Origin: Lachnospiraceae bacterium
GTDB lineage: Bacteria > Bacillota > Clostridia > Lachnospirales > Lachnospiraceae
Length of the DNA stretch: 64,000 bases
Direction of reading: 5' to 3'
Assembly: GCA_024403515.1 (NCBI GenBank)
Contig: JAKSRS010000001.1
Coordinates: 124,001-188,000, forward strand
Shown here: piece after piece, positions 1 through 64,000 of the stretch
Layout of the letters: each line of letters begins with the position of its first letter
Position numbering within the stretch: the stretch's first letter is position 1
Program-made: the position numbers and the translations under genes
The notes under the pieces: generated by a model
Databases searched by the model: none
What the model saw: only the letters and a program-made list of their open reading frames with translations
Told to the model about the DNA's origin: nothing

Positions 1-311
1 TAGGCTACCATCAGGTTCTGAATCTGGAAAGCTACCATCTTTCCTACCATATAAACATCTTCACCTGTGCCACCGGCAACAAGAATGTATTCAATCTGCT
101 GCTCGTCGTAAATTTTAAAATACTGGTACCCCTGAATTTCCTGTGAATCCGCAGGAGACATCACAAACTCCTTGGCGGGCTTGCTGACATCTGCCATGCT
201 GGCTGTTGTTGAGACTACTTCTTTACCGTCACTGTCGAGCACGCATAACTCAACTCTGGAAATCGCCTTAATCCCATCAATAGTTCCCTGCAAAATCTGA
301 TTCGAAATCAT
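1..311 (-). CDS. CdaR/PucR-like transcriptional regulator, N-terminal part (partial)
   Basis: This is the first 103 codons of a gene that runs off the left edge; the open frame has no stop inside the window. The ATG at 311 is preceded by a good ribosome binding site (GGAGG, about 7 nt upstream). The protein begins MISNQILQGTIDGIKAISRV and continues as a small sensor-like domain (about residues 10-100) with a hydrophobic core segment VAGGTGEDVYMVGKMVAFQI. This resembles the ligand-binding domain of CdaR-type (sugar diacid regulator) proteins, whose C-terminal PucR helix-turn-helix would lie outside the window. The assignment comes from recognising the N-terminal domain only, so the DNA-binding part is inferred. 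It is transcribed divergently from the membrane protein at 629. Confidence 0.7.
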   Translation of the reverse strand, partial: MISNQILQGTIDGIKAISRVELCVLDSDGKEVVSTTASMADVSKPAKEFVMSPADSQEIQGYQYFKIYDEQQIEYILVAGGTGEDVYMVGKMVAFQIQNLMVA

Positions 312-375
312 ATTTTCCTCCGTTTCATTACTTCAATTTATTCGCTTTTTCGTAAATGCTATACAACTTTCACAA

Positions 376-399
376 ATGATTTCCGACCCCAGAAATCAT
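376..399. promoter_or_regulatory. Perfect 8-bp inverted repeat in the leader of the CdaR-like gene
   Basis: ATGATTTC (376-383) and GAAATCAT (392-399) are perfect inverted copies around an 8-bp spacer. The site lies 65-90 bp upstream of the start at 311, inside the 317-bp intergenic region 312-628. It could be an operator for the adjacent regulator or an RNA hairpin in its leader. No T-run follows on either strand, so it is not a terminator. Confidence 0.35.
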
Positions 400-560
400 A
401 ATAAATGCATATTCCATTGTATTTTATAACATATTACTTAAAATACCAATACTTTTTTTGACTTTCTTAGTGCATTTTTTTGTTTTTTTCTTTTTCTTTC
501 GTAAAAAAGACACTATAAAGTTGAACAAAAGAATAATTAAGAGTATGAATTTGTAAATTA

Positions 561-569
561 TGTTATAAT
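561..569 (+). promoter_or_regulatory. Extended -10 promoter for the 629 membrane protein
   Basis: TG-T-TATAAT (561-569) is a consensus extended -10 element 60 bp upstream of the ATG at 629; no good -35 hexamer lies at 16-18 bp. The rest of the 312-628 gap is strongly AT-rich with a T-tract around 464-500, and I see no further gene in it. The ribosome binding site for the gene is GGAG at 613-616. Confidence 0.5.
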
Positions 570-628
570 GTTTCTAACTATACATATTTTGAGAACTAAA
601 TGGTTGAAAATTGGAGATTTAACTTACG

Positions 629-2872
629 ATGAAAAAACTTTTTTCCAAACTGTTTGCCGATAAATTATCGAGAATTATAAGAATATCCGAACTCCTTCTT
701 TTGTTCTTTTGCATTATCTTCTTTATATATGAAAAGAAAACTCCATCAGTGCAGCACTTTGAAGCGGATGATTTTACCGAAGCAGTAGTTGATGGTGATA
801 ACTGCCTTGTCTTAAGGGACTTATCCTTTAAAAGAGGTGTTTATAACTTTTCACTAAATGCCGTCTCAAGCGAAGAAGGCTCCACAATGGAAGTTACTTC
901 CTTAAAGCTTCAGGGCGTTCGTTTAAAAACCGGTCCCGCAACACTTCCAACCACAGCCTTATCATCCTATGTTAAGGCTGATATGCGCGGCGCAGCTGAC
1001 GATATCAGTGTCGTAATAAAACCCAATCCTTCTGCTGTCTTTGAAATCAATTCTCTGGATGTTTTTAAGACTACAGACGCATCTAAAAGAAGCCTGGTTC
1101 TTTCACTTATACTTATCGTATTTGTTGAATTTTTCTTCCGACTTTCTTTCAAAGAGGTTAAGGTTAAAGTCAGAGCCTTTGTTCTTTTTGCAATGTTTTT
1201 ACTTTCATGCTATCCGCTTTATACGGATTACATTATGGGCTCCCACGATATTCTCTTCCACCTTGCGAGAATCGAAGGGCTTGCCGAGGGGCTTAAAAGC
1301 GGAGTCTTTCCGGTAAAAATTCACCCCTTCTGGGGCAATGATTACGGTTATGCTGTTGGAACATTTTACGGAGATATACTTCTTTACTTTCCTGCGTTCT
1401 TAAGGCTTATGGGCTTTTCGGCGCAGAGTGCTTTCAAGATGTATGCAGCCCTTATCCAGCTTGGCACCGTAGTTATTTCTTATTTTTCTTTCAAAAGAAT
1501 GTTCAAAGATCCTGATACAGGTCTTTTTTCAAGCGCGGTATACACCTTTGCAAGTTACAGACTCATAAACACCTATACCCGCGCCGCAATCGGGGAATAC
1601 ACAGCTATGATGTTCTTCCCCCTTATCCTCTGCGGATTTTATATGATTTTCGAAGAAGGAAAAGAAACATACAAAGAAAGCCTCAAAGCTTCAGCCATCA
1701 CCGCCTTAGGTCTTACCGGACTGATCGGCTGTCACGTGCTTAGCTGTGAAATGATTGCCTTCTATATTATTCTCGCCCTTTTAATATGTATAAAAAAAGT
1801 TTTTGTCAAAAGAACTTTCCTCGACCTTTTAACTGCACTACTTATGACTGTGCTGCTTAACTTAGGCTTTTTGGTTCCCTTTATTGCTTCCTATTTCCAG
1901 CCTTTAAATGTAAGATCTTCAAGCTGGCAGGGCGGATCATCAACAGGAATTCAGGAATATGGCCTTTCTCCCTTACAGCTATTTTCAGTTTTTGGAAACT
2001 CAAGTGGCGGTTCATTTGCCAGCATTTCGGGCATAAACAAGGAAGTAAGTTTCAATATCGGATTCCTTCTTTTGCTCATGCTAATTGTGTTTATCGGATT
2101 TGTGTTCTTAAGTCGCGATAAAGTCCGTAATGAAGCAAACTATAAGGCAAGCCTTTTAATGGCCGCTCTTGGCATGCTTTCCTTGTTCATGAGCACACAG
2201 TACTTCCCTTTCAATTCAATCGGAAGTCCTGATAAGGGAATCGGGAAAATTATTTCAACCATCCAGTTCCCCTGGAGATTTGTTGGTTTTGCAACTGTAT
2301 TTTTAACCTTCGTAGCCGCTTTTGTATTCGGCTACATAAAAAGAAACTTCAGTCGTGAAATATTTATTGCCTTCGTCAGCCTTTGTTCAACCATACTGTT
2401 TGTCAGTGCTTCATGGTATTTTGGCAATTTTGTAATGAATGAAGAGCCTTACAGAGTTTACGACTCTTACGAAGTATGTAACTACGCTTTTTACACCGGT
2501 GAATACCTCTACGAAGGAACAGACTACAAGCTTATGACCCCTAATCGTGTCATCGGGGACGGGGTTGTGGTGTCAAATTACAGTAAGAATGGCACAAGCA
2601 TTAGCGCTTTTCTTTCAAGCGATAAAGGCGGAAGTGTTGAGTTTCCTTTGAACTACTACAAATACTATGTTTGCAAGGCTGATAATGGACAGAAACTATC
2701 GATTTCAACAGGATACAACAACTGCCTTAAAGTGGATGTTGATGCCGGATTTAATCAGACCGTGAATATTTCATATGAAGAGCCTTTATTGTGGCGTCTT
2801 AGCGAGCTTATCTCACTTCTTTCTTTTGCCGCAGTTACTGTTCTTTTATGTAAAATAAATAAAGATTTTTAA
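629..2872 (+). CDS. Polytopic membrane protein of the PTPS-related (6-pyruvoyl-tetrahydropterin synthase-related) family
   Basis: A 747-residue integral membrane protein. One N-terminal membrane segment (about 18-34) is followed by an extracytoplasmic beta-rich domain (about 40-150), then about ten more hydrophobic segments and a C-terminal extracytoplasmic tail closed by a last membrane helix (about 725-745). The loop after the second membrane pair carries D207, H211 and R214 in SHDILFHLARIEGLAEGL, the signature of this family. The layout (acidic residue in the first large external loop, many helices) resembles GT-C glycosyltransferases. The family name comes from a domain match and does not imply pterin synthesis. 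A role in building or transporting an envelope polysaccharide is plausible but inferred. It stands alone behind its own promoter; the next gene has a separate promoter. Confidence 0.75.
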   Translation: MKKLFSKLFADKLSRIIRISELLLLFFCIIFFIYEKKTPSVQHFEADDFTEAVVDGDNCLVLRDLSFKRGVYNFSLNAVSSEEGSTMEVTSLKLQGVRLKTGPATLPTTALSSYVKADMRGAADDISVVIKPNPSAVFEINSLDVFKTTDASKRSLVLSLILIVFVEFFFRLSFKEVKVKVRAFVLFAMFLLSCYPLYTDYIMGSHDILFHLARIEGLAEGLKSGVFPVKIHPFWGNDYGYAVGTFYGDILLYFPAFLRLMGFSAQSAFKMYAALIQLGTVVISYFSFKRMFKDPDTGLFSSAVYTFASYRLINTYTRAAIGEYTAMMFFPLILCGFYMIFEEGKETYKESLKASAITALGLTGLIGCHVLSCEMIAFYIILALLICIKKVFVKRTFLDLLTALLMTVLLNLGFLVPFIASYFQPLNVRSSSWQGGSSTGIQEYGLSPLQLFSVFGNSSGGSFASISGINKEVSFNIGFLLLLMLIVFIGFVFLSRDKVRNEANYKASLLMAALGMLSLFMSTQYFPFNSIGSPDKGIGKIISTIQFPWRFVGFATVFLTFVAAFVFGYIKRNFSREIFIAFVSLCSTILFVSASWYFGNFVMNEEPYRVYDSYEVCNYAFYTGEYLYEGTDYKLMTPNRVIGDGVVVSNYSKNGTSISAFLSSDKGGSVEFPLNYYKYYVCKADNGQKLSISTGYNNCLKVDVDAGFNQTVNISYEEPLLWRLSELISLLSFAAVTVLLCKINKDF

Positions 2873-2893
2873 TATTACTGTGTATTAGTTTCA

Positions 2894-2961
2894 TTGTTTT
2901 ATTACCCTCAAACACGATATAATAATTTTTGCGAGAGTTTGGGACATATCGTGTGGGGGTA
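2894..2961 (+). promoter_or_regulatory. Promoter with a long inverted repeat upstream of the PI-PLC gene
   Basis: TTGTTT (2894-2899) and TATAAT (2918-2923) are spaced by 18 bp. An inverted repeat overlaps the promoter: the left arm (about 2902-2920, TTACCC..ACACGATAT) includes part of the -10, and the right arm (2946-2961, ATATCGTGT..GGGGGTAA) lies in the leader and contains the GGGGG that serves as ribosome binding site for the ATG at 2972. The arrangement suggests an operator that occludes the promoter, or, in any read-through RNA, a hairpin that hides the ribosome binding site. Confidence 0.5.
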
Positions 2962-2971
2962 ATGAACAATT

Positions 2972-3994
2972 ATGAAAGAAATTATTCTTGATTTTCTAAA
3001 TTTTCTTAAAAATGTTCTTGTTATTATTTTAGTCATCTGTGTTCTTTTGATTACCGTTGAATATTGTCTTCCGATTTTTGAAGCAGGATTTAATAATGAT
3101 TCAAGTGCCAGATATTATACCGATTCAGGCAACTGGATGGGCAATGTTGATGGAAGCCTTAAGTTGAATCAGATCTCCATTCCGGGAAGCCACGATTCAG
3201 CAGCAAGGCACGCCTGGCTTGGGTTCTTTTCAGACTGTCAGTCTTTATCAATCTCCCAGCAGCTCGATGCCGGCTACAGATATTTAGACATAAGACTTGC
3301 CGTAAGCAAGGACCGTCTTAAGTTTATGCACGGCTTTACAAACTGCCGAACAAGTTTTGCTCCCTGGAGTAAGACCCTCTATCTTGAAGATGAACTTGAA
3401 GGCATCTACTCATTTTTAAAGAAAAACCCGACCGAAACTATCATATTCAATGTAAAACAGGAACACGGAAAAGAATCTGTTTCGGAGTTTGAAAACATAC
3501 TTAATTCTTATGTTCAAAAGAACCCGCAGTACTGGTACCTTTCTTCTTCCATTCCAACTTTGGACGAAGCACGCGGAAAGATTGTTCTTGCAAGAAGATA
3601 CGAAGACGAAGCGGGACTTAAGGAAGCAAGCGGTCTTCCTCTTATCTGGATTGACCAGCGTGGAAGCCAACCTTCAGAAGAAGCTGCAGAACTTTTTGAA
3701 AGCGAGTCATTACTATTAGTCATTCAGGACCGATTTGAATATACACTTCAGGACAAGTGGAAAGCTTTCTTTGGTCTTTACACTTCAAATCCCGTTAAAG
3801 GTGTTGATGATGCTATTTTGATTAACTTTCTAAGCACAAAGGGAAGCCTTACATATGGTCATCCTTTTTACTATGCATCTACACTAAATAAGAAGTTTGC
3901 CAAGCTTAGTAAAGACGCGGATACAAACGCAGGCTGGGTTATTCTTGACTACTGCACAGCCAAAATTGCCCGAATGATTTATACCAATAACTAG
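2972..3994 (+). CDS. Phosphatidylinositol-specific phospholipase C X-domain protein
   Basis: A 340-residue protein with an uncleaved-looking N-terminal membrane segment (about 10-32) followed by a bacterial PI-PLC catalytic domain. Both histidines of the general acid/base pair are visible: H74 in SIPGSHDSAARHAW and H120 in LKFMHGF. YRYLDIRL supplies the conserved barrel strand with the arginine that family members use around the inositol. Known bacterial PI-PLCs are metal-independent, cleave phosphatidylinositol or GPI anchors, and release cyclic inositol phosphate. Here the enzyme should act outside the membrane, tethered by its N-terminus. The natural substrate in an anaerobic gut or rumen bacterium is unknown. 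It is monocistronic, with its own promoter and an unusual inverted repeat in the leader. Confidence 0.85.
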   Translation: MKEIILDFLNFLKNVLVIILVICVLLITVEYCLPIFEAGFNNDSSARYYTDSGNWMGNVDGSLKLNQISIPGSHDSAARHAWLGFFSDCQSLSISQQLDAGYRYLDIRLAVSKDRLKFMHGFTNCRTSFAPWSKTLYLEDELEGIYSFLKKNPTETIIFNVKQEHGKESVSEFENILNSYVQKNPQYWYLSSSIPTLDEARGKIVLARRYEDEAGLKEASGLPLIWIDQRGSQPSEEAAELFESESLLLVIQDRFEYTLQDKWKAFFGLYTSNPVKGVDDAILINFLSTKGSLTYGHPFYYASTLNKKFAKLSKDADTNAGWVILDYCTAKIARMIYTNN

Positions 3995-4034
3995 TTTATG
4001 GTTTCACCTGTGATCAGACTTTATATTACTTAAC

Positions 4035-4062
4035 TAATAATTCATTAATAATAGTCCGATAT
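4035..4062 (+). promoter_or_regulatory. Candidate sigma-28 (flagellar) promoter for the YjfB-type gene
   Basis: TAAT (4035-4038) and TCCGATAT (4055-4062), 16 bp apart, resemble the flagellar sigma factor consensus (TAAA, about 15 bp, GCCGATAA). The gene downstream belongs to a motility-associated family, which supports the reading. A 6-bp inverted repeat TCCGAT/ATCGGA (4055-4060 / 4067-4072) overlaps the site. Confidence 0.4.
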
Positions 4063-4095
4063 ACTAATCGGAGATTAAAGAAAGGGGGCGATATC

Positions 4096-4287
4096 ATGGA
4101 TATTCCTTCATTATCAATGGCTATGTCACAGTCCAAGGTTCTTTCTGAAGTTGGAACTGCTGTACTAAGCAAGACATTGGATACTAATGAAGCAATCGCG
4201 TCAGGCGTAGTAAACATGATTGACCGCTCCGCCATGGAGTTGTCAGTCAATCCAAATGTTGGATCCAATTTCGATGTCTCTTGCTAA
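4096..4287 (+). CDS. YjfB-family putative motility protein
   Basis: A 63-residue protein starting MDIPSLSMAMSQSKVLSEVG, typical of the YjfB family of small proteins annotated as putative motility proteins. The family is short (about 60 residues) with a conserved MDI..LS N-terminus and alternating helices; no catalytic residues are expected and the molecular role is unknown. The start is supported by a strong ribosome binding site (AAGGGGGC at about 4083-4090). The gene stands alone between a candidate flagellar-type promoter and a clear intrinsic terminator, so it is a monocistronic unit. Confidence 0.8.
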   Translation: MDIPSLSMAMSQSKVLSEVGTAVLSKTLDTNEAIASGVVNMIDRSAMELSVNPNVGSNFDVSC

Positions 4288-4292
4288 AAGCC

Positions 4293-4324
4293 AGGGCTGC
4301 ATATGTTAATATGCGGCCCTTTTA
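4293..4324 (+). terminator. Intrinsic terminator of the YjfB-type gene
   Basis: A 12-bp stem AGGGCTGCATAT / ATATGCGGCCCT (one G-U pair) with a GTTA loop, followed by TTTT. It begins 5 bp after the stop codon. Confidence 0.85.
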
Positions 4325-4363
4325 ACAAGAAAATTATTATTTCAAATTTTTATAAAAAAGTAC

Positions 4364-4392
4364 TTGCCAAATTGCATTCCATACAGTATACT
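4364..4392 (+). promoter_or_regulatory. Promoter of the tRNA-Gln gene
   Basis: TTGCCA (4364-4369) and TATACT (4387-4392) with an optimal 17-bp spacer; predicted start about 4399, 13 nt before the mature tRNA. Confidence 0.8.
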
Positions 4393-4411
4393 CATTTTTG
4401 TTGTGAAACAT

Positions 4412-4484
4412 TGGGCTATCGCCAAACGGTAAGGCAACGGACTCTGACTCCGTCATTTTCAAGGTTCGAATCCTTGTAGCCCAG
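4412..4484 (+). tRNA. tRNA-Gln (anticodon CTG)
   Basis: A complete 73-nt cloverleaf. The acceptor stem TGGGCTA/TAGCCCA begins with the U1 typical of bacterial tRNA-Gln. The anticodon stem ACGGA/TCCGT encloses the loop CTCTGAC with anticodon CTG (reads CAG). The T-arm contains GGTTCGAATCC. The discriminator base is G, and the 3' CCA is not encoded, so it must be added post-transcriptionally. The gene has its own promoter and terminator. Confidence 0.95.
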
Positions 4485-4491
4485 CTAACTA

Positions 4492-4520
4492 AGCTCCCGA
4501 TAGTCGGGAGCTTTTCTTTT
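4492..4520 (+). terminator. Intrinsic terminator of tRNA-Gln
   Basis: Perfect 9-bp stem AGCTCCCGA/TCGGGAGCT with a TAG loop, followed by TTTTCTTTTT. Confidence 0.9.
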
Positions 4521-4538
4521 TCCCTTTTGGAGGTATAA

Positions 4539-5396
4539 ATGTTTAAAATCGCAGAAATGCAAACCCTTTATGTTGAAAAGACCGTCGAGTACGGAGCATA
4601 TTTAGTTGAAGAAGAAAACAAGGATCTTCCTGTTCCCTCTAAGGACCAGCACGTTCTTCTTCCCAAAAAGCAGGTTCCCGAAGACGTTAAACGCGGTCAG
4701 GCAATTGATGTTTTCATCTACAGAGATTCTGACGACCGCCTCATTGCTACTACAACTGTTCCTAAAGTGACCCTTCACAAGGTCAGCCGCCTTATCGTTT
4801 CGGACGTTGGTAAGGTTGGTGCTTTCCTTGACTGGGGCCTTGAAAAAGACCTTCTTCTTCCATATGCAGAGCAGACAAGGCGCGTATCTAAAGGCGACGA
4901 GGTTCTTGTAGCAGCTTATCTTGATAAATCCAATCGAATTGCTGCTACCATGAATGTTTACCCTTATCTTGAAACAGCATCAGGCTATTTAAAAGATTCT
5001 CAGGTTACCGGAACTGTTTATGAAACCAGTGACAACTTCGGTGCCTTTGTTGCCGTTGACGATAAATATCAGGGACTTATCCCTAAAAAAGAACTGTATG
5101 GAAATGTTTCGATAGGTGATGTTGTAAGCGCTCGTGTTACTAGAGTTCGTGAAGACGGAAAGCTTGATCTTTCGATTCGTGAAAAGGCATACAAGCAGAT
5201 AGAAAGCGATGCTTTGGCCTTAGTAGATATCATTAAGTCCTATAACGGCGTTCTTCCTTTCAGCGAGAAGGCTGACGCAGAGGTTATAAAGCGCGAGACC
5301 GGCATGAGCAAAAACCAGTTCAAGAAAGCCGTAGGTAATCTTTATAAGAACAGAATCATCGAGATAACCGATGAAAGCAAGATAAGACTTTTATAA
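4539..5396 (+). CDS. cvfB: CvfB-family S1 RNA-binding protein
   Basis: A 285-residue member of the CvfB/YitL family, cytoplasmic RNA-binding proteins built of three S1-like OB folds and a C-terminal winged helix. The order is visible here: an N-terminal S1-like domain (about 5-65, with the LLPKKQVP turn), a second (about 70-135, VGAFLDWGLEKDLLLP), a third canonical S1 domain (about 150-215, GTVYETSDNFGAFVAVDDKYQGLIP), and a winged helix (about 225-285, SKNQFKKAVGNLYK). CvfB was named as a virulence regulator in Staphylococcus; the direct RNA targets here are unknown. GGAGG stands 7 nt before the ATG. The last 6 bases overlap the stop end of the convergent TetR gene, so no terminator separates them. 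Confidence 0.88.
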   Translation: MFKIAEMQTLYVEKTVEYGAYLVEEENKDLPVPSKDQHVLLPKKQVPEDVKRGQAIDVFIYRDSDDRLIATTTVPKVTLHKVSRLIVSDVGKVGAFLDWGLEKDLLLPYAEQTRRVSKGDEVLVAAYLDKSNRIAATMNVYPYLETASGYLKDSQVTGTVYETSDNFGAFVAVDDKYQGLIPKKELYGNVSIGDVVSARVTRVREDGKLDLSIREKAYKQIESDALALVDIIKSYNGVLPFSEKADAEVIKRETGMSKNQFKKAVGNLYKNRIIEITDESKIRLL

Positions 5397-5939
5397 TTTG
5401 CTCTTATCAATGGAATATACGAATTTTTCAAGGAACCCTGCAATTTCTTCAGGGTTCTCTTTCATTCCATCATTTATCCAGCGATTTACGACGCCGGTGC
5501 AGCCTTCTGCTATGTAATAAAAAAGATAAGTCTGACCTGTTTGCGACAGGTTTGGATAGTCCTTTTTTATATGTTTCATGTTATCCACATATACCAGGTC
5601 AAAAAGACTCTTTTTAAACATCTCATCCCCATTTTCAGAAAACAAAGTAAGATAAATATCCTTCTTTTCCACAATGTCATTTAAAACTATTCTAAATAAC
5701 TGTGAAAGTGACCTTGTCTTGGAATTTACTATCTCTTCCTGAAGCGAAGAAAGAAATTCCTCTTCCAGCTTATCAAGTAAATCGTATGGATTTTCATAAT
5801 ATTTATAGAAGGTAGCGCGATTTATTCCGGCACCTTCGCATATGGACTTAACTGTTATTCTCTCAATAGGACACTCCTTTAAAAGGTCAAAAAAAGTATT
5901 CCTAATCATCATTTTGGTCATTCTAACTCTTGCGTCCAT
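5391..5939 (-). CDS. TetR/AcrR-family transcriptional regulator
   Basis: A 182-residue regulator with the N-terminal TetR helix-turn-helix at about residues 10-58 (TVKSICEGAGINRATFYKYYENPYDL). The C-terminal ligand or dimer domain (about 70-180) resembles the group with a C-terminal TetR_C_7/33-like helix bundle and YLFYYIAEGCTGVVNRWI. The effector is unknown. It is divergent from the DegV gene with a 194-bp intergenic region that contains a perfect palindrome between the two promoters, so the DegV gene and its own gene are the obvious targets. Confidence 0.85.
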   Translation of the reverse strand: MDARVRMTKMMIRNTFFDLLKECPIERITVKSICEGAGINRATFYKYYENPYDLLDKLEEEFLSSLQEEIVNSKTRSLSQLFRIVLNDIVEKKDIYLTLFSENGDEMFKKSLFDLVYVDNMKHIKKDYPNLSQTGQTYLFYYIAEGCTGVVNRWINDGMKENPEEIAGFLEKFVYSIDKSKL

Positions 5940-6013
5940 TTTATTCCCTCGTTTTTAAACACATCTGCAAAACATGTATATTAAGTAACACTTCCGTTGA
6001 TATTGCTGATTGA

Positions 6014-6102
6014 TTTATAGCCATATAAACCTATAATCACAATAGATAAGCAACACGTGTTTAAAAAATATCACATTGTTTATTATTTTTCAATATTATA
6101 AA
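6014..6102. promoter_or_regulatory. Divergent tetR / degV promoters with central palindrome
   Basis: On the minus strand TTGTGA (6042-6037) and TATAAA (6019-6014) are 17 bp apart and would transcribe the TetR gene. On the plus strand TTGTTT (6076-6081) and TATAAA (6097-6102), 15 bp apart, would transcribe the DegV gene. The perfect 10-bp palindrome AACACGTGTT (6052-6061) sits between the two -35 regions and is the best operator candidate for the TetR protein. Confidence 0.45.
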
Positions 6103-6133
6103 TCCCAATTGTGGGAATGGAATGGAGATTATG

Positions 6134-6985
6134 ATGAAAGTAAACATTATCACAGATTCAGCCAGCGACTTCTCTATCGAAGAAGCCAAGAAGCTTGATA
6201 TCGCAATGCTTCCTCTTCAGATTACTTTTGGTGAAGATACTTATTATGATGCAATCGATTTGGACCACAACGCTTTCTTTGAAAAGCTTATAGAGACAGA
6301 TGTTTTTCCGAAAACCAGCCAGATTACACCTTATGAATATAAAAAGGCCTTCTCTGAAGTCGAAGAAATGAAAGAAGAAGCCGTAGTTATTACCCTTTCA
6401 AGTAAGCTTTCCGGTTGTTATCAAAGTGCCTGCCTAGCTGCTACTGATATGGATGGAATATATGTGATTGACTCGCTTAATGCATGCGTAGGCCAGCGTA
6501 TTCTTGTTGAATATGCCGTAAGACTTCGCGATCAGGGACTTAGTGCCAAAGAAATATATGAAGCCTGCGAAACGGCCAAAACCAAAATCAGACTCGTTGC
6601 TTTGCTTGATACCTTGGAATATCTGAAGAAGGGTGGTCGTATTTCTTCGACCGTTGCTTTTGCAGGAGCAGTTCTTTCAATTAAACCTGTTATCGCCATA
6701 GAAGGTGGTGAAGTTATCTTACTTGGTAAGGCAAGAGGTTCCAAAAACGGAAACAATAAGCTTATTGAAGTCATTAAAACCTCAGGCGGAATTGATTTTG
6801 ATATGCCTTTTTCTTTAGTATACAGCGGACTTAGCAAAGATGTATTGAATAAGTATATAGAAGACAGCCACGAGCTTTATGAAGAGCATTCTGACGCAGC
6901 TTCTCTTCCGGTTTGTTCCATAGGATGCGCCATTGGATCTCACATCGGCCCCGGTGCGGTCGGACTTGCATTCTTTACAGCCTAG
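6134..6985 (+). CDS. DegV-family fatty-acid-binding protein
   Basis: A 283-residue DegV-family protein beginning MKVNIITDSASD, the family's N-terminal strand with the lipid-contacting residues. DegV proteins bind a fatty acid in a two-domain fold and present it to fatty acid kinase (FakA); a separate copy of FakA is needed and is not in this window. TSQITP and SSKLSGCYQSA are the conserved ligand-pocket segments. The start at 6134 is chosen because GGAG at 6124-6127 sits 6 nt upstream; in-frame ATGs at 6131 and 6122 are poorly spaced. It is divergent from the TetR gene and ends at a terminator shared with the convergent aldolase gene. Confidence 0.85.
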   Translation: MKVNIITDSASDFSIEEAKKLDIAMLPLQITFGEDTYYDAIDLDHNAFFEKLIETDVFPKTSQITPYEYKKAFSEVEEMKEEAVVITLSSKLSGCYQSACLAATDMDGIYVIDSLNACVGQRILVEYAVRLRDQGLSAKEIYEACETAKTKIRLVALLDTLEYLKKGGRISSTVAFAGAVLSIKPVIAIEGGEVILLGKARGSKNGNNKLIEVIKTSGGIDFDMPFSLVYSGLSKDVLNKYIEDSHELYEEHSDAASLPVCSIGCAIGSHIGPGAVGLAFFTA

Positions 6986-7024
6986 ATTTAAGCTCATAAT
7001 GCCAAAAACCAAACGTGAATTATT

Positions 7025-7060
7025 GAAAAAAGCCCCGGATAAAAATCCGGGGCTTTAGTT
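7025..7060. terminator. Bidirectional intrinsic terminator between degV-family gene and fba
   Basis: Perfect 10-bp stem AGCCCCGGAT/ATCCGGGGCT (7031-7040 and 7045-7054) with an AAAA loop. On the minus strand it is followed by TTTTTTC, so it serves the aldolase gene best; on the plus strand a weaker TTAGTTT follows. Confidence 0.85.
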
Positions 7061-7089
7061 TACTTATTTAAGCTATTAATTCTCTCAAA

Positions 7090-8058
7090 TTAAGCCTGGC
7101 CATTTGATCCAAGAACGTTAACGATCTTGTGAGCAACCATGTCCTTAACAGCCTGACGAGCGGGCTTAAGGTACTGACGAGGATCGAAGTGAGAAGGATT
7201 CTCAGCGAAGTACTTTCTGATGTTACCTGTCATAGCAAGACGGATATCTGAGTCGATATTGATCTTACATACAGCAAGCTTAGCAGCTTCACGAAGCTGA
7301 TCTTCTGGAATACCGATAGCATCTGGCATCTCGCCGCCGTACTGGTTAACCATAGCAACGAATTCCTGTGGAACTGAAGAAGAACCATGAAGAACGATTG
7401 GGAAACCTGGAAGCTTCTCGATTACGCCGTGAAGAACGTCGAAACGAAGTGGTGGTGGAACAAGGATACCCTGCTCATTTCTTGTACACTGAGCAGCTGT
7501 GAACTTGTATGCACCATGAGATGTTCCGATAGCGATTGCAAGTGAATCACAACCTGTCTTGTCAACGAACTCTTCTACTTCTTCAGGTCTTGTGTAAGCT
7601 TCGTTACCTGCTTCTACACAAACTTCATCTTCGATACCTGCAAGAGTACCAAGTTCAGCTTCTACTACTACGCCATGTTCGTGAGCGTATTCTACTACCT
7701 GCTTTGTTAAAGCGATGTTGTCTTCAAAAGACTTTGAAGAAGCATCGATCATAACTGATGTAAATCCACCGTCGATACATCCCTTGCAAAGTTCGAAAGT
7801 ATCGCCGTGATCAAGGTGAAGTGCGATCGGGATTTCAGGATGCTCGATAACTGCTGCTTCTACCATCTTTACAAGGAAAGTGTGGTTAGCGTATGCACGT
7901 GCTCCCTTTGAAACCTGTAAAATTACAGGGCTCTTTAATTCGCCAGCAGCTTCTGTAATACCCTGAACGATTTCCATGTTGTTAACGTTGAAAGCACCAA
8001 CAGCGTATCCACCATTGTAAGCTTTCTTAAACATTTCGGTTGTTGTAACTAAAGCCAT
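7090..8058 (-). CDS. fba: Class II fructose-1,6-bisphosphate aldolase
   Basis: A 322-residue class II aldolase, cleaving fructose 1,6-bisphosphate to glyceraldehyde 3-phosphate and dihydroxyacetone phosphate in glycolysis. The metal-centre motif LHLDHGD (D83 proton donor, H84 zinc ligand), EAELGTLAG, GTSHGAYKF and VLHGSSSVP with the phosphate-binding glycines are all present. The length and the insert between about 135 and 160 suit the longer type found in Clostridia. A strong ribosome binding site (GGAGG) precedes the ATG. It is monocistronic, with its own promoter and terminator. Confidence 0.95.
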   Translation of the reverse strand: MALVTTTEMFKKAYNGGYAVGAFNVNNMEIVQGITEAAGELKSPVILQVSKGARAYANHTFLVKMVEAAVIEHPEIPIALHLDHGDTFELCKGCIDGGFTSVMIDASSKSFEDNIALTKQVVEYAHEHGVVVEAELGTLAGIEDEVCVEAGNEAYTRPEEVEEFVDKTGCDSLAIAIGTSHGAYKFTAAQCTRNEQGILVPPPLRFDVLHGVIEKLPGFPIVLHGSSSVPQEFVAMVNQYGGEMPDAIGIPEDQLREAAKLAVCKINIDSDIRLAMTGNIRKYFAENPSHFDPRQYLKPARQAVKDMVAHKIVNVLGSNGQA

Positions 8059-8152
8059 TACAATATCCTCCTTAAAATTTTAAATTTATAATTAACATGC
8101 TATTGTAATCAATCTATTTGGTGCATGTTAAAAACGTATTAAACCACTTAAT

Positions 8153-8181
8153 AATTTATAGGTTTAGTGCCCGTTTGTCAA
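8153..8181 (-). promoter_or_regulatory. Candidate promoter of fba
   Basis: On the minus strand TTGACA (8181-8176) and TAAATT (8158-8153) are spaced by 17 bp, about 95 bp upstream of the start codon. A second TTGACA lies 11 bp further upstream (8192-8187) without a matching -10. Confidence 0.5.
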
Positions 8182-8233
8182 TGATTTGTCAAGGTTTTTT
8201 AATCCCCTTGCAAATACTTATCTTACAAACATA

Positions 8234-10345
8234 TTAAAGTTCAAACATAAGATCAGCGTATGTAGGAATAGGCCAGATATCTTTATCTACAATCATCTCA
8301 AGCTTATCAGCAGGAGTTCTTAAAGCCTTCATTGCAGGAATTACAAAATCCTTGTATCTGAAAGCTCTTTCCTTTAATGACTTGATGGTCTTAGCTGATT
8401 CTCTTTCTGTGATAAGAACGTCTAAAGCCTTATACATCTCACCTAAAAGTTCGTTTACTCTCTTTAATAAATCAAGCTGAACATAAGGTTCTACGCCTGC
8501 ATTTCTCATGCTTTCAACAGTAGAAGCAAGTTCTCCTGTGTAAGCAATGACTGAAGGAATAATCTGCTTAGAAGCCATATGAACCATTGTACGTGCCTCA
8601 ATATTGATTGTCTTGGCATATGTTTCGTACATGATTTCAGATCTTGATTCAAGCTCTTTACGGGTATAAATACCAAATCCTTCAAATAAAGCAACAGCCT
8701 TTTCGGTTGTAAGTGAATCAACAGCATCAACCATTGATTTAAGATTAGGAAGGCCTCTTCTTTGAGCCTCTTCAACCCATCCCTGTGAATATCCGTCACC
8801 GTTAAAAATAATTCTTTGGTGCTCTGAGAAGTTTTTCTTGATTAAATCGTGAACTGCAAGGCTGAAATCTTCAGCATTTTCAAGAATGTCAGCCGCTTCA
8901 CAGAAGCTTTCAGCAACGATGGTATTAAGAACTGTATTAGCAGCACCGATTGAATCAGAACTACCTACAGATCTGAACTCAAACTTATTACCTGTAAATG
9001 CAAAAGGTGATGTACGGTTACGATCAGTTGCATCAATCTCAAAGTCAGGAAGTGTAGAAACACCTGTATTTAACTTACCGCCTTCAATAAGATTAGTAGC
9101 TTCACCTGTTTCAACAAGCTGCTTTACAACATCCTCAAGCTGTGTTCCCAAAAATACCGAAACAATTGCAGGAGGTGCTTCGCTTGCGCCAAGTCTTAAG
9201 TCGTTTCCAACACAGGATGCACTCTGTCTTAGCAAATCAGCGTGCTTATCAACAGCCTTAAGTATGCATGAAAGCACAAGAAGGAATCTCACGTTTTCAT
9301 TGGGTGTCGCACCGGGATCAAGAAGGTTTTCACCATCATCAGTTGTAAGTGACCAGTTGTCGTGCTTACCTGAACCATTAACACCTGCAAAAGGCTTTTC
9401 ATGAAGAAGGCAGGCCATACCATGTCGGTTAGCAACCTTTTCCATTGTCTCCATAATAAGCTGATTATGGTCCATAGCTATATTGGCTGTTTCATATATA
9501 GGAGCAAGCTCATGCTGGGCAGGAGCTGCTTCGTTATGCTGAGTTTTAGCGGTAACACCAAGTTTCCACAACTCAACATTTAAATCCTTCATAAAGGCAC
9601 CGATTCTTTCCTGAATAGTACCATAGTAATGATCGTCAAGTTCCTGTCCTTTGGGTGCTCCGGTACCAAACAAAGTACGACCTGCAAATACAAGGTCTTC
9701 TCTTTGTAAATACTTTTCACGATCCACAAGGAAATATTCCTGTTCAGCACCAACTGAAGCAACTACCTTGGTAGCCTTTTCATTACCAAACAGTTTAACA
9801 AGACGCATAGCCTGTGTACTCGCAACTTCCATAGATCTGAGAAGAGGAGTTTTCATATCAAGAGCCTCGCCCTTATATGAACAGAAGGCGGTAGGAATGC
9901 AAAGAATTGTTCCGGTTGCATCTTCCTTTAAAAATACGGGGGATGTGATATCCCATGCTGTGTATCCTCTGGCCTCAAATGTTGAGCGAAGTCCACCGGA
10001 AGGAAAACTTGAAGCGTCTGCTTCACCTTTAATCAAGGCTTTTCCTGAGAACTTCAAAAGAACGTTTCCGTCTTTGTCGGGATGTTCAACAAAAGCATCA
10101 TGCTTTTCAGCAGTAATACCTGTAAGAGGCTGGAACCAGTGTGTGTAATGTGTAGCACCATTTTCAATTGCCCAGTCCTTCATGGCCTGCGCAACGATGT
10201 CTGCTGCCTTAAGCGAAAGTTCTCCACCTTCAGAACGAACTTTCATAACTTCGTCGAATACTTCTGCCGGAAGATATTTTTTCATCTTACCAACAGTAAA
10301 AACGTTTTTAGCAAATAAGCTTTCTACATCAATAATGTCGTTCAT
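8234..10345 (-). CDS. glnN: Type III glutamine synthetase (GSIII)
   Basis: A 703-residue glutamine synthetase of the large GSIII class, which condenses ammonia and glutamate using ATP; GSIII enzymes form dodecamers and are common in Bacteroidetes and in ruminal and gut Firmicutes. The family N-terminal region (SLFAKNVFTVGKMKKYLP), the active-site segment THWFQPLTG, the glutamate-binding region with KTQHNEAAPAQHELAP, the ATP-site motif GVNGSGKHDNWS and RNRTSPFAFTGNKFEFR are all present. The start at 10345 is supported by GGAAGG 5 nt upstream. A GTG 30 bp further upstream is in frame, but the TATAAT-containing promoter region falls there. It sits alone behind its own promoter. Confidence 0.95.
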   Translation of the reverse strand: MNDIIDVESLFAKNVFTVGKMKKYLPAEVFDEVMKVRSEGGELSLKAADIVAQAMKDWAIENGATHYTHWFQPLTGITAEKHDAFVEHPDKDGNVLLKFSGKALIKGEADASSFPSGGLRSTFEARGYTAWDITSPVFLKEDATGTILCIPTAFCSYKGEALDMKTPLLRSMEVASTQAMRLVKLFGNEKATKVVASVGAEQEYFLVDREKYLQREDLVFAGRTLFGTGAPKGQELDDHYYGTIQERIGAFMKDLNVELWKLGVTAKTQHNEAAPAQHELAPIYETANIAMDHNQLIMETMEKVANRHGMACLLHEKPFAGVNGSGKHDNWSLTTDDGENLLDPGATPNENVRFLLVLSCILKAVDKHADLLRQSASCVGNDLRLGASEAPPAIVSVFLGTQLEDVVKQLVETGEATNLIEGGKLNTGVSTLPDFEIDATDRNRTSPFAFTGNKFEFRSVGSSDSIGAANTVLNTIVAESFCEAADILENAEDFSLAVHDLIKKNFSEHQRIIFNGDGYSQGWVEEAQRRGLPNLKSMVDAVDSLTTEKAVALFEGFGIYTRKELESRSEIMYETYAKTINIEARTMVHMASKQIIPSVIAYTGELASTVESMRNAGVEPYVQLDLLKRVNELLGEMYKALDVLITERESAKTIKSLKERAFRYKDFVIPAMKALRTPADKLEMIVDKDIWPIPTYADLMFEL

Positions 10346-10385
10346 ATATTCCTTCCCTATATTATATTTTTTCACCGTCTAGTAA

Positions 10386-10415
10386 ATTTTACTCTACGTT
10401 TATCAGAAAGGTCAA
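10386..10415 (-). promoter_or_regulatory. Promoter of GSIII
   Basis: On the minus strand TTGACC (10415-10410) and TAAAAT (10391-10386) are spaced by 18 bp. A further TATAAT lies closer to the gene, at about 10361-10366, and could be an alternative -10. Confidence 0.5.
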
Positions 10416-10468
10416 TGAAATAGTAGCAAATCTTTTGCAAAGCCCCTGCTTATATTTAGTAATAGTGC

Positions 10469-10532
10469 AAAAAGGACATATCCGCATATCAGGCTTTTCG
10501 GGTTATTTCTTTTGCCTGTATCAGATATGTCC
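10469..10532 (-). terminator. Intrinsic terminator closing the amide/ureide catabolic operon
   Basis: GGACATAT/ATATGTCC (10474-10481 and 10525-10532) closes a long hairpin whose inner part also pairs (ATCAGGC / GCCTGTAT). A run of five T residues follows on the minus strand. It lies just after the stop codon of the cytidylate-kinase-like gene. Confidence 0.8.
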
Positions 10533-10540
10533 AATAAATT

Positions 10541-11179
10541 CTATTCGATTAATCCACGTTTTTTAAGGAAAGCAATAATCATTTCAACTGCGTAATCCTC
10601 TCCCACAGAAGCTGTATTGATGGTAAGATCATATTCCTTGGGGCTAATCCAGCTTCCGCCGGTATAGTACTTGTAGTAGTCTGATCTGTACTTATCTGTC
10701 TTATTAATCTTTTCGACCGCCTGCTCAACAGTGAGGCTGTCTCTTTTTGTGAGGTTGTTGACGCAGCGGTCAATAGGTGCCTGAATGTTGACTTTTACAA
10801 CATTCTTAAGTCCTCTTAACACGTAATTTGCGGCTTTACCGATAATTACACAGGAAACCTTGTCTTCGATTGCGATGTTCTTCATAACAGTAGCTTCAAA
10901 GTTAAAGAGGTTTTCATTGGATAAAAATCCCTTATCACCTTCTCTGTAGGTTGTTTCCTTATTATAAACTCCGGTTGAGTTATTTATTGCCAAAGCACCT
11001 TTATTGATCTTCTCATTGGCTTCCCAGAAATATGATTCGTTAATGCCACTTAAGTCTGCTGCCATCTGAAGTATTTCTTCATCGTAGTACTCAATCCCGA
11101 GTCTTTCAGCCAAAGCATGACCAATGTGGCTTCCGCCGCTTCCAAGACCTCTTGCAATAGTGATTACATAATGTTTCAT
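10541..11179 (-). CDS. Cytidylate-kinase-like family protein
   Basis: A 212-residue P-loop protein of the cytidylate-kinase-like family. ARGLGSGGSHIGHALAERLG (about 9-28) is a degenerate P-loop, and R125-containing segments such as RCVNNLTKRDSLT are reminiscent of the LID of nucleoside monophosphate kinases. The true CMP kinase of Firmicutes is a different, better conserved protein, and the substrate of this family is not established. It is the last gene of the livHMGF operon, 5 bp behind the amidase and directly ahead of the terminator, so it is expressed with the catabolic genes. A role in phosphorylating or sensing a nucleotide-like product is possible but only inferred. Confidence 0.75.
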   Translation of the reverse strand: MKHYVITIARGLGSGGSHIGHALAERLGIEYYDEEILQMAADLSGINESYFWEANEKINKGALAINNSTGVYNKETTYREGDKGFLSNENLFNFEATVMKNIAIEDKVSCVIIGKAANYVLRGLKNVVKVNIQAPIDRCVNNLTKRDSLTVEQAVEKINKTDKYRSDYYKYYTGGSWISPKEYDLTINTASVGEDYAVEMIIAFLKKRGLIE

Positions 11180-11184
11180 AATTC

Positions 11185-12102
11185 CTAGAATCCTTTCTCA
11201 AAAATCAAGCCCTTAGGTGCAAGGTTATCGTCTGCAATAATGCCGTATAAATCGGGATGACGGTCCCTTTGCCAGTTAAGACGTCCACGCGCATATGTTA
11301 CTTCATCAAGATCCGCATCCAGTGTCACATACTGCCATCCCGCGTCATCCAAAGGTTCTACAGCAATGTTTCCAAGAGGATTTGCGATGAAGGATTTACC
11401 AAAGTGATGTCTTGCAACCGGCTCACCCTCACACTGCTCATCTCCTGCTCTGTTTAATGCAATGACAAAAGAATGTGATTCCAAAGCCCTTGTCTGCAGT
11501 TCAGTGATAAACATATCAGCTCTAAGACCCATAGTACAGGTTGCTGTTACAATAATCTGTGCTCCCTGTAAATAGTATGCTCTCCATACTTCCGGAAAAG
11601 ATCTGTCATAGCAGATTACCATGGCAATCTTTACACCGTTATCAAGTTCAAACACCGGAAGCTTATCGCCTGATGCGAAATAATACTTTTCATAAACGGG
11701 ATTGTATCTAAGATCACCACCCGGGATATGAATTTTTCTATACTTTCCGATAACGCCACGGATTGGAGAAACAAGTCCGCAGGTGTTATAATACACTTCT
11801 TTTCCGTCTTCAATCGCTTTTTCAAATAACGAATAAACGATGTGAATATTAAGTTTTTTAGCTTCTTCAAGCATTCTTGTAGTTGTAGGACCTGTTAAAA
11901 AGTCTTCGGCGCACTCGAACCATTTCTTTTCCCTTAACATACCAAAATAGATTCCTGTCATCATCTCAGGAAAAGCTACAAGGTAAGGCTTTTCTTTGGC
12001 AACGACTTCTTCCATGTACTCAATCTGCTTATCAACATATTCTTCATTTGTCATCCCGTCTACTACTGTTCCGGGCTGAATACCTAATACTTTTACTTTC
12101 AT
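11185..12102 (-). CDS. Carbon-nitrogen hydrolase (nitrilase superfamily; ureidopropionase/carbamoylase-like)
   Basis: A 305-residue nitrilase-superfamily amidase. The catalytic triad is readable: E46 in AFPEMMTG, K123 in KYRKIHIP, and C164 in MVICYDRSFPE. These enzymes hydrolyse amide or carbamoyl C-N bonds through a cysteine acyl-enzyme. The fit with N-carbamoyl amino acid or beta-ureidopropionate hydrolases is inferred from the partner gene directly upstream, a dihydropyrimidinase-like amidohydrolase 17 bp away. That pairing is the classic order of ring opening followed by removal of the carbamoyl group. Cytoplasmic, no signal peptide. Confidence 0.85.
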   Translation of the reverse strand: MKVKVLGIQPGTVVDGMTNEEYVDKQIEYMEEVVAKEKPYLVAFPEMMTGIYFGMLREKKWFECAEDFLTGPTTTRMLEEAKKLNIHIVYSLFEKAIEDGKEVYYNTCGLVSPIRGVIGKYRKIHIPGGDLRYNPVYEKYYFASGDKLPVFELDNGVKIAMVICYDRSFPEVWRAYYLQGAQIIVTATCTMGLRADMFITELQTRALESHSFVIALNRAGDEQCEGEPVARHHFGKSFIANPLGNIAVEPLDDAGWQYVTLDADLDEVTYARGRLNWQRDRHPDLYGIIADDNLAPKGLIFEKGF

Positions 12103-12119
12103 CTTCCCATCTCCATTCT

Positions 12120-13511
12120 TTATAATTTTCTGAAAAGATATTTACCGTGGTCGCTGCTTCCAACAATTTCTCCGTCTTTCTGCATTATGCAGCCACGGCT
12201 TATAGTGTATCGAGGCCATCCTTTGAAGGTCATACCTTCATATATAGAAAAGTCTGTAAAGCCGAACAACTCAGGAGTAATTGTTCTTTCCCAGTCAAGA
12301 TCGACAATAGCAAGGTCGGCATCGAAACCTACTTTAATTTCTCCCTTGCCTTCAAGGTTGAAAAGTCTTGCTGTATTTGTACTTAAAACCTTAGAAAGTG
12401 TAGTAAGCTTTATTCCTCTTTTATGGTAGCCTTCACTGATGAGGGCAGGCATTGCAATTCCTGATGTTCCAAAACCAACCCAGACATCCCAAAGGGTATT
12501 TCCTTTTTCGTACTTTTTGGCCTTATCTACAGGAACGTTGTCGGTTCCAATGGTATTTACAAGTCCTTCTCTGATGCCTTCCCACAATGCTTCATTATCT
12601 TCTTTGGAATGAATAGCAGGGTTTACTTTGGCATCAAGTGTTGTATGGTCTTTATCCAAAAGAAGGTACTGCGGACAGGTTTCAATTGAAACCTTACCAA
12701 GGTCAATACCGGCATTTTTGAGTGCTCTGTATGCATCAATTGTCTTTTTAGCACTTGTATGAACGCAGTACATATTTCCGTGAACTTCACCGTTTATTAG
12801 CATTCCGCTTATTGCACTGTTAGTCTCAACAAAGTCAGGTCTTGCAGCATCCCAGTCAGCTACGGATGTTGAATTGGGGTTCTTTTGCTGAACCTCTTTT
12901 AAGAAGGCTCTAAACATATCAGGGTCTTCACAGTGTACGCAAAGCATACATTTAGGATCAATCTCTGCAAGTCTTTTAAGAACATAATATAAATCAGCCT
13001 TATCCAAGGTTAAGGCCTCTTCCTTGGGAATATCGTAAAATGTATGAGCGATATCCTGCTTATCAAAGAAAAACTTGAAGGAAGTAATTCCCAAATCCTT
13101 GATGTAGCCTTCAAGTTCGTCCATATGCTTTTTAGCACAAAGGCCTAATGATATAGCAAAGTCAACATAGGAATTTCCTGTTGCTTCTTCAATTTCAGCC
13201 TTAACTGTGTCAAAGTAATTGCCTTTTCCACGATGGTATTCTACTAAGGTCGTCATACCACCAATAAGTTCTCTTTGTGAGTCGTATTTGTATGAGTCTG
13301 CAAAAGAAGAATAAAGGCCAAGATGCATATGAGGATCGATTGCACCGGGCATAACGTACATACCCTTTGCATCAATAACCTCGTCAGCGCTGATATCACA
13401 GGTGCCAGGAGCCATAATAGCAGCTATCTTTTCATCCTTCACAAGGATGTCTGCCTTCTGGACTTCTTCCTCCATAACAACAAAACCGTTTTTAATAAGT
13501 AAGCTTGCCAT
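12120..13511 (-). CDS. Dihydropyrimidinase/hydantoinase-like cyclic amidohydrolase
   Basis: A 463-residue amidohydrolase of the dihydropyrimidinase/hydantoinase/allantoinase group. It has the full binuclear metal site: H61 and H63 (DPHMH), the lysine that becomes carboxylated (K146 in SFKFFF), H193 (CVHCED), H251 (YCVH) and the catalytic D324 (GTDNVP). Family members open cyclic amides and ureides such as dihydrouracil, hydantoin or allantoin. The substrate loops are not diagnostic by eye, so the exact ring is unknown. It lies between the LivF gene and the nitrilase-family gene in one operon. Confidence 0.88.
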   Translation of the reverse strand: MASLLIKNGFVVMEEEVQKADILVKDEKIAAIMAPGTCDISADEVIDAKGMYVMPGAIDPHMHLGLYSSFADSYKYDSQRELIGGMTTLVEYHRGKGNYFDTVKAEIEEATGNSYVDFAISLGLCAKKHMDELEGYIKDLGITSFKFFFDKQDIAHTFYDIPKEEALTLDKADLYYVLKRLAEIDPKCMLCVHCEDPDMFRAFLKEVQQKNPNSTSVADWDAARPDFVETNSAISGMLINGEVHGNMYCVHTSAKKTIDAYRALKNAGIDLGKVSIETCPQYLLLDKDHTTLDAKVNPAIHSKEDNEALWEGIREGLVNTIGTDNVPVDKAKKYEKGNTLWDVWVGFGTSGIAMPALISEGYHKRGIKLTTLSKVLSTNTARLFNLEGKGEIKVGFDADLAIVDLDWERTITPELFGFTDFSIYEGMTFKGWPRYTISRGCIMQKDGEIVGSSDHGKYLFRKL

Positions 13512-13526
13512 AATATACCTCCGTAA

Positions 13527-14231
13527 CTAAATTCCCAAATATGATTTTTTAAGTTCTTCGTTGTTAAGTAAGTCGGCTGATAAACCTTCCATAGCGATTC
13601 GTCCCTGTTCAAGAACGTAACCTCTGTCCGCCATCTTTAAAGCGTTTTGAACGTTTTGTTCAACTAACATTACTGTTGTTCCCGAATCCTTAATCTTTTT
13701 AATGATTTCAAACATGATATCTGTAAGAAGGGGTGATAAACCGATTGAAGGTTCGTCAAAGATTAACACCTTAGGGCAGGCCATAAGACCTCTTCCTATG
13801 GCAACCATCTGCTGCTGTCCACCTGATAAAGAACCTGCGGGCATCTTTGCTTTTTTAAGAAGATCAGGAAGCATTTCGTATACGTACGCTAAAGTTTCTT
13901 TTCTCTTTTTCTTGGCATCCTTTAAATAAGAACCAAGGATAAGATTTTCTTCGACGCTCATCTGAGGAAAAAGCTTTCTTCCTTCAGGAATCTGTACAAT
14001 TCCTCTTGCCACAATCTTATCGGGGCTAAGTGATGTAATATCTTCACCGTCCCAGATTATCTTTCCGCTCTCGGGCTTTTTTAATCCTGAAATTGTTTTA
14101 AGCAATGTGGTTTTTCCTGCGCCGTTTGAACCAACAAGAGAAATCATTTCACCATCTTTTATTTCCATTGAAACTCCCTGAATAATCTGCAGAGTTCCGT
14201 AATTTGCATATACATTCTCAAGTGTTAACAT
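13527..14231 (-). CDS. livF: HAAT-family ABC transporter ATP-binding protein LivF
   Basis: A 234-residue ATPase of the branched-chain amino acid/amide uptake (HAAT) type. It has Walker A GSNGAGKTT (about 34-42), the Q-loop, signature LSGGQQQMVAIGRGLM, and Walker B VLIFDEPSIGL. LivF is one of two different ATPases in this transporter class. It follows livG by 17 bp in the order livH-livM-livG-livF. HAAT systems also carry urea, short amides and aromatic compounds, so the name does not prove branched-chain amino acid transport; the downstream amidohydrolase and amidase argue for an amide or ureide. Confidence 0.92.
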   Translation of the reverse strand: MLTLENVYANYGTLQIIQGVSMEIKDGEMISLVGSNGAGKTTLLKTISGLKKPESGKIIWDGEDITSLSPDKIVARGIVQIPEGRKLFPQMSVEENLILGSYLKDAKKKRKETLAYVYEMLPDLLKKAKMPAGSLSGGQQQMVAIGRGLMACPKVLIFDEPSIGLSPLLTDIMFEIIKKIKDSGTTVMLVEQNVQNALKMADRGYVLEQGRIAMEGLSADLLNNEELKKSYLGI

Positions 14232-14248
14232 ACTAGTTTCCTCCGAAA

Positions 14249-14977
14249 TTAAGCTTTCTTGTAAGCACTACCAAGGTAAGATTCGATAACTCTTTCATTG
14301 TTTGCTATCTCTTCAGGTGTACCCTCTGCTATTTTCTCGCCATGATCTAAAACCACAACTTTATCAGAAAGCTGCATCAAAGCCTTCATGATATGTTCAA
14401 TCATAAGAACTGTTGTGCCTGATTCTCTTATCTTTCTGACAAGATCAATAACGCCGTCAATTTCTGTAGGTGTAAGTCCTGCCATTACCTCATCAAGAAG
14501 CAAAAGCTTAGGTCCTGTAGCAAGAGCTCTTGCCATCTCAAGTTTTCTCTGGTCACCGATATTTAAGTTTGCAAGTTTGTCATACATCTTGTCCTGCATT
14601 CCAACAAACTCAATCCACTTTTTAGCTTCAAGCTCGGCCTCTTTATGAGAATCTGTTCTGTTAAAAGCTCCGACCATGACATTTTCAAGTGATGTCATCT
14701 GACCAAAAGGCTGTACGATCTGGAAGGTTCTTGCCATACCGGCTTTACAGTTCTGGTAAGTTGTTCGGGCTGTTATATCCTTTCCGTCAAAGGTTACGCT
14801 TCCGCCATCACACTTATAAAATCCTGTGATAGAGTTGAAAAATGTTGTTTTTCCGGCACCATTAGGTCCAATGAGTCCCACGATTTCACCGGGATATATA
14901 TCAAGGTTTACAGAGTTAACAGCTATCATTCCTCCGAATTTCTTGGTAACATTTCTGGCTTTTAAAATAGGTTCCAT
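14249..14977 (-). CDS. livG: HAAT-family ABC transporter ATP-binding protein LivG
   Basis: A 242-residue ATPase with Walker A GPNGAGKTT and Walker B LLLLDEVMAGL. The signature region is the degenerate LNIGDQRKLEMARALA typical of LivG, which differs from LivF. The C-terminal extension VIESYLGS is also typical of LivG. It pairs with LivF to power the LivH/LivM channel. Three bp separate it from livM, so the two are probably translationally coupled. Confidence 0.92.
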   Translation of the reverse strand: MEPILKARNVTKKFGGMIAVNSVNLDIYPGEIVGLIGPNGAGKTTFFNSITGFYKCDGGSVTFDGKDITARTTYQNCKAGMARTFQIVQPFGQMTSLENVMVGAFNRTDSHKEAELEAKKWIEFVGMQDKMYDKLANLNIGDQRKLEMARALATGPKLLLLDEVMAGLTPTEIDGVIDLVRKIRESGTTVLMIEHIMKALMQLSDKVVVLDHGEKIAEGTPEEIANNERVIESYLGSAYKKA

Positions 14978-14980
14978 CTT

Positions 14981-16024
14981 TTATTCCTCCGTTAAGCTTT
15001 CTTTTGCCTTTCTTTTGGTTGACAGCTTGTCCTTTATTGAATCTGCAAGTCCAAGAACACCATTAGGAAGAACGATAATAACTACTACAAGAATGAGTCC
15101 GTATGTAACCATGTTCATTCCGGGAAGTCCTGATAAATATACGTTAGTAAGTTCTGAAATAGGCTCAATTATGCAGGCACCAATGATTGGTCCGAATACT
15201 GTACCAACACCACCTAAGATACAGGGAATAATCGCATCAACTGAAACGCTTGATAAGAATACGATTTCAGGATCGATGTGAAGGTAATACTGTGCGTAAA
15301 ATGTTCCGGCAATAGCTGTAAGCATTGCACTAAGTACAAGTGCTATCATCTTGTATTTGAATGTGTTTATTCCAAGTGCTCTTGCAGCATCTTCGTTCTC
15401 TCTTATAGCTATGAAATACTTACCCATCTTGGTTTTCTGAAGGATAAAAAGAAATGCTGTGATAAGAACAAGTAAAATCAGTGCAAAGTATACGAAACCG
15501 GCCTTTGTAGGAAACTGCATTATTGAGATATCCTTTTTAAAGGTTATTGATACGCCCTGCGCACCCTTTAACCAACCGGAGTTTTTGGCAATTACTCTGA
15601 GTATTTCTGCAAAAGCAAGTGTTACAAGTGCGAAATAGTCACCCTTTAAGTTGTACATAAATGAAAGGACACCGATAATTGCTCCGATAATTCCTGCTGT
15701 AATCATTCCTACAATCATGCCAACCCAGGGAGTAAGTCCAAGTTCAGTGTAGAGAAGACTTGATGTGTAAGCTCCTACACCAAAGAAGGCTGCGTGGCCA
15801 AAAGAAAACTGTCCGCAATAACCGCTCATAAGGTTCCAGCACTGTGCAAGATATGCAATTCGTAAAATTGTTATAATAAGGTTAAGTCTGTAGTTTGTAA
15901 GTATCATTGGAGATACGATTACAAATACAAGTCCTATAATCATAAGAACCAGTCCAAGTGGAGATATTCTTTTGTTTCTGCCTTTTATTCTTCCAAAAAA
16001 TGATTCTGTTAAACTATTTTTCAT
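14981..16024 (-). CDS. livM: HAAT-family ABC transporter permease LivM
   Basis: A 347-residue permease with about nine hydrophobic segments and a charged N-terminus. It shows the LivM landmarks LNLIITILRIAYLAQCWNLMSGYCGQFSFGHAAFFGVGAY and the cytoplasmic coupling segment KTKMGKYFIAIRENEDAARALGIN. It forms the membrane channel with LivH. The C-terminal tail is short and positively charged. The third gene of an unbroken livHMGF-amidohydrolase-amidase transcript. Confidence 0.92.
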   Translation of the reverse strand: MKNSLTESFFGRIKGRNKRISPLGLVLMIIGLVFVIVSPMILTNYRLNLIITILRIAYLAQCWNLMSGYCGQFSFGHAAFFGVGAYTSSLLYTELGLTPWVGMIVGMITAGIIGAIIGVLSFMYNLKGDYFALVTLAFAEILRVIAKNSGWLKGAQGVSITFKKDISIMQFPTKAGFVYFALILLVLITAFLFILQKTKMGKYFIAIRENEDAARALGINTFKYKMIALVLSAMLTAIAGTFYAQYYLHIDPEIVFLSSVSVDAIIPCILGGVGTVFGPIIGACIIEPISELTNVYLSGLPGMNMVTYGLILVVVIIVLPNGVLGLADSIKDKLSTKRKAKESLTEE

Positions 16025-16038
16025 TGTCTTACCCTCGC

Positions 16039-16908
16039 TTATCTGGTTTTCTTTCCGAATAAACCTGTAGGTTTAAACAGAAGAACTAATATGAAAATCA
16101 GGTATATAACCATCTCTGACCAGGATCCGCCAAGTGCAAGTGATGCGAGTGATTCAACGATACCAATTATCAAACCTGCAACAACAGCGCCCCAGATATT
16201 ACCAAGACCACCAAAAACCGCTATAACGAAGCACTTTAACTGGAATCCTTCACCGACTGTAGGTGAGATGTACTGGATAGGTGCCAGTAAAGCTCCGGCA
16301 ACACCTGCACAGGCAACTCCGATTCCAAATGCGATTGCGTTAATCTTAGGAACTTTAATTCCCATTAGTGTTGCGCCTTCACGCTGTACTGAAGTTGCGC
16401 TGATAGCATGTCCAACATCAGTTTTCTGAAGCAAAAGGTAAACGCCAAGTGAAGCAACTACTACGAGTCCAAAAGCTATAAGTTTGGGCTTATTTACTGA
16501 GATACTTCCTACCTTTAAAGCCTTATCGAATCCGGGAAGTAAAACTGATTTGTAGTTAGCTGTGAAAATAACCAAAAGAAGGTTTTCAAGCACTATTGAT
16601 AATCCCTGTGTAAGCAAAAGCTGGTTATGTGAAGGAGCCGAAATAATGGGATTAATAGTTAACTTCTGAATTCCAAATCCTATAAAGAACATGATTAAAA
16701 TTGTTATAGGTAATGAAATATAAGGGTTAATGTTAAAGCTTGTATATACCTGATAAGCAATGAACATACCTACTGTAATCAGTGCTCCGTGAGCAAAGTT
16801 TGTAATTTTCATTACACCAAAGATTAATGAAACTCCCAATGCGGCAAGTGCGTACACACCACCCATCAGTAATCCATCGATTAAAGATTGCGTTATTGAT
16901 ATTGCCAT
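16039..16908 (-). CDS. livH: HAAT-family ABC transporter permease LivH
   Basis: A 289-residue permease with about eight membrane segments, LGVSLIFGVMKITNFAHGALITVG near the N-terminus and the coupling segment DVGHAISATSVQREGATLMGI. The start at 16908 is chosen because AGGAGG lies 9 nt upstream; an in-frame ATG at 16926 has no ribosome binding site and overlaps it. It is the first gene of the operon that ends at 10541. Its leader contains a complete intrinsic terminator downstream of a LysR-type promoter. Confidence 0.92.
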   Translation of the reverse strand: MAISITQSLIDGLLMGGVYALAALGVSLIFGVMKITNFAHGALITVGMFIAYQVYTSFNINPYISLPITILIMFFIGFGIQKLTINPIISAPSHNQLLLTQGLSIVLENLLLVIFTANYKSVLLPGFDKALKVGSISVNKPKLIAFGLVVVASLGVYLLLQKTDVGHAISATSVQREGATLMGIKVPKINAIAFGIGVACAGVAGALLAPIQYISPTVGEGFQLKCFVIAVFGGLGNIWGAVVAGLIIGIVESLASLALGGSWSEMVIYLIFILVLLFKPTGLFGKKTR

Positions 16909-16931
16909 CTTATTGTCCTCCTGCATCTAAC

Positions 16932-16974
16932 AAAAAAGGTTCCAAAAACGAACTTTGATTCGTTTTTGAAACCT
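16932..16974 (-). terminator. Intrinsic terminator inside the livH leader
   Basis: A 16-bp stem (16937-16952 with 16959-16974, one G-U pair) and a 6-nt loop, followed on the minus strand by TTTTT. It lies between the -10 at 17003-16998 and the livH start at 16908, so it interrupts the operon's own leader. It could also stop read-through from the upstream lysR gene. Confidence 0.8.
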
Positions 16975-16997
16975 CTTTGTTTCTTAACTTTCATGTG

Positions 16998-17068
16998 ATT
17001 ATAGTAGCATCACAGTATTATTAAGACAAATATTAGTTTTTCTATTTAAATTATAATCAATTGCCTAT
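16998..17068 (-). promoter_or_regulatory. LysR-type promoter of the livHMGF-amidohydrolase operon
   Basis: Read on the minus strand: box 1 ATAGGCAATTGATTATAAT starts at 17068; box 2 ATATTTGTCTTAATA follows at bases 36-50 of the element; the -10 TATAAT is at bases 66-71 (17003-16998). The only TTG-type -35 is 20 bp from the -10, so the promoter probably needs an activator. The same layout occurs at livK and eamA. Confidence 0.65.
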
Positions 17069-17074
17069 ATCTTA

Positions 17075-17968
17075 TTACTCTGCCAGACAATCTATGAATG
17101 CCTGAAGGGCTTTGGATATATATTTGCCTTTGGGATAACAAGCTCCAAAAGGTCTGATTCCAAGATTAGGCTTTAAATGGTAGTACTTCATATCCGAATA
17201 AGACGCATTCTTAATCGCCCCGGAAGGAATGACCGCAGCACCGATACCTTCCCTTGCAAGTGAGTAAGCTGTCATGATACTGGAGCATTTAATAACATAC
17301 TTAGGGGTAATTCCATATTTTGCAAACTGCTGAGACAGGCTTCTCTGAATCGGGAAGTTTTCATCCATCTCGATAAATTCAAGCTCAAGTGCTTCTTCTA
17401 AAGAAGCTACATAACAGCCATCGATGCATTCGTTATGGCTTTCACAAAAAGGATGGTCCGCTCTTATGGCTAAAAGAATTTCTTCTTCAAATAATGAAAT
17501 GTATTCAAATTTCTTTTCACTTACAAGCTGGGTAGAAATAACAAGATCAAAAACTCCTTCTTCTGCCTTTATAAGAAGTTCTCTTTCCGGCATTTCAAAC
17601 ATCTTAATTTCTACCTTTGGATACTTATTCCTGTATTTGGCTATTACCGCCGGAAGAAAAGCCATACTGTTTAATGGTCCTGCACCTAGAACTATCTTTC
17701 CGATTTCTTCATTGGAAACGTCTGCCAGTATATCTTCCATCTGCTTTTTGGCATTGATAATATTCTGAGCATGTGAAACAAACAGTTTTCCTGCGTATGT
17801 TAATTTAAGCGGAAGCGATCTTTCAAATAGTTCGTTTCCACATTCCTCTTCAATTTTCTGGATGTACTGGCTAAGTGACGGCTGCGAAATACCAAGTTTC
17901 TTGGCCGCTTCCGAAAAGCTTCTTTCCTCAGCCAGTGTAAGCACGCATTCATACTGTCTGTCGTTCAT
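17075..17968 (-). CDS. LysR-family transcriptional regulator (copy 1)
   Basis: A 297-residue LysR-type regulator. The winged helix-turn-helix is at about residues 1-60 (RSFSEAAKKLGISQPSLSQYIQKIEEE). A PBP-type effector domain (about 90-295) contains VLGAGPLNSMAFLPAVIAKY and REGIGAAVIPSG. It is the last gene of an SDR-flavoprotein-epimerase-lysR run and is followed, 167 bp on, by livH. Its recognition helix SQPSLSQY is nearly identical to that of the second LysR at 22156-23082, and both effector domains share GAGPLNS, so the two are paralogues that may bind the same boxes. The ligand is unknown. Confidence 0.88.
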   Translation of the reverse strand: MNDRQYECVLTLAEERSFSEAAKKLGISQPSLSQYIQKIEEECGNELFERSLPLKLTYAGKLFVSHAQNIINAKKQMEDILADVSNEEIGKIVLGAGPLNSMAFLPAVIAKYRNKYPKVEIKMFEMPERELLIKAEEGVFDLVISTQLVSEKKFEYISLFEEEILLAIRADHPFCESHNECIDGCYVASLEEALELEFIEMDENFPIQRSLSQQFAKYGITPKYVIKCSSIMTAYSLAREGIGAAVIPSGAIKNASYSDMKYYHLKPNLGIRPFGACYPKGKYISKALQAFIDCLAE

Positions 17969-17970
17969 TT

Positions 17971-18870
17971 CTATCCTCTTATGTTACTTCTTAAAAAATC
18001 GAGATATCGCTTCACGCCTTCTTCGACCCCTACTAAAGGTTTCCAGCCAAAGTCCTCATCCATGCGCGATATATCCAAAGGCCCGTGGTTATCATAACCC
18101 AAGGTGCCGGCTCCTACGCTGATACTTTTATCAGGCATCTCTTCTTTTAATGCCTTAACAATTCTATCATACGAAACCTCTTCTCCACCGGCAATATTAT
18201 ATACCCTGTATTTGTGTTCGGCTTTTGTGACAACTTTGTATATACCTTCCACACAATCACTTATATATATGTAATCATACAGTTGGTCTATCCCTTCTTT
18301 CCAGTCTATTTTCCCTGATTTTACTGCTTCTGTCAAAAGAAGATTTATCGGTTCCGGCATTAACCTCCCTGGTCCGTAAACACAGCTTAACCTTAAAACC
18401 ACAGTATCAAGGCCATAGTTTAGTGCCATCGATTCAGCAGCAATCTTAGAAGCACTGTAGGGTGATAAGGCATAGAGTTTTTCATCCTCGCTTACCAAGG
18501 AATATCTTTCTTTTCCATACACCGCAGCTGAGCTTATATAGACAAATCGCTTTATACCCGAAATGGCACATGCTTCAAGAACATTCATTGTTCCTTCTAC
18601 GTTTACGTGGTACATCTTGTAAGGATTATCCATGCAAAGCTTAGGATGTGATATTGCTGCATTATGAACAAGAACGTCTATGTTTTTTCCACTAAGTCCT
18701 CTTGCGATGCTTCCAAGCTCAGAAAGATCACAAGCCACATAATCACACCCTTCAACCTGCTTTTCGGGAATCTTTTCAACAAAAGCAGTCACCGGATGAC
18801 CCTCGTATGTGAGTTTTTCAATAAGTTTTTCCCCTACAAGTCCATTCCCGCCTACAATCGCTACTTTCAT
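17971..18870 (-). CDS. NAD-dependent epimerase/dehydratase (extended SDR)
   Basis: A 300-residue extended short-chain dehydrogenase. The Rossmann motif GGNGLVGEKL (about 7-16), an acidic-residue region near 30-45, SSAAVYG, and the catalytic YSASK are present, along with RLSCVYGPGR as in nucleotide-sugar epimerases. Such proteins also act on non-sugar hydroxy compounds and on lactones. The start at 18870 follows GGAG by 8 nt; a TTG six bases upstream is in frame but poorly placed. It lies 2 bp ahead of the first LysR gene and 22 bp behind the flavoprotein gene, so it belongs to the catabolic cluster. Confidence 0.82.
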   Translation of the reverse strand: MKVAIVGGNGLVGEKLIEKLTYEGHPVTAFVEKIPEKQVEGCDYVACDLSELGSIARGLSGKNIDVLVHNAAISHPKLCMDNPYKMYHVNVEGTMNVLEACAISGIKRFVYISSAAVYGKERYSLVSEDEKLYALSPYSASKIAAESMALNYGLDTVVLRLSCVYGPGRLMPEPINLLLTEAVKSGKIDWKEGIDQLYDYIYISDCVEGIYKVVTKAEHKYRVYNIAGGEEVSYDRIVKALKEEMPDKSISVGAGTLGYDNHGPLDISRMDEDFGWKPLVGVEEGVKRYLDFLRSNIRG

Positions 18871-18892
18871 ATTCAATCTCCAAATATCTGCA

Positions 18893-19909
18893 TTATTTTA
18901 AAAAACCACACCTTTTGGAACCCTTTTCCTTTAATGAATAGCAGGCGTTGCAGGATATGCATTCACTTTCTTTTGCCGCCAAAAGATCATTTGCGAAAAG
19001 GGGATTTCTTATAAATGGTCTTGAGAATCCTACAAAATCTGCACCAAGACTAATTGCCTTATTTACGTCCTCCATATTTCGAAGGCCGCCTGTCAGTATT
19101 AAAGGAATGTTCGTCTCTTTTTTTACGACATTTATACAGTCGCCATAATATAAATGGTCATTCTTTCCAAAAGAAGGTAGATTTAGTCCGCTTAATTCAA
19201 TCGATGATACCCCTGCTTTTTCAACTCGTTTGGAAAGATTTTCAAGGAACTTATCATTTTTCTCTTTACTAAGTTTGTCGATGTAACTTGTTATCTTCAC
19301 AAGTATCGGATATCCATCTCCTACAAGATAACGAATCTTTGAAAAAAGAGGATTTATAATCCAATCTCCGTCTTCCAAAAGGCCAAACTCATCGCTTCTT
19401 TTATTCACGGAGGGATTAAGAAAATCCGACAAAAGATACCCATGCGATAAATGAATCTGCACTCCGTCAAAGCCAAGCATTTTGGCCTCTAAGGTGCATA
19501 TGGCAAACATATTAATCACTTTCTTAATCTCATCATGAGTCATCTTATTGACATCATACAAATCACTTCCCTGATATTTGGGAATTCTCGTCTTTAATCC
19601 GGCATGAGAAAGTTGAAGAACAACAGGCTTTTTATATTCATGGCAGGCGTCTGAAATCATCCTGGCGGATTCTCTTTGCTTACTCGTAAGAAGAGCATTT
19701 TGATTAGAATCAATTGCACCATCTTCAGATATGGCAAAATTTCCTGTAATGATAAGTCCTACATTACTTCTGGCCAGTTCTTTGTATATCCCGACCTGTT
19801 CCATTGATACAGTCTTATCTTCCCCGCCACGATAATCATTTGTCGCAGATCTTACTATTCGATTATCAGTAATTATTCTTCCTATTGTTCCTCTTTGAGT
19901 AACTTCCAT
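18893..19909 (-). CDS. Old yellow enzyme-family NADH:flavin oxidoreductase, stand-alone barrel with terminal cysteine cluster
   Basis: A 338-residue protein of the old yellow enzyme family, an FMN-binding TIM barrel that reduces activated C=C bonds. The hallmarks are VQIHLSHGYLLSDFLNPSVNKRSDEFG and the FMN phosphate-site segments LTGGLRNMEDV and ADFVGFSRPFIRNP. The last 25 residues contain C-x2-C-x2-C-x10-C (CISCNACY...RC). In 2,4-dienoyl-CoA reductase-type enzymes this segment holds a 4Fe-4S cluster and leads to a FAD/NAD(P)H domain. Here the protein ends right after the cluster, so electrons must come from a partner. Part of the SDR-flavoprotein-epimerase-lysR run. Confidence 0.85.
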   Translation of the reverse strand: MEVTQRGTIGRIITDNRIVRSATNDYRGGEDKTVSMEQVGIYKELARSNVGLIITGNFAISEDGAIDSNQNALLTSKQRESARMISDACHEYKKPVVLQLSHAGLKTRIPKYQGSDLYDVNKMTHDEIKKVINMFAICTLEAKMLGFDGVQIHLSHGYLLSDFLNPSVNKRSDEFGLLEDGDWIINPLFSKIRYLVGDGYPILVKITSYIDKLSKEKNDKFLENLSKRVEKAGVSSIELSGLNLPSFGKNDHLYYGDCINVVKKETNIPLILTGGLRNMEDVNKAISLGADFVGFSRPFIRNPLFANDLLAAKESECISCNACYSLKEKGSKRCGFLK

Positions 19910-19921
19910 AAGCTTGCCTTT

Positions 19922-20686
19922 CTATAACATTACATCTCCACAGTTAGGGCCTAAGGTCTGACCGGTATACAGATTCCCGCCGGGATCTGACGCCAAAAAC
20001 AGCGCACTAGGGATTACTTCGTCAAGTTTTCCATACCTTTTCAAAGGCAGTTCGCTTGCCTGTTTTTTCTTCCAATCTTCGTCAAGTTTTCCTATAAACT
20101 GGGTTTCAACAGGACCGGGCGCGATGCAGTTTGCTGTTATCCCATAGTCTCCAAGTTCTCTTGCCAGGGACTTTGTAAATCCTATAATTCCTGCCTTGGC
20201 GGCAGTATAATGCGTTCTTGTTGCACTCCCCTTCTGTCCAAGTTGCGACGAAATATTAATGATTCTTCCGGACCTTTGTTTCTTCATATAAGGAACTGCG
20301 TATTTACAGGTTAAAAAGGTACTGTCAAGACTTACGCCAAGCATTCTGTGCCATTCTTCGAAACTTATATCTTCTATGAGCTTTGGGTTTGAAATTCCCG
20401 CTACATTTACAAGAATATCTATCTTTCCAAATTCATATATCGCTGTAGCAATAAGTTTCTTGGCAACTTCTTCTTGAGATATGTCACCTTTAACCCACAC
20501 TACTTTTACACCATATCCTTCGAGTTTTTTGGTATATTCTTTTATGTCTTCGCTGTCGCCATCGTAGTAATTTAAAACCAGATTGCAGCCTTCTTTGGCA
20601 AAAGCAAGTGGAAAAGCACTGCTCATACCATATCCGCAGCCTGCACCTGTCATCACCAGGGTTTTTCCTTCAAACATTCTTTCCAT
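19922..20686 (-). CDS. Short-chain dehydrogenase/reductase (FabG-like)
   Basis: A 254-residue classical SDR. It has the cofactor motif TGAGCGYG (about 14-21), NVAG, the catalytic serine in INISSQLG, and Y-x3-K in HYTAAKAG. ITANCIAPGPVETQF is the usual post-catalytic loop. FabG itself sits in fatty acid operons, so this copy is more likely a catabolic alcohol or hydroxyacid dehydrogenase of the cluster. It is the first gene after the livK terminator and lies 12 bp from the flavoprotein. No convincing promoter is seen in the 49 bp between terminator and start, so read-through from livK may express it. Confidence 0.88.
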   Translation of the reverse strand: MERMFEGKTLVMTGAGCGYGMSSAFPLAFAKEGCNLVLNYYDGDSEDIKEYTKKLEGYGVKVVWVKGDISQEEVAKKLIATAIYEFGKIDILVNVAGISNPKLIEDISFEEWHRMLGVSLDSTFLTCKYAVPYMKKQRSGRIINISSQLGQKGSATRTHYTAAKAGIIGFTKSLARELGDYGITANCIAPGPVETQFIGKLDEDWKKKQASELPLKRYGKLDEVIPSALFLASDPGGNLYTGQTLGPNCGDVML

Positions 20687-20735
20687 ATATGATCACCGTC
20701 CTACAAATCCTCTTATCTATCAGTTCTTATGAAGT

Positions 20736-20770
20736 AAAAAAGAGCCAATGTTTCCATCGGCTCTTTGCTT
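20736..20770 (-). terminator. Intrinsic terminator of livK
   Basis: A 10-bp stem AGAGCCAATG/CATCGGCTCT (one G-U pair, loop TTTC), followed by TTTTT on the minus strand, just after the livK stop codon. Confidence 0.8.
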
Positions 20771-20779
20771 AAAATATTA

Positions 20780-22003
20780 CTAGTCGTTGTATCTAATTTC
20801 AGACTCGGCAAATTCTGTAGGGAATACTACCTTATTTGTTCCATCCTGAATCTGAATCAAACAAAGAGATGCATTTACGTTTTCACCGATTTCGTTAAAG
20901 ACGATATCTCCTGTCATAGCTGCAACCATTTCTGAGTTAGGATAAACAAGTTCTTTTAATGCCTTGCAAAGCTTTGAGCCATCCTTAGAACCTGCAGCCT
21001 CAAGACCAGCTGCGATAACCTTAATTGACTCATAGGCAAATACTGCATGGTTAATAATTTCAGCACCGTATTTTTCTTTATACTTTGCTGCTAAAGCCTG
21101 AGCTTTTTCGCTGTTTGTGTTGATGCTGTAGTTACAGTTGATGAAGTTTTCTACACTGTCACCAAATTCAGCAACGAATTTTTCATCTGAAATAGCACCG
21201 TTTGATACACCAAGTACACACTTAAACTTCATATCTCTTTCATTTACTGTTCTGAAAAGTAATGATGTATCTGAATAGTAACCAACACAGATAAGTACAT
21301 CAGGATTTAATCCTGCTAAAGATGTAACTTCTGAGTCAAGAGTGGTTGCACTTGCTGAGTAAGCGATGTTTCCAAGAAGTTCAAGTCCTGACTGATCCAT
21401 GTACTTTGTGATATAGTCAGCTGTACTTGTACCCATTACAGAGTCTTCGTGAATGATAGCGCATGTTTTCCAATCATCCTTTCTAACCTGACCCATCATT
21501 TCCATGGCTCTTAAACCAAACATTTCTGAGTTAGGCTGAACTCTGAAGAATGTTTCAAATCCTCTTTCTGCAAGTGAAACAGTTGCACCTACTGAAACAA
21601 CATAAGGAATGCCGGCTTTTTCAGCTTCCTGTGATGTAGTTTCAACGACACTTGACTGATAAGCACCTGTAAGTGCTACGACACCTTCTTTTTCAATAAG
21701 TCTCTGTGCTTCGCTGGCACCTGTATCAGCAGCACCCTGGCTGTCACCTGTTACAAGAACGAGCTTAGCGCCGCCCATTGACTTAATACCACCTGCTTCA
21801 TTTATTTCATCGATTGCTAACTGCTGAGCATTTACAAGTGCCTGACCTTCATAAGCCATACCACCCGTTAATGGATGAATTGAGCCAATCTTAATCTCAG
21901 CTGAGCTTCCTCCCTCTGTAGCAGAACCGCAACCGGCAAAGCTTGCTGTAAATAATGCTGCTGCCAAAGACACAGCTAATACTCGTTTGAAATTCTTTTT
22001 CAT
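20780..22003 (-). CDS. livK: HAAT-family ABC transporter substrate-binding lipoprotein
   Basis: A 407-residue periplasmic-binding-type lipoprotein. The signal peptide ends in the lipobox FAGC (C25), and the mature protein begins with a flexible GSATEGGSS linker. EIKIGSIHPLTGGMAYEGQALVNAQQLAIDEINEAGG is the family's first strand and helix. It delivers substrate to LivHMGF. Unusually, it is not in the livHMGF transcript but 3.9 kb upstream as its own unit, between the two LysR genes. It carries a promoter of the same architecture as livH, and like livH has an intrinsic terminator in its leader. The ligand may be an amide, ureide or aromatic acid rather than a branched-chain amino acid. Confidence 0.9.
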   Translation of the reverse strand: MKKNFKRVLAVSLAAALFTASFAGCGSATEGGSSAEIKIGSIHPLTGGMAYEGQALVNAQQLAIDEINEAGGIKSMGGAKLVLVTGDSQGAADTGASEAQRLIEKEGVVALTGAYQSSVVETTSQEAEKAGIPYVVSVGATVSLAERGFETFFRVQPNSEMFGLRAMEMMGQVRKDDWKTCAIIHEDSVMGTSTADYITKYMDQSGLELLGNIAYSASATTLDSEVTSLAGLNPDVLICVGYYSDTSLLFRTVNERDMKFKCVLGVSNGAISDEKFVAEFGDSVENFINCNYSINTNSEKAQALAAKYKEKYGAEIINHAVFAYESIKVIAAGLEAAGSKDGSKLCKALKELVYPNSEMVAAMTGDIVFNEIGENVNASLCLIQIQDGTNKVVFPTEFAESEIRYND

Positions 22004-22030
22004 AAACTTTTCCTCCTAATTTCCTGGACT

Positions 22031-22069
22031 AAAAAAGAGATTTCCAAGCCTCCGCTTGAAAACCTCTTT
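22031..22069 (-). terminator. Intrinsic terminator inside the livK leader
   Basis: A 16-bp stem (22034-22049 with 22054-22069, two G-U pairs) closed by a 4-nt loop and followed by TTTTTT on the minus strand. It starts only about 13 nt after the expected transcription start and lies upstream of the livK ribosome binding site. Confidence 0.8.
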
Positions 22070-22088
22070 GTTTTCGTCCTTCGTTGGT

Positions 22089-22159
22089 ATGATACTAGCA
22101 TACGCAATTTTATTAGGCAAATATCAGAAAAGTTATTAAAATCATAATCATTTTCCTAT
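22089..22159 (-). promoter_or_regulatory. LysR-type promoter of livK
   Basis: Read on the minus strand: box 1 ATAGGAAAATGATTATGAT starts at 22159 and overlaps the stop codon of the second lysR gene; box 2 ATATTTGCCTAATAA follows; the -10 TATCAT is at bases 66-71 (22094-22089). Spacing matches livH exactly. Confidence 0.65.
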
Positions 22160-23082
22160 AACTGGCCACTGTAGTATTTACTTATCAAATCAACAAATTC
22201 CTTCTGAATCGGTGAAAGGTTCATGCTCTTTCTGTAAACAAGCTTTACTACTCGGTCCGAATCATTTCCTTCTATCCTGTAAAAATGAAGATCATAATTT
22301 ACGGTATCAACTACGCTTGAAGGAATAAAGCAGGCTCCAAGCCCGGTTGCTGCAAGCTTTATTGCCGTATATATGTTCTTACATCTTGTTTTTACAGTCG
22401 GGATAAACCCTTCCTTTCTGCATAGGTTATCGAAAATGATATGTGCAGGCATCATGTTAGTCTGCATTATATAAGGAAGATTTTTACATTCATTTACATT
22501 TATTATAGGAAAGTCCTTAACACGCATGCCTTCTTTGGCCAGATACGTATCCTTGTTAGGATCCATTTGGGCAGGAATAGCAAGAACATATTCTTCTCTC
22601 GCCATCTCTTCTATTCTATAGTTTTCAGAAAGCTGCGGATTTACTACTGTCAAAAGAATGTCCATCTCACCCCTGTCAAGGGCCGGCAAAAGTTCCGTTT
22701 CCGCATATTCGATGACGTTTATCTCAACCTTTGGATTTTTCTTAGAAAACTCTGATATCACCAAAGGAAGAACGTTAGCTGAGTTAAGCGGTCCTGCTCC
22801 AACATTTATCATGCCAATATTGTTAAGACTTATATCAGACATTTCTGCCTGAAGGAAGTTTTCCTCTTCTAACACTTTCTTGGCATAACGGATAAATATC
22901 TCTCCTTCGTATGTCAGCTTTAAAGGAGTAGTACGAACAAATAAATCCGCTCCCAGTTCTTTTTCTATTTTCTTTACATACTGACTTAAAGAAGGTTGCG
23001 AAACAAAAAGCCTTTTAGCAGATTCCGAAAAGCTTAATGTGTCACTTACATCAACAATATATTCAAGCTGTCTTGTATTCAT
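22156..23082 (-). CDS. LysR-family transcriptional regulator (copy 2)
   Basis: A 308-residue LysR-type regulator with the winged helix at about 1-60 (LSFSESAKRLFVSQPSLSQYVKKIEKE) and an effector domain with NVGAGPLNSANVLPLVIS. The start at 23082 follows GGTGG by 6 nt; the GTG nine bases upstream is part of that ribosome binding site. It is divergent from eamA. Box 1 of the shared motif lies 12 bp upstream of its start codon and overlaps a TATAAT on the minus strand, the usual geometry for autorepression by a LysR protein that activates the opposite gene. This makes copy 2 the more likely regulator of the three-promoter set. Confidence 0.88.
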   Translation of the reverse strand: MNTRQLEYIVDVSDTLSFSESAKRLFVSQPSLSQYVKKIEKELGADLFVRTTPLKLTYEGEIFIRYAKKVLEEENFLQAEMSDISLNNIGMINVGAGPLNSANVLPLVISEFSKKNPKVEINVIEYAETELLPALDRGEMDILLTVVNPQLSENYRIEEMAREEYVLAIPAQMDPNKDTYLAKEGMRVKDFPIINVNECKNLPYIMQTNMMPAHIIFDNLCRKEGFIPTVKTRCKNIYTAIKLAATGLGACFIPSSVVDTVNYDLHFYRIEGNDSDRVVKLVYRKSMNLSPIQKEFVDLISKYYSGQL

Positions 23083-23093
23083 GCGCGCCACCT

Positions 23094-23165
23094 ATAGGTA
23101 ATTGATTATAATTTCTATACCCTATTACATATTTGTTATTATATTACTTCCGATGTTAGTATAAG
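23094..23165 (+). promoter_or_regulatory. LysR-type promoter of eamA and divergent lysR copy 2
   Basis: Box 1 ATAGGTAATTGATTATAAT starts at 23094, box 2 ATATTTGTTATTATA follows at the same spacing as at livH and livK, and the -10 TATAAG is at 23160-23165 (bases 67-72, one base further than in the other two). Confidence 0.65.
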
Positions 23166-23194
23166 ACAAGAGAAAATTATAGGAGATTTTACAT

Positions 23195-24121
23195 ATGAAA
23201 GCTAAACAGACTACTTTCCGTTATCTTGCAGGATTGATATTCGCAATACTGATGTTTTCTACATTTGAAGTTGCAAGTAAGTCTATGCACGGTTGCATAT
23301 CATCCTTTCAGCTTACCTTTTACAGATTCTTAATCGGTGGAATTGTCTTAATCCCATTTGCTGTTAAAGAAATTAAAAAGCGAGATATACATTTCTCAGC
23401 TAAAGATCACCTTGTCAATCTTGTGATGGGCTTTCTGCTTGTTTTTGCAAGCATGGCCGTTACCCAGATAGGTCTTCAGATGTCATCTGCAAGCCTTACA
23501 GCTATTATATTCAGTTCAAACCCATTATTCATATCCTTATTTTCAGCAATAATATTAAAAGAAAAACTGACAAGTGGAAAAATCATAGGCTTAATAGTTG
23601 GTATCATTGGTCTTTTCGTCACCTGCAGTCATATCTTCTCAATGAGTTTTGATGTAGATTCATCATTTATAGTTGGTGTTGCCTTAATCTTCCTCGGAAT
23701 GATTGTATTTAGTTTATATACAGTGCTTAACAAACCTCGAGTAAAGAAATACGGCAGCATTACATGCACCACTCTTTCTTCGATTTATGGTGCTATTACT
23801 ATCATTCCTCTTTTAATTTTTACAGGTATAAAAGACAGTAGTAACCCCTTTGCTTTTGATTTCCAGGCTGTTTGGCCGCAGTTTTTATTCGTAGCTATCT
23901 TCGTTACAGGTATTGCTTATTACTTCTACTTCGATGCACTTTCAAACTTAGATACTGCTATAAGCTCAATGTCTTTCTTTATTAAGCCACCGCTTGCAAG
24001 CTTCATGTGCTACCTTCTTCTCAAAGAAGACATCAGCATAAACAGCATTCTAGGTATTGTCATTATCTTCATCGCCGTATTCATTTCAATGAAATTCGGT
24101 GCCAACAAAGCTAGTAAGTAG
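23195..24121 (+). CDS. EamA/DMT-superfamily transporter
   Basis: A 308-residue membrane protein with ten hydrophobic segments arranged as two EamA repeats (about 10-145 and 160-300). GLQMSSASLTAIIFSSNPLFISLFSAIILKEKLT is the typical end of the first repeat and LDTAISSMSFFIKPPLASFMCYLLLKEDIS of the second. DMT proteins are secondary carriers for metabolites, often exporters of amino acids or related compounds. The shared promoter architecture places it in the regulon of the catabolic cluster, so it may export a product or import a second substrate. GGAG lies 9 nt before the start. Confidence 0.85.
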   Translation: MKAKQTTFRYLAGLIFAILMFSTFEVASKSMHGCISSFQLTFYRFLIGGIVLIPFAVKEIKKRDIHFSAKDHLVNLVMGFLLVFASMAVTQIGLQMSSASLTAIIFSSNPLFISLFSAIILKEKLTSGKIIGLIVGIIGLFVTCSHIFSMSFDVDSSFIVGVALIFLGMIVFSLYTVLNKPRVKKYGSITCTTLSSIYGAITIIPLLIFTGIKDSSNPFAFDFQAVWPQFLFVAIFVTGIAYYFYFDALSNLDTAISSMSFFIKPPLASFMCYLLLKEDISINSILGIVIIFIAVFISMKFGANKASK

Positions 24122-24152
24122 TTCTTACTTCAAATATAACTCCTAAACAAAC

Positions 24153-24186
24153 AAGAACCCCATAAGAGTAATCTTATGGGGTTCTC
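24153..24186. terminator. Convergent terminator between eamA and the arabinofuranosidase gene
   Basis: A 14-bp perfect stem (24154-24167 with 24172-24185) around a GTAA loop, between two convergent genes. T-rich sequence follows on both strands but neither run is long. Confidence 0.65.
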
Positions 24187-24194
24187 GTTCTACA

Positions 24195-25697
24195 CTATGC
24201 AAATCTTATCATAATAACGCTATGCGCGGGTATTGTTGCAATAAATTTACCGTTTTCAGCCTTAATGCTTTCAAACTTCTTTTCTGTTACTTTTTCTTCA
24301 CTTCTAAAGTCATTGAAATCTCTGATATTTTCAGCAGTCACAATGCTTGCTTCCAAAACCTTGTAGTCCTTATCTGAACTTAAGTCGATTTCTACGACTT
24401 CTTCCTTGTCCATGCTTGCATTACTCATTGTTAAAGTAACAATATTGTCCTTTACAGATGATGAAGCTGAAATTACAGGAATCTGCCATTCATCGCTTCC
24501 TTCTGTAGGATTGTTTACAAGTGTTGTAGGAAGGTAATTTGCTCCCTGGTGATGCTTATACTGCTTAAATACGTAGAAGGTAGGAGTCTTAACCATATCA
24601 GGTCCGTCAGTAAGAACAACTGACTGTAAAACATTTACCATCTGTGCTATACAGGCCATCTTTACTCTGTCGCTGTGTCTGTTAAAGATATCCATTGTTA
24701 CACCGGCAATTAAAGCATCTCTAATGGTGTTTTGCTGGTATAAAAATCCGGGATTTGTTCCGGGTTCTACATCGTACCAGCCGCCCCATTCATCAACACA
24801 TAAAGCAATTTTTTCTTCAGGGTCAAACTTATTTAATACAACCTTATTCTTATTGATGATTCTTTCCATATAGGTAGCCTTCTTTAAACTCTTATACCAA
24901 AGTTCATCCGAATATGTTGTTGCGCTTCCCTTTTCTTCCCATGTTCCGGGAACTACGTAGTGGTGAATTGTGATGTAATCCATAAAGCCATGCTCAGATC
25001 TTAATGTATCTTCGTAGCAGGCATCGAGAACAACCTCAGTCCACTTTGTATCTTCTGTACCAGGTCCTACGCAAATCTTCTTAATAGGATTCTTAGGATC
25101 ATAATTTCTTACAAATGTAGCATAATGTCTGTAAAGGTCTGCGTAATATCCGGGACGCATATGCCCGCCGCATCCCCATGACTCATTACCTATGGCAAAA
25201 TAATCAACCTTCCAGGGCTCTTTACGACCATTCTTTTTACGAAGGTCTGTTATAGGAGATTCACCTGTACCTGTCATGTATTCGACCCATTCAGCTGTTT
25301 CCTGGGCAGTACCGGTTCCAAGGTTGCCGTTTACATATGCCTTGCAGCCAAGAAGCTCACAAAGTCTCATAAACTCATGTGTACCAAAGCTGTTATCTTC
25401 TGTAACACCGCCCCAGCTGTTGTTTACAAGTTTCTTTCTCTGGTCTTTAGGGCCAATACCATCTTTCCAGTGATATTCATCTGCAAAGCATCCACCCGGC
25501 CAGCGAAGGACAGGAACTTCAATTTCTTTAAGTGCACTTAACACATCGTTTCTAATACCGTCTGTATTGGGGATATCTGAATTTTCACCAACATAAAGGC
25601 CTTCATAGATTCCACGTCCAAGATGTTCGCTAAAGTGACCATAAATGTCAGGATTAATGTAGCTTCCCGGTTTGTTTGTCTCTACAACTAATTTCAT
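24195..25697 (-). CDS. abfA: GH51 alpha-L-arabinofuranosidase
   Basis: A 500-residue intracellular GH51 glycosidase that removes alpha-L-arabinofuranosyl side chains from arabinan or arabinoxylan oligosaccharides with retention. E172 in AIGNESWGCGG is the acid/base and E303 in CVDEWGGWYD the nucleophile; RWPGGCFADEYHWKDGIGP is the family's substrate-site loop. The C-terminal beta-sandwich (about 390-500) ends HSVIMIRFA. There is no signal peptide, so it acts on oligosaccharides brought in by the ABC importer encoded just upstream. Last gene of the LacI-controlled operon. Confidence 0.94.
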   Translation of the reverse strand: MKLVVETNKPGSYINPDIYGHFSEHLGRGIYEGLYVGENSDIPNTDGIRNDVLSALKEIEVPVLRWPGGCFADEYHWKDGIGPKDQRKKLVNNSWGGVTEDNSFGTHEFMRLCELLGCKAYVNGNLGTGTAQETAEWVEYMTGTGESPITDLRKKNGRKEPWKVDYFAIGNESWGCGGHMRPGYYADLYRHYATFVRNYDPKNPIKKICVGPGTEDTKWTEVVLDACYEDTLRSEHGFMDYITIHHYVVPGTWEEKGSATTYSDELWYKSLKKATYMERIINKNKVVLNKFDPEEKIALCVDEWGGWYDVEPGTNPGFLYQQNTIRDALIAGVTMDIFNRHSDRVKMACIAQMVNVLQSVVLTDGPDMVKTPTFYVFKQYKHHQGANYLPTTLVNNPTEGSDEWQIPVISASSSVKDNIVTLTMSNASMDKEEVVEIDLSSDKDYKVLEASIVTAENIRDFNDFRSEEKVTEKKFESIKAENGKFIATIPAHSVIMIRFA

Positions 25698-25746
25698 ACT
25701 CTTCTCCTTTGACTATCCAAAAACTCCACCAGTAATTTTACCTAAA

Positions 25747-26637
25747 TTAGCCTTTAACTCCACCAAGAGTGATACCTTTTACAAAGTGCTTCTGAACAAA
25801 AGGATAAATCACGATGATAGGAAGTATACCAACTGTAGCCATTGCCATTCTTACAGATGCAAGCGGAATAGCGCTAAGGCCTACATTGGCATTTTGTACA
25901 TTCGAACTTGACTGTGAAAGATACTGAATATTCTGCATCATTCTGTTTAAAAGGTTCTGTACTGAGTACAACTCTGTTCTCTTAGTAATGTAAATGTATC
26001 CGTTCATCCAGTCATTCCAGTAGCCGATTCCTGCAAATAAAGCAACGGTTGCAAGGATTGGTTTGGAAAGAGGGATTACTACACTTAAAAATGTTTTGGT
26101 TTCAGTAGCGCCATCTATGTAGGCTGCATCAAGAATTTCTTCAGGAATACTTGAAACAAAGTAAGACTTCATAAGCATTACGTTAAATCCGTTAAGTAAA
26201 AGTCCCGGAATCAAAAGTCCAAAGAAAGTGTTATTAAGGCCCAAAAACTTTGTGTAAACCATATATGTGGGAACAAGTCCACCGTTAAATAACATTGAAA
26301 ATACTACAAGGAATGTAAGTATTCCACGTCCCGGCATCTCCTTTTTGGAAATTGCATAAGCAAGAAGTGTCGTAATAGTAAGAGCACAAACAGTACCTAC
26401 TGTTGTAAGAATAATTGATACTCCGTAAGCTCTTAATACTGAGTTACCGGTCTTAAATATGTACTCGTATGCATACAATGAAAACTTTGAAGGGAAGAAA
26501 GAATATCCTTCCGCTATAAGTGTACTATCATCTGTAATTGATGACATAAGCATAAGCATCATAGGCATTAATGCTAAGAAAGAAAGGATGATAAGTACTA
26601 CATGTGCAAAAATCTGAAATCGTTTTTCACTTTTCAT
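25747..26637 (-). CDS. Carbohydrate ABC transporter permease (MalG/LplC-like)
   Basis: A 296-residue permease with six membrane segments and the cytoplasmic EAA-type loop EEILDAAYIDGATETKTFLSVVIPLSKP. Sequence style (QKHFVKGITLGGVKG at the end) is that of the LplC/YtcP subgroup used for aldouronate and other plant oligosaccharides. The start at 26637 is 8 nt from GGAGG; the ATG at 26643 is only 2 nt away. It pairs with the permease encoded 14 bp upstream. Confidence 0.9.
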   Translation of the reverse strand: MKSEKRFQIFAHVVLIILSFLALMPMMLMLMSSITDDSTLIAEGYSFFPSKFSLYAYEYIFKTGNSVLRAYGVSIILTTVGTVCALTITTLLAYAISKKEMPGRGILTFLVVFSMLFNGGLVPTYMVYTKFLGLNNTFFGLLIPGLLLNGFNVMLMKSYFVSSIPEEILDAAYIDGATETKTFLSVVIPLSKPILATVALFAGIGYWNDWMNGYIYITKRTELYSVQNLLNRMMQNIQYLSQSSSNVQNANVGLSAIPLASVRMAMATVGILPIIVIYPFVQKHFVKGITLGGVKG

Positions 26638-26651
26638 TTTCATTTCCTCCT

Positions 26652-27587
26652 TTAGAATAATGCGCTTTCAGGTTCAAACTTACGAACAATAAGGTTAGCT
26701 GTAAGGATGAAAATGAATCCGACTAATGACTGGTACAAACCTGCTGCTGAAGACATTGACATATCTCCAAGTTCAAGAAGTCCTCTATATACATAAGTAT
26801 CAATTGTATTGGTTACTGCAAATAACGCACCCTGGTTCTGGGGTACCTGATAAAACAGACCGAAATCTGAGTAGAAGATACGACCGATTGCAAGTAATGT
26901 CATCATTATCACTGTAGGTCTGAGTAACGGAATAGTAATCTTTCTAATCTGCATCCACTTACCGGCACCGTCAATTGAAGCTGACTCATAAATGCCGCGG
27001 TCAATACCAAGAATTGTTGAAAGATAAATAATACAGTTATAACCAATAACCTTCCATGCATTTACAAAGGTAAGTATGAAAGGCCAGTATTTCTTTTCCA
27101 TGTACCACTGAACCGGATCTTTTCCAAGAGCAGCCATTACTGTGTTGTTGAGGTAACCGTTGTCATTTGAAAGGAAACCGAATACAAGGTAACTTACGAT
27201 AACCATTGAAATCATAAAGGGCAAAAGAATGATGATCTGATAAACCTTCTTTAACTTAGAAGTCATTTCAGCCAGCAATATTGCGACAAATACAGCCAGA
27301 ACAGTATTCACTATAATGAAAACAAGATTATAAAGGATTGTATTTCTCGTAATAATAAAAGCATCCTTTGTTGCAAATAAATACTTAAAGTTTTTAAATC
27401 CTACATTATTTGATCCAAAAATACCTTTTTTGGCATTGTACTTCTTGAAAGCCAGGACCAGACCCGGTAATGGCATATAGTTGTTTATAAAAAGATATAT
27501 AAGTCCCGGAAGCGCCATAACATATAAGGGAATATATCTTATTATCCTTTTCTTTAATGATTTTTTAGATTCTGCCTTAACCTTCAT
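26652..27587 (-). CDS. Carbohydrate ABC transporter permease (LplB-like)
   Basis: A 311-residue permease with six membrane segments and the EAA-type loop GIYESASIDGAGKWMQIRKITIPLLRP. The cytoplasmic N-terminus is basic (KVKAESKKSLKKRI), and the final helix ends VRKFEPESALF as in LplB/YtdP-type oligosaccharide transporters. The start at 27587 is preceded by AAAGGG; an in-frame ATG at 27605 has no ribosome binding site. No ATPase is encoded in the operon, so a shared multi-sugar ATPase such as MsmX would be needed. Confidence 0.9.
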   Translation of the reverse strand: MKVKAESKKSLKKRIIRYIPLYVMALPGLIYLFINNYMPLPGLVLAFKKYNAKKGIFGSNNVGFKNFKYLFATKDAFIITRNTILYNLVFIIVNTVLAVFVAILLAEMTSKLKKVYQIIILLPFMISMVIVSYLVFGFLSNDNGYLNNTVMAALGKDPVQWYMEKKYWPFILTFVNAWKVIGYNCIIYLSTILGIDRGIYESASIDGAGKWMQIRKITIPLLRPTVIMMTLLAIGRIFYSDFGLFYQVPQNQGALFAVTNTIDTYVYRGLLELGDMSMSSAAGLYQSLVGFIFILTANLIVRKFEPESALF

Positions 27588-27617
27588 AACAATAGGCCCT
27601 TTCATTTTTATAGTCAG

Positions 27618-27637
27618 AGCCGGCGTTTCCGCCGGCT
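27618..27637 (-). other. Intercistronic hairpin between solute-binding protein and permeases
   Basis: Perfect 8-bp GC-rich stem AGCCGGCG/CGCCGGCT with a 4-nt loop. No T-run follows, so it is more likely an mRNA-stabilising or partial attenuating structure that allows more binding protein than permease. Confidence 0.6.
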
Positions 27638-27667
27638 CCTACAAATATATTCTAAATCGAAAATACC

Positions 27668-29287
27668 TTACTTACCAGCCCAAGCGTTTAAAGCTTCCTG
27701 CTTAGCTGCCATATATTCCTTAAGACCTGCAGCGTAAAGTGCATCATTTAATTCCTTAAGTCCTGTTTCAGGATCAACGAAACCGTAGATAACCTTACCT
27801 GAGAATTCTTTGTATGCATTCTGTAATGCTGTAAATTCAGCTGCGTAATCGCTGTTATCCCATGTAAATCCAAGAGCCTTAGACTTAACAGGGCAGTTGT
27901 CGTTAAACTTAGCTGTCTGTTCACCAACATCTACAGGGTCACCTTCCCATACGTGAGCTGCGTACTGGTTAGGCATTAACCAAAGAACGTTAGGATAGTA
28001 TTCTGAGTTGTTAGAATCAACACCGGGAGCCCAGTTAATTGTTGTGTCGTCGTTTACAACGTATTCAACACCTTCTTCACCCCAGCATGCTAAGTTAGCA
28101 ACAACGGGATCAGTGTAAAGAGCTTCAAGAACCTGCATAGCTGCGATAGGATCTTCTGAGTTCTGGTTTAAGCACCAGGGGAATGATGATACTGCTGAAG
28201 AACTCATGAAAGGTTCACCAACATCAAATACTGTCATAGGACGTCCGCATTCACCTGAGATCTGATTTTCGTATGCGGGCTTACCACAAGCCATCATAGC
28301 CATGAATGCACCAGACTTAATTCTTGCTGAAGCACCGTTTGTATCTGTTAAAGCATCACCTGAAATGTAACCTGCCTGATTCCATCTGTAGAATCTGTCG
28401 CACCATTCCTTGAACATATCTGATTCGTATACGTTAGAAACTTCAAGACTGTTAGCAGGATCAAGTAATGTTCCGTAGTAGTCACCACCAATGTTGTCTA
28501 CACAGCTACCCTGTGTAAGCATGTTATCCTGTGTTGAGTATACTGTCTTGTCAGGGAATGCTGCGTGCATTGCTGCAAACATTTCATCTACATCATCCCA
28601 TGTACACTTGTAGTAACCAAGATCATCTTTAGAGAATTTTGCTAAATCAACGCCAGCACCTTCAAGGTATTCTGTACCGATACATACAGCTGCTGTCTGG
28701 ATTGCGTAATCCTTAATCGGAGGAACTCCGTAAAGAACACCGCCAACACGGCAAGCGTCAAAGTAATCAGCTCTTACTACATCGTTAAGTTTAGCACCGT
28801 AAGTAGCAAGTAATCCGTTTTCTTCAAGGTCAGCTGTGTAACCGTTGTTTACACATGTCATGTAACCGGGACCACATGTTGAGAAGAGGTCAACCTGTTC
28901 ACCAGATGAAAGCATAAGCTTAAGATCTTCTGTGTAAGCAGCTACGTCGATGATAAGAAGTTCAACATCAACACCTAATGTTTCTTCTGTGTAAGCGCTT
29001 AACTTAGAATTTACACGTTCGATACCAGCAGGAGCACCTGTCCAGTCAAAGAAAGAAACAACAACCTTTTCATATTTTCCTGTTTCAGCAGCTTTAGCTT
29101 TTCTATCAGCGATAGCCTGCTGTGCAGGTGTAAGAGCATCACCAGAAACATCTGCAGATGCTTCTACTGATGTGCCGGCTTCTGTATTAGCAGGAGCCTG
29201 TGTGTTGTTATCTGCTGCTTTACCGCATCCTGCGAAAGATGCAACTACCATTACAGCACATAACATTGTTGCAAGTAATTTTTTCAT
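27668..29287 (-). CDS. Extracellular solute-binding lipoprotein (LplA-like, oligosaccharide)
   Basis: A 539-residue lipoprotein with signal peptide and lipobox FAGC (C21), then an Asn/Thr/Ala-rich linker and a large two-lobe binding domain. The length and style (FFDWTGAPAGIERVNSKLSAYTEETLGVDVELL) match the LplA/aldouronate-binding group, which captures plant cell wall oligosaccharides. The operon partner GH51 suggests arabinose-substituted oligosaccharides. First gene of the operon behind a near-consensus promoter with a LacI operator downstream. Confidence 0.9.
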   Translation of the reverse strand: MKKLLATMLCAVMVVASFAGCGKAADNNTQAPANTEAGTSVEASADVSGDALTPAQQAIADRKAKAAETGKYEKVVVSFFDWTGAPAGIERVNSKLSAYTEETLGVDVELLIIDVAAYTEDLKLMLSSGEQVDLFSTCGPGYMTCVNNGYTADLEENGLLATYGAKLNDVVRADYFDACRVGGVLYGVPPIKDYAIQTAAVCIGTEYLEGAGVDLAKFSKDDLGYYKCTWDDVDEMFAAMHAAFPDKTVYSTQDNMLTQGSCVDNIGGDYYGTLLDPANSLEVSNVYESDMFKEWCDRFYRWNQAGYISGDALTDTNGASARIKSGAFMAMMACGKPAYENQISGECGRPMTVFDVGEPFMSSSAVSSFPWCLNQNSEDPIAAMQVLEALYTDPVVANLACWGEEGVEYVVNDDTTINWAPGVDSNNSEYYPNVLWLMPNQYAAHVWEGDPVDVGEQTAKFNDNCPVKSKALGFTWDNSDYAAEFTALQNAYKEFSGKVIYGFVDPETGLKELNDALYAAGLKEYMAAKQEALNAWAGK

Positions 29288-29312
29288 AGTTTTCCTCCTA
29301 AATAATGTAATG

Positions 29313-29330
29313 GGGTAAAACGTTTTACCC
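29313..29330. promoter_or_regulatory. LacI-type operator O1, downstream of the operon promoter
   Basis: Perfect 18-bp palindrome GGGTAAAACGTTTTACCC with a central CG, the hallmark of LacI-family operators. It begins about 11 bp downstream of the -10, so a bound repressor blocks initiation or early elongation. Confidence 0.85.
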
Positions 29331-29340
29331 GATTGAATTC

Positions 29341-29369
29341 ATTATATTTACACTCATTTAGTCTGTCAA
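29341..29369 (-). promoter_or_regulatory. Consensus promoter of the arabino-oligosaccharide operon
   Basis: TTGACA (29369-29364) and TATAAT (29346-29341), both perfect, with a 17-bp spacer on the minus strand. Confidence 0.88.
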
Positions 29370-29371
29370 TG

Positions 29372-29406
29372 TGTCAGTTTTTATGATAAAGTATGTCAGT
29401 TTTTAT
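29372..29406 (-). repeat. 13-bp direct repeat immediately upstream of the -35
   Basis: ATAAAAACTGACA (minus strand) occurs twice, at 29406-29394 and 29384-29372, period 22 bp, about two helical turns. The nearer copy ends 2 bp before the -35 hexamer, the position of a class II activator site. The -35 itself (ATTGACA) resembles the end of the repeat. Confidence 0.65.
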
Positions 29407-29434
29407 ACACTTTCAACAAACAGTTAATACTTAT

Positions 29435-29452
29435 CAGTAAAACGATTAACCG
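29435..29452. promoter_or_regulatory. LacI-type operator O2 (imperfect)
   Basis: GTAAAACGATTAACC matches O1 at 13 of 18 positions. Its centre is 122 bp from that of O1, upstream of the operon promoter, so repression by a DNA loop is possible. Confidence 0.45.
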
Positions 29453-29460
29453 AAAAGGCC

Positions 29461-29497
29461 GTAAAATAGAGCATTTGAAGCCTCATGCCTCAAATGC
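29461..29497 (-). terminator. Intrinsic terminator of the lacI-family gene
   Basis: An 11-bp stem GCATTTGAAGC/GCCTCAAATGC (one G-U pair) followed on the minus strand by TCTATTTTA, 17 bp after the stop codon. Confidence 0.6.
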
Positions 29498-29513
29498 CCC
29501 TTAATGAAACTTT

Positions 29514-30590
29514 TTAGTAATTTTCTTTAACAGATGCACGTTCTATAAGAACGCTTGCAATCTTAGTATCTCTATCAGCCTGTTCTTCTGAATATTTGCT
29601 AGGATTTTCACACATGTCAATGAGCTTGGATGCGGCCTGGTAGCCAATTTCTTCAAGTGGAAGGGCCATTGTTGTAAGTCTTGGATATACGTAGGAAGCA
29701 ATTTCCTGATTATCGTATCCTATAACCGAGAAGTTTTCCCCAGGCGTTTTTCCGGCTGTTTTAAGCGCTTCATATGCGCCTGCAGCTATTGCATCAGACA
29801 TACAGAAAACCGCGGAAATATCACGATCCAAAAGTTTCTTCATGCCCTCATAACCACCTTCAAAATTCCACTGACAGTAAACTACAAGGCTGGGATTAAA
29901 TAATTCTCCGGCTTCATAAAATGCCCTCTGAACCCCCACCATACGGTTAATTGTATGGGTATTATCAAATTCTCCGCCAAGTACACCAATCTTTTTATGT
30001 CCATGCTTCATAAGGTACTTTACTGCTTCGTATCCACCATTTTCATCATCAAGCCTGAAAATCGGGATCTTCTTGTCATTTGTAATGGAATATGCCATTA
30101 CGATGGGCAAATCTTTACTTGTCTCAAGACCTGTTACGTTATGTTCATGTCCGCCAACATACAAAATACCATCGGTATTTAACGATTCCATTTTGGTAAG
30201 TACGGGGCTTAAAGCCTCATGATAAAGAGCTGAATCATGCATCCACTTGCCATGCCAGCGTCCGTTAAGTCGCATATTTTCAATGACTACATTGTATCCG
30301 TGCTCATCGCAGCAGTTCATAAGTCCTTCTATGATTGCGGCTGAGGAGAAAACAATTAAGTCCTCAACTATTACACCTATAGTTTTGGTTGATACAGCCC
30401 TTAAGCTTTTTGCAAGATAATTAGGCTTGTATCCCACTTTTTCAACTGTCTCACGTATTCTGACTGATACGTCTTCGCTAACTTTATTAGTCTTTCCGTT
30501 CAACACATTAGATACAGTAGATATGGATACTCCACACATTGCTGCTATATCTTTTATGGTTACAGTCCCCTCTGCTTTACTCTTCGCCAT
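29514..30590 (-). CDS. LacI-family transcriptional regulator
   Basis: A 358-residue repressor. The helix-turn-helix and hinge (about 9-65) read VTIKDIAAMCGVSISTVSNVLNGK and YKPNYLAKSLR. A periplasmic-binding-type effector domain (about 70-345) follows. The effector is likely an arabinose- or xylose-containing sugar, since the only sugar genes nearby are the importer and GH51 operon directly downstream. Three related operator-like sites flank it: O1 and O2 in front of the operon, and a third in front of its own promoter, which suggests autoregulation. GAGG lies 9 nt before the ATG. Confidence 0.92.
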   Translation of the reverse strand: MAKSKAEGTVTIKDIAAMCGVSISTVSNVLNGKTNKVSEDVSVRIRETVEKVGYKPNYLAKSLRAVSTKTIGVIVEDLIVFSSAAIIEGLMNCCDEHGYNVVIENMRLNGRWHGKWMHDSALYHEALSPVLTKMESLNTDGILYVGGHEHNVTGLETSKDLPIVMAYSITNDKKIPIFRLDDENGGYEAVKYLMKHGHKKIGVLGGEFDNTHTINRMVGVQRAFYEAGELFNPSLVVYCQWNFEGGYEGMKKLLDRDISAVFCMSDAIAAGAYEALKTAGKTPGENFSVIGYDNQEIASYVYPRLTTMALPLEEIGYQAASKLIDMCENPSKYSEEQADRDTKIASVLIERASVKENY

Positions 30591-30621
30591 AGCAACACCT
30601 CAAATAAAAACTTTACGAAAG

Positions 30622-30676
30622 ATTTTACCACATAATGAAAAAATGTAAATATCATCTATGGTAAAACGTTTTTCTC
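30622..30676 (-). promoter_or_regulatory. Promoter of the lacI-family gene with operator O3
   Basis: TTTACA (30649-30644) and TAAAAT (30627-30622), 16 bp apart on the minus strand. Just upstream, 30659-30676 matches 15 of 18 positions of the palindromic operator O1 (GGTAAAACGTTTTTC). Confidence 0.6.
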
Positions 30677-30696
30677 TTTTCGTGATTTTATACAAA

Positions 30697-30745
30697 AAAG
30701 CCCGATAAGGTGCTTTTTTGTAGCTTTTTTCCTTAATCGGGCTTT
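30697..30745 (-). terminator. Intrinsic terminator of the ireB-to-trhP operon
   Basis: AAAGCCCGATAAGG pairs with CCTTAATCGGGCTTT, and TTTTTTGTAT follows on the minus strand. It ends the long operon that starts at ireB. Confidence 0.85.
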
Positions 30746-30767
30746 TATTAGTTTTACTATTTTTACC

Positions 30768-31997
30768 TTATTTGTCTTTATTTTCTACTCGCAAAAGATC
30801 ATATACGTCTGCTTTTTCGGAAAGTTCCACAAAGAGTCGCTGTTTCGGGTGAGGTGCACTATCCATCTCATTGCCTTCTTCATCTTTAATTGCGATAACC
30901 TTCACCGCAAGGTTATTTCCGTCAGGTTTCATGATTTCGATTTCGTCACCCACACAGAACTTGTTCTTTTGCTCAATTGATACAATGTTTCCTTCAACTG
31001 CTTCAACTATTCCAAGATATATGAACTCGCTTGTATAAGTATTATTATCATATACCTGCGTATTCTCGTCAGGCTTTCCAAAGTAAAAACCTGTTGTAAA
31101 GTGTCTGTAGGTACACTTGGATATTTCGGCTCTGTACCAGGGCATATTCTTTTGGTATTTTTCAGGGCTTTCCATGTAGTCGTCAATGGCTTTTCTATAG
31201 GTTCTTGCCACTGTAGCTACATATAAAGCGGTTTTCATTCGACCTTCAATCTTAAAGCTGTCGATTCCTGCATCAATAAGCTGTGGGATATATTCAATCA
31301 TACAAAGATCTTTGGAGTTGAAGATAAAGGTTCCACGTTCATTTTCGTAAACGGGTAAATATTCACCGGGTCTTGATTCTTCAACTACAGCATATTTCCA
31401 TCTGCAGGGATGTGTGCAGGCGCCATGGTTGGCATCTCTTCCCGTAAAGTAGTTGCTAAGTAAGCATCTTCCGGAATAAGAAATGCACATAGCTCCGTGG
31501 ATGAAGCTTTCAATTTCCTTGTCATCAGGTATGTTTTCTCTAATCTGTTTGATTTCCGCAAGCGATAATTCTCTTGCTGCTACTACTCTTTTAGCGCCAA
31601 GTCCGTACCAGAACTTATAGGTTTCATAGTTTGTGTTATTGGCCTGAGTAGAGACATGAATTTCAATCTCAGGGCAGATTTCACGAGCCATCATAAACAT
31701 TCCGGGATCTGCTATTATTAATGCGTCGGGCTTGAGTTCTTTAAGTTCCTTAAAGTATTCTCTCGCACCATCAAGATCATAGTTATGCGCAAGTATATTG
31801 GCTGTTACGTGAACTTTTACGCCATGTGCGTGAGCAAACTCTATGCCTTCCTTCATCTCCTGAGGTGAAAAATTCTTGGCCTTGGCTCTGAGTCCAAAGG
31901 CTTCACCTCCGATGAATACTGCATCCGCACCAAATATTACAGCTGTTTTAAGTACCTCAAGGCTACTTGCAGGTACAAGTAATTCAGGTTTTCTCAA
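30768..31997 (-). CDS. trhP: U32-family tRNA 5-hydroxyuridine synthesis protein TrhP
   Basis: A 409-residue U32 'peptidase' family protein. The N-terminal barrel region begins PELLVPASSLEVLKTAVIFGADAVFIGGEAFGLRA. The central signature reads ESFIHGAMCISYSGRCLLSNY, followed by a cysteine cluster (C in CTHPCRW). The C-terminal beta-barrel domain spans about 325-405. In Bacillus the homologues (TrhP1/TrhP2, YrrN/YrrO) make 5-hydroxyuridine at position 34 of tRNAs using prephenate. Here only one U32 gene is present. It is 4 bp behind trmR, the methyltransferase that acts on the same base, which supports this function over proteolysis. Confidence 0.88.
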   Translation of the reverse strand: MRKPELLVPASSLEVLKTAVIFGADAVFIGGEAFGLRAKAKNFSPQEMKEGIEFAHAHGVKVHVTANILAHNYDLDGAREYFKELKELKPDALIIADPGMFMMAREICPEIEIHVSTQANNTNYETYKFWYGLGAKRVVAARELSLAEIKQIRENIPDDKEIESFIHGAMCISYSGRCLLSNYFTGRDANHGACTHPCRWKYAVVEESRPGEYLPVYENERGTFIFNSKDLCMIEYIPQLIDAGIDSFKIEGRMKTALYVATVARTYRKAIDDYMESPEKYQKNMPWYRAEISKCTYRHFTTGFYFGKPDENTQVYDNNTYTSEFIYLGIVEAVEGNIVSIEQKNKFCVGDEIEIMKPDGNNLAVKVIAIKDEEGNEMDSAPHPKQRLFVELSEKADVYDLLRVENKDK

Positions 31998-32001
31998 TTG
32001 A

Positions 32002-32646
32002 CTATTTTTCCTTTACACTGATTGTTACCCCGTCACCCACCGGTAAAATAACGGTCTTAAGATCATCACTATGAGTTAATTCATAAAGATAATCTCTCAT
32101 TCTGGAGTAGATTGTTCTGTTTCTTCTTATTACTGCATATCGTGATTCGAGTATATCTCCATCCTGCATTACATTGTCTGATAAAAGTACTCCGCCTTTT
32201 TTCAGAAGTCTTTTAATCTCAGGATAGAAGTTAATATACTGTCCCTTGGCAGCGTCCATAAAGATAAAATCATAAGGGCCGTCCAGGGACTTTAAAACTT
32301 CAGTAGCATCACCTTCAAGTAAAGTGATCTGATGATTTAAATCATGTTTTTTAAAGTTTTCACGAGCCATGGGAATTCTTTTTTCATACTTTTCTATGGT
32401 TGTTATCTTAGATTCCCCCGGTAAATTTTCCTTCATAAATAACGACGAAAAACCAATGGCTGTTCCAACCTCCAATACATTTAAAGGTCGGTTCATCTTA
32501 AGAAGAAAACTCATCAAAGTCTGCATCTCCTTACGAATAATAGGCACATTGGTTTCTATTGAATACTGTTCAAGTTCGTTCAAATAGTCAGGAAGTGGGG
32601 CTGCAAATGAGTTAATAAATGCAGACATCCTCTCATCTACTATCAT
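32002..32646 (-). CDS. trmR: tRNA 5-hydroxyuridine O-methyltransferase TrmR
   Basis: A 214-residue class I O-methyltransferase. The SAM motif is VLEVGTAIGFSSLFM (about 59-73), followed by the acidic TTIEKYEKR, LEGDATEV and FIFMDAAKGQY with the metal-binding aspartate. Annotators often call it a catechol-type O-methyltransferase, but its place directly ahead of trhP matches Bacillus TrmR (YrrM), which methylates 5-hydroxyuridine 34 to 5-methoxyuridine. The start is 2 bp after the mltG-like gene. Confidence 0.85.
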   Translation of the reverse strand: MIVDERMSAFINSFAAPLPDYLNELEQYSIETNVPIIRKEMQTLMSFLLKMNRPLNVLEVGTAIGFSSLFMKENLPGESKITTIEKYEKRIPMARENFKKHDLNHQITLLEGDATEVLKSLDGPYDFIFMDAAKGQYINFYPEIKRLLKKGGVLLSDNVMQDGDILESRYAVIRRNRTIYSRMRDYLYELTHSDDLKTVILPVGDGVTISVKEK

Positions 32647-32648
32647 CT

Positions 32649-33044
32649 TTATTCTTCCTCTTCACTTGGCCAGGCCGAAGGTGACATGGCATACATCATT
32701 TCCTCAGTGGTCATTGATGTGTTTAATGTATATACGCCCGGTTCAATTAAATCCTTATATTCTGAAGCAAGAATCTGAACATAGCAAAGAAGTTCATCGT
32801 TAACTAAACCTTTTTCGGCAAGGATAGACGCAATTTCTTTTTCCGTTTTACCATCGGTAATAGCCACGCTTATATCTCGGCCGGGAGCCGGAGATACTGC
32901 AGGCTGGGTAAATACTCTGTACCCAAAATCGTATGCTTCAAGTGTTTTATTGTACAAAAAATTAATGAGCCAAAGAATGACTACAACTTTTATTGCGGCG
33001 GATACTACTGAAATAAGTATCTGCTGTATTTGTCTTGCTTTCAT
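32649..33044 (-). CDS. MltG-like protein reduced to the membrane anchor and LysM-like domain
   Basis: A 131-residue protein with one membrane segment (about 9-30) and an extracytoplasmic domain ISVAITDGKTEKEIASILAEKGLVNDELLCYVQILASEYKDLIEPGVYTLNTSMTTEEMM. That matches the N-terminal LysM-like part of endolytic transglycosylase MltG (YceG). The family's catalytic domain (another 200 or so residues, with the essential glutamate) is absent: the frame ends with an acidic tail SEEEE and a stop codon, and the next gene starts 2 bp later. In Bacillus this slot holds full-length MltG (YrrL). The protein may regulate or scaffold another enzyme. Confidence 0.7.
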   Translation of the reverse strand: MKARQIQQILISVVSAAIKVVVILWLINFLYNKTLEAYDFGYRVFTQPAVSPAPGRDISVAITDGKTEKEIASILAEKGLVNDELLCYVQILASEYKDLIEPGVYTLNTSMTTEEMMYAMSPSAWPSEEEE

Positions 33045-33368
33045 TTACTTAAAATCCAGTCCTTCCACTACTTTGTCACTAAATTCCTTAACAAGGTAAA
33101 CATATGCTGCTTCGGCGTTAAGAAAATCAGATACTAACTCCAAATTTATAACATCTTCGTACTCATTAGTCAATGCATCCAAAGACTCCATAGCCTCTTC
33201 AGAGTTGGCCTGCTGAAGCATATAGTTTTTCTGGCGCATCTCGTTTAGTCTTTTGTACAGTTCGTCGTCCTGCCTGATTTTTTCAAGCACTTCGTTGTAA
33301 CGAACGTATTCTTCAGTATGCTTAATTGAATCTACCACATACTGAGTCAGATTTGTTAAGTCTGTCAT
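33045..33368 (-). CDS. YlbF/YmcA-family RNase-associated regulator
   Basis: A 107-residue all-helical protein of the YlbF/YmcA (Com_YlbF) family: MTDLTNLTQYVVDSIKHTEEYVRYNEVLEKIRQDDELYKRLNEMRQKNYMLQ. In Bacillus YlbF, YmcA and YaaT form the Y-complex that directs RNase Y to some transcripts. The start at 33368 is chosen because AAGGAATGG precedes it; an upstream in-frame GTG would overlap the RNase J gene. It lies 28 bp behind the RNase J gene, so the two are coexpressed RNA-processing factors. Confidence 0.8.
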   Translation of the reverse strand: MTDLTNLTQYVVDSIKHTEEYVRYNEVLEKIRQDDELYKRLNEMRQKNYMLQQANSEEAMESLDALTNEYEDVINLELVSDFLNAEAAYVYLVKEFSDKVVEGLDFK

Positions 33369-33396
33369 ACCATTCCTTTTCTTCACAAAAGAAAGC

Positions 33397-35067
33397 TTAG
33401 ACACTCATAATGATAGGAAGTATCATGGGTCTTCGCTTGTATTTCTTCCAGAAATAATCTGTAAGTGAATCTTTCATGACATTTTTTATTTTACCCCAGT
33501 CTGTAACGCCTTTGTCAAAAGCAGCTGTAAGCGCAAGTGATAAGACCTCTCTTGCCTCTTCAAGCATTTCTTCTGATTCTTTAACGTATACAAAACCTCT
33601 TGTATATATCTCAGGTCCCGAAACCATTGTTCCCGAATATTCATCGAGCACAATTGATGAAACCACTATACCATTTTCGGCAAGATTCTGTCGGTCTCTT
33701 AATACCGAATTTCCTACGTCGCCAATTCCCAAACCATCTACATAGATAGCACCCTGCGGCACTTTTCCTGTAACCTTAGCTTCATCTGCATCAAGTTCAA
33801 GTACATCCCCTGAACGTAAAATGAAGATGTTTTCTTTAGGCATTCCAAGAGACTCCGCAAGAGTTGCCTGAGCTTTAAGGTGCTTGTATTCGCCATGTAC
33901 CGGTATTGAGTACTTGGGCTGTACAAGAGCATAAATAAGCTTGATTTCTTCCTGGCAGGCATGTCCGGATACATGAGTATCCTGGAATATAACATTAGCA
34001 CCCTTTAAGAAAAGTTCATTGATTATCTTGGTTACTGACTTTTCATTTCCGGGTATGGGCTTAGACGAAAAGACAACCGTATCAGTTGGCTTTATTGATA
34101 TTTTCTTGTGAGTTCCGTTGGCTATTCTTGATAGAGCAGCCATACTTTCACCCTGCGAACCTGTAGTAATAATAACAGTTCTCTCATCTGGATAATTTTT
34201 AAGTTCATCTATATCGATAAGAGTATTCTCAGGCACAGTAATGCGGTTTAATTTCTGGGCAATATCAAGGATACTTACCATGCTTCGTCCTTCAACCGCC
34301 ACTTTTCTGTCGTACTTGTGCGCTGTAGTTAAAATCTGCTGAACACGTGCTACGTTTGATGCAAATGTAGCAATGATAATTCTTGTGTTTTTGTTTTCAT
34401 TGAAAATGGTATCAAGTACCTTTCCAACTGTAAGCTCTGAAGGGGTAAAGCCTTCTCTTTCAGCATTTGTTGAATCGCACATAAGTGCAAGTACGCCCTT
34501 TTTACCAAGGGTTGCAAAACGCTCAAGATCAATCGCATCACCATATACAGGTGTGTAATCAACCTTAAAGTCACCGGTATGAATAACCATTCCCGCAGGT
34601 GAACAGATAGCCAAAGCCGCTGCATCAACTATTGAATGGTTTGTTTTTATAAATTCCAAATGAAACTGTCCAAGGTTTAATGACTGACCGAACTTGATGA
34701 CCTTTCTTTTTACATCCTTAAAAAGTCCGGCATGCTCTTCAAGTTTCTTTTCAATGATTCCCATTGTAAGCTTTGTCGCATAAATGGGCACGTTAACTTC
34801 CCTAAGTACATAAGGAAGTGCTCCTATATGATCTTCGTGTCCATGAGTAATAACAAAGCCCTTAACACGATCTATGTTTTCTTTTAAATATGTTACATCG
34901 GGGATTACGAGGTCTATTCCAAGCATATCGCCTTCGGGAAATGCAAGACCGCAGTCCACGACAACAATACTGTCTTCGTATTCAAAGGCAGTAATGTTCA
35001 TTCCGATTTGTTCCAAGCCACCTAAAGGTATAATCTTAAGCTTGGATACTTCTTCTGATTTATTCAA
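33397..35067 (-). CDS. rnj: Ribonuclease J
   Basis: A 556-residue metallo-beta-lactamase/beta-CASP ribonuclease. The zinc motif THGHEDHIGA has H75, H77, D79 and H80; later ligands lie in HTGDFKVDYTP and the CASP histidine region DTHVSGHACQEEI. The C-terminal domain (about 450-556) is present. RNase J has 5'-3' exonuclease and endonuclease activity in mRNA turnover and rRNA maturation. The start overlaps nothing; it lies 8 bp behind the DUF1292 gene. Only one RNase J is seen in the window. Confidence 0.94.
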   Translation of the reverse strand: MNKSEEVSKLKIIPLGGLEQIGMNITAFEYEDSIVVVDCGLAFPEGDMLGIDLVIPDVTYLKENIDRVKGFVITHGHEDHIGALPYVLREVNVPIYATKLTMGIIEKKLEEHAGLFKDVKRKVIKFGQSLNLGQFHLEFIKTNHSIVDAAALAICSPAGMVIHTGDFKVDYTPVYGDAIDLERFATLGKKGVLALMCDSTNAEREGFTPSELTVGKVLDTIFNENKNTRIIIATFASNVARVQQILTTAHKYDRKVAVEGRSMVSILDIAQKLNRITVPENTLIDIDELKNYPDERTVIITTGSQGESMAALSRIANGTHKKISIKPTDTVVFSSKPIPGNEKSVTKIINELFLKGANVIFQDTHVSGHACQEEIKLIYALVQPKYSIPVHGEYKHLKAQATLAESLGMPKENIFILRSGDVLELDADEAKVTGKVPQGAIYVDGLGIGDVGNSVLRDRQNLAENGIVVSSIVLDEYSGTMVSGPEIYTRGFVYVKESEEMLEEAREVLSLALTAAFDKGVTDWGKIKNVMKDSLTDYFWKKYKRRPMILPIIMSV

Positions 35068-35075
35068 TTTTCCTC

Positions 35076-35333
35076 CTATTCTATAATGTCGATATCTTCT
35101 AAAAGGCTTGCAAAGACCTGGCCCACAGCCTGAAGTTCTGTCTCGTCAGATACAATTTCATATACCCCTTCAGCATCTGATGTCATAGACTTATCCTTCA
35201 GAACATATGCTTCGCCGTCTTCGGTTTCGCTTTCAGTAACCAACATATAATTGCATCCACCTAAAGTGGTTTGTTCTACTACAAAAAATTCTATACTGTC
35301 ACCATTTTCACCGGTGAAAATAATCTTTTCCAT
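35076..35333 (-). CDS. DUF1292-family protein (YrzB-like)
   Basis: An 85-residue acidic protein: MEKIIFTGENGDSIEFFVVEQTTLGGCNYMLVTE and VYEIVSDETELQAVGQVFASLLEDIDII. This is the DUF1292 fold, of unknown function, conserved next to ruvX in Firmicutes (YrzB). The start at 35333 is preceded by AAGGAAGG; 17 further in-frame upstream codons lie inside ruvX without a ribosome binding site and are rejected. Confidence 0.85.
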   Translation of the reverse strand: MEKIIFTGENGDSIEFFVVEQTTLGGCNYMLVTESETEDGEAYVLKDKSMTSDAEGVYEIVSDETELQAVGQVFASLLEDIDIIE

Positions 35334-35334
35334 T

Positions 35335-35757
35335 TTATGCCTTCCTTGAATTAAGGTAATCCTGCAAAATAATCTGTGCCGCAATCATGTCGACATATTC
35401 TTTGCGATTTTCCCTGCGTATACCAGCCTCAATCATAATATTGTCGGCTTCAACTGTTGTAAGTCTCTCATCATAAAGATGAACCTCAAGTCCGGTTCTT
35501 CTTTCCAGTTTGTCTTTAAATTCCCTGGATAAAACCGCGCGAGGTCCCTCTGAATCATCCATATTTTTAGGTAGTCCGAGCACAATTTCAGAAACTTCGT
35601 ACTCAACAATCAGTTCTTCGATTCGAGCCAGTGTCTGACGAAGCTTGTTCTCTTCCTTACGCCTTATAATTTCAACACCCTGAGCAGTAATCAAAAGGGC
35701 ATCGCTTACAGCGACACCAACTGTCTTGGAGCCAAAATCAAGTCCCATTATTCTCAT
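35335..35757 (-). CDS. ruvX: RuvX/YqgF-family Holliday junction resolvase-like nuclease
   Basis: A 140-residue RNase H-fold protein. The first strand with the catalytic aspartate is [16 protein letters not shown], followed by [17 protein letters not shown] and [14 protein letters not shown]. It was named as a resolvase and is required for processing of the 5' end of 16S rRNA. It lies between ireB (4 bp upstream) and the DUF1292 gene, as in other Firmicutes. Confidence 0.93.
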
Positions 35758-35761
35758 TAAC

Positions 35762-36025
35762 TTATTCCCATCCGTGAGTCTTAACGTATGAATTGAGAAG
35801 TTCTTCTATAATTTCATCTCTTTCAAGTCTTCTAACAAGCTTACGTGCATCATCGTAACTTGTAATATATGTAGGATCGTCAGATACAAGGTAGCCTGTA
35901 AGCTGGTTGATTGCATCGTATCCTTTAACCTTGTTAGCGTGATAAACTATTTTAAGAATTTCCTCTACACTGAAAGGTTTTTCCTGTGAAACTTTTATTA
36001 CCTGTGTTTCATCAATATTTGTCAT
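35762..36025 (-). CDS. ireB: IreB-family regulatory phosphoprotein (DUF965)
   Basis: An 87-residue protein of the IreB/YrzL family: [73 protein letters not shown]. In enterococci IreB is phosphorylated at an N-terminal threonine by the PASTA kinase IreK and modulates cephalosporin tolerance. Two N-terminal threonines (T2, T7) are available here. First gene of an eight-gene operon ending at trhP, behind a well-spaced promoter. Confidence 0.9.
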
Positions 36026-36062
36026 ATAAGCCTCCCAAAAATCTTAGACCTTATCTAAGTTT

Positions 36063-36091
36063 ATATTAGTTTATTTCATCTGTTTTTTCAA
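36063..36091 (-). promoter_or_regulatory. Promoter of the ireB-to-trhP operon
   Basis: On the minus strand TTGAAA (36091-36086) and TAATAT (36068-36063), spaced by 17 bp. A CTTAG/CTAAG inverted repeat lies in the leader (36043-36059). Confidence 0.7.
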
Positions 36092-36099
36092 GTTTAGGG

Positions 36100-36128
36100 C
36101 AAAAGAAGGACTTTCACCCTCCGACTTT
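36100..36128 (-). terminator. Weak candidate terminator behind the acyltransferase gene
   Basis: On the minus strand GGAGGG pairs imperfectly with TCCTTC (two G-U pairs) around a 6-nt loop, then TTTT. It follows the stop codon at 36129 directly. Confidence 0.35.
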
Positions 36129-37154
36129 TTAATGTCTTTTACCAACATATTTATAGCAGTTAAGAATTAAAAACAAAATATATCCGCAAATAACTGCTGC
36201 TAAAAGCGAGAGTATGTTAGCCGTCAAAACTCCCATTCCCGAAAGCAGATAGTATCTTACGTTTCCTATAACGAATTCCTGTACGCAGTAAAGTTCAAAT
36301 GAAAATCCGCCAAAAAAAGCAAGTATCTTATCTATGCCTTTAAATACTGACTTTAAAGGACCCTTAGTCTGCAACAGTTCACAAAGTCCTGCCAAAAGCA
36401 AAACAAACGGTACACTGAAAAGCACCGCAGGAATAAAGCAGCCTGACATTGGCACAATGAACTCTATACCTTCATCGGTATAAAGGTGGTTACAGTAAAT
36501 ACCTGTTACGCAAAGAAGTAGTATAAAAATCCATGTTTTTATGTTAAAGTGCACTTTCTTTTGCCTTGATATGCTTGCAAACAAAACTCCTATCATGAAG
36601 ATTGGAAGTCGGTCTGTGAATCCATACAAATCGCCACGCATCACATCTTTAAGGGCCATGGTTAGGATAAACCATACTGTAAGGGCAAACATGGTGAATA
36701 AAACATCGTCCTTAAAGGCCTTCATAATGTAGTGATAAAAAGGATATAGTAAAGCGATTGTTATTATTGCAGGTATGAACCAAAGACAGTAATAAATGCT
36801 TTCTGTATAAAATCCGATTCCTGTAACTGCTTTAACGAAAAATTCCAAACCACGTTTTCCAACGATAGCCATTACTGCGTAAATAACGATGGCCGGAGGG
36901 AAAAGTTTTGTAATTCTGTGGGCATAATAGGTAGAAAGTTTACCATTTTCCATGGAATAGTAAAGACCATAGCCTGATAAAAGGAGGAAAATATCGACAC
37001 CAAGATATCCATAGGTCTTTAAAAATCCTTCTATGTTCCCCAAAATGAAAACGTTTGAAAACCTTATGTTCCAACCATGGAAAATAAGGATAAAAATGGC
37101 TGCCAAACCCATTATTGATTTTCGATGTTTAGATATAAGTTTAAATCCGTCCAT
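36129..37154 (-). CDS. Acyltransferase 3-family membrane protein
   Basis: A 341-residue integral membrane protein with about ten hydrophobic segments, similar to OafA/acyltransferase 3. The first part reads MGLAAIFILIFHGWNIRF; the histidine after the first helix matches the catalytic histidine of the family, and GYLGVDIFLLLSGYGLYYS is its most conserved segment. Such enzymes O-acetylate sugars of peptidoglycan, teichoic acids or exopolysaccharide. Third gene behind mtaB and the GT-C-like protein, 26 bp from the latter, suggesting a shared envelope task. Confidence 0.88.
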   Translation of the reverse strand: MDGFKLISKHRKSIMGLAAIFILIFHGWNIRFSNVFILGNIEGFLKTYGYLGVDIFLLLSGYGLYYSMENGKLSTYYAHRITKLFPPAIVIYAVMAIVGKRGLEFFVKAVTGIGFYTESIYYCLWFIPAIITIALLYPFYHYIMKAFKDDVLFTMFALTVWFILTMALKDVMRGDLYGFTDRLPIFMIGVLFASISRQKKVHFNIKTWIFILLLCVTGIYCNHLYTDEGIEFIVPMSGCFIPAVLFSVPFVLLLAGLCELLQTKGPLKSVFKGIDKILAFFGGFSFELYCVQEFVIGNVRYYLLSGMGVLTANILSLLAAVICGYILFLILNCYKYVGKRH

Positions 37155-37180
37155 AAAAATCTCCCAAAAGAGCCTTTTAA

Positions 37181-38686
37181 TTACTCACTTATATAAATCT
37201 CACGCTTCCCGTACCATCTTGCAAGAGCCTGGTTCTGTTCCGCCATGGGATATGTTTCAAGTTCATCCTTCTTACATAAAAACCAGGGGCGCCAGACAAA
37301 GGGATCAAGCACAACTTCGTCACCGGCTTCTTTAATCAAAGTGTCCATTACCATATGCTCGTTATAATAATTTAGTGCCTCTCCGGTGTGGACATAATAG
37401 TAAGCTCCGTAAGTAAGGAATTTTCCTGCCTGGTTTTTGCTTACGGCAAAAGAAAGAACCACTAATGCTGCGCTTAAAACAAATACAATCACACGGTTTT
37501 CAAAGAAAGATAACACTCCTTCTTTACCGTCTTCAGAATCCTTATCCAGTTTCTTACCAATCCAGCCAAGCCAGTAAATAAGGTTTATGGCTACAAGAAC
37601 AAGAAATACGAGTTTCACTGCGCAGAAGGTTCTTGCAAGTCCATCATAGCCCATGCCGTAAAGGCTAGGTGTGTAACCTGTTGAATAGAAGCAAAAGCTG
37701 AGAGCGGTTACAAGTAATGGCATTTTAAAATTAAATGAAGAGCTTTTAGCCACCATATAGGCTAAAGGAATCAATCCTACAAAGAAGGCCCAAAATGGAA
37801 AGCCCGTAAACTCATTAAGGTGCTTAAAACCTGCGAGAAAAGAATATAAAACCGATTCTATGGGGCCTTTGGCAACATCCGCATAAATTGCCTGCCTTGA
37901 TGCATTTCCGGGTGCCGCAACATTTAATATCATTCCTGCAAAGAAAATAAGTAAAGGACAAAGGGCCCAAATCGCCCTTTTATTCTTTATAACAAAAACT
38001 CCTGCAAGAAAAATGAAAAGAATCATTAAAAATCCCTGAAGACCTGTAACAAAGTTAGCTCCTGCAACGATAAAGGCCAAAATAGAGCTTACCGCTACAC
38101 GAAAAGCAGTCCCTGCCTTTTTGTCGCTATATACAATTCTTATTATTTCGGCCAAAAGAACGAACATCAGCGAATGCATGAAAGTATAATGAATGGAACT
38201 GTTATACCAGTAAAAGCCCTGCTGGGCCTCATAAAAAAGTTCCACATTCATCAGCGTTACAAATAAAGCCAGGTTAAAAGATGAAAGCTTAGATGCTTTA
38301 AAAACCTTACTGCACACAGTATATGTTAGATAACACGTACCTAAAACAAACATTGTGATGATAGCGCACAAACCAATAAAATAGTACTGATAACCAAAAG
38401 CTGCCGGCATTAGTACCATTAAAAAAACGGATGAATAGGTTCCCTGCCAGGTATTGTAGGTAAAAACAGTATCTTCATAAGCTGTTTTGATTACCTTTGA
38501 AAATCCTGCCCCATGCTCAAATGCATACTTAACATTTATTCCGTAATTGAAATCATCATAATAGGGAAAAGCGTACAATGTAAGCCTGTAAACAGGTACC
38601 AAAGCAATTAAAAGAAGCAGTATCAAGCCACAAGATATGACCCACTGGGGTATTTTTTTAAGTGGTAATCCTAATACTTTTTCCAT
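37181..38686 (-). CDS. Polytopic membrane protein of the DUF6056/GT-C-like type
   Basis: A 501-residue protein with about 11 hydrophobic segments. Its first external loop contains YAFPYYDDFNYG, with adjacent aspartates as in GT-C glycosyltransferases. A second conserved-looking stretch is QGFYWYNSSIHYTFMH. The C-terminal external domain is about 90 residues long and ends QALARWYGKREIYISE. It looks like the DUF6056 family, but I assign this by eye only. It lies 8 bp behind mtaB and 26 bp ahead of an acyltransferase. The donor and acceptor are unknown; lipid-linked sugars are the likely donor class. Confidence 0.65.
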   Translation of the reverse strand: MEKVLGLPLKKIPQWVISCGLILLLLIALVPVYRLTLYAFPYYDDFNYGINVKYAFEHGAGFSKVIKTAYEDTVFTYNTWQGTYSSVFLMVLMPAAFGYQYYFIGLCAIITMFVLGTCYLTYTVCSKVFKASKLSSFNLALFVTLMNVELFYEAQQGFYWYNSSIHYTFMHSLMFVLLAEIIRIVYSDKKAGTAFRVAVSSILAFIVAGANFVTGLQGFLMILFIFLAGVFVIKNKRAIWALCPLLIFFAGMILNVAAPGNASRQAIYADVAKGPIESVLYSFLAGFKHLNEFTGFPFWAFFVGLIPLAYMVAKSSSFNFKMPLLVTALSFCFYSTGYTPSLYGMGYDGLARTFCAVKLVFLVLVAINLIYWLGWIGKKLDKDSEDGKEGVLSFFENRVIVFVLSAALVVLSFAVSKNQAGKFLTYGAYYYVHTGEALNYYNEHMVMDTLIKEAGDEVVLDPFVWRPWFLCKKDELETYPMAEQNQALARWYGKREIYISE

Positions 38687-38694
38687 CTTAATCC

Positions 38695-40014
38695 TTACTT
38701 GGCAAGCATTACATCATCTGATAAAAATGATGTTAATGTCACCATTTTAACCTCGTTACTTTCTGCATCATTGGCATCCAAAGCAACCTTAATATACTCA
38801 GGTGTATGGCCAATGATATAGTCTTTGCCATCAATCTTTACACATTCTTCAAATAAAACAGGTCTAACCTTGTTAAGGTATGACTTTCTGAATTCTTTGG
38901 AAAGTCCGTCTCCCAATTCAATAAGGCGCTTACTTCTTTCTTCTTTCAAAGAATCCAAAACCTGCCCCTTCATTGTTGCGGCAACGGTACCCTTTCTTTT
39001 GGAATATTTAAATATGTGCATTTCATAAAAACCAATTTCCCTGGCAAAAGAAAAACTCTTTTCAAACTCTTCGTCGCTTTCACCCGGGAATCCTGCGATA
39101 ATGTCTGTAGTAATAGCAGGATTATCGAAATATTCGCGAAGCAAAGAGACGCCTTCTTTGTACTGATCTGTGGAATAATGGCGGTTCATTCTCTTTAATG
39201 TCTCATCGCATCCTGACTGAAGAGAAAGATGGAAATGAGGGCAGAGCTTATCAAGTTTTGAAATCCTCTGCGCAAATTCTCTTGTTACTACTCGGGGTTC
39301 AAGTGAACTTAATCTGATTCTTTCCACTTCATCGATCTTTTGAATTTTTTCAAGTAAGCCTGCAAGTTTATTCTGTGAAAGATCATTAGGATCTTCAATT
39401 CCATATGAGCTTACGTGAATTCCTGTTAAAACAAACTCCTTGTAACCTTTCTTTCCAAGGCCTTTAATCTCTTCAAGAATGTCAGCTTCGTCCCTGCTTC
39501 TTACGCGACCTCTCGCAAAAGGAATAAGGCAGTAGGAACAAAACTGGTTACAGCCATCCTGAATTTTTATATAGGCTCTCGTTCTTTCGGCAGTTGAATC
39601 AAGATGCATTGTCTCGTAAACATCTGTATGATTTATATCTATTATATTTGAAAACAGTTCGGGTTTATTCTTACTGATATAGTCTTCGATTATCTCAATA
39701 ACCTCTGACTTTTTGTTGTTTCCTATTGCAATATCTACTGAAGAGTCATTTTTAACCTCCTCAGGAGATGTCTGAACGTAACAACCCACGGCAACCACTA
39801 TGGCATCAGGGTTCATTTTCTTGGCACGATGTAACATTTGACGGCTTTTTCTGTCCGCCATGTTAGTTACTGTACATGTATTTATGACATAAATGTCTGC
39901 TTTTTCACTAAATGGCACAACCTGGAAGTCATTTTTAACAAATAATTGTTGCATAATGTCAGTCTCATAGTCGTTAACCTTACATCCAAGGTTGTGAAAT
40001 GCCACTCTTTTCAT
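38695..40014 (-). CDS. mtaB: tRNA threonylcarbamoyladenosine methylthiotransferase MtaB
   Basis: A 439-residue radical-SAM methylthiotransferase that converts t6A37 to ms2t6A37 in tRNAs reading ANN codons. The N-terminal cluster domain has LGCKVNDYETD, VINTCTVTNMADRKSRQ and VVAVGCYVQTSPEE. The radical SAM cysteines are in QDGCNQFCSYCLIPFARGR, and a C-terminal TRAM domain (about 375-435) closes the protein. In Firmicutes mtaB usually sits at the end of the dnaJ-prmA-rsmE run; here it is 7 kb from dnaJ. It heads a three-gene operon with two envelope genes. Confidence 0.93.
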   Translation of the reverse strand: MKRVAFHNLGCKVNDYETDIMQQLFVKNDFQVVPFSEKADIYVINTCTVTNMADRKSRQMLHRAKKMNPDAIVVAVGCYVQTSPEEVKNDSSVDIAIGNNKKSEVIEIIEDYISKNKPELFSNIIDINHTDVYETMHLDSTAERTRAYIKIQDGCNQFCSYCLIPFARGRVRSRDEADILEEIKGLGKKGYKEFVLTGIHVSSYGIEDPNDLSQNKLAGLLEKIQKIDEVERIRLSSLEPRVVTREFAQRISKLDKLCPHFHLSLQSGCDETLKRMNRHYSTDQYKEGVSLLREYFDNPAITTDIIAGFPGESDEEFEKSFSFAREIGFYEMHIFKYSKRKGTVAATMKGQVLDSLKEERSKRLIELGDGLSKEFRKSYLNKVRPVLFEECVKIDGKDYIIGHTPEYIKVALDANDAESNEVKMVTLTSFLSDDVMLAK

Positions 40015-40036
40015 AGTTTTCTTCCTTATTTTTGTT

Positions 40037-40077
40037 AAAGTCTTCGGATTGACAAAGACTTTCTAATTTCGTATTAT
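40037..40077 (+). promoter_or_regulatory. Promoter of the HPr-like gene with the -35 inside an inverted repeat
   Basis: TTGACA (40049-40054) and TATTAT (40072-40077) with a 17-bp spacer. AAAGTCTT (40037-40044) and AAGACTTT (40055-40062) form a perfect inverted repeat whose 10-bp loop contains the whole -35 hexamer. The region also lies upstream of the divergent mtaB gene. Confidence 0.7.
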
Positions 40078-40115
40078 TTACTCGAAGGTTGAAGTTACGA
40101 TTTGGAGGTATGATA

Positions 40116-40346
40116 ATGAAAACAATTCAGATTTCTTTAAATTCAATTGACAAAGTTAAGTCATTCGTAAATGACATTACAAAGTTTGACTGCGATTTCG
40201 ATTTAGTATCAGGAAGATACGTAATCGACGCTAAATCTATCATGGGTATCTTCAGTTTAGATCTTTCTAAGCCCATCGACCTCAACATCCACGCTGAAGG
40301 CGCTGTTGAAGAGGTTCTTGAAGTACTCAAGCCTTACATGGTTTAA
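40116..40346 (+). CDS. HPr-like protein lacking the phosphorylatable histidine
   Basis: A 76-residue protein with the HPr fold: MKTIQISLNSIDKVKSFV, then DAKSIMGIFSLDLSKPIDLNI. The second half matches HPr closely, including the serine at the Ser46 position (S41 in DAKSIMGI). The active-site His15 region (GLHARPA in true HPr) is replaced by SIDKVKS, so the protein cannot accept phosphate from enzyme I. It could act in regulation as a Ser-phosphorylated form, or in binding a partner. The start at 40116 is 7 nt from GGAGG; two upstream ATGs are poorly placed. Confidence 0.8.
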   Translation: MKTIQISLNSIDKVKSFVNDITKFDCDFDLVSGRYVIDAKSIMGIFSLDLSKPIDLNIHAEGAVEEVLEVLKPYMV

Positions 40347-40377
40347 TCCTGTAAGTAAACTGTAACATTTAAAATAT

Positions 40378-40403
40378 GGGGCGAAAGCCAAGGCAATCGC
40401 CCC
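40378..40403 (+). other. Hairpin downstream of the HPr-like gene
   Basis: GGGGCGA/TCGCCCC with a 12-nt loop and no T-run. It precedes the stronger terminator at 40439-40470 and may protect the transcript end. Confidence 0.4.
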
Positions 40404-40438
40404 TCATTAATTTAATATCTTCAACCTACGTACTTTAA

Positions 40439-40470
40439 GAGCCGAAATTAATATTTCGGCTTTTTCTTTT
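40439..40470 (+). terminator. Intrinsic terminator of the HPr-like gene
   Basis: GAGCCGAAAT region: perfect stem GCCGAAAT/ATTTCGGC with a TAAT loop followed by TTTTTCTTTT, between the convergent HPr-like and thiI genes. Confidence 0.85.
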
Positions 40471-40472
40471 GC

Positions 40473-41660
40473 CTAATCTTCGTCAGTAACGATGATTGTT
40501 TCTCTTGTTTCTAAAGCTGTCTTTACTAATTCATCAATCTTTTCAGCAAGATTTTCCTCGTGACGCTTGATATAAGCAAGGTTTGGCTTTGTAACAGGAT
40601 GCTTTGCAACGAAAATAGTACAGCAGTCTTCATAAGGCTGAATACTTGTTTCGTAAGCATCAATCTGCTTAGAAATAGTAACGATGTCTTCTTTGTCAAA
40701 AGCGATAAGAGGTCTGAACACGGGAAGTGTACAAACTTCGTTGGTAACAGCAAGTGAATGAGTTGTCTGACTTGCTACCTGGCCAATGCTTTCACCTGTA
40801 ATAAGCGCCTGACACTCTGTCTCTTTGGCTATCATTTCAGCAATCATCATCATGTATCTTCTCATGATAATTGTAAGTTCCTCGTGAGGACACTGCTCGT
40901 AAATGTAGAGCTGAATATCTGTGAAGTTGATTGTGTGAAGGTAGATAGGACCTGCGTATGCTGATACCTTCTTGGCAAGGTCAACAACCTTCTGCTTGGC
41001 TCTTTCACTTGTGTAAGGAGGCGCATGAAAATAAACTGCATCAATCTTAACGCCACGTCTTGCAATCATGTAGCCTGCAACGGGTGAGTCAATACCACCT
41101 GATAAAAGGAGCATGGCCTTTCCGTTAGTTCCAAGAGGCATACCACCGATACCGGGAATAATCTCTGAGTAAATGAAAATCTTTTCACGAACTTCTACAA
41201 CAAGTTCAATCTGCGGTTCATGAACATCTACCTTAAGCTCAGGGAAAGCATCAAGTAATGCTCCACCCACCTCACGGTTAATCTCCATTGAATCAAGAGG
41301 ATAGTTCTTTCTTGAACGTCTTGCACATACCTTGAAAGTAACATTCTTATCAGGATATGTTTCGTCAAAGTATTTAACAACTTCTTCTTTTAGTTTATCT
41401 ATACCTTCATCCTCAAGACGAACCATAGGACAGATTCCGGAAATACCGCAAACCTTCTTAAGATGGCTTATTACATCGTCGTAGTCAAATTCAGTCTGCG
41501 CATCAAGAAAGATTCTGCCGGGAGTTTTGGATACAACAAATTCACCCTCGCACTTTTTAAGAGCATACTTAATCTGTCTTACTAACGCATCCTCAAATAA
41601 ATATCTGTTTTTGCCTTTTACACCGATTTCGGCGTACTTAATAATAAATGATGAAAACAT
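40473..41660 (-). CDS. thiI: tRNA 4-thiouridine synthetase ThiI
   Basis: A 395-residue ThiI: an N-terminal ferredoxin-like and THUMP region (about 1-165), then the adenylating domain with PP-loop LLLSGGIDSPVAGYMIARRG. It has no C-terminal rhodanese domain, as in Bacillus, so sulfur must be handed over directly from a cysteine desulfurase. The desulfurase gene is 34 bp upstream in the same operon. The product makes s4U8 in tRNA and may supply sulfur for thiamine. Confidence 0.95.
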   Translation of the reverse strand: MFSSFIIKYAEIGVKGKNRYLFEDALVRQIKYALKKCEGEFVVSKTPGRIFLDAQTEFDYDDVISHLKKVCGISGICPMVRLEDEGIDKLKEEVVKYFDETYPDKNVTFKVCARRSRKNYPLDSMEINREVGGALLDAFPELKVDVHEPQIELVVEVREKIFIYSEIIPGIGGMPLGTNGKAMLLLSGGIDSPVAGYMIARRGVKIDAVYFHAPPYTSERAKQKVVDLAKKVSAYAGPIYLHTINFTDIQLYIYEQCPHEELTIIMRRYMMMIAEMIAKETECQALITGESIGQVASQTTHSLAVTNEVCTLPVFRPLIAFDKEDIVTISKQIDAYETSIQPYEDCCTIFVAKHPVTKPNLAYIKRHEENLAEKIDELVKTALETRETIIVTDED

Positions 41661-41694
41661 TTTTAACCTCTTATCTTTACTGCTTTTACGTCAG

Positions 41695-42873
41695 TTACTT
41701 TCTTGTAAATCTTCCGTAAAAAGAAATTGTTTCTTCAAGTGTCAAAAGAACGTAATCAAGTTCTTCTTTAGTTGTCATTGATGACATTGATAGTCTAAGT
41801 GCACCATCCATTCTCTGCGCATCAGCACCCATAGATTTGAGTGTTGATGATTCCTTCTTGGAATGAGATGCACATGCGCTTCCTGCTGATACATAAATCT
41901 GCTTATCTTCAAGGGCATGAAGCATTACTTCGCTTCTAAGTCCGTTGACTGAAATATTAATGATATGCGGCGCAGTCTTATATACGTCAAACTCGCCTTC
42001 TTCAGTTAAAGGACAACCGTTAATCACTACCTTATCAATGTCTTTAACCTTATCAAGGAAATACTTCTTTAGTTCGTAAAGGCGCTCATTGTCGGCCTTC
42101 ATTGTATCTGTTGCCATCTTGCACGAAAGACCGATTCCTGCTATTCCGGGAACGTTTAGCGTTCCGTTTCTAAGGCCCTTTTGCTGGCCTCCGCCATAGG
42201 AAATGGGCTTAATCTTAACCTTTTCGTTTATATACAAAAAACCGATGCCCTTGGGACCGTGAATCTTATGACCACTTACGGAAAGCAGGTCGATGTTCTG
42301 CTTTTTAGGGAAAATCTCGGCTTTTGTAAATCCCTGAACTGCATCCACATGGAAAAGTGTTGCAGGATTTTTCTTTTTAATCAAAGCTCCAGCCTGGCTT
42401 ATTGGCTGTACAGAGCCCACCTCATTATTGGTATGCATTATTGATACCAAAATGGTGTCTTTTCTTATAAGGCTTTCAAGCTCGTCTAATGAAATAACTC
42501 CATACTCATCAACTGAAAGGTAGCTGATTTCATAACCTTCACTTTCAAGATACTTACAGGTATTTAAAATTGCGGGATGCTCAATTTTAGTTGTGATTAT
42601 ATGCTTTCCTGCTCTGTTATTTGCATTAGCACAGCCTATCAGAGCAAGATTATCAGATTCGGTTCCACCGCTTGTAAAGAAAATTTCTTTTTCATTTACT
42701 TTAAGTGCTGTAGCTATCTGCTTGGTAGCAGTTGTCACATACTTTTCGGCATCGACGCCTTTCATATGGACACTTGAAGGATTTCCGTAATCTTCAAGCA
42801 TTATTTTGGTCATTAATTCAACAACCTCGGGAAATACTCTGGTGGTCGCCGAATTATCAAGATAACTTATCAT
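41695..42873 (-). CDS. Cysteine desulfurase (NifS/IscS family)
   Basis: A 392-residue PLP-dependent enzyme. N-terminal YLDNSATTRVFPEV, PLP lysine in VSGHKIHGPKGIGFLYI, and the persulfide cysteine in VSAGSACASHSKKES. In Bacillus the dedicated partner of ThiI (NifZ) lies next to thiI, and this gene has the same position, so tRNA thiolation is the likely main job; a broader role in Fe-S assembly is possible. It lies 35 bp from prmA upstream. Confidence 0.92.
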   Translation of the reverse strand: MISYLDNSATTRVFPEVVELMTKIMLEDYGNPSSVHMKGVDAEKYVTTATKQIATALKVNEKEIFFTSGGTESDNLALIGCANANNRAGKHIITTKIEHPAILNTCKYLESEGYEISYLSVDEYGVISLDELESLIRKDTILVSIMHTNNEVGSVQPISQAGALIKKKNPATLFHVDAVQGFTKAEIFPKKQNIDLLSVSGHKIHGPKGIGFLYINEKVKIKPISYGGGQQKGLRNGTLNVPGIAGIGLSCKMATDTMKADNERLYELKKYFLDKVKDIDKVVINGCPLTEEGEFDVYKTAPHIINISVNGLRSEVMLHALEDKQIYVSAGSACASHSKKESSTLKSMGADAQRMDGALRLSMSSMTTKEELDYVLLTLEETISFYGRFTRK

Positions 42874-42908
42874 CTTTCTTTTGCCTCTATTGTAAGCTTA
42901 GGATTTTA

Positions 42909-43871
42909 CTAAGCGTTCTTTCTAGCTGTAATACCAACCCACTCGCCCTGATGGTCGATGTGTAAAATTTCAAGTCCGTTGCTTCTAATGCAGTCTGCAA
43001 CTTCCTCTTCCTTGGTATTTATGATTCCTGATGTGATGTAAACTGCGCCGGGCTTCATCTGATTAATGATTACAGGTGTCAAAGGCTCTAACACATCAGC
43101 AAGGATATTTGCAACTACGATATCGTAGCAGCCATATCCGACTTCATCCTGAACTGCCTTATCTGAAATGATGTTTCCAATCATAACTTTAAACTTGGAG
43201 GTATCAACGCCGTTTACTTCCATGTTCTCGTAGCATGCTGGAGGAGCGCAGGGATCAAGGTCTGTTCCTACTGCAGATTTGGCTCCATACATAAGAGATA
43301 CTATTGAAAGAATGCCTGAACCGGTTCCTACGTCAAGTAAAACAGTTTCGGGTGTTAAATACTTTTTGATAGAACGGATGCAAAGCTGTGTTGTCTCATG
43401 CATACCTGTTCCGAAAGCTGTACCGGGATCGATATGAAGAATCTTCTTATCCTTATCCTCAGGCTTAACTTCCTCCCATGAAGGGATAACAAGCAAATCA
43501 TCGATATAAAACTGGTGGAAGTACTGCTTCCAGTTATTAATCCAGTCAACATCCTCGGTTTCGGATACTTCAACGCTTCCTTCACCGATTTCCATATACT
43601 CTTTGGTCTCTTCCAAAACTGCCTTGATGTTTTCAAGGATTTCTTCCTTATTTACCTCATCCGATGCTTCCACAAAGCAGCTAAGATAAGCTACATCATC
43701 ATCGTTTTCAACTTCCGGAAGAATGTCCACAAACATCTGCTCTTTTTCAAGTGCTGTTAAAGGTACCTTATCTTCAATCTGCGCACCTTCAAGACCTATG
43801 TCATAAAGGTTACTGATAAGGATATCTTCAGCTTCTGTAACTGTTTTGATTCTATATTTAATCCACTTCAT
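42909..43871 (-). CDS. prmA: Ribosomal protein L11 methyltransferase PrmA
   Basis: A 320-residue PrmA. The N-terminal substrate-recognition domain (about 1-100) is followed by a class I methyltransferase domain with DPGTAFGTGMHETTQLC and LDVGTGSGILSIVSLMYGAKSAVGTDLDP. NILADVL is the catalytic NPPF-like motif typical of PrmA. It trimethylates L11. Normally next to dnaJ in Firmicutes, here it heads a prmA-desulfurase-thiI operon. Confidence 0.94.
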   Translation of the reverse strand: MKWIKYRIKTVTEAEDILISNLYDIGLEGAQIEDKVPLTALEKEQMFVDILPEVENDDDVAYLSCFVEASDEVNKEEILENIKAVLEETKEYMEIGEGSVEVSETEDVDWINNWKQYFHQFYIDDLLVIPSWEEVKPEDKDKKILHIDPGTAFGTGMHETTQLCIRSIKKYLTPETVLLDVGTGSGILSIVSLMYGAKSAVGTDLDPCAPPACYENMEVNGVDTSKFKVMIGNIISDKAVQDEVGYGCYDIVVANILADVLEPLTPVIINQMKPGAVYITSGIINTKEEEVADCIRSNGLEILHIDHQGEWVGITARKNA

Positions 43872-43924
43872 TTTCTTTCTCCATAATCACGGGCATAATA
43901 CACCATTTTTGACATACATGGTTG

Positions 43925-43953
43925 ATTTTACGCCTTTTACAGGCTATCGTCAA
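43925..43953 (-). promoter_or_regulatory. Promoter of the prmA operon
   Basis: On the minus strand TTGACG (43953-43948) and TAAAAT (43930-43925) with a 17-bp spacer. Confidence 0.65.
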
Positions 43954-43974
43954 GAAAAGCCATCCTGTGAAGGA

Positions 43975-44712
43975 CTAATAGGTTTTATCCTCTGATGCTG
44001 TCACATTAACTTCAAAAGGAGTTCCTGCTAATCTCGTATCACCTGCAGACTGTTTTTTTATAAATTTAATGGCCCATATGTCTACAACTACTACAAATAC
44101 AAAGAATAAAACTAAAATCAGATCGCTTTCAGAAGATAAGGCTGCATCGAAAAAGCCATGCTCAATTGTAGGTACTAATAAAGAAAGAAGAAGCATACGC
44201 TTCTTGCGTTTCTTGTTGCCCATAACATCTGCCTCTTTGGCAAGGCCAAAGAAATATCCCATTATAAGGCCATCTATCGCATGAGAAGGAACTGATAAGA
44301 TTGCTCTTGTTATGGCTACTGTAAATCCATTTTCGAAAACGTAGAAAATGTTTTCAAAGGTTGCAAATCCAAGCGCCCCCACTATGCAGTAAACGATAGC
44401 ATCAAACTTGTAGTTAAAAGCCTTATGCTTCCAGGCTGCGAGTTTGGTCGCCTGCCTTTTTACGTATTCTTCAACTATAGCGACGCCCAAGAAATTTTCA
44501 ATAATAATATATAAGGTTGTTCCCTCTACAAAGAAGGAATCTATAACCTCTCCGATCAAAAGTTCTATTATCACAGCAGGAATAACTGATATAACACCAA
44601 AAAAGAATATCTTTATTAATAAACCAGCAGGTTCTTTTTCCACCTTATCCTGCTTCCAGACAAATCTAATAAGCACAATTGACGGTAGTAATGCTAATAA
44701 AAGTAAGTACAT
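43975..44712 (-). CDS. PrsW-family intramembrane metalloprotease
   Basis: A 245-residue membrane protein with about seven hydrophobic segments. The family motifs are IVEEYVKR (metal-binding glutamates), GFATFENIFYVFE, and PSHAIDGLIMGYFFG with the second metal histidine. In Bacillus PrsW starts the cleavage of anti-sigma factor RsiW in response to antimicrobial peptides and membrane stress. No sigma/anti-sigma pair is in the window, so the substrate is elsewhere. It is divergent from rsmE. Confidence 0.88.
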   Translation of the reverse strand: MYLLLLALLPSIVLIRFVWKQDKVEKEPAGLLIKIFFFGVISVIPAVIIELLIGEVIDSFFVEGTTLYIIIENFLGVAIVEEYVKRQATKLAAWKHKAFNYKFDAIVYCIVGALGFATFENIFYVFENGFTVAITRAILSVPSHAIDGLIMGYFFGLAKEADVMGNKKRKKRMLLLSLLVPTIEHGFFDAALSSESDLILVLFFVFVVVVDIWAIKFIKKQSAGDTRLAGTPFEVNVTASEDKTY

Positions 44713-44806
44713 ATTTCCCTCCGAAATCTTTCTTTTTCATATTTATATTAATCCATATTTGAGATAAAATGAACACAAATAATTTACTCAAGGAATTGGA
44801 GAGAAG

Positions 44807-45547
44807 ATGTATCACTTTTTTGTTTCCCCTGAAGCTATATGCAATCAGACAATCACAATAACCGGAAAAGATGTAAATCATATTAAAAACGTTTTAAGAA
44901 TGAAACCCGGCGAAGAAATATCTGTAAGCGCAGACAATTCTCAGGCTGAGTACAGATGTATAGTAAGAGAACTTAACGACGATTGCATAATCTGCGAGCT
45001 TGCTTTCATTAAAGAAGAAGGAAACGAACTTCCCTCCAAAGTATATCTTTTTCAAGGACTTCCAAAAGGCGACAAAATGGAGTTTATCATCCAAAAGGCT
45101 GTAGAACTTGGAGTGCACGAAATAATACCCGTTGAAATGAAGCGTTGTGTTATGAAGTTAGACCCTAAAAAAGCAGCATCCCGCATCCAACGGTGGCAGG
45201 GTATTTCTGAGGCTGCTGCCAAGCAGAGTAAAAGAACCGTTATTCCTGAAATTAAGATGCCCATGTCATTTAAGGATGCTGTAAAGTACGCATCCGACTG
45301 CAATGTAAAACTTCTTCCCTACGAGCAGGCTAAGGGTATGGCTTACTCCAAAGAGCTTATCGGAAATTTAAAGCCTGGTGAGTCAGTTGCCATATTTATA
45401 GGACCTGAAGGTGGGTTTGAAACTTCAGAAGTTGAGTTTGCTGGGGAAAACGGTTTTGAAGCCATTACTCTTGGCCGAAGAATTTTAAGAACAGAGACCG
45501 CCGGAATGGTGGTAATAAGCTGGATAATGTATCAATTAGAAGAATAA
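44807..45547 (+). CDS. rsmE: 16S rRNA (uracil1498-N3)-methyltransferase RsmE
   Basis: A 246-residue SPOUT methyltransferase. An N-terminal PUA-like domain (about 1-70, KDVNHIKNVLRMKPGEEI) is followed by the trefoil knot with AIFIGPEGGFETSEVEFA and LGRRILRTETAGMV. It modifies U1498 in 16S rRNA. In most Firmicutes it follows prmA on the same strand; here it is inverted and lies on the other side of prsW. It has a strong ribosome binding site and its own terminator. Confidence 0.94.
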   Translation: MYHFFVSPEAICNQTITITGKDVNHIKNVLRMKPGEEISVSADNSQAEYRCIVRELNDDCIICELAFIKEEGNELPSKVYLFQGLPKGDKMEFIIQKAVELGVHEIIPVEMKRCVMKLDPKKAASRIQRWQGISEAAAKQSKRTVIPEIKMPMSFKDAVKYASDCNVKLLPYEQAKGMAYSKELIGNLKPGESVAIFIGPEGGFETSEVEFAGENGFEAITLGRRILRTETAGMVVISWIMYQLEE

Positions 45548-45550
45548 AAT

Positions 45551-45608
45551 AAAGCCTTCGATGTCTTTCTTTTGCTAAACCACAAAAAGAATGAGTCGAA
45601 GGCTTTTT
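45551..45608. terminator. Bidirectional terminator between rsmE and the MATE gene
   Basis: AAAGCCTTCGA/TCGAAGGCTTT closes a large hairpin with further inner pairing; T-runs follow on both strands (TTTTT on plus, TTTATTTTATT on minus). Confidence 0.8.
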
Positions 45609-45610
45609 GT

Positions 45611-47011
45611 TTATTTAGATTCTGTTACAAGGTTCTGTACCCAGATTCTCTTTTTAAGTAAGAACGCGCCGATTGCAACCTTTATAAAGTCAAGGGCAAG
45701 AACGATTGCATACATAGGAATGATGCTAATCTGTGTGTAGCGGCTTAAAAAGAACGCAACAGGCCAGGAAATTACCCACAAAAATGCTGAGTCGAACAGG
45801 AAGGTGATAAAGGTCTTTCCGCCCGATCTGATTGTAAAGTAAGCACAGTTTAAATATGAACCTACCGGCATGAAGATTGCGGCAACTCTCATTAAGTTTA
45901 CAGACAAGGCTCTGATTTGTTCATCTGTGTTATAAAAAAGCGGGAACAGCGGTGCTGTTACAACTAATATGAGTGCAAAAACGGCTGTAGATAAAACCGC
46001 CATTGTTATAAGCTTTCTATCTGTATCAACAACATCATCCGCATCGTCTGATCCGAGAATCTGTCCTATTATGATTGCCACAACGTTACCCATGGAAATG
46101 AGTACAACGTTAAAGAGGTTTGTTATAGTGTTTGAAATATTAAAAGCAGCTATAACGTCAAGGCCTCTTGTCGAGTAGCACTGTGTTACTGCCGACATAC
46201 CCATGGACCACATAAACTCGTTTAAGAAAAGCGGAGTACCTGTTACAAATATCTTCTTACAAAGGGAAAGAGGAATTGTAAATCCCTTATAAAGGCCTTT
46301 TACAAAGGGAACTCTTTCAATGTGTGTATGTGACCAGATAACAACAATAGCAAGCTCTGCAAATCTTGAGATGACTGTTGCAATCGCTGCACCTACTACT
46401 CCAAGCTTAGGAGCTCCGAAGTGTCCAAAAATAAGTATGAAGTTAAATACAAGGTTGATACCAACAGCGATAAGGCCTGATACCATAGGTACATTGGTCT
46501 CGCCTGCTTCTCTTAATGTTCCTGAATATGAACATGTAATAGCAAAAGGAACCAGTCCGAAAAGCATAACATAAAGGTATTCCTTGGCATACTTCAATGT
46601 CGCTGCAACGTCCAAAGTTCCATTATCTGTTAAGAAAAGGGAAATGAGCGTATCCTGCATTCCTAACATAATAAGAATACCGCCAATGCAGATGACCAAT
46701 GAAATCAAGAGTTTAAATCTAAAGGTGTGCTTTACGCCTTCATTGTTCTTCTGACCTACGTACTGGGCAGTAAAGATTCCAGGGCCTGATGTGGCTCCAA
46801 ACAGTGCAAGGTTAAATACGAACATAATCTGGTTAACGATCGCTACACCGGACATCTGCTCGGTTCCTACCTTACCAACCATTATGTTATCAAGAAGGTT
46901 TACAAAGTTTGTAATACCATTCTGAATGATAATCGGTATCGCCACAGCGAGTACCATCATATAAAATTTTTTGTCTCCAAAGTATTTGTTTAATATATTA
47001 TTCTTTTTCAT
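45611..47011 (-). CDS. MATE-family efflux transporter
   Basis: A 466-residue MATE protein with twelve hydrophobic segments in two halves. The first half contains NFVNLLDNIMVGKVGTEQMSGVAIVNQI and the second STRGLDVIAAFNISNTITNLF. MATE transporters use Na+ or H+ gradients to export cationic drugs and metabolites. The start at 47011 is preferred over an upstream in-frame start at 47053 because the latter lies inside the dnaJ terminator hairpin. The gene is wedged between dnaJ and rsmE, where prmA would be expected. Confidence 0.9.
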   Translation of the reverse strand: MKKNNILNKYFGDKKFYMMVLAVAIPIIIQNGITNFVNLLDNIMVGKVGTEQMSGVAIVNQIMFVFNLALFGATSGPGIFTAQYVGQKNNEGVKHTFRFKLLISLVICIGGILIMLGMQDTLISLFLTDNGTLDVAATLKYAKEYLYVMLFGLVPFAITCSYSGTLREAGETNVPMVSGLIAVGINLVFNFILIFGHFGAPKLGVVGAAIATVISRFAELAIVVIWSHTHIERVPFVKGLYKGFTIPLSLCKKIFVTGTPLFLNEFMWSMGMSAVTQCYSTRGLDVIAAFNISNTITNLFNVVLISMGNVVAIIIGQILGSDDADDVVDTDRKLITMAVLSTAVFALILVVTAPLFPLFYNTDEQIRALSVNLMRVAAIFMPVGSYLNCAYFTIRSGGKTFITFLFDSAFLWVISWPVAFFLSRYTQISIIPMYAIVLALDFIKVAIGAFLLKKRIWVQNLVTESK

Positions 47012-47032
47012 AGCAACTCTTAAAATAACAAA

Positions 47033-47066
47033 AGAATAGAGATGCGTCAACAAGCATCTCTATTCT
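47033..47066 (-). terminator. Intrinsic terminator of dnaJ
   Basis: Perfect 13-bp stem AGAATAGAGATGC/GCATCTCTATTCT with an 8-nt loop, followed by a T-rich stretch (TTTTGTTATTTT) on the minus strand, 12 bp after the dnaJ stop codon. Confidence 0.8.
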
Positions 47067-47078
47067 AAAGTTGTTTAT

Positions 47079-48239
47079 TTATTTCCAAAATTTCTTTTTC
47101 TTCTCTTCAGTTGATGAACCGGCTTCTGTAGCTCTTTTTACTGCATTTAGAGAATCTGTTGTAGCTTCATCAAACTTTCTGAGTAATTCCTTGGCCTCGT
47201 GAGAAAGCTTTTCGGGTGTTTCAACAATAAGTGTTACGTAGTGATCTCCACGCACATCCTTGTATCTTGTTGAAGGAACACCTTTTCCTTTAAGTCTTAC
47301 TCTGGTATCTGTCTGAGTTCCGGGCTTAACTTCATATGCTACTCTTCCGTCAACAGTATCAATCATAACTTCGCCGCCTAAAGCTGCTACGGCAAAAGAA
47401 ATCGGAACGTTTGAGAAAATGTTCTGATCCTGTCTCTGGAAAATAGGATGGCTTGAGATAACAACCTCAACAAGAAGGTCTCCTCTGGGTCCGCCATTAG
47501 CACCGGGTTCACCCTTATCCTTAATACGTACACACTGTCCGTTGTCGATACCTGCAGGAATTGAAACTGCAATCTTCTTTCTTGAAGAAATGTATCCGGA
47601 GCCCTGACAATCGGGACATTTATCCTTAATCATCTTTCCTGTTCCATGACAGTCAGGACATGACTGAACATTTCTTACTGTTCCAAAGAATGACTGCTGT
47701 GTAAATACTACCTGACCCTTACCTCCACACTTTGTACAGGTTACAGGTGTGGTTCCGGGCTTAGCACCGGTTCCATGACATGTAGCACATTCATCTTTTA
47801 AGGTAAGCTCGAGTTCTTTTTCAACACCGAAAACAGCTTCTTCAAAAGTAACTCTGACGCTTGTACGAATATTGGCACCCTTCATAGGGCCTGAACGTGA
47901 TGCGCCACCTCTCGATGCACCGCCTCCGAAAAAGCTTCCGAAGATATCGCCAAAAATGTCGCCAAAGTCCATACCGTTAAAGTCATATGCTCCGCCGCCG
48001 GCTGAACCATCGAATGCAGAATGTCCGAACTGGTCGTACTGCCTTCTTTTGTCAGGATCACTTAATACGGCATATGCCTCTGATGCTTCCTTAAACTTTG
48101 CTTCAGCTTCAGCATCGCCGGGGTTCATATCAGGATGATATTTCTTGGCAAGCTGTCTATATGCTTTTTTTAGTGTATCGTCATCAGCGTTTTTCTCTAC
48201 GCCAAGGACTTCATAGTAATCTCTCTTACTTTCTGCCAT
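47079..48239 (-). CDS. dnaJ: Chaperone DnaJ
   Basis: A 386-residue type I DnaJ. The J domain has the HPD tripeptide ([10 protein letters not shown]), then a Gly/Phe-rich linker ([22 protein letters not shown]). Four zinc motifs follow: [24 protein letters not shown] and CPDCQGSG. The C-terminal substrate domains complete the protein. It delivers substrates to DnaK and stimulates ATP hydrolysis. Last gene of the heat-shock operon, 67 bp behind dnaK. Confidence 0.96.
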
Positions 48240-48268
48240 TGTTTGATTTCCTCAAATTTATAGATATA

Positions 48269-48290
48269 GGGGCGGATGTAAATCCACCCC
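48269..48290 (-). other. Hairpin between dnaK and dnaJ
   Basis: GGGGTGGA/TCCGCCCC on the minus strand (one G-U pair) with a 6-nt loop, in the intercistronic gap. It has no T-run, so it may tune dnaJ level or protect the dnaK 3' end rather than stop transcription. Confidence 0.5.
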
Positions 48291-48306
48291 TAGGTAAAAC
48301 TAAGAA

Positions 48307-50199
<1,893 letters not shown>

Positions 50200-50772
50200 T
50201 TACTGAACAACTGACACCATGCTGTGTCTTACTACGGTGTCGTGATATGTGTAACCCTTTAAAAGTTCGTCCGCTACCATACCGCTTTCAAGTTCATCGC
50301 TCTCAACCTGCATTACCGCGTTGTGGAAATCAGGGTTAAATTCTGTTCCTTTAGCTTCAATAGGCTTTACTCCAAGATTTTCAAGCTCTGTTGTAAGCTG
50401 TTTGTATATCTTAATCATTCCGTCAGCAAAAGGTGTATCCTTCTGATCTTCAGGTAATGTATTGATACCTCTTTCAAAGTTATCAACTATGGGTAAAATC
50501 TTTTCGATTACGTTTTTAGCACCCATATCAAACATCTGTGCTTTTTCTTTTTCAGTTCTTTTTCTAAAGTTTTCGAATTCAGCCATCTGACGTTTTGTTC
50601 TATCTTCAAGCTCTTCGATTTTTTCCTTTAAAGCATCGGTCTTCTTATCGGCCTTAGCTTTCTTCTTGTCTTTCTTTTCTTCTGAAGGTTCTGCAGCTTC
50701 AGCATTTTCTGTAGCTTCTACTGTTTCTTCAACAGTTTCTTCAGAAACTTCTTTCTTCATTTCTTCTTCCAC
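50200..50772 (-). CDS. grpE: Nucleotide exchange factor GrpE
   Basis: A 190-residue GrpE with a long acidic, lysine-rich N-terminal stretch (about 1-45) and a coiled coil (about 45-90, KRQMAEFENFRKRTEKEK). The C-terminal beta domain ends YTYHDTVVRHSMVSVVQ. It releases ADP from DnaK. The GTG start at 50772 is 8 nt from AAGGAG; an in-frame ATG at 50760 is the alternative. 2 bp separate it from hrcA. Confidence 0.94.
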   Translation of the reverse strand: MEEEMKKEVSEETVEETVEATENAEAAEPSEEKKDKKKAKADKKTDALKEKIEELEDRTKRQMAEFENFRKRTEKEKAQMFDMGAKNVIEKILPIVDNFERGINTLPEDQKDTPFADGMIKIYKQLTTELENLGVKPIEAKGTEFNPDFHNAVMQVESDELESGMVADELLKGYTYHDTVVRHSMVSVVQ

Positions 50773-50774
50773 GC

Positions 50775-51803
50775 TTATCGCTCCTTCTTATACAGAGAAT
50801 CAAGCTGATTCATCATGTTCTTTAGTGTTCCTACAACCTTGTCGTAGTCCATTCTTTTGGGACCAACAACTCCGATTGTACCTCTCATGCCTTCACCCAA
50901 ATCATAGGTTGCTGTTACAACGCTGCAATCTTTAAGGCTTTCTACCGGCGCTTCATCGCCGATATAAACTCTGATTCCGGTTTCTTCTGAAGAAAGACCT
51001 GTAATTGCGAGTTCATTTAGCGGAGCCTTTTCTTCAAAGGTATGTATCAGTTCGCCTGCATGCTCATTGTCTGCAAGCTCCGGATACTTAAAGATGTTAT
51101 TGGCGCCGCTTGTATATATTTCAAGGTCCTCGTCAGAGTGAATCGCCTGTGCAACCGCATCTAACACGTCCCCGATAATATCCTGATGTATACCTGCCTG
51201 ACTCTTCATGGTAGCAATCGTGGCCAGGTTTATTTCTTCCATGCTCAAACCGTTTAGGTGAGTATTAAGAAGAATGTTTAACTTAAGCATTGTCTCGTCA
51301 TCAAGAAGCTCGCTTGTTTCAAGCATGTGATTTTTGATAACGTTTCCTTCCGTTACGATAACAGCAAGTAAATGATTAACATCAACCTTGGAAAGCTGAA
51401 TGAATTTCAACTTATTGTGGTGATATCTTGGTGCTGTAATCATCGAAGTGTAATTGGTGTTAACAGCAAGAACCTTGGCAGCCTGCTTTAAAAGGTTATC
51501 GAGCTTATCTTCTTTTTCAAGAAGAATTTCTTTAATCTCTTCAACTTCTCTTTCCTTGGCTTCCATCATCTGGTCAACATATAATCTGTAACCTTTATCT
51601 GAAGGAATACGACCGGCCGAAGTATGTGGCTGTATGATGTAACCCATCTCTTCTAAGTCAGCCATCTCATTTCGGATTGTAGCTGAACTTAGGTTTAAGT
51701 CAGTATACTTGGATATTGTTCTACTACCTACAGGTTCACCCGTTTCCAAATAGTTTCTGACAACAGCCTGTAGAATTTTTATCTTACGATTATCTAATTC
51801 CAC
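50775..51803 (-). CDS. hrcA: Heat-inducible transcription repressor HrcA
   Basis: A 342-residue HrcA. The N-terminal winged helix (about 1-75) includes VGSRTISKYTDLNLSSATIRNEMADLEEMGYIIQPHTSAGRIPSDKGYRLYVD. A GAF-like domain and a dimerisation region follow. It binds the CIRCE element seen 35-61 bp upstream of its own start codon and so controls the whole operon. Confidence 0.95.
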   Translation of the reverse strand: MELDNRKIKILQAVVRNYLETGEPVGSRTISKYTDLNLSSATIRNEMADLEEMGYIIQPHTSAGRIPSDKGYRLYVDQMMEAKEREVEEIKEILLEKEDKLDNLLKQAAKVLAVNTNYTSMITAPRYHHNKLKFIQLSKVDVNHLLAVIVTEGNVIKNHMLETSELLDDETMLKLNILLNTHLNGLSMEEINLATIATMKSQAGIHQDIIGDVLDAVAQAIHSDEDLEIYTSGANNIFKYPELADNEHAGELIHTFEEKAPLNELAITGLSSEETGIRVYIGDEAPVESLKDCSVVTATYDLGEGMRGTIGVVGPKRMDYDKVVGTLKNMMNQLDSLYKKER

Positions 51804-51837
51804 TATGCACCGCCTTTGAGTCCCGGTTAATAGTTTG

Positions 51838-51864
51838 TTAGCACTCGAAGTCGTTGAGTGCTAA
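51838..51864. promoter_or_regulatory. CIRCE element (HrcA operator)
   Basis: TTAGCACTC (51838-51846), 9 bp, GAGTGCTAA (51856-51864): an exact match to the HrcA operator, between the hrcA promoter and start codon. Confidence 0.97.
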
Positions 51865-51875
51865 CTTCAAATAGT

Positions 51876-51904
51876 AATCTAGCACCACCCTAGTGAAATG
51901 TCAA
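51876..51904 (-). promoter_or_regulatory. Promoter of the hrcA-grpE-dnaK-dnaJ operon
   Basis: On the minus strand TTGACA (51904-51899) and TAGATT (51881-51876) with a 17-bp spacer, just upstream of CIRCE. Confidence 0.85.
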
Positions 51905-51952
51905 CAAATTAGACACTACGAAATTATTAAGTATTTCTAAACAAAGCCATGC

Positions 51953-52020
51953 ACACCCAATATCCACCAATGTACCGCGCGAGTTTACTCGTGTAAGGTA
52001 CATTGAGGGATGTTGGGTGT
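51953..52020. repeat. 68-bp imperfect inverted repeat next to the palindromic array
   Basis: Arms of 24 bp (51953-51976 and 51997-52020) match at 20 positions; the perfect outer part is ACACCCAA/TTGGGTGT and the perfect inner part CAATGTACC/GGTACATTG. The centre contains a further CGCGAG-TTTA-CTCGTG hairpin. The inverted word AAAGCCATGC just outside its left end (51944-51953) recurs in opposite orientation at the ends of the 44-bp repeats. Confidence 0.7.
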
Positions 52021-52026
52021 ATACGG

Positions 52027-52282
52027 CGCCAGCCGTGACTGAGCGAGCTTTGCTCGCGAAGGCGCATGGCTTTACTCGCGATGTGTGGCATATTCCCGCC
52101 AGCCGTGACTGAGCGAGCTTTGCTCGCGAAGGCGCATGGCTTTACTCGCGATGTGTGGCATATTCCCGCCAGCCGTGACTGAGCGAGCTTTGCTCGCGAA
52201 GGCGCATGGCTTGTTGGTTGCGAATGTTTTGTGCACCTCGCCAGCCGTGACTGAGCGAGCTTTGCTCGCGAAGGCGCATGGC
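52027..52282. repeat. Array of four identical 44-bp palindromic GC-rich repeats
   Basis: Four copies of a 44-bp unit lie at 52027-52070, 52097-52140, 52167-52210 and 52239-52282 (periods 70, 70 and 72 bp). Each unit starts CGCCAGCC, ends GGCGCATGGC, and contains the hairpin GCGAGC-TTT-GCTCGC. The first two spacers are an identical 26-bp sequence; the third is an unrelated 28-bp sequence. The unit is much richer in GC than its surroundings. Frames across the array encode low-complexity repeats of the APSRAKLAQSRLA type that I do not regard as protein. Confidence 0.9.
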
Positions 52283-52295
52283 GTAGACAAATCAC

Positions 52296-52327
52296 AACAA
52301 ACAGGGTACAGCTTTCGCTGTACCCTG
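52296..52327 (-). terminator. Intrinsic terminator of the 1731-residue surface protein gene
   Basis: Perfect 11-bp stem CAGGGTACAGC/GCTGTACCCTG with a GAAA loop on the minus strand, followed by TTTGTTGTG, 19 bp after the stop codon. Confidence 0.7.
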
Positions 52328-52346
52328 CAATCACTAATTGATATTC

Positions 52347-55300
52347 TTATTTTTTAATCTTCTGCAATTTACCTGTAATACCCCTTTTCTTCAACAGCTT
52401 AACATACGCACTGTATTTATTCTTCGGTACAGTAATGGTTGCAGTGGAACTTATAGACTTAAATGAATTAGCTCCTACATTTTTATCTGTCAACTTCGTT
52501 GACACAATCTTTACCGCCTTTAACTTTTTACAGTTTTGGAATGCAGACTTTCCTATACTTGCAACATTGGAACCAATTGTAAATTTACTCATAGATGAAC
52601 AATTGTAAAATGACTTTTCACCAATTTTGTTCACTTTAGCAAATGCCGGAACGTTTGACAATGAAGTGCAACCGCTAAAAGCGCTATCTGCAATTGTTGT
52701 TACTCCACTCGCGCCCTTTACTGTTTTAAGTTTTACGCAACCGGAAAATGCATTCTTTCCTATAGTCGTTACGCTCGATTCTACTGTTACACTAGTAAGT
52801 GATTTATGGCCTTTAAATGCATCAGATGCTATTTCATCGACTTTATATGTTTTATTGTTGATTTTCAGTTTACCAATGGAAATTGTCTTAAGTTTACTAT
52901 CTTTTGACTTTTTGTATGTTACCTTAAGTATTTTTCCAAGCGGACTCTCAATCACTGAATAAACATTCTTACCAACAGTCTTGCTTACCGACTTAACGGT
53001 TAAAACCAAATCTTTCTTTGCAAGTAATGCTTTGCCTTCTTTATCAGCATATAGGTTTTTACACTTTGTGCAGTCATAATAGCTTCTAACGCCATCTTTT
53101 TTAAGTGTTGCGTCTACTGCCGCATGGAAGTTCAAAGAATGTCCCAATGCAGGAATCGTTTCATATCTATATTCACCACATTCACATTCGTATTTTTTAC
53201 TTCCTTCAGATGTACATGTGGGTGTTTTGATTACACTCTCTTTCTCATAATTGCATACATGCTTTTCATCATCAGTTTTCCATACTTCAGCAAAAGAGTT
53301 GTTGTTCTCAGTATAAAACTCATCTATGTCAGAAATAACGTTTGTAAATATAAGGCATTCATTGTCCGCTGCAGATTCATATATATCTGAATAATTAAGT
53401 TCAACCTCGTATTCCTTATATTCATTTGCTCTTACTACATCGTCTTTGGAAAACAAAACTGTTCCCTTATCAGAAAGTAATTCTATCTTAGCCTGTGCAC
53501 CTTTAGTTCCTTCATTTCTGACGACTATTTTTGCAAACTTCTTCTGGTCCTTGCTAATAAATGTAGTTTCAGACACGAAATCAGGCTTTCCTAAGTCTAA
53601 TTCATAGGACTCTGCACTATCTCCTTCACTTAAGCCATCCGGGACTATAGTTATATAGACTTTTCCCGGAACTAGGCTTGAAAAGTCAGCAGAAACTTCA
53701 ACCTTCTGTGCTTCCATCGGAGCAATATTTACCGATCTTGTGACATCACAAATGTCAGAACCTCCAGGCATGCTTCCTATTTTAATATGAACATTATCCA
53801 ACATGGTATTTCCGTCGTTTTTGACGTATAAATCAAGCAGCTCATCCTCGTCAGAGTATCCTCTATCCATTCTCGTCATATAGTTTGACGCCTTAGATAT
53901 ATTTTCGCTCTTAAATAAAGAAGTACACCACTTAAATGTATTACCAACGAAAGCCAAACCAGCAGACTGTTTATTCACATCCCCCAAATATCTGATTTCA
54001 GATGTTTCATCATCAGATATTCTATTTACTCTGGTTGAAAGATAAGCCAGGCTATTATCTTTCAACGAAAAAGCATTTACATAATCTCCGCTTTCATTAC
54101 TAGTAATCGGACCAATCGTCCACTTACCATTAACATACTTAGTTCTATATATATCACGCTTGTCGCCGCTTTTCTTGAGATAATATATACTGTTTCTTTC
54201 TGTATCAATTACGAAGTCAGTTCCAGAAGGAATCTTCACACCAGAAATAGAGTGTGGAGCAACGCCAACCGTATCTGTGTAAAAAACAGCCCCGTCTCTG
54301 TTATATGCAAGAGAATTTCTTCCGTTGACTTTAGTATATTGTAGACATGAAAAGCTATACGGTTCATAAGAAAAAGGACTGGTACTTCCAATTTCTCTAT
54401 ATGCAAACTTTTTGTCCTCAGTACTCATATTACCATCAGCATCATATACATATGCTAATGTAGCTTTTTCTCCAATCAATCCCATTTTCAGACATGACAC
54501 ACCCGGAACATTGCGAATGATTGTTTCGGGTGTAGAAAAGCCTTTGTCATACTTCGACATATATATAAAATTATTTTTAGTTGCTCCAAAAGGATGATTA
54601 TCATTGTTCTCAACCCAGGCAACATATAGTACCCCCTTATCTACCAGCAATGTTGGCGAGAAAGAGTATATGCCTTTGTTTCCAAGAATTCCCAGAGTTT
54701 CAAACTTATCTGCTTTTTTATTATACTTTGCTACTTTTATTTGAAATGCTGAGGCATAAACGCTCGAATCAACATTTAAGCCAAACTCTTTTTCAGCCAC
54801 AAGATATGCAACGTAAATGTCTGTCCCATCTGTGTAAACGACAGGACGACATTCCGCAGTTTTTCCATCAAAGTCAACTGCTTTAGGTGCTTTAAAACCA
54901 CTTGAGTCATATAATCTATATTTAATTTGAGTTTTGTTAAGGTCTGTTCTACCGTCGGTTTCGTCTGTATAAACAAGCATCGTCACCCCACTTGCTTCTA
55001 CAATCTGTGGCATCGCATCAGGGTAGGCACCAATCACAACTGCATCTTTTGAAGTACTGACTTTGTTTATAGCAGATTTTGAGGATGGAACGATTGATGC
55101 ATACGAAGATGGGCTAGCAATAAATGAATCCAATTCATCTTGAACGTCAAACTGCGAAACTGCTTTATCTGCTATAGAAGAAGTTCTTGAATATATAATA
55201 GTTTCGCCTGATAAAAGAGGCTTTTCCCATTTCATCTTCGCTAAATAAGCTCTAATTCCAGCCTCTCCCGTTAATTTGATTTCTTCAATACCTCTATCTT

Positions 55301-57542
55301 TCGGCATAGGTGCTATGGCAACGACTGTAGACTTAAGCCCTGTTGCCCCGTACACACCCACACTTGCAAGTTGACCTACGCCGACACCTGCATATAAATC
55401 TATTTCAAAAGATAATTCAAGTTTCATATTGCTGTTAAACTTCTTGTTTGTAAAGTCATATATCACTTGACTATCGATACCAATTCCGCCTTCAACCCCA
55501 AGTTGAACTGTAATGGGAACAACCCAAACCATAGTGTTGTACTCAAACTCAGTTCCTACCTTGACAGCAATCAGCAATTTAATGCTTGCACTTTGAACCC
55601 CATTATTTTCTATTAGTTCACCGTACCCACCTATTGTAAAAGAAATATCTGAAGAAAAAGGAACAGCACCTTTAGTTTTTTTGAAGTAATTTTGATATTC
55701 GTTCAGAGCATGATCACTATTTTTAATGTTTGTGAACACATCTTCCAGAAATTTTTCAGCATCCTTCCCGGCTTTTTTAAACTCATCAATCCCATTATCT
55801 GCAAAATTTACAAGTACCAGGTGCCTATCTCCAATTTGTTCAATCGATACAGGCAACGTTACCGGCAACTCAAAAGACATTTTTTGTGCGCCAATCAGTG
55901 GAGTAGACGAAGATGTATCATACGGGAATTTAGCATCTAATTTTATCTCAGTGATTCCTACCGTTTTATCGGGTTTGGTCCTCAACATTAGCTGCTGATT
56001 CTTGGTCGTTCCATTAATATCAGTTACAGACACGCTATATTTTACATCTTTGTTTTTAGGGATGGGAACTCTATTAAACTTTCCTGTCTCGCTGATTCTT
56101 GTCTCATTGGCACCAATATGTAGCGTAAAATAGTCGACCTTACTAATGTCATCAACCTCACACTCAATGGTCATCGTATTTTTTGAATCATATATACAAT
56201 ATGCTTCAAACATGACATTCTTTTTATCACCAGGTTGTTTGAAAACAGCTCTATCGACTCTATCTATAGCAGTATCAACATTTTCAACCTCTTCATTTTT
56301 TTCGACATAATAAACCCCTGTGAAATTTACAAGGCAAGACGGTCTATATTCCTTTTCCAATACGCAATCGAAGTATCCCTCTAAAGCATAGTACGTCACA
56401 TTGTTTTCATTGTCATACATATTGTACGGAATACATATTTGAACATTTGTATTAAAATTACGCAAAATCAGTGTTTCCAAAGATTCACAACTCAACACAT
56501 CGGGTTGACAATTAAAGGTCATATCACTAAGATTTAATGTTTTAAGGCAAGTGTCCTCTAGAAACAATCTATCCATCTTTTTAACATTGGTCACATTCAA
56601 ACGACTAAGGTCAAGACTTTCCAAGCTGGTGCAATACATAAACATTTGTGTCATATCAATTACACTTGATGTATCGATGTTACTTAAATTGAGCTCAGTC
56701 AGGTTTTTACACCCGTAAAACATGGAACTCATGTCAGCAACTTTTGAAGTATTGAGTTTACTTAAATCGAGACTTGTCAACGAACTGCAACTTCCAAACA
56801 TAGCACACATATCAGTGACATTTGAAGTATCGAGTTTACTTAAATCGAGACTTGTCAACGAACTGCAACCTGAAAACATAGCACACATATTAGTGACATT
56901 TGAGGTATCGAGTTTACTTAAATCGAGACTTGTCAGCGAACTGCAACCATAAAACATAGATTCCATAACAGTGGCTTTTGAAGTATTGAATTTTCCACCC
57001 AAAACAATGCTCTTTAAGTTTTCACATTTGTGAAACATAGAATCCATTCTGGTTACATTTGACGAATTCAGTTTTCTCAAATCAAGACTGGTTAGACTGC
57101 TACAATCTCCAAACAAGTAATTAATGTCAGTGACTTTTGATGAATCAAAGTTATCTCCAAATATTATTTCCTTTACTCTGCTTTTATCGCTAGTGCATAG
57201 GGAAAGATAAAGATCACTTTTAGACTTATAGTCTAAATAAAGATATATGTCAGCTGACTGACTCACAAGTGAATCAAAATACCTTCCCGCACTCGAATCA
57301 CCTAATCCTTCACCGCAAACATACTCCAGATATGCATTATCACTTAATTTGAACATATAATAATCTATATCATCTTCATCCATATAATACTTGTAGAATT
57401 TACTTGTTGCCTTCTCAGTATCATATGTCTTTCCCTTATACTGAAATGTCCGTGCATAAGACGACAAACCGCAAACATAAAAAAAGAACAATAAGATAAA
57501 TAATGTTCCAAAAAGTTGATTAATAAACCTATTATTTTTCAT
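52347..57542 (-). CDS. Giant secreted leucine-rich-repeat (BspA-like) surface protein
   Basis: A 1731-residue secreted protein with signal peptide (about 1-31, LFILLFFFYVCGLSSYA). BspA-type repeats of the DUF285 kind follow (about 130-370; units of about 26 residues such as CSSLTSLDLSKLDTSNVTNM). Next come a beta-rich region (about 440-800) and propeller-like repeats (about 820-1230; VDKGVLYVAWVE). After these are a CARDB-like segment (about 1240-1410), a cysteine/histidine module (about 1425-1475; CTSEGSKKYECECGEYRYETIPALGH) and C-terminal LRR_5 repeats (about 1555-1695). There is no LPXTG motif or dockerin. Such proteins bind host or plant polymers or other cells; the ligand is unknown. Confidence 0.85.
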   Translation of the reverse strand: MKNNRFINQLFGTLFILLFFFYVCGLSSYARTFQYKGKTYDTEKATSKFYKYYMDEDDIDYYMFKLSDNAYLEYVCGEGLGDSSAGRYFDSLVSQSADIYLYLDYKSKSDLYLSLCTSDKSRVKEIIFGDNFDSSKVTDINYLFGDCSSLTSLDLRKLNSSNVTRMDSMFHKCENLKSIVLGGKFNTSKATVMESMFYGCSSLTSLDLSKLDTSNVTNMCAMFSGCSSLTSLDLSKLDTSNVTDMCAMFGSCSSLTSLDLSKLNTSKVADMSSMFYGCKNLTELNLSNIDTSSVIDMTQMFMYCTSLESLDLSRLNVTNVKKMDRLFLEDTCLKTLNLSDMTFNCQPDVLSCESLETLILRNFNTNVQICIPYNMYDNENNVTYYALEGYFDCVLEKEYRPSCLVNFTGVYYVEKNEEVENVDTAIDRVDRAVFKQPGDKKNVMFEAYCIYDSKNTMTIECEVDDISKVDYFTLHIGANETRISETGKFNRVPIPKNKDVKYSVSVTDINGTTKNQQLMLRTKPDKTVGITEIKLDAKFPYDTSSSTPLIGAQKMSFELPVTLPVSIEQIGDRHLVLVNFADNGIDEFKKAGKDAEKFLEDVFTNIKNSDHALNEYQNYFKKTKGAVPFSSDISFTIGGYGELIENNGVQSASIKLLIAVKVGTEFEYNTMVWVVPITVQLGVEGGIGIDSQVIYDFTNKKFNSNMKLELSFEIDLYAGVGVGQLASVGVYGATGLKSTVVAIAPMPKDRGIEEIKLTGEAGIRAYLAKMKWEKPLLSGETIIYSRTSSIADKAVSQFDVQDELDSFIASPSSYASIVPSSKSAINKVSTSKDAVVIGAYPDAMPQIVEASGVTMLVYTDETDGRTDLNKTQIKYRLYDSSGFKAPKAVDFDGKTAECRPVVYTDGTDIYVAYLVAEKEFGLNVDSSVYASAFQIKVAKYNKKADKFETLGILGNKGIYSFSPTLLVDKGVLYVAWVENNDNHPFGATKNNFIYMSKYDKGFSTPETIIRNVPGVSCLKMGLIGEKATLAYVYDADGNMSTEDKKFAYREIGSTSPFSYEPYSFSCLQYTKVNGRNSLAYNRDGAVFYTDTVGVAPHSISGVKIPSGTDFVIDTERNSIYYLKKSGDKRDIYRTKYVNGKWTIGPITSNESGDYVNAFSLKDNSLAYLSTRVNRISDDETSEIRYLGDVNKQSAGLAFVGNTFKWCTSLFKSENISKASNYMTRMDRGYSDEDELLDLYVKNDGNTMLDNVHIKIGSMPGGSDICDVTRSVNIAPMEAQKVEVSADFSSLVPGKVYITIVPDGLSEGDSAESYELDLGKPDFVSETTFISKDQKKFAKIVVRNEGTKGAQAKIELLSDKGTVLFSKDDVVRANEYKEYEVELNYSDIYESAADNECLIFTNVISDIDEFYTENNNSFAEVWKTDDEKHVCNYEKESVIKTPTCTSEGSKKYECECGEYRYETIPALGHSLNFHAAVDATLKKDGVRSYYDCTKCKNLYADKEGKALLAKKDLVLTVKSVSKTVGKNVYSVIESPLGKILKVTYKKSKDSKLKTISIGKLKINNKTYKVDEIASDAFKGHKSLTSVTVESSVTTIGKNAFSGCVKLKTVKGASGVTTIADSAFSGCTSLSNVPAFAKVNKIGEKSFYNCSSMSKFTIGSNVASIGKSAFQNCKKLKAVKIVSTKLTDKNVGANSFKSISSTATITVPKNKYSAYVKLLKKRGITGKLQKIKK
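56720..56990 (-). repeat. Tandem near-identical 78-bp repeats within the LRR coding region
   Basis: Consecutive units encoding CSSLTSLDLSKLDTSNVT..M are nearly identical at DNA level over about 3 units, so the region has probably expanded or recombined recently. Confidence 0.75.
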
Positions 57543-57596
57543 TCCTCAAATCCCTCCATGACCAATTTTTACATTGTCCTCTATTAGCTACTTACT

Positions 57597-57625
57597 ACTA
57601 TAAAATGGTAGGATAAATAGTGCAA
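57597..57625 (-). promoter_or_regulatory. Promoter of the 1731-residue surface protein gene
   Basis: On the minus strand TTGCAC (57625-57620) and TATAGT (57602-57597) with a 17-bp spacer, 55 bp upstream of the start codon. Confidence 0.6.
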
Positions 57626-57702
57626 GAACCAATAATATTAGCTCATCCACTGTTAGTTCATATAAAAAGAATATCTATAGATTTCTATTATCAGATGAAC
57701 AA

Positions 57703-57742
57703 ACAAAAAAATCGGCCCCGCAAATTGTCTGAGCCGATTTTT
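57703..57742 (-). terminator. Intrinsic terminator of the Rpn-family gene
   Basis: AAAAATCGGC/GCCGATTTTT stem with a 17-nt loop, followed by TTTTTTTG on the minus strand, after the stop codon at 57780. Confidence 0.8.
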
Positions 57743-57779
57743 CTTCATTTATAATTCTTCGATTACTATGCTAATTCTA

Positions 57780-58721
57780 TTAGTCGCTTTCCTCATCTGC
57801 CTCCACACATCCAGCAGACGCCTCATACTCGCAAACCAACTCATCAAACTCTTCTTCGGGGATATCGAGCAAAGACAAAACATCTTCCTTTGATATCATA
57901 CCTTTTTTATATGCCTTAGCAAACGCAATCTCACCCTCTTTGCGTCCCAGCTGAATGCCCTCTTTGCGCCCTAACTGAATGCCCTCTTTGCGTCCTAACT
58001 GAATACCCTCTTTCAAGGCATCTCTTCTAGCATATTTTTCTCTGGTTTCAAAGGTCATATCAATATTCATAATACGTAGTACCTCATCCCGATTTGCGGT
58101 TAAAAACTCTTTTAATATATCTTCTTCAATACATTTATCAATTGCTTTGGCAATTGGATTTTCAACATTCTTTTGCTGATTATCTCTTATTATTTCAATA
58201 AACGCAGTGTACTGACTAAGCACACGACAGCCTTTCATAAACTCTGTATTATTTCCAGGATTTATATTATATACGATACATTCAAGTTCCAGCGAAGATG
58301 CCTCGTTCGTTGTAAACATATCGGATAGTTTCAATATTTCTTTCTCTGGTCTTCTTCTCGTTCCATTGTAGAAAACAGCTACCTTAGGTGTAGGAATTCT
58401 TATTTGTGTCTCCCCATATAAGTTCAACTCGTTGCTTGTAACGTACTTCTTATATATATCCGCCACATATATTAACATTCTAAGTGGCATATTAGGATTG
58501 TAGGTCGACTGATGTTCATACAAATTCAGATTAGTATCTATAATAAATGAAGCATCATTTTTAATTGTTAATGTAACCCCACTATCCATAGATAAAATTT
58601 CTATCAATTCCGGATCATCGTACGACGACCCATTTAGAGCATTGTACACTTCCAATGCATACTTTTTCTCTTGCATAAGCATAGAAAAAACATCACTTTT
58701 TACCTCACGGTTCTCTTTCAT
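57780..58721 (-). CDS. Rpn-family recombination-promoting nuclease/putative transposase
   Basis: A 313-residue protein of the Rpn (PD-(D/E)XK nuclease/transposase_31-like) family. The N-terminal nuclease-like core includes DVFSMLMQEKKYALEVYNALNG, DASFIIDTNLNLYEHQSTYNPNMPLRMLIYVADIYKKY and PTPKVAVFYNG. Residues 239-262 are three perfect 8-residue repeats (GIQLGRKE), and an acidic tail ends the protein. The Rpn proteins of E. coli are nucleases that promote recA-independent recombination; many copies occur in Lachnospiraceae genomes. No transposon ends were seen, so it is not treated as a mobile element here. GGAGG lies 8 nt before the start. Confidence 0.82.
   Translation of the reverse strand: MKENREVKSDVFSMLMQEKKYALEVYNALNGSSYDDPELIEILSMDSGVTLTIKNDASFIIDTNLNLYEHQSTYNPNMPLRMLIYVADIYKKYVTSNELNLYGETQIRIPTPKVAVFYNGTRRRPEKEILKLSDMFTTNEASSLELECIVYNINPGNNTEFMKGCRVLSQYTAFIEIIRDNQQKNVENPIAKAIDKCIEEDILKEFLTANRDEVLRIMNIDMTFETREKYARRDALKEGIQLGRKEGIQLGRKEGIQLGRKEGEIAFAKAYKKGMISKEDVLSLLDIPEEEFDELVCEYEASAGCVEADEESD
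57936..58007 (-). repeat. Three 24-bp tandem repeats in the Rpn-family gene
   Basis: Three copies encode GIQLGRKE each, with only a few silent differences. A repeat of whole codons can change copy number without a frameshift. Confidence 0.88.
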
Positions 58722-58741
58722 GTATTACCTCCTGTTTTGTC

Positions 58742-58768
58742 GCAGGAAGTCTCATATCTGATTCCTGC
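58742..58768. promoter_or_regulatory. Inverted repeat in the Rpn-family gene leader
   Basis: GCAGGAA/TTCCTGC (7 bp) with a 13-bp loop lies 20-47 bp upstream of the start codon. It could be a leader hairpin. The rest of the 353-bp gap (58722-59074) is AT-rich with no gene that I can support, plus the terminator at 59031-59054. Confidence 0.35.
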
Positions 58769-59030
58769 TATAAAGTATGATTTTTAAGCAAGATTTTCAG
58801 ATATCCAAAGAATTGTAAGAATAAAAGAATTGAACGCCCTAGTATATGCCTACATTCAGGCTTTCAAATGATAGATGAAATATTGCTTACCAAGAGTATA
58901 TCCCCCTTCTTTTAGAATAAGCAAATACATTATCTTAAAATAATTCACAAACTTTTTTCACATAATTTCGCAAACCAACCGTCAAACAGCGATTATTAGC
59001 GACTTTTTCAGTGTCAAAGCAACCACGTAA

Positions 59031-59054
59031 AAGAGGCGCCAAGTGGCGCCTCTT
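59031..59054 (-). terminator. Candidate terminator of the large secreted protein gene
   Basis: Perfect 10-bp stem AAGAGGCGCC/GGCGCCTCTT with a 4-nt loop, 20 bp after the stop codon at 59075. Only a short T-run follows on the minus strand. Confidence 0.6.
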
Positions 59055-59074
59055 CACTGTTACTTCTCGTAGTT

Positions 59075-62000
59075 CTATTTAGTTTTAACGGCACTTTTGT
59101 ATGTAGTCCAAGCAGAAGTTATCTTGTTCTTTCCGTCAGCACCATAAGCCCTAATACGAACATAGTATGCAGTTTTAGACTTAAGTTTCTTAATTACGGT
59201 TGAAGTAGTTTTTGCGTTCTTTACTGTAACCTTAGATACTCCTTTAAGGAAATTCTTATCAAGCGCATATTCGATTTCATATCCGCTGACATTAGTTTTT
59301 CCTTTGTTCCAACTAATCTTTAAGCTTGTTTTATCGCCAGTAACCTTAAGACCTGAAACACTTGAAACGGTTTTGTTCTTGTCTACAATTGTAAAATATT
59401 TTGTCTCAGTACCCTTATAGTTATCTTTGAATTTAATAATAATGGAAGCTTTGCCTTTTTTAACGTTGTTCTTATATGAAATGTCATAGTACTTTGAAGG
59501 TATAGCCTTTCCATTAACATCGACTATTTTTACAGGCTGCTTTATGGCTTTTCCGGTGTACTTAGCAGTATCACTATAGGTGATATAAGCTCTGTTGATC
59601 TTAGTTTCCGATAAAATCTTTTTACATACACTGCAGGATGAAACTATCTTTCCGTCCTTAGCAGTTGTAGCCGGAGTTATCTTCTTGCTTTCCTTATGTC
59701 CTAAAGCTTTACCGTAAGTATATGTCTCAGATAGTTTCTTATGGCATGTTGAGCACTCATAGTAATAGATCGCAGGTTGTGTACAGGTTGCCGCAGACTT
59801 AAGTAATCCGCTGGAAACATTTTTGTTCTTTGTATGCCCGGTAGCTTTAATTAATCCTTTTCCTTCAGTCGCCTTCCATGCGCTGATATCAATTATTTCT
59901 CTTTCACAATTACTGTCTTCAAAGAAAGAGCCACACACGCAGGAGTAGTATTCCTTTGTACCCGCTTTTTCACATGTCGCGGGGACAGCATTTACCTTTA
60001 CACCTTCGTGTACATGAGCAGCTTCTTTCATTACGACGATTGGTGAAAAACCATGTACGACAAAAGAAATTCCTTCGTCTGTTTTAGTAACAACCGGATA
60101 TTCAACATCACCGACAGCATAATTTGCGTAATCTTTTGTAAAAATATGAGCTACCGAAATATTAGTATCGATGTCAGTACCTTCAGGATAAGGAAGCGTA
60201 ACTTTAACTCCCTCTTCAGGAAAATCGTCCGGGTCAACATTTACCCAGGCTGTGCCGTCTAAAGTCCAAAGACTTGCATCGTATACCCAATCATCCAAGA
60301 CATTTTTTCCTTCTTTGATTTCGGAAATCTGATCACCTAGCTGTTCATCAACGCTTTCCATCTCTTCGGATGAAACGACATAGTCAAAATATATGAATAT
60401 GTAACTTCCAAGCTGATTTTTTACCTTATGATCATATACGTATGCTACTTTCTTTTCAGTTTTAAAGAAAGCCCCCTCACTTCCACTTTCCAAAAAGCAG
60501 GGAATAAGTTCCACTACAGGGTTTAGAGGATCAAAGGGCATATGGTTCGACAAGTCTTCCGTAACTGCCCAGATTATTCGTCCAACATTTTCCTCGCCCA
60601 CAAACTGTGTAAAGTCGACATTATATGAGTTATACACGCCTGATGAAACCTCAGGAACAATGTTTCCAAAGTCAATCTGTGGTGTTATAGATGAATCATC
60701 AGCCTCAAAAGAAACATTTTCTTTATGGAGCATGCTTTCAATTTCCTGCTGTGAGTAGTTGCCTTCTACCTTAATTAAGGCGTAGATATAGTAACCGTCA
60801 TTTTCTTCATCGGCAAATCTACCTCTAAACTTATTACTACCCTCAAGTTTTGAAAATACTCCAGAACCGCTACTATTTTCCCCATAGCAAACATCTCCCC
60901 AGGACTGGCTTATTATATTGCATCCTGTAAGAATCGATGAACTTGTTTCAATAGTGAATTCCTCTCCTGAAATTGTATCTTTAATGCTGTCCCAGTTGGC
61001 AATCTTATAATTTAAGACTACCATTGTATATTCTTTATCACTATTGATTGAAGCTTTTATCGTTTCCGGATGAAGGTTGTGAAAATATTCCATTAGATAC
61101 TTTATCTTAATGTTATTTTCTAAGTTTATATACGGAATTGCGCCACCAAACTCAAGGGTAACCAGTTCAGTATTTTCACTTAAATCAAGAACTACATTTT
61201 CTACTCCATGTGTTATCAGTGTCTGAAGGTTAATAAAAAAGCCAATGCCTGTGTAATCTTTTATCGAATGACTCTCGATTCTTAGAACTGCATCTGCTTC
61301 AGTCACAGATAAAGCTCCGTTTTTATCTGAATCGAAATTATCCGCAATATGCTTTCTAAACTCCGCATCAGGGAAGTTGTCTTCTGTGATGAGAAGCTGA
61401 CCATTATTATCTAATACGCCTTTACTAAAAGAAGTTCTTGTATGGATGATCGGTTCAGGTATCTCGTCGTCATCGTCATCATCATCGTCATCATCATCGT
61501 CATAGTTTGCTTCGTCATCAGGTTCTGATGCTAGTTTTACATTAAAGTATGTATTAGCAAATCTTTCGTAAAAATGATCCGGAATAATTGCCCAGTACTG
61601 TGCATCTTTAGTTGCCGAAAACTCGACACGGTTTTCACCTGAAGCGAGTAGTGAACTGAAATCTTCTGAAAAAATCAATATATCAAGAGCCTCATCTTCG
61701 TCAGCGCCATATTCTTCCTTGGCAAGACCATTCATCACTGCTTTGATAGTATCATTGTAGTCAGATTTAAATTTAATCGCGTAGACCGAATCGCTTACGG
61801 GATCATCATAGTCTTTCACATACAGATTTTCGCCACTGTACTCAGCCTTTCTGCAAACCCAGGACTTTAATACAAACTCATTATCTGCCTGAATAATCAT
61901 GCTATTTGATTCATCTGCATCAAGGTCCATTACAAAGTGCTTTCGAGCGTCACTGGTATATATGCTGCCATTGCTGTCCGAAAGTTCAATACTTATATTC

Positions 62001-63139
62001 TCTGAAGAATCAATATAAAACAGTTTAGAAACAAAAGTCTTTATGCCAACGCTATCTCCCTCGGGCATAGCCGGGAACCTTGTTCTTGTTGTATTTGATA
62101 TTATGTAGTCGCCACCTTCATAGACATCTTCATCGTCATCATCATCATCACTGCCCGGCTCTTCGATTTTTATAACAAATGGCGTTACGCATGCAATGGA
62201 TAGTTCGTACTCCACACCGTCTTGCAAGGAAAATTTATGTTCATTAGAAGGTTCATCACTGGAATAAACCGCGCCTTCCGAATCACTTATTTCCATATCA
62301 ATGTAATACTCAGAAGATACAACAAATTCTTTGCTTTCATTCGAAAGCAATTTAATCTTGTCACTTTTTGTTAGTGCCGGGAATCTTGTAGCTTTATGAT
62401 TTGTAATAACATAATCATCACCAGGTGTATATTCAAACTGGTTTCTAATATCTATATTGACGTCTTTAATGCTAATTGTCGCATCTGCATTTATAACAAC
62501 CCAGTACTGAGCGTTACCGCGAAAATCAAACTCAACATATTCTTCCTCATTGAATATTACCGGTGAGAAGTCAGAAGCAAAATACATTACCTTAACCGTT
62601 GCATCACTCGATTCTGCTCTAAAAGAGATCTTATCAAGTTCTTCATCTTCTTCTGCGAAGATTCGAAATGCACAGTATTCATTCGGTCCAATAGAACCAT
62701 CAATATATTCACCAATTTCCATGGCTGTTGAGTCATAGAAGTAATCACAAGGTTGATAAATATACATATCAAAAGGACTATCCGATTCAACCTGCATTAT
62801 ATATGTTGAACTATCATATGCATAGAAGCTAAATGTATCCGACTCTTCTTCAGTAAAACAGCTCTCCCTTTCTCCTCCGCCATATTCTTCAAATACGCTC
62901 ATTTTTACGGGTATAGAAGTTTTTATTAAATAAAAACCACTCTGAGCTGTTGACACTTTTATTTCATCAGCCTCACAAATTGATATAGGTTGAGTAAAAC
63001 TTAGGCTTGACACATTATCAAGAAGAAGATTCTCAACCGGTTGCGCCCCTGCTGCCATTACTTTACTTTTTCCCAAAAGCAAAGCAACAGCCACTGCAAA
63101 AAGCATTAAAAACACATTTTTAGCAATTCCTCTTTTCAT
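59075..63139 (-). CDS. Large secreted multidomain protein with Asp-rich linkers and C-terminal fibronectin type III domain
   Basis: A 1354-residue secreted protein. Signal peptide (about 1-31); at least three related beta-rich repeats (about 35-560; compare TRFPALTKSDKIKLLSNESK with TRFPAMPEGDSVGIKTFVSK); two aspartate-rich linkers. An EF-hand-like loop (DSDKNGALSVTE, about residue 600) is followed by a short LRR-like stretch. Two cysteine/histidine modules follow (about 1045-1180; PATCEKAGTKEYYSCVCG), and a C-terminal fibronectin type III domain (about 1260-1354, VSGLKVTGDKTSLKISWNKG) ends the protein. No sortase signal. The start at 63139 follows GAGGAG; an in-frame ATG at 63160 lacks one. 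Function unknown; likely adhesion or a polymer-binding role. Confidence 0.8.
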   Translation of the reverse strand: MKRGIAKNVFLMLFAVAVALLLGKSKVMAAGAQPVENLLLDNVSSLSFTQPISICEADEIKVSTAQSGFYLIKTSIPVKMSVFEEYGGGERESCFTEEESDTFSFYAYDSSTYIMQVESDSPFDMYIYQPCDYFYDSTAMEIGEYIDGSIGPNEYCAFRIFAEEDEELDKISFRAESSDATVKVMYFASDFSPVIFNEEEYVEFDFRGNAQYWVVINADATISIKDVNIDIRNQFEYTPGDDYVITNHKATRFPALTKSDKIKLLSNESKEFVVSSEYYIDMEISDSEGAVYSSDEPSNEHKFSLQDGVEYELSIACVTPFVIKIEEPGSDDDDDDEDVYEGGDYIISNTTRTRFPAMPEGDSVGIKTFVSKLFYIDSSENISIELSDSNGSIYTSDARKHFVMDLDADESNSMIIQADNEFVLKSWVCRKAEYSGENLYVKDYDDPVSDSVYAIKFKSDYNDTIKAVMNGLAKEEYGADEDEALDILIFSEDFSSLLASGENRVEFSATKDAQYWAIIPDHFYERFANTYFNVKLASEPDDEANYDDDDDDDDDDDDEIPEPIIHTRTSFSKGVLDNNGQLLITEDNFPDAEFRKHIADNFDSDKNGALSVTEADAVLRIESHSIKDYTGIGFFINLQTLITHGVENVVLDLSENTELVTLEFGGAIPYINLENNIKIKYLMEYFHNLHPETIKASINSDKEYTMVVLNYKIANWDSIKDTISGEEFTIETSSSILTGCNIISQSWGDVCYGENSSGSGVFSKLEGSNKFRGRFADEENDGYYIYALIKVEGNYSQQEIESMLHKENVSFEADDSSITPQIDFGNIVPEVSSGVYNSYNVDFTQFVGEENVGRIIWAVTEDLSNHMPFDPLNPVVELIPCFLESGSEGAFFKTEKKVAYVYDHKVKNQLGSYIFIYFDYVVSSEEMESVDEQLGDQISEIKEGKNVLDDWVYDASLWTLDGTAWVNVDPDDFPEEGVKVTLPYPEGTDIDTNISVAHIFTKDYANYAVGDVEYPVVTKTDEGISFVVHGFSPIVVMKEAAHVHEGVKVNAVPATCEKAGTKEYYSCVCGSFFEDSNCEREIIDISAWKATEGKGLIKATGHTKNKNVSSGLLKSAATCTQPAIYYYECSTCHKKLSETYTYGKALGHKESKKITPATTAKDGKIVSSCSVCKKILSETKINRAYITYSDTAKYTGKAIKQPVKIVDVNGKAIPSKYYDISYKNNVKKGKASIIIKFKDNYKGTETKYFTIVDKNKTVSSVSGLKVTGDKTSLKISWNKGKTNVSGYEIEYALDKNFLKGVSKVTVKNAKTTSTVIKKLKSKTAYYVRIRAYGADGKNKITSAWTTYKSAVKTK
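61463..61505 (-). repeat. Aspartate-codon microsatellite
   Basis: A run of GAY codons encodes twelve consecutive aspartates. A shorter run (about 62125-62152) encodes six plus ED. Both form acidic linkers between beta domains. Confidence 0.85.
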
Positions 63140-63266
63140 TTTTCTCCTCTCTTTGGACATACATTAATTTAATACCATGTACTCCATAAGTCGCTTACAA
63201 ATCTACAATTCCATCATTAATTCTATTAGCGCATTATTAATCACAAATTAACTCCGAATTAACAGC

Positions 63267-63296
63267 AAAAAACCCCGCCACAAGGCGGGGTTTTAA
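63267..63296 (-). terminator. Intrinsic terminator of the membrane protein gene at the right edge
   Basis: ACCCCGCC/GGCGGGGT stem with an ACAA-like loop, and TTTTTT on the minus strand, after the stop codon at 63313. Confidence 0.85.
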
Positions 63297-63312
63297 AACC
63301 ACATAAACGATA

Positions 63313-64000
63313 TTAATCTTCTATCTTCATAGCCATCTTTGCGATTGCTGCTACAACTACATAAAGGATACCTGATACAGGCCAGATAATCCAGCTGCGG
63401 CCCCAGTCATTTGTAATGAAGCTGTAAGCAAAAAATGCTGCAGTAGCAAGGCACCAGTAGGCTGTTCTGACAGGCTCTAATTTCTTGGTGCTTCTTTTGC
63501 TGTTCTTTGTAAATTCACCTTCCTGAAGAAGAACAGTGATAGGAGCATTTTCTGAAGATACTTTAATAAAGTTATATACTGCTGCAGAAACAGCTACTAA
63601 AAGAACATCTACTGTTACAAATGTTGCGGCATCAGATGCATTTAAAAATCCGGCGATAACCACGGGAATAAAAGCAACAATAATAAGAATTACACTAAGT
63701 GCCACTTTCATATTGTTCTTAGTTTCAATACGGGCTTTCTTTTCCTTAAGCATTCCTGTAACGCCATAAGCTGTTTCAAAATCATCTGTATGTAAAAAGT
63801 TATATTTGTTTGCCTTTTTGCCAAAGATCATAAAGATAAATACTGCAGCACATACCATAAGTAATACTACAACTATACCAATTACTGTTGCTGTATCTTC
63901 TGAAATAATTGAAGGGTTGTAAGCATTTAAAGCTAATAAAGCGATAAGTGTAAGAGGTGATAAGATGCAAAGCATTACGCCCCAAACTACTCTGTCTTTT
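63313..64000 (-). CDS. Membrane protein of unknown function (partial; 5' end outside the window)
   Basis: The open frame covers at least 229 codons to the right edge without a stop. An ATG at 63975 is possible, but codons KDRVVWGV before it are open and coding-like, so the gene probably starts beyond 64000. It has about six hydrophobic segments in pairs (VMLCILSPLTLIALLAL; VIGIVVVLLMVCAAVFIFMIFG; VALSVILIIVAFIPVVIAGF; FVTVDVLLVAVSAAVYNF; two near the C-terminus) and a basic central loop (KNSKRSTKKLEPVRTA). VVWGVMLCILSP resembles the membrane part found C-terminal to XRE-type helix-turn-helix regulators in Firmicutes, so an upstream DNA-binding domain is possible but unseen. Confidence 0.6.
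   Translation of the reverse strand, partial: KDRVVWGVMLCILSPLTLIALLALNAYNPSIISEDTATVIGIVVVLLMVCAAVFIFMIFGKKANKYNFLHTDDFETAYGVTGMLKEKKARIETKNNMKVALSVILIIVAFIPVVIAGFLNASDAATFVTVDVLLVAVSAAVYNFIKVSSENAPITVLLQEGEFTKNSKRSTKKLEPVRTAYWCLATAAFFAYSFITNDWGRSWIIWPVSGILYVVVAAIAKMAMKIED

Follow-up and report, generated by a model that had tools for sequence, protein, structure and literature searches.

Three kinds of described repeat or RNA bear on the locus studied here. Passages of the 2010 paper on Clostridiales-1 (RF01699) present it as a probable RNA of Clostridiales and the human gut that is neither cis-regulatory nor a riboswitch (PMC2864571), and the papers listed by searches of the open-licence literature include no functional study of it. 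REP sequences are outlined, in the relevant part of their source, as palindromes of 20-40 nt with a GTAG or CGTC tag (PMC3733652). The BOX repeat of Streptococcus pneumoniae is a composite interspersed repeat in which the middle module, boxB, is part of a folded RNA and varies in its number of tandem copies (PMC3049150).

The window analysed here is a whole stretch of 64,000 nt from Lachnospiraceae bacterium GCA_024403515.1 (contig JAKSRS010000001.1, 124,001-188,000), and all coordinates are window-based. The object described is one copy of a family-wide cloverleaf repeat with exchangeable stems, larger than the short tandem array first reported at this site.

The 44-mer array and the element around it

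A preliminary description of the window reported four identical hairpin-forming 44-bp palindromes, with the first two spacers identical and the last different. The units and the spacer pattern are as it stated: all four 44-mers are 100% identical over 44 nt, their starts lie 70, 70 and 72 nt apart, and spacers 1 and 2 are identical and spacer 3 different. Tandem Repeats Finder reports the array as row 52027-52282, and a 26-nt core of the 44-mer has four matches in the window versus none in 100 shuffles. The label 'palindrome' is only roughly right. The inner stem, GCGAGC-TTT-GCTCGC, is perfect, but a 44-mer folded alone, being a fragment of a larger element, does only slightly better than its shuffles (z -1.6 and -2.0).

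An inverted repeat just upstream of the array (51946-51976 with 51997-52027, 81% complementary) had been missed, as had the 5' partner strand GCCATGC at 51946-51952. The first 44-mer is the 3' half of an element at 51944-52074, and positions 51942-52072 fold as a four-way-junction cloverleaf (-82.1 kcal/mol, z -11.4). On this folding model, what the four 44-mers repeat is a single arm of a larger repeat with the shape of a cloverleaf. The features of the locus are:

51838-51864, no strand assigned: inverted repeat at the hrcA promoter, which from its consensus we take to be of CIRCE type; context, outside the element
51944-52074, + strand: complete cloverleaf element, match to model R1 at 105.3 bits
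51946-51952, + strand: P1 5' strand, GCCATGC, pairing with 52064-52070
51953-52020, + strand: P2, long variable hairpin with a TTTA tip
52022-52037, + strand: P3, short hairpin TACGGC-GCCA-GCCGTG
52039-52061, + strand: P4, hairpin with a GA/GA internal loop, the core of the 'palindrome'
52064-52070, + strand: P1 3' strand, GCATGGC
52027-52282, + strand: 44-mer array, four copies (52027-52070, 52097-52140, 52167-52210, 52239-52282)
52071-52140, + strand: extra unit 1, consisting of a shortened P2 tip and 3' arm, the P3 3' strand, P4 and the P1 3' strand
52141-52210, + strand: extra unit 2, identical to extra unit 1
52211-52282, + strand: extra unit 3, the same P4 module with a different spacer
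52301-52328, - strand: terminator-like hairpin of a BspA-type gene; context

Searches with the 44-mer or its core, exact or with three mismatches, matched the window array alone. Within the genome of origin, four matches were found at up to 3 mismatches, all in the array; the exact 44-mer was absent from the 96 other genomes of a 97-genome search of relatives, and a 25-base core pattern occurred nowhere else in the GTDB contigs (genome_contigs). Two scans of IMG/VR viral sequences and searches of plasmids gave no match. Frames across the array have no significant Pfam or NCBIfam match, and family search thus assigns them no coding function. Counting the unit genome-wide and in relatives had been proposed as a check, with absence elsewhere named as the outcome that would refute the preliminary reading. 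The answer depends on what is counted: the exact unit is indeed found nowhere else, which by that standard would have closed the case, but a family appears once divergence and structure are allowed for.

A dispersed family in Lachnospiraceae

A blastn search of a phage collection gave a single weak match, MT836841 (E 0.3), which has the same layout with compensating changes in the stem: where the window has GCGAGC-TTT-GCTCGC, MT836841 has GCAGGC-TTT-GCCTGC. This entry (L023) is labelled Bacteriophage sp. and is probably not a phage; read by eye, it carries genes for a branched-chain aminotransferase, a lactate dehydrogenase and other bacterial-looking proteins, and its element sits upstream of the aminotransferase gene. 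A search pattern built from both sequences gave 44 matches in genome_contigs, of which 9, from 8 genomes and with the whole layout, were judged by eye to be members and 35 to be chance matches. The nine member loci carry Lachnospiraceae-type or Clostridium names, and the named hosts of pattern matches are Lachnospiraceae, Blautia, Mordavella, Merdimonas and the like, with Merdimonas faecis and Mordavella massiliensis identified to species. The order of the layout is GCCATGC, a long variable hairpin, TATACGGCG..AGCC, GTGAC-GAGC..GCGA-G and GCATGGC.

Model R1 (E up to 0.1) found 113 matches in the genome of origin and the 8 pattern-match genomes, which were picked for having such matches: 9 in the genome of origin and 2 to 37 in each of the others. 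With model R2 (E up to 1e-5), 67 of 100 genomes drawn evenly from the family Lachnospiraceae had matches. In a sample of the phylum, with fewer candidates scored per genome than within the family, 4 of 249 genomes matched, all four of them Lachnospiraceae, and none of the 245 from other families did. The genome of origin holds seven elements by R2. The covariance model reveals a dispersed, structured, intergenic repeat family that is Lachnospiraceae-wide; 18 of 74 elements overlap an open reading frame of 90 aa or more, as called by a crude ORF caller.

Four of the seven elements in the genome of origin (contigs C48, C83, C84 and C88) are no farther than about 460 bases from the end of a contig. 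The elements may thus be points at which the draft assembly is broken or collapsed, and the copy number of the window array may be affected.

Covariation and strand bias

The minimum-energy fold is a four-way junction in all nine seed elements, and five other elements fold at z -5.7 to -10.4. The seeds were aligned by MAFFT alone and the structure was taken as the majority of the members' own folds. In this alignment 26 of the 48 pairs change on both sides, and 500 shuffles did not reach any of the measures. Among 83 distinct elements, double changes are seen at 45 of 48 pairs, and the covariation score is 0.734 versus 0.169 when shuffled; sliding gives at most 0.10 on this alignment and about 0.16 or less on either alignment. 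The 83-element alignment was made to fit the structure, which biases these figures in its favour, and the element sequences are related, so the pair counts are not independent. P1, P3 and P4 covary as well in the larger alignment. The P2 stems are nearly perfect, with a median of 27 pairs, and the hairpin tips are conserved and of CUUG type.

Within stems, G.U far outnumbers A.C. At single mismatches in stems folded without G.U, we counted 64 G.U against 13 A.C; at model pairs there were 172 and 53, and 122 and 36 when P3, which has a frequent U.G pair, was left out. A strand-neutral process on double-stranded DNA would give equal numbers of the two, so that selection on the + strand, as RNA or as a single strand, is the simplest reading of these counts, taken from sequences that are not independent. 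Action at the RNA level is probable, on the strength of this G.U bias and of kinship to a predicted RNA. Near the window element itself, no + strand promoter stands out.

A less likely alternative is that the element acts as single-stranded DNA folded into a cruciform, or into a hairpin that serves as a recombination substrate, and that quasipalindrome template switching, not selection on RNA, left the covariation as a by-product. Integron attC sites, which are hairpin recombination substrates, offer a comparison. The length and near-perfection of the P2 stems, and their whole replacement at some orthologous sites, are what such a process might leave behind, and template switching is reported to be able to create and to repair perfect stems (PMC8794818). 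Neither the excess of G.U over A.C, which is unlike a strand-neutral process on double-stranded DNA, nor the covariation of P1, P3 and P4 is easily accommodated by it, and the conserved CUUG-type tips and the prediction of the Clostridiales-1 relative as an RNA also speak against it. Single-stranded DNA of one strand is a possible acting form; a transcribed + strand is the reading that we prefer.

Replacement of P2 at orthologous sites

Pairs of elements with similar flanks in different genomes (28 with a score of 45 or more) allow P2 to be compared at what appears to be the same site. We used the 13 with a left-flank score of at least 84, whose left flanks are about 80-95% identical, and dropped the 15 weaker ones. 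Their P2 identities range from 0.58 to 0.97, against a median of 0.59 and a 95th percentile of 0.70 for unrelated pairs. In L319/L384 the 3' part is conserved (identity 0.96) and P2 is at 0.58, and L312/L315 are similar (0.91 and 0.59), whereas L325/L341 have a P2 identity of 0.97 and 0.88 in the 3' part. The contrast among these three pairs indicates that P2 can be either kept or wholly replaced, both arms together, at similar flank divergence within one species pair (G599/G600). An intermediate case, L333/L374, keeps the base of P2 and differs in the distal part of both arms. In the other pairs used, the 3' part has also diverged (identity 0.49 to 0.92), which makes them less informative.

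Across G599 and G600, two P2 types and two 3' modules occur in all four combinations (counts 1, 3, 3 and 2), a signature of recombination between copies. One published way in which new perfect stems arise is template switching (PMC8794818). Some of the replaced-P2 pairs would also be explained by independent insertion at the same site, or by an ancestral tandem pair of which different members were lost. Because kept, partly replaced and wholly replaced orthologues coexist in one species pair, these stems provide a natural test case for how long RNA stems stay paired during sequence replacement, an open question in RNA evolution.

A bolder proposal, which we hold to be quite unlikely, is that P2 is a self-complementary hairpin cassette of about 27 bp. 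It would be gained or exchanged in one piece while the cloverleaf scaffold around it stays constant, would be expressed as RNA, and would be generated by a mechanism of its own in place of compensatory drift. If true, each chromosomal site would carry a changeable double-stranded 'barcode'.

Genomic setting and the heat-shock genes

Neighbouring genes were scored for the 74 of 85 aligned elements that had enough flank, with a crude ORF caller. In 45 of the 74 the gene on the left points towards the element, and in 21 of these 45 the element starts no more than 15 nt after the stop codon; right neighbours that face the element have their stop within 15 nt in only 3 of 36 (p 1.8e-4). When one of each ortholog pair was dropped, the counts within 15 nt of a stop were 17 of 37 on the left and 2 of 30 on the right. 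Many loci have a loose leader upstream of P1, a T-tract followed by CRCGTAAGCTAY, and in several the leader overlaps the stop codon of the preceding gene.

In the window the neighbourhood is hrcA-grpE-dnaK-dnaJ, as assigned by Pfam. The element lies between the terminator-like hairpin (52301-52328) and the hrcA promoter (51904-51876) and runs antisense to hrcA as well as to the BspA-type gene, which leaves no place for a 3'-UTR role at this locus. The BspA/DUF285-type gene encodes 1731 aa and contains 78-bp coding tandem repeats of its own (56717-56993).

The position 'beside the heat-shock operon' had been part of the preliminary description, and a regulatory element of that operon would lie well here, about 80 nt beyond the CIRCE-type repeat. 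Some elements in other genera also adjoin such a repeat, among them L312, at the same site as L269, and L315, at the same site as L289, where a ClpB-like start, recognised by eye, is also adjacent; most elements do not. However, hrcA was found in 16 other genomes of the genus and no element accompanies it in any of them, with the CIRCE-type repeat present in the printed upstream regions, and other copies of the element sit by unrelated genes. A heat-shock function is therefore very improbable, and the neighbourhood of the window element is coincidental and has no bearing on its nature. The window element is probably a passenger without a heat-shock role.

Mobility of the elements

No mobiliser of the elements was found. 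Target-site duplication was likewise not detected (mean shared word 3.62 versus 3.69 shuffled), and a wider test gave 6.16 versus 5.78 shuffled, driven by three loci. In 20 of 81 elements pairing extends beyond P1 above shuffles, which may amount to extended terminal inverted repeats. L376 (1550-1680) and L377 (1480-1610) are identical elements with unrelated outer flanks. They share short direct repeats on either side (11 and 17 nt, TATAAATTATGGTTTAC type), after which the flanks diverge; these repeats could be remnants of site-specific insertion.

The preliminary description compared the units to REP or BIME elements and suggested looking for a RAYT. Its idea of a dispersed structured repeat holds, given seven elements in the genome of origin and 67 of 100 genomes in the family; the REP/BIME identity does not. 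The elements are intergenic, palindromic, repeated and preferentially downstream of genes, as REPs are described to be (PMC3733652), but they are about 130 nt long with a four-way junction rather than 20-40 nt, and neither GTAG nor CGTC stands out as a tag at a constant position. The Y1/RAYT transposase (PF01797) occurs in 16 of 26 genomes, 7 of the 14 that are rich in elements and 9 of the 12 that have none, and thus does not track the elements; the genome of origin has none despite its seven elements. Mobilisation as a REP/BIME-type element by a RAYT is highly improbable. An ordinary local tandem repeat (VNTR) without further meaning, suggested by the uniqueness of the exact 44-mer to this locus, is refuted for practical purposes by the six further elements that the covariance model finds in the same genome and by the spread of the family.

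Origin of the array and preferred explanation

The claim that the array grew by duplication of a unit of about 70 bp is borne out by alignment, in which the 70-bp unit, its P2 arm shortened, covers the element from the tip of P2 through P1. Of 2000 shuffles, 0.1% matched the P2 tip and 3' arm as well as the spacer of the unit does. L268, L272, L276, L280 and L286 show repetition of the 3' module too. Together, the alignment and these further cases make the array look like the product of slippage or unequal recombination of the 3' module.

Taken as a whole, we consider it likely that the array arose when the 3' module of a single copy of a dispersed cloverleaf repeat was multiplied in tandem, and that the family of this repeat is sister to Clostridiales-1. 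The predicted full element comprises a closing helix P1, the long hairpin P2, the short P3 and P4 with its tandem-GA loop, and the part multiplied is the P3 3' strand, P4 and the P1 3' strand. The + strand would be transcribed, often as a 3' UTR directly after a stop codon, and the cellular function, as we infer it from sequence patterns, may be an effect of the compact fold on where the transcript ends or on how stable it is. Copies would spread as non-autonomous repeats, and hairpin modules may multiply and swap through slippage, ectopic gene conversion or template switching during replication. About two thirds of the sampled genera of Lachnospiraceae, major bacteria of the gut and rumen, carry this structured, RNA-like repeat, which Rfam misses at its cut-offs.

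Comparison with known systems

The likeness to REP/BIME elements lies in the palindromic, extragenic nature of the element and its frequent position downstream of genes; size, junction structure and the lack of a linked transposase set it apart. Like MITEs, the elements are non-coding, and some copies may have extended terminal inverted repeats; unlike MITEs, they have neither target-site duplications nor a parent element that we could find. The window array resembles BOX in consisting of tandem copies of an internal module. Here, unlike in BOX, it is the P4/P1 3' module that is repeated, with a hypervariable P2, and the likeness concerns only the composite, tandem organisation.

The closest relative is Clostridiales-1. 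In the window, Rfam yields no relevant hit up to E 10, RF01699 included. Among 20 element loci, RF01699 matches three on the element strand over the full model, at 41.0 (L330, the best), 37.8 and 31.7 bits, below its cut-off of 48 bits, and the reverse search of RF01699 members with R2 is weak (best 28.4 bits). The two share a four-way junction, P1, a long first hairpin whose cap is GCUUGC, another hairpin whose internal loop is GAG/CGA, and a third hairpin; when minimum-energy folds and alignments of L445, L446 and L448 are set beside the elements, the closing helix, the long CUUG-capped first hairpin and the GA-loop hairpin are common to both. The element is shorter (126 versus 166 positions) and its junction sequences differ (GCCATGC/GCATGGC closing, GGGCGA-AGCCC P3). 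Clostridiales-1 co-occurs in multiple copies in some element-bearing genomes, where strongly scoring RF01699 members show the common architecture. One genome, G055, has at least 77 matches to it, many nearly equal in score and some in tandem, which suggests a recent expansion of Clostridiales-1 there. From the shared architecture and the full-length, same-strand cross-matches below the cut-off, together with the weak reverse search, we read the cloverleaf repeat as a sister family of Clostridiales-1.
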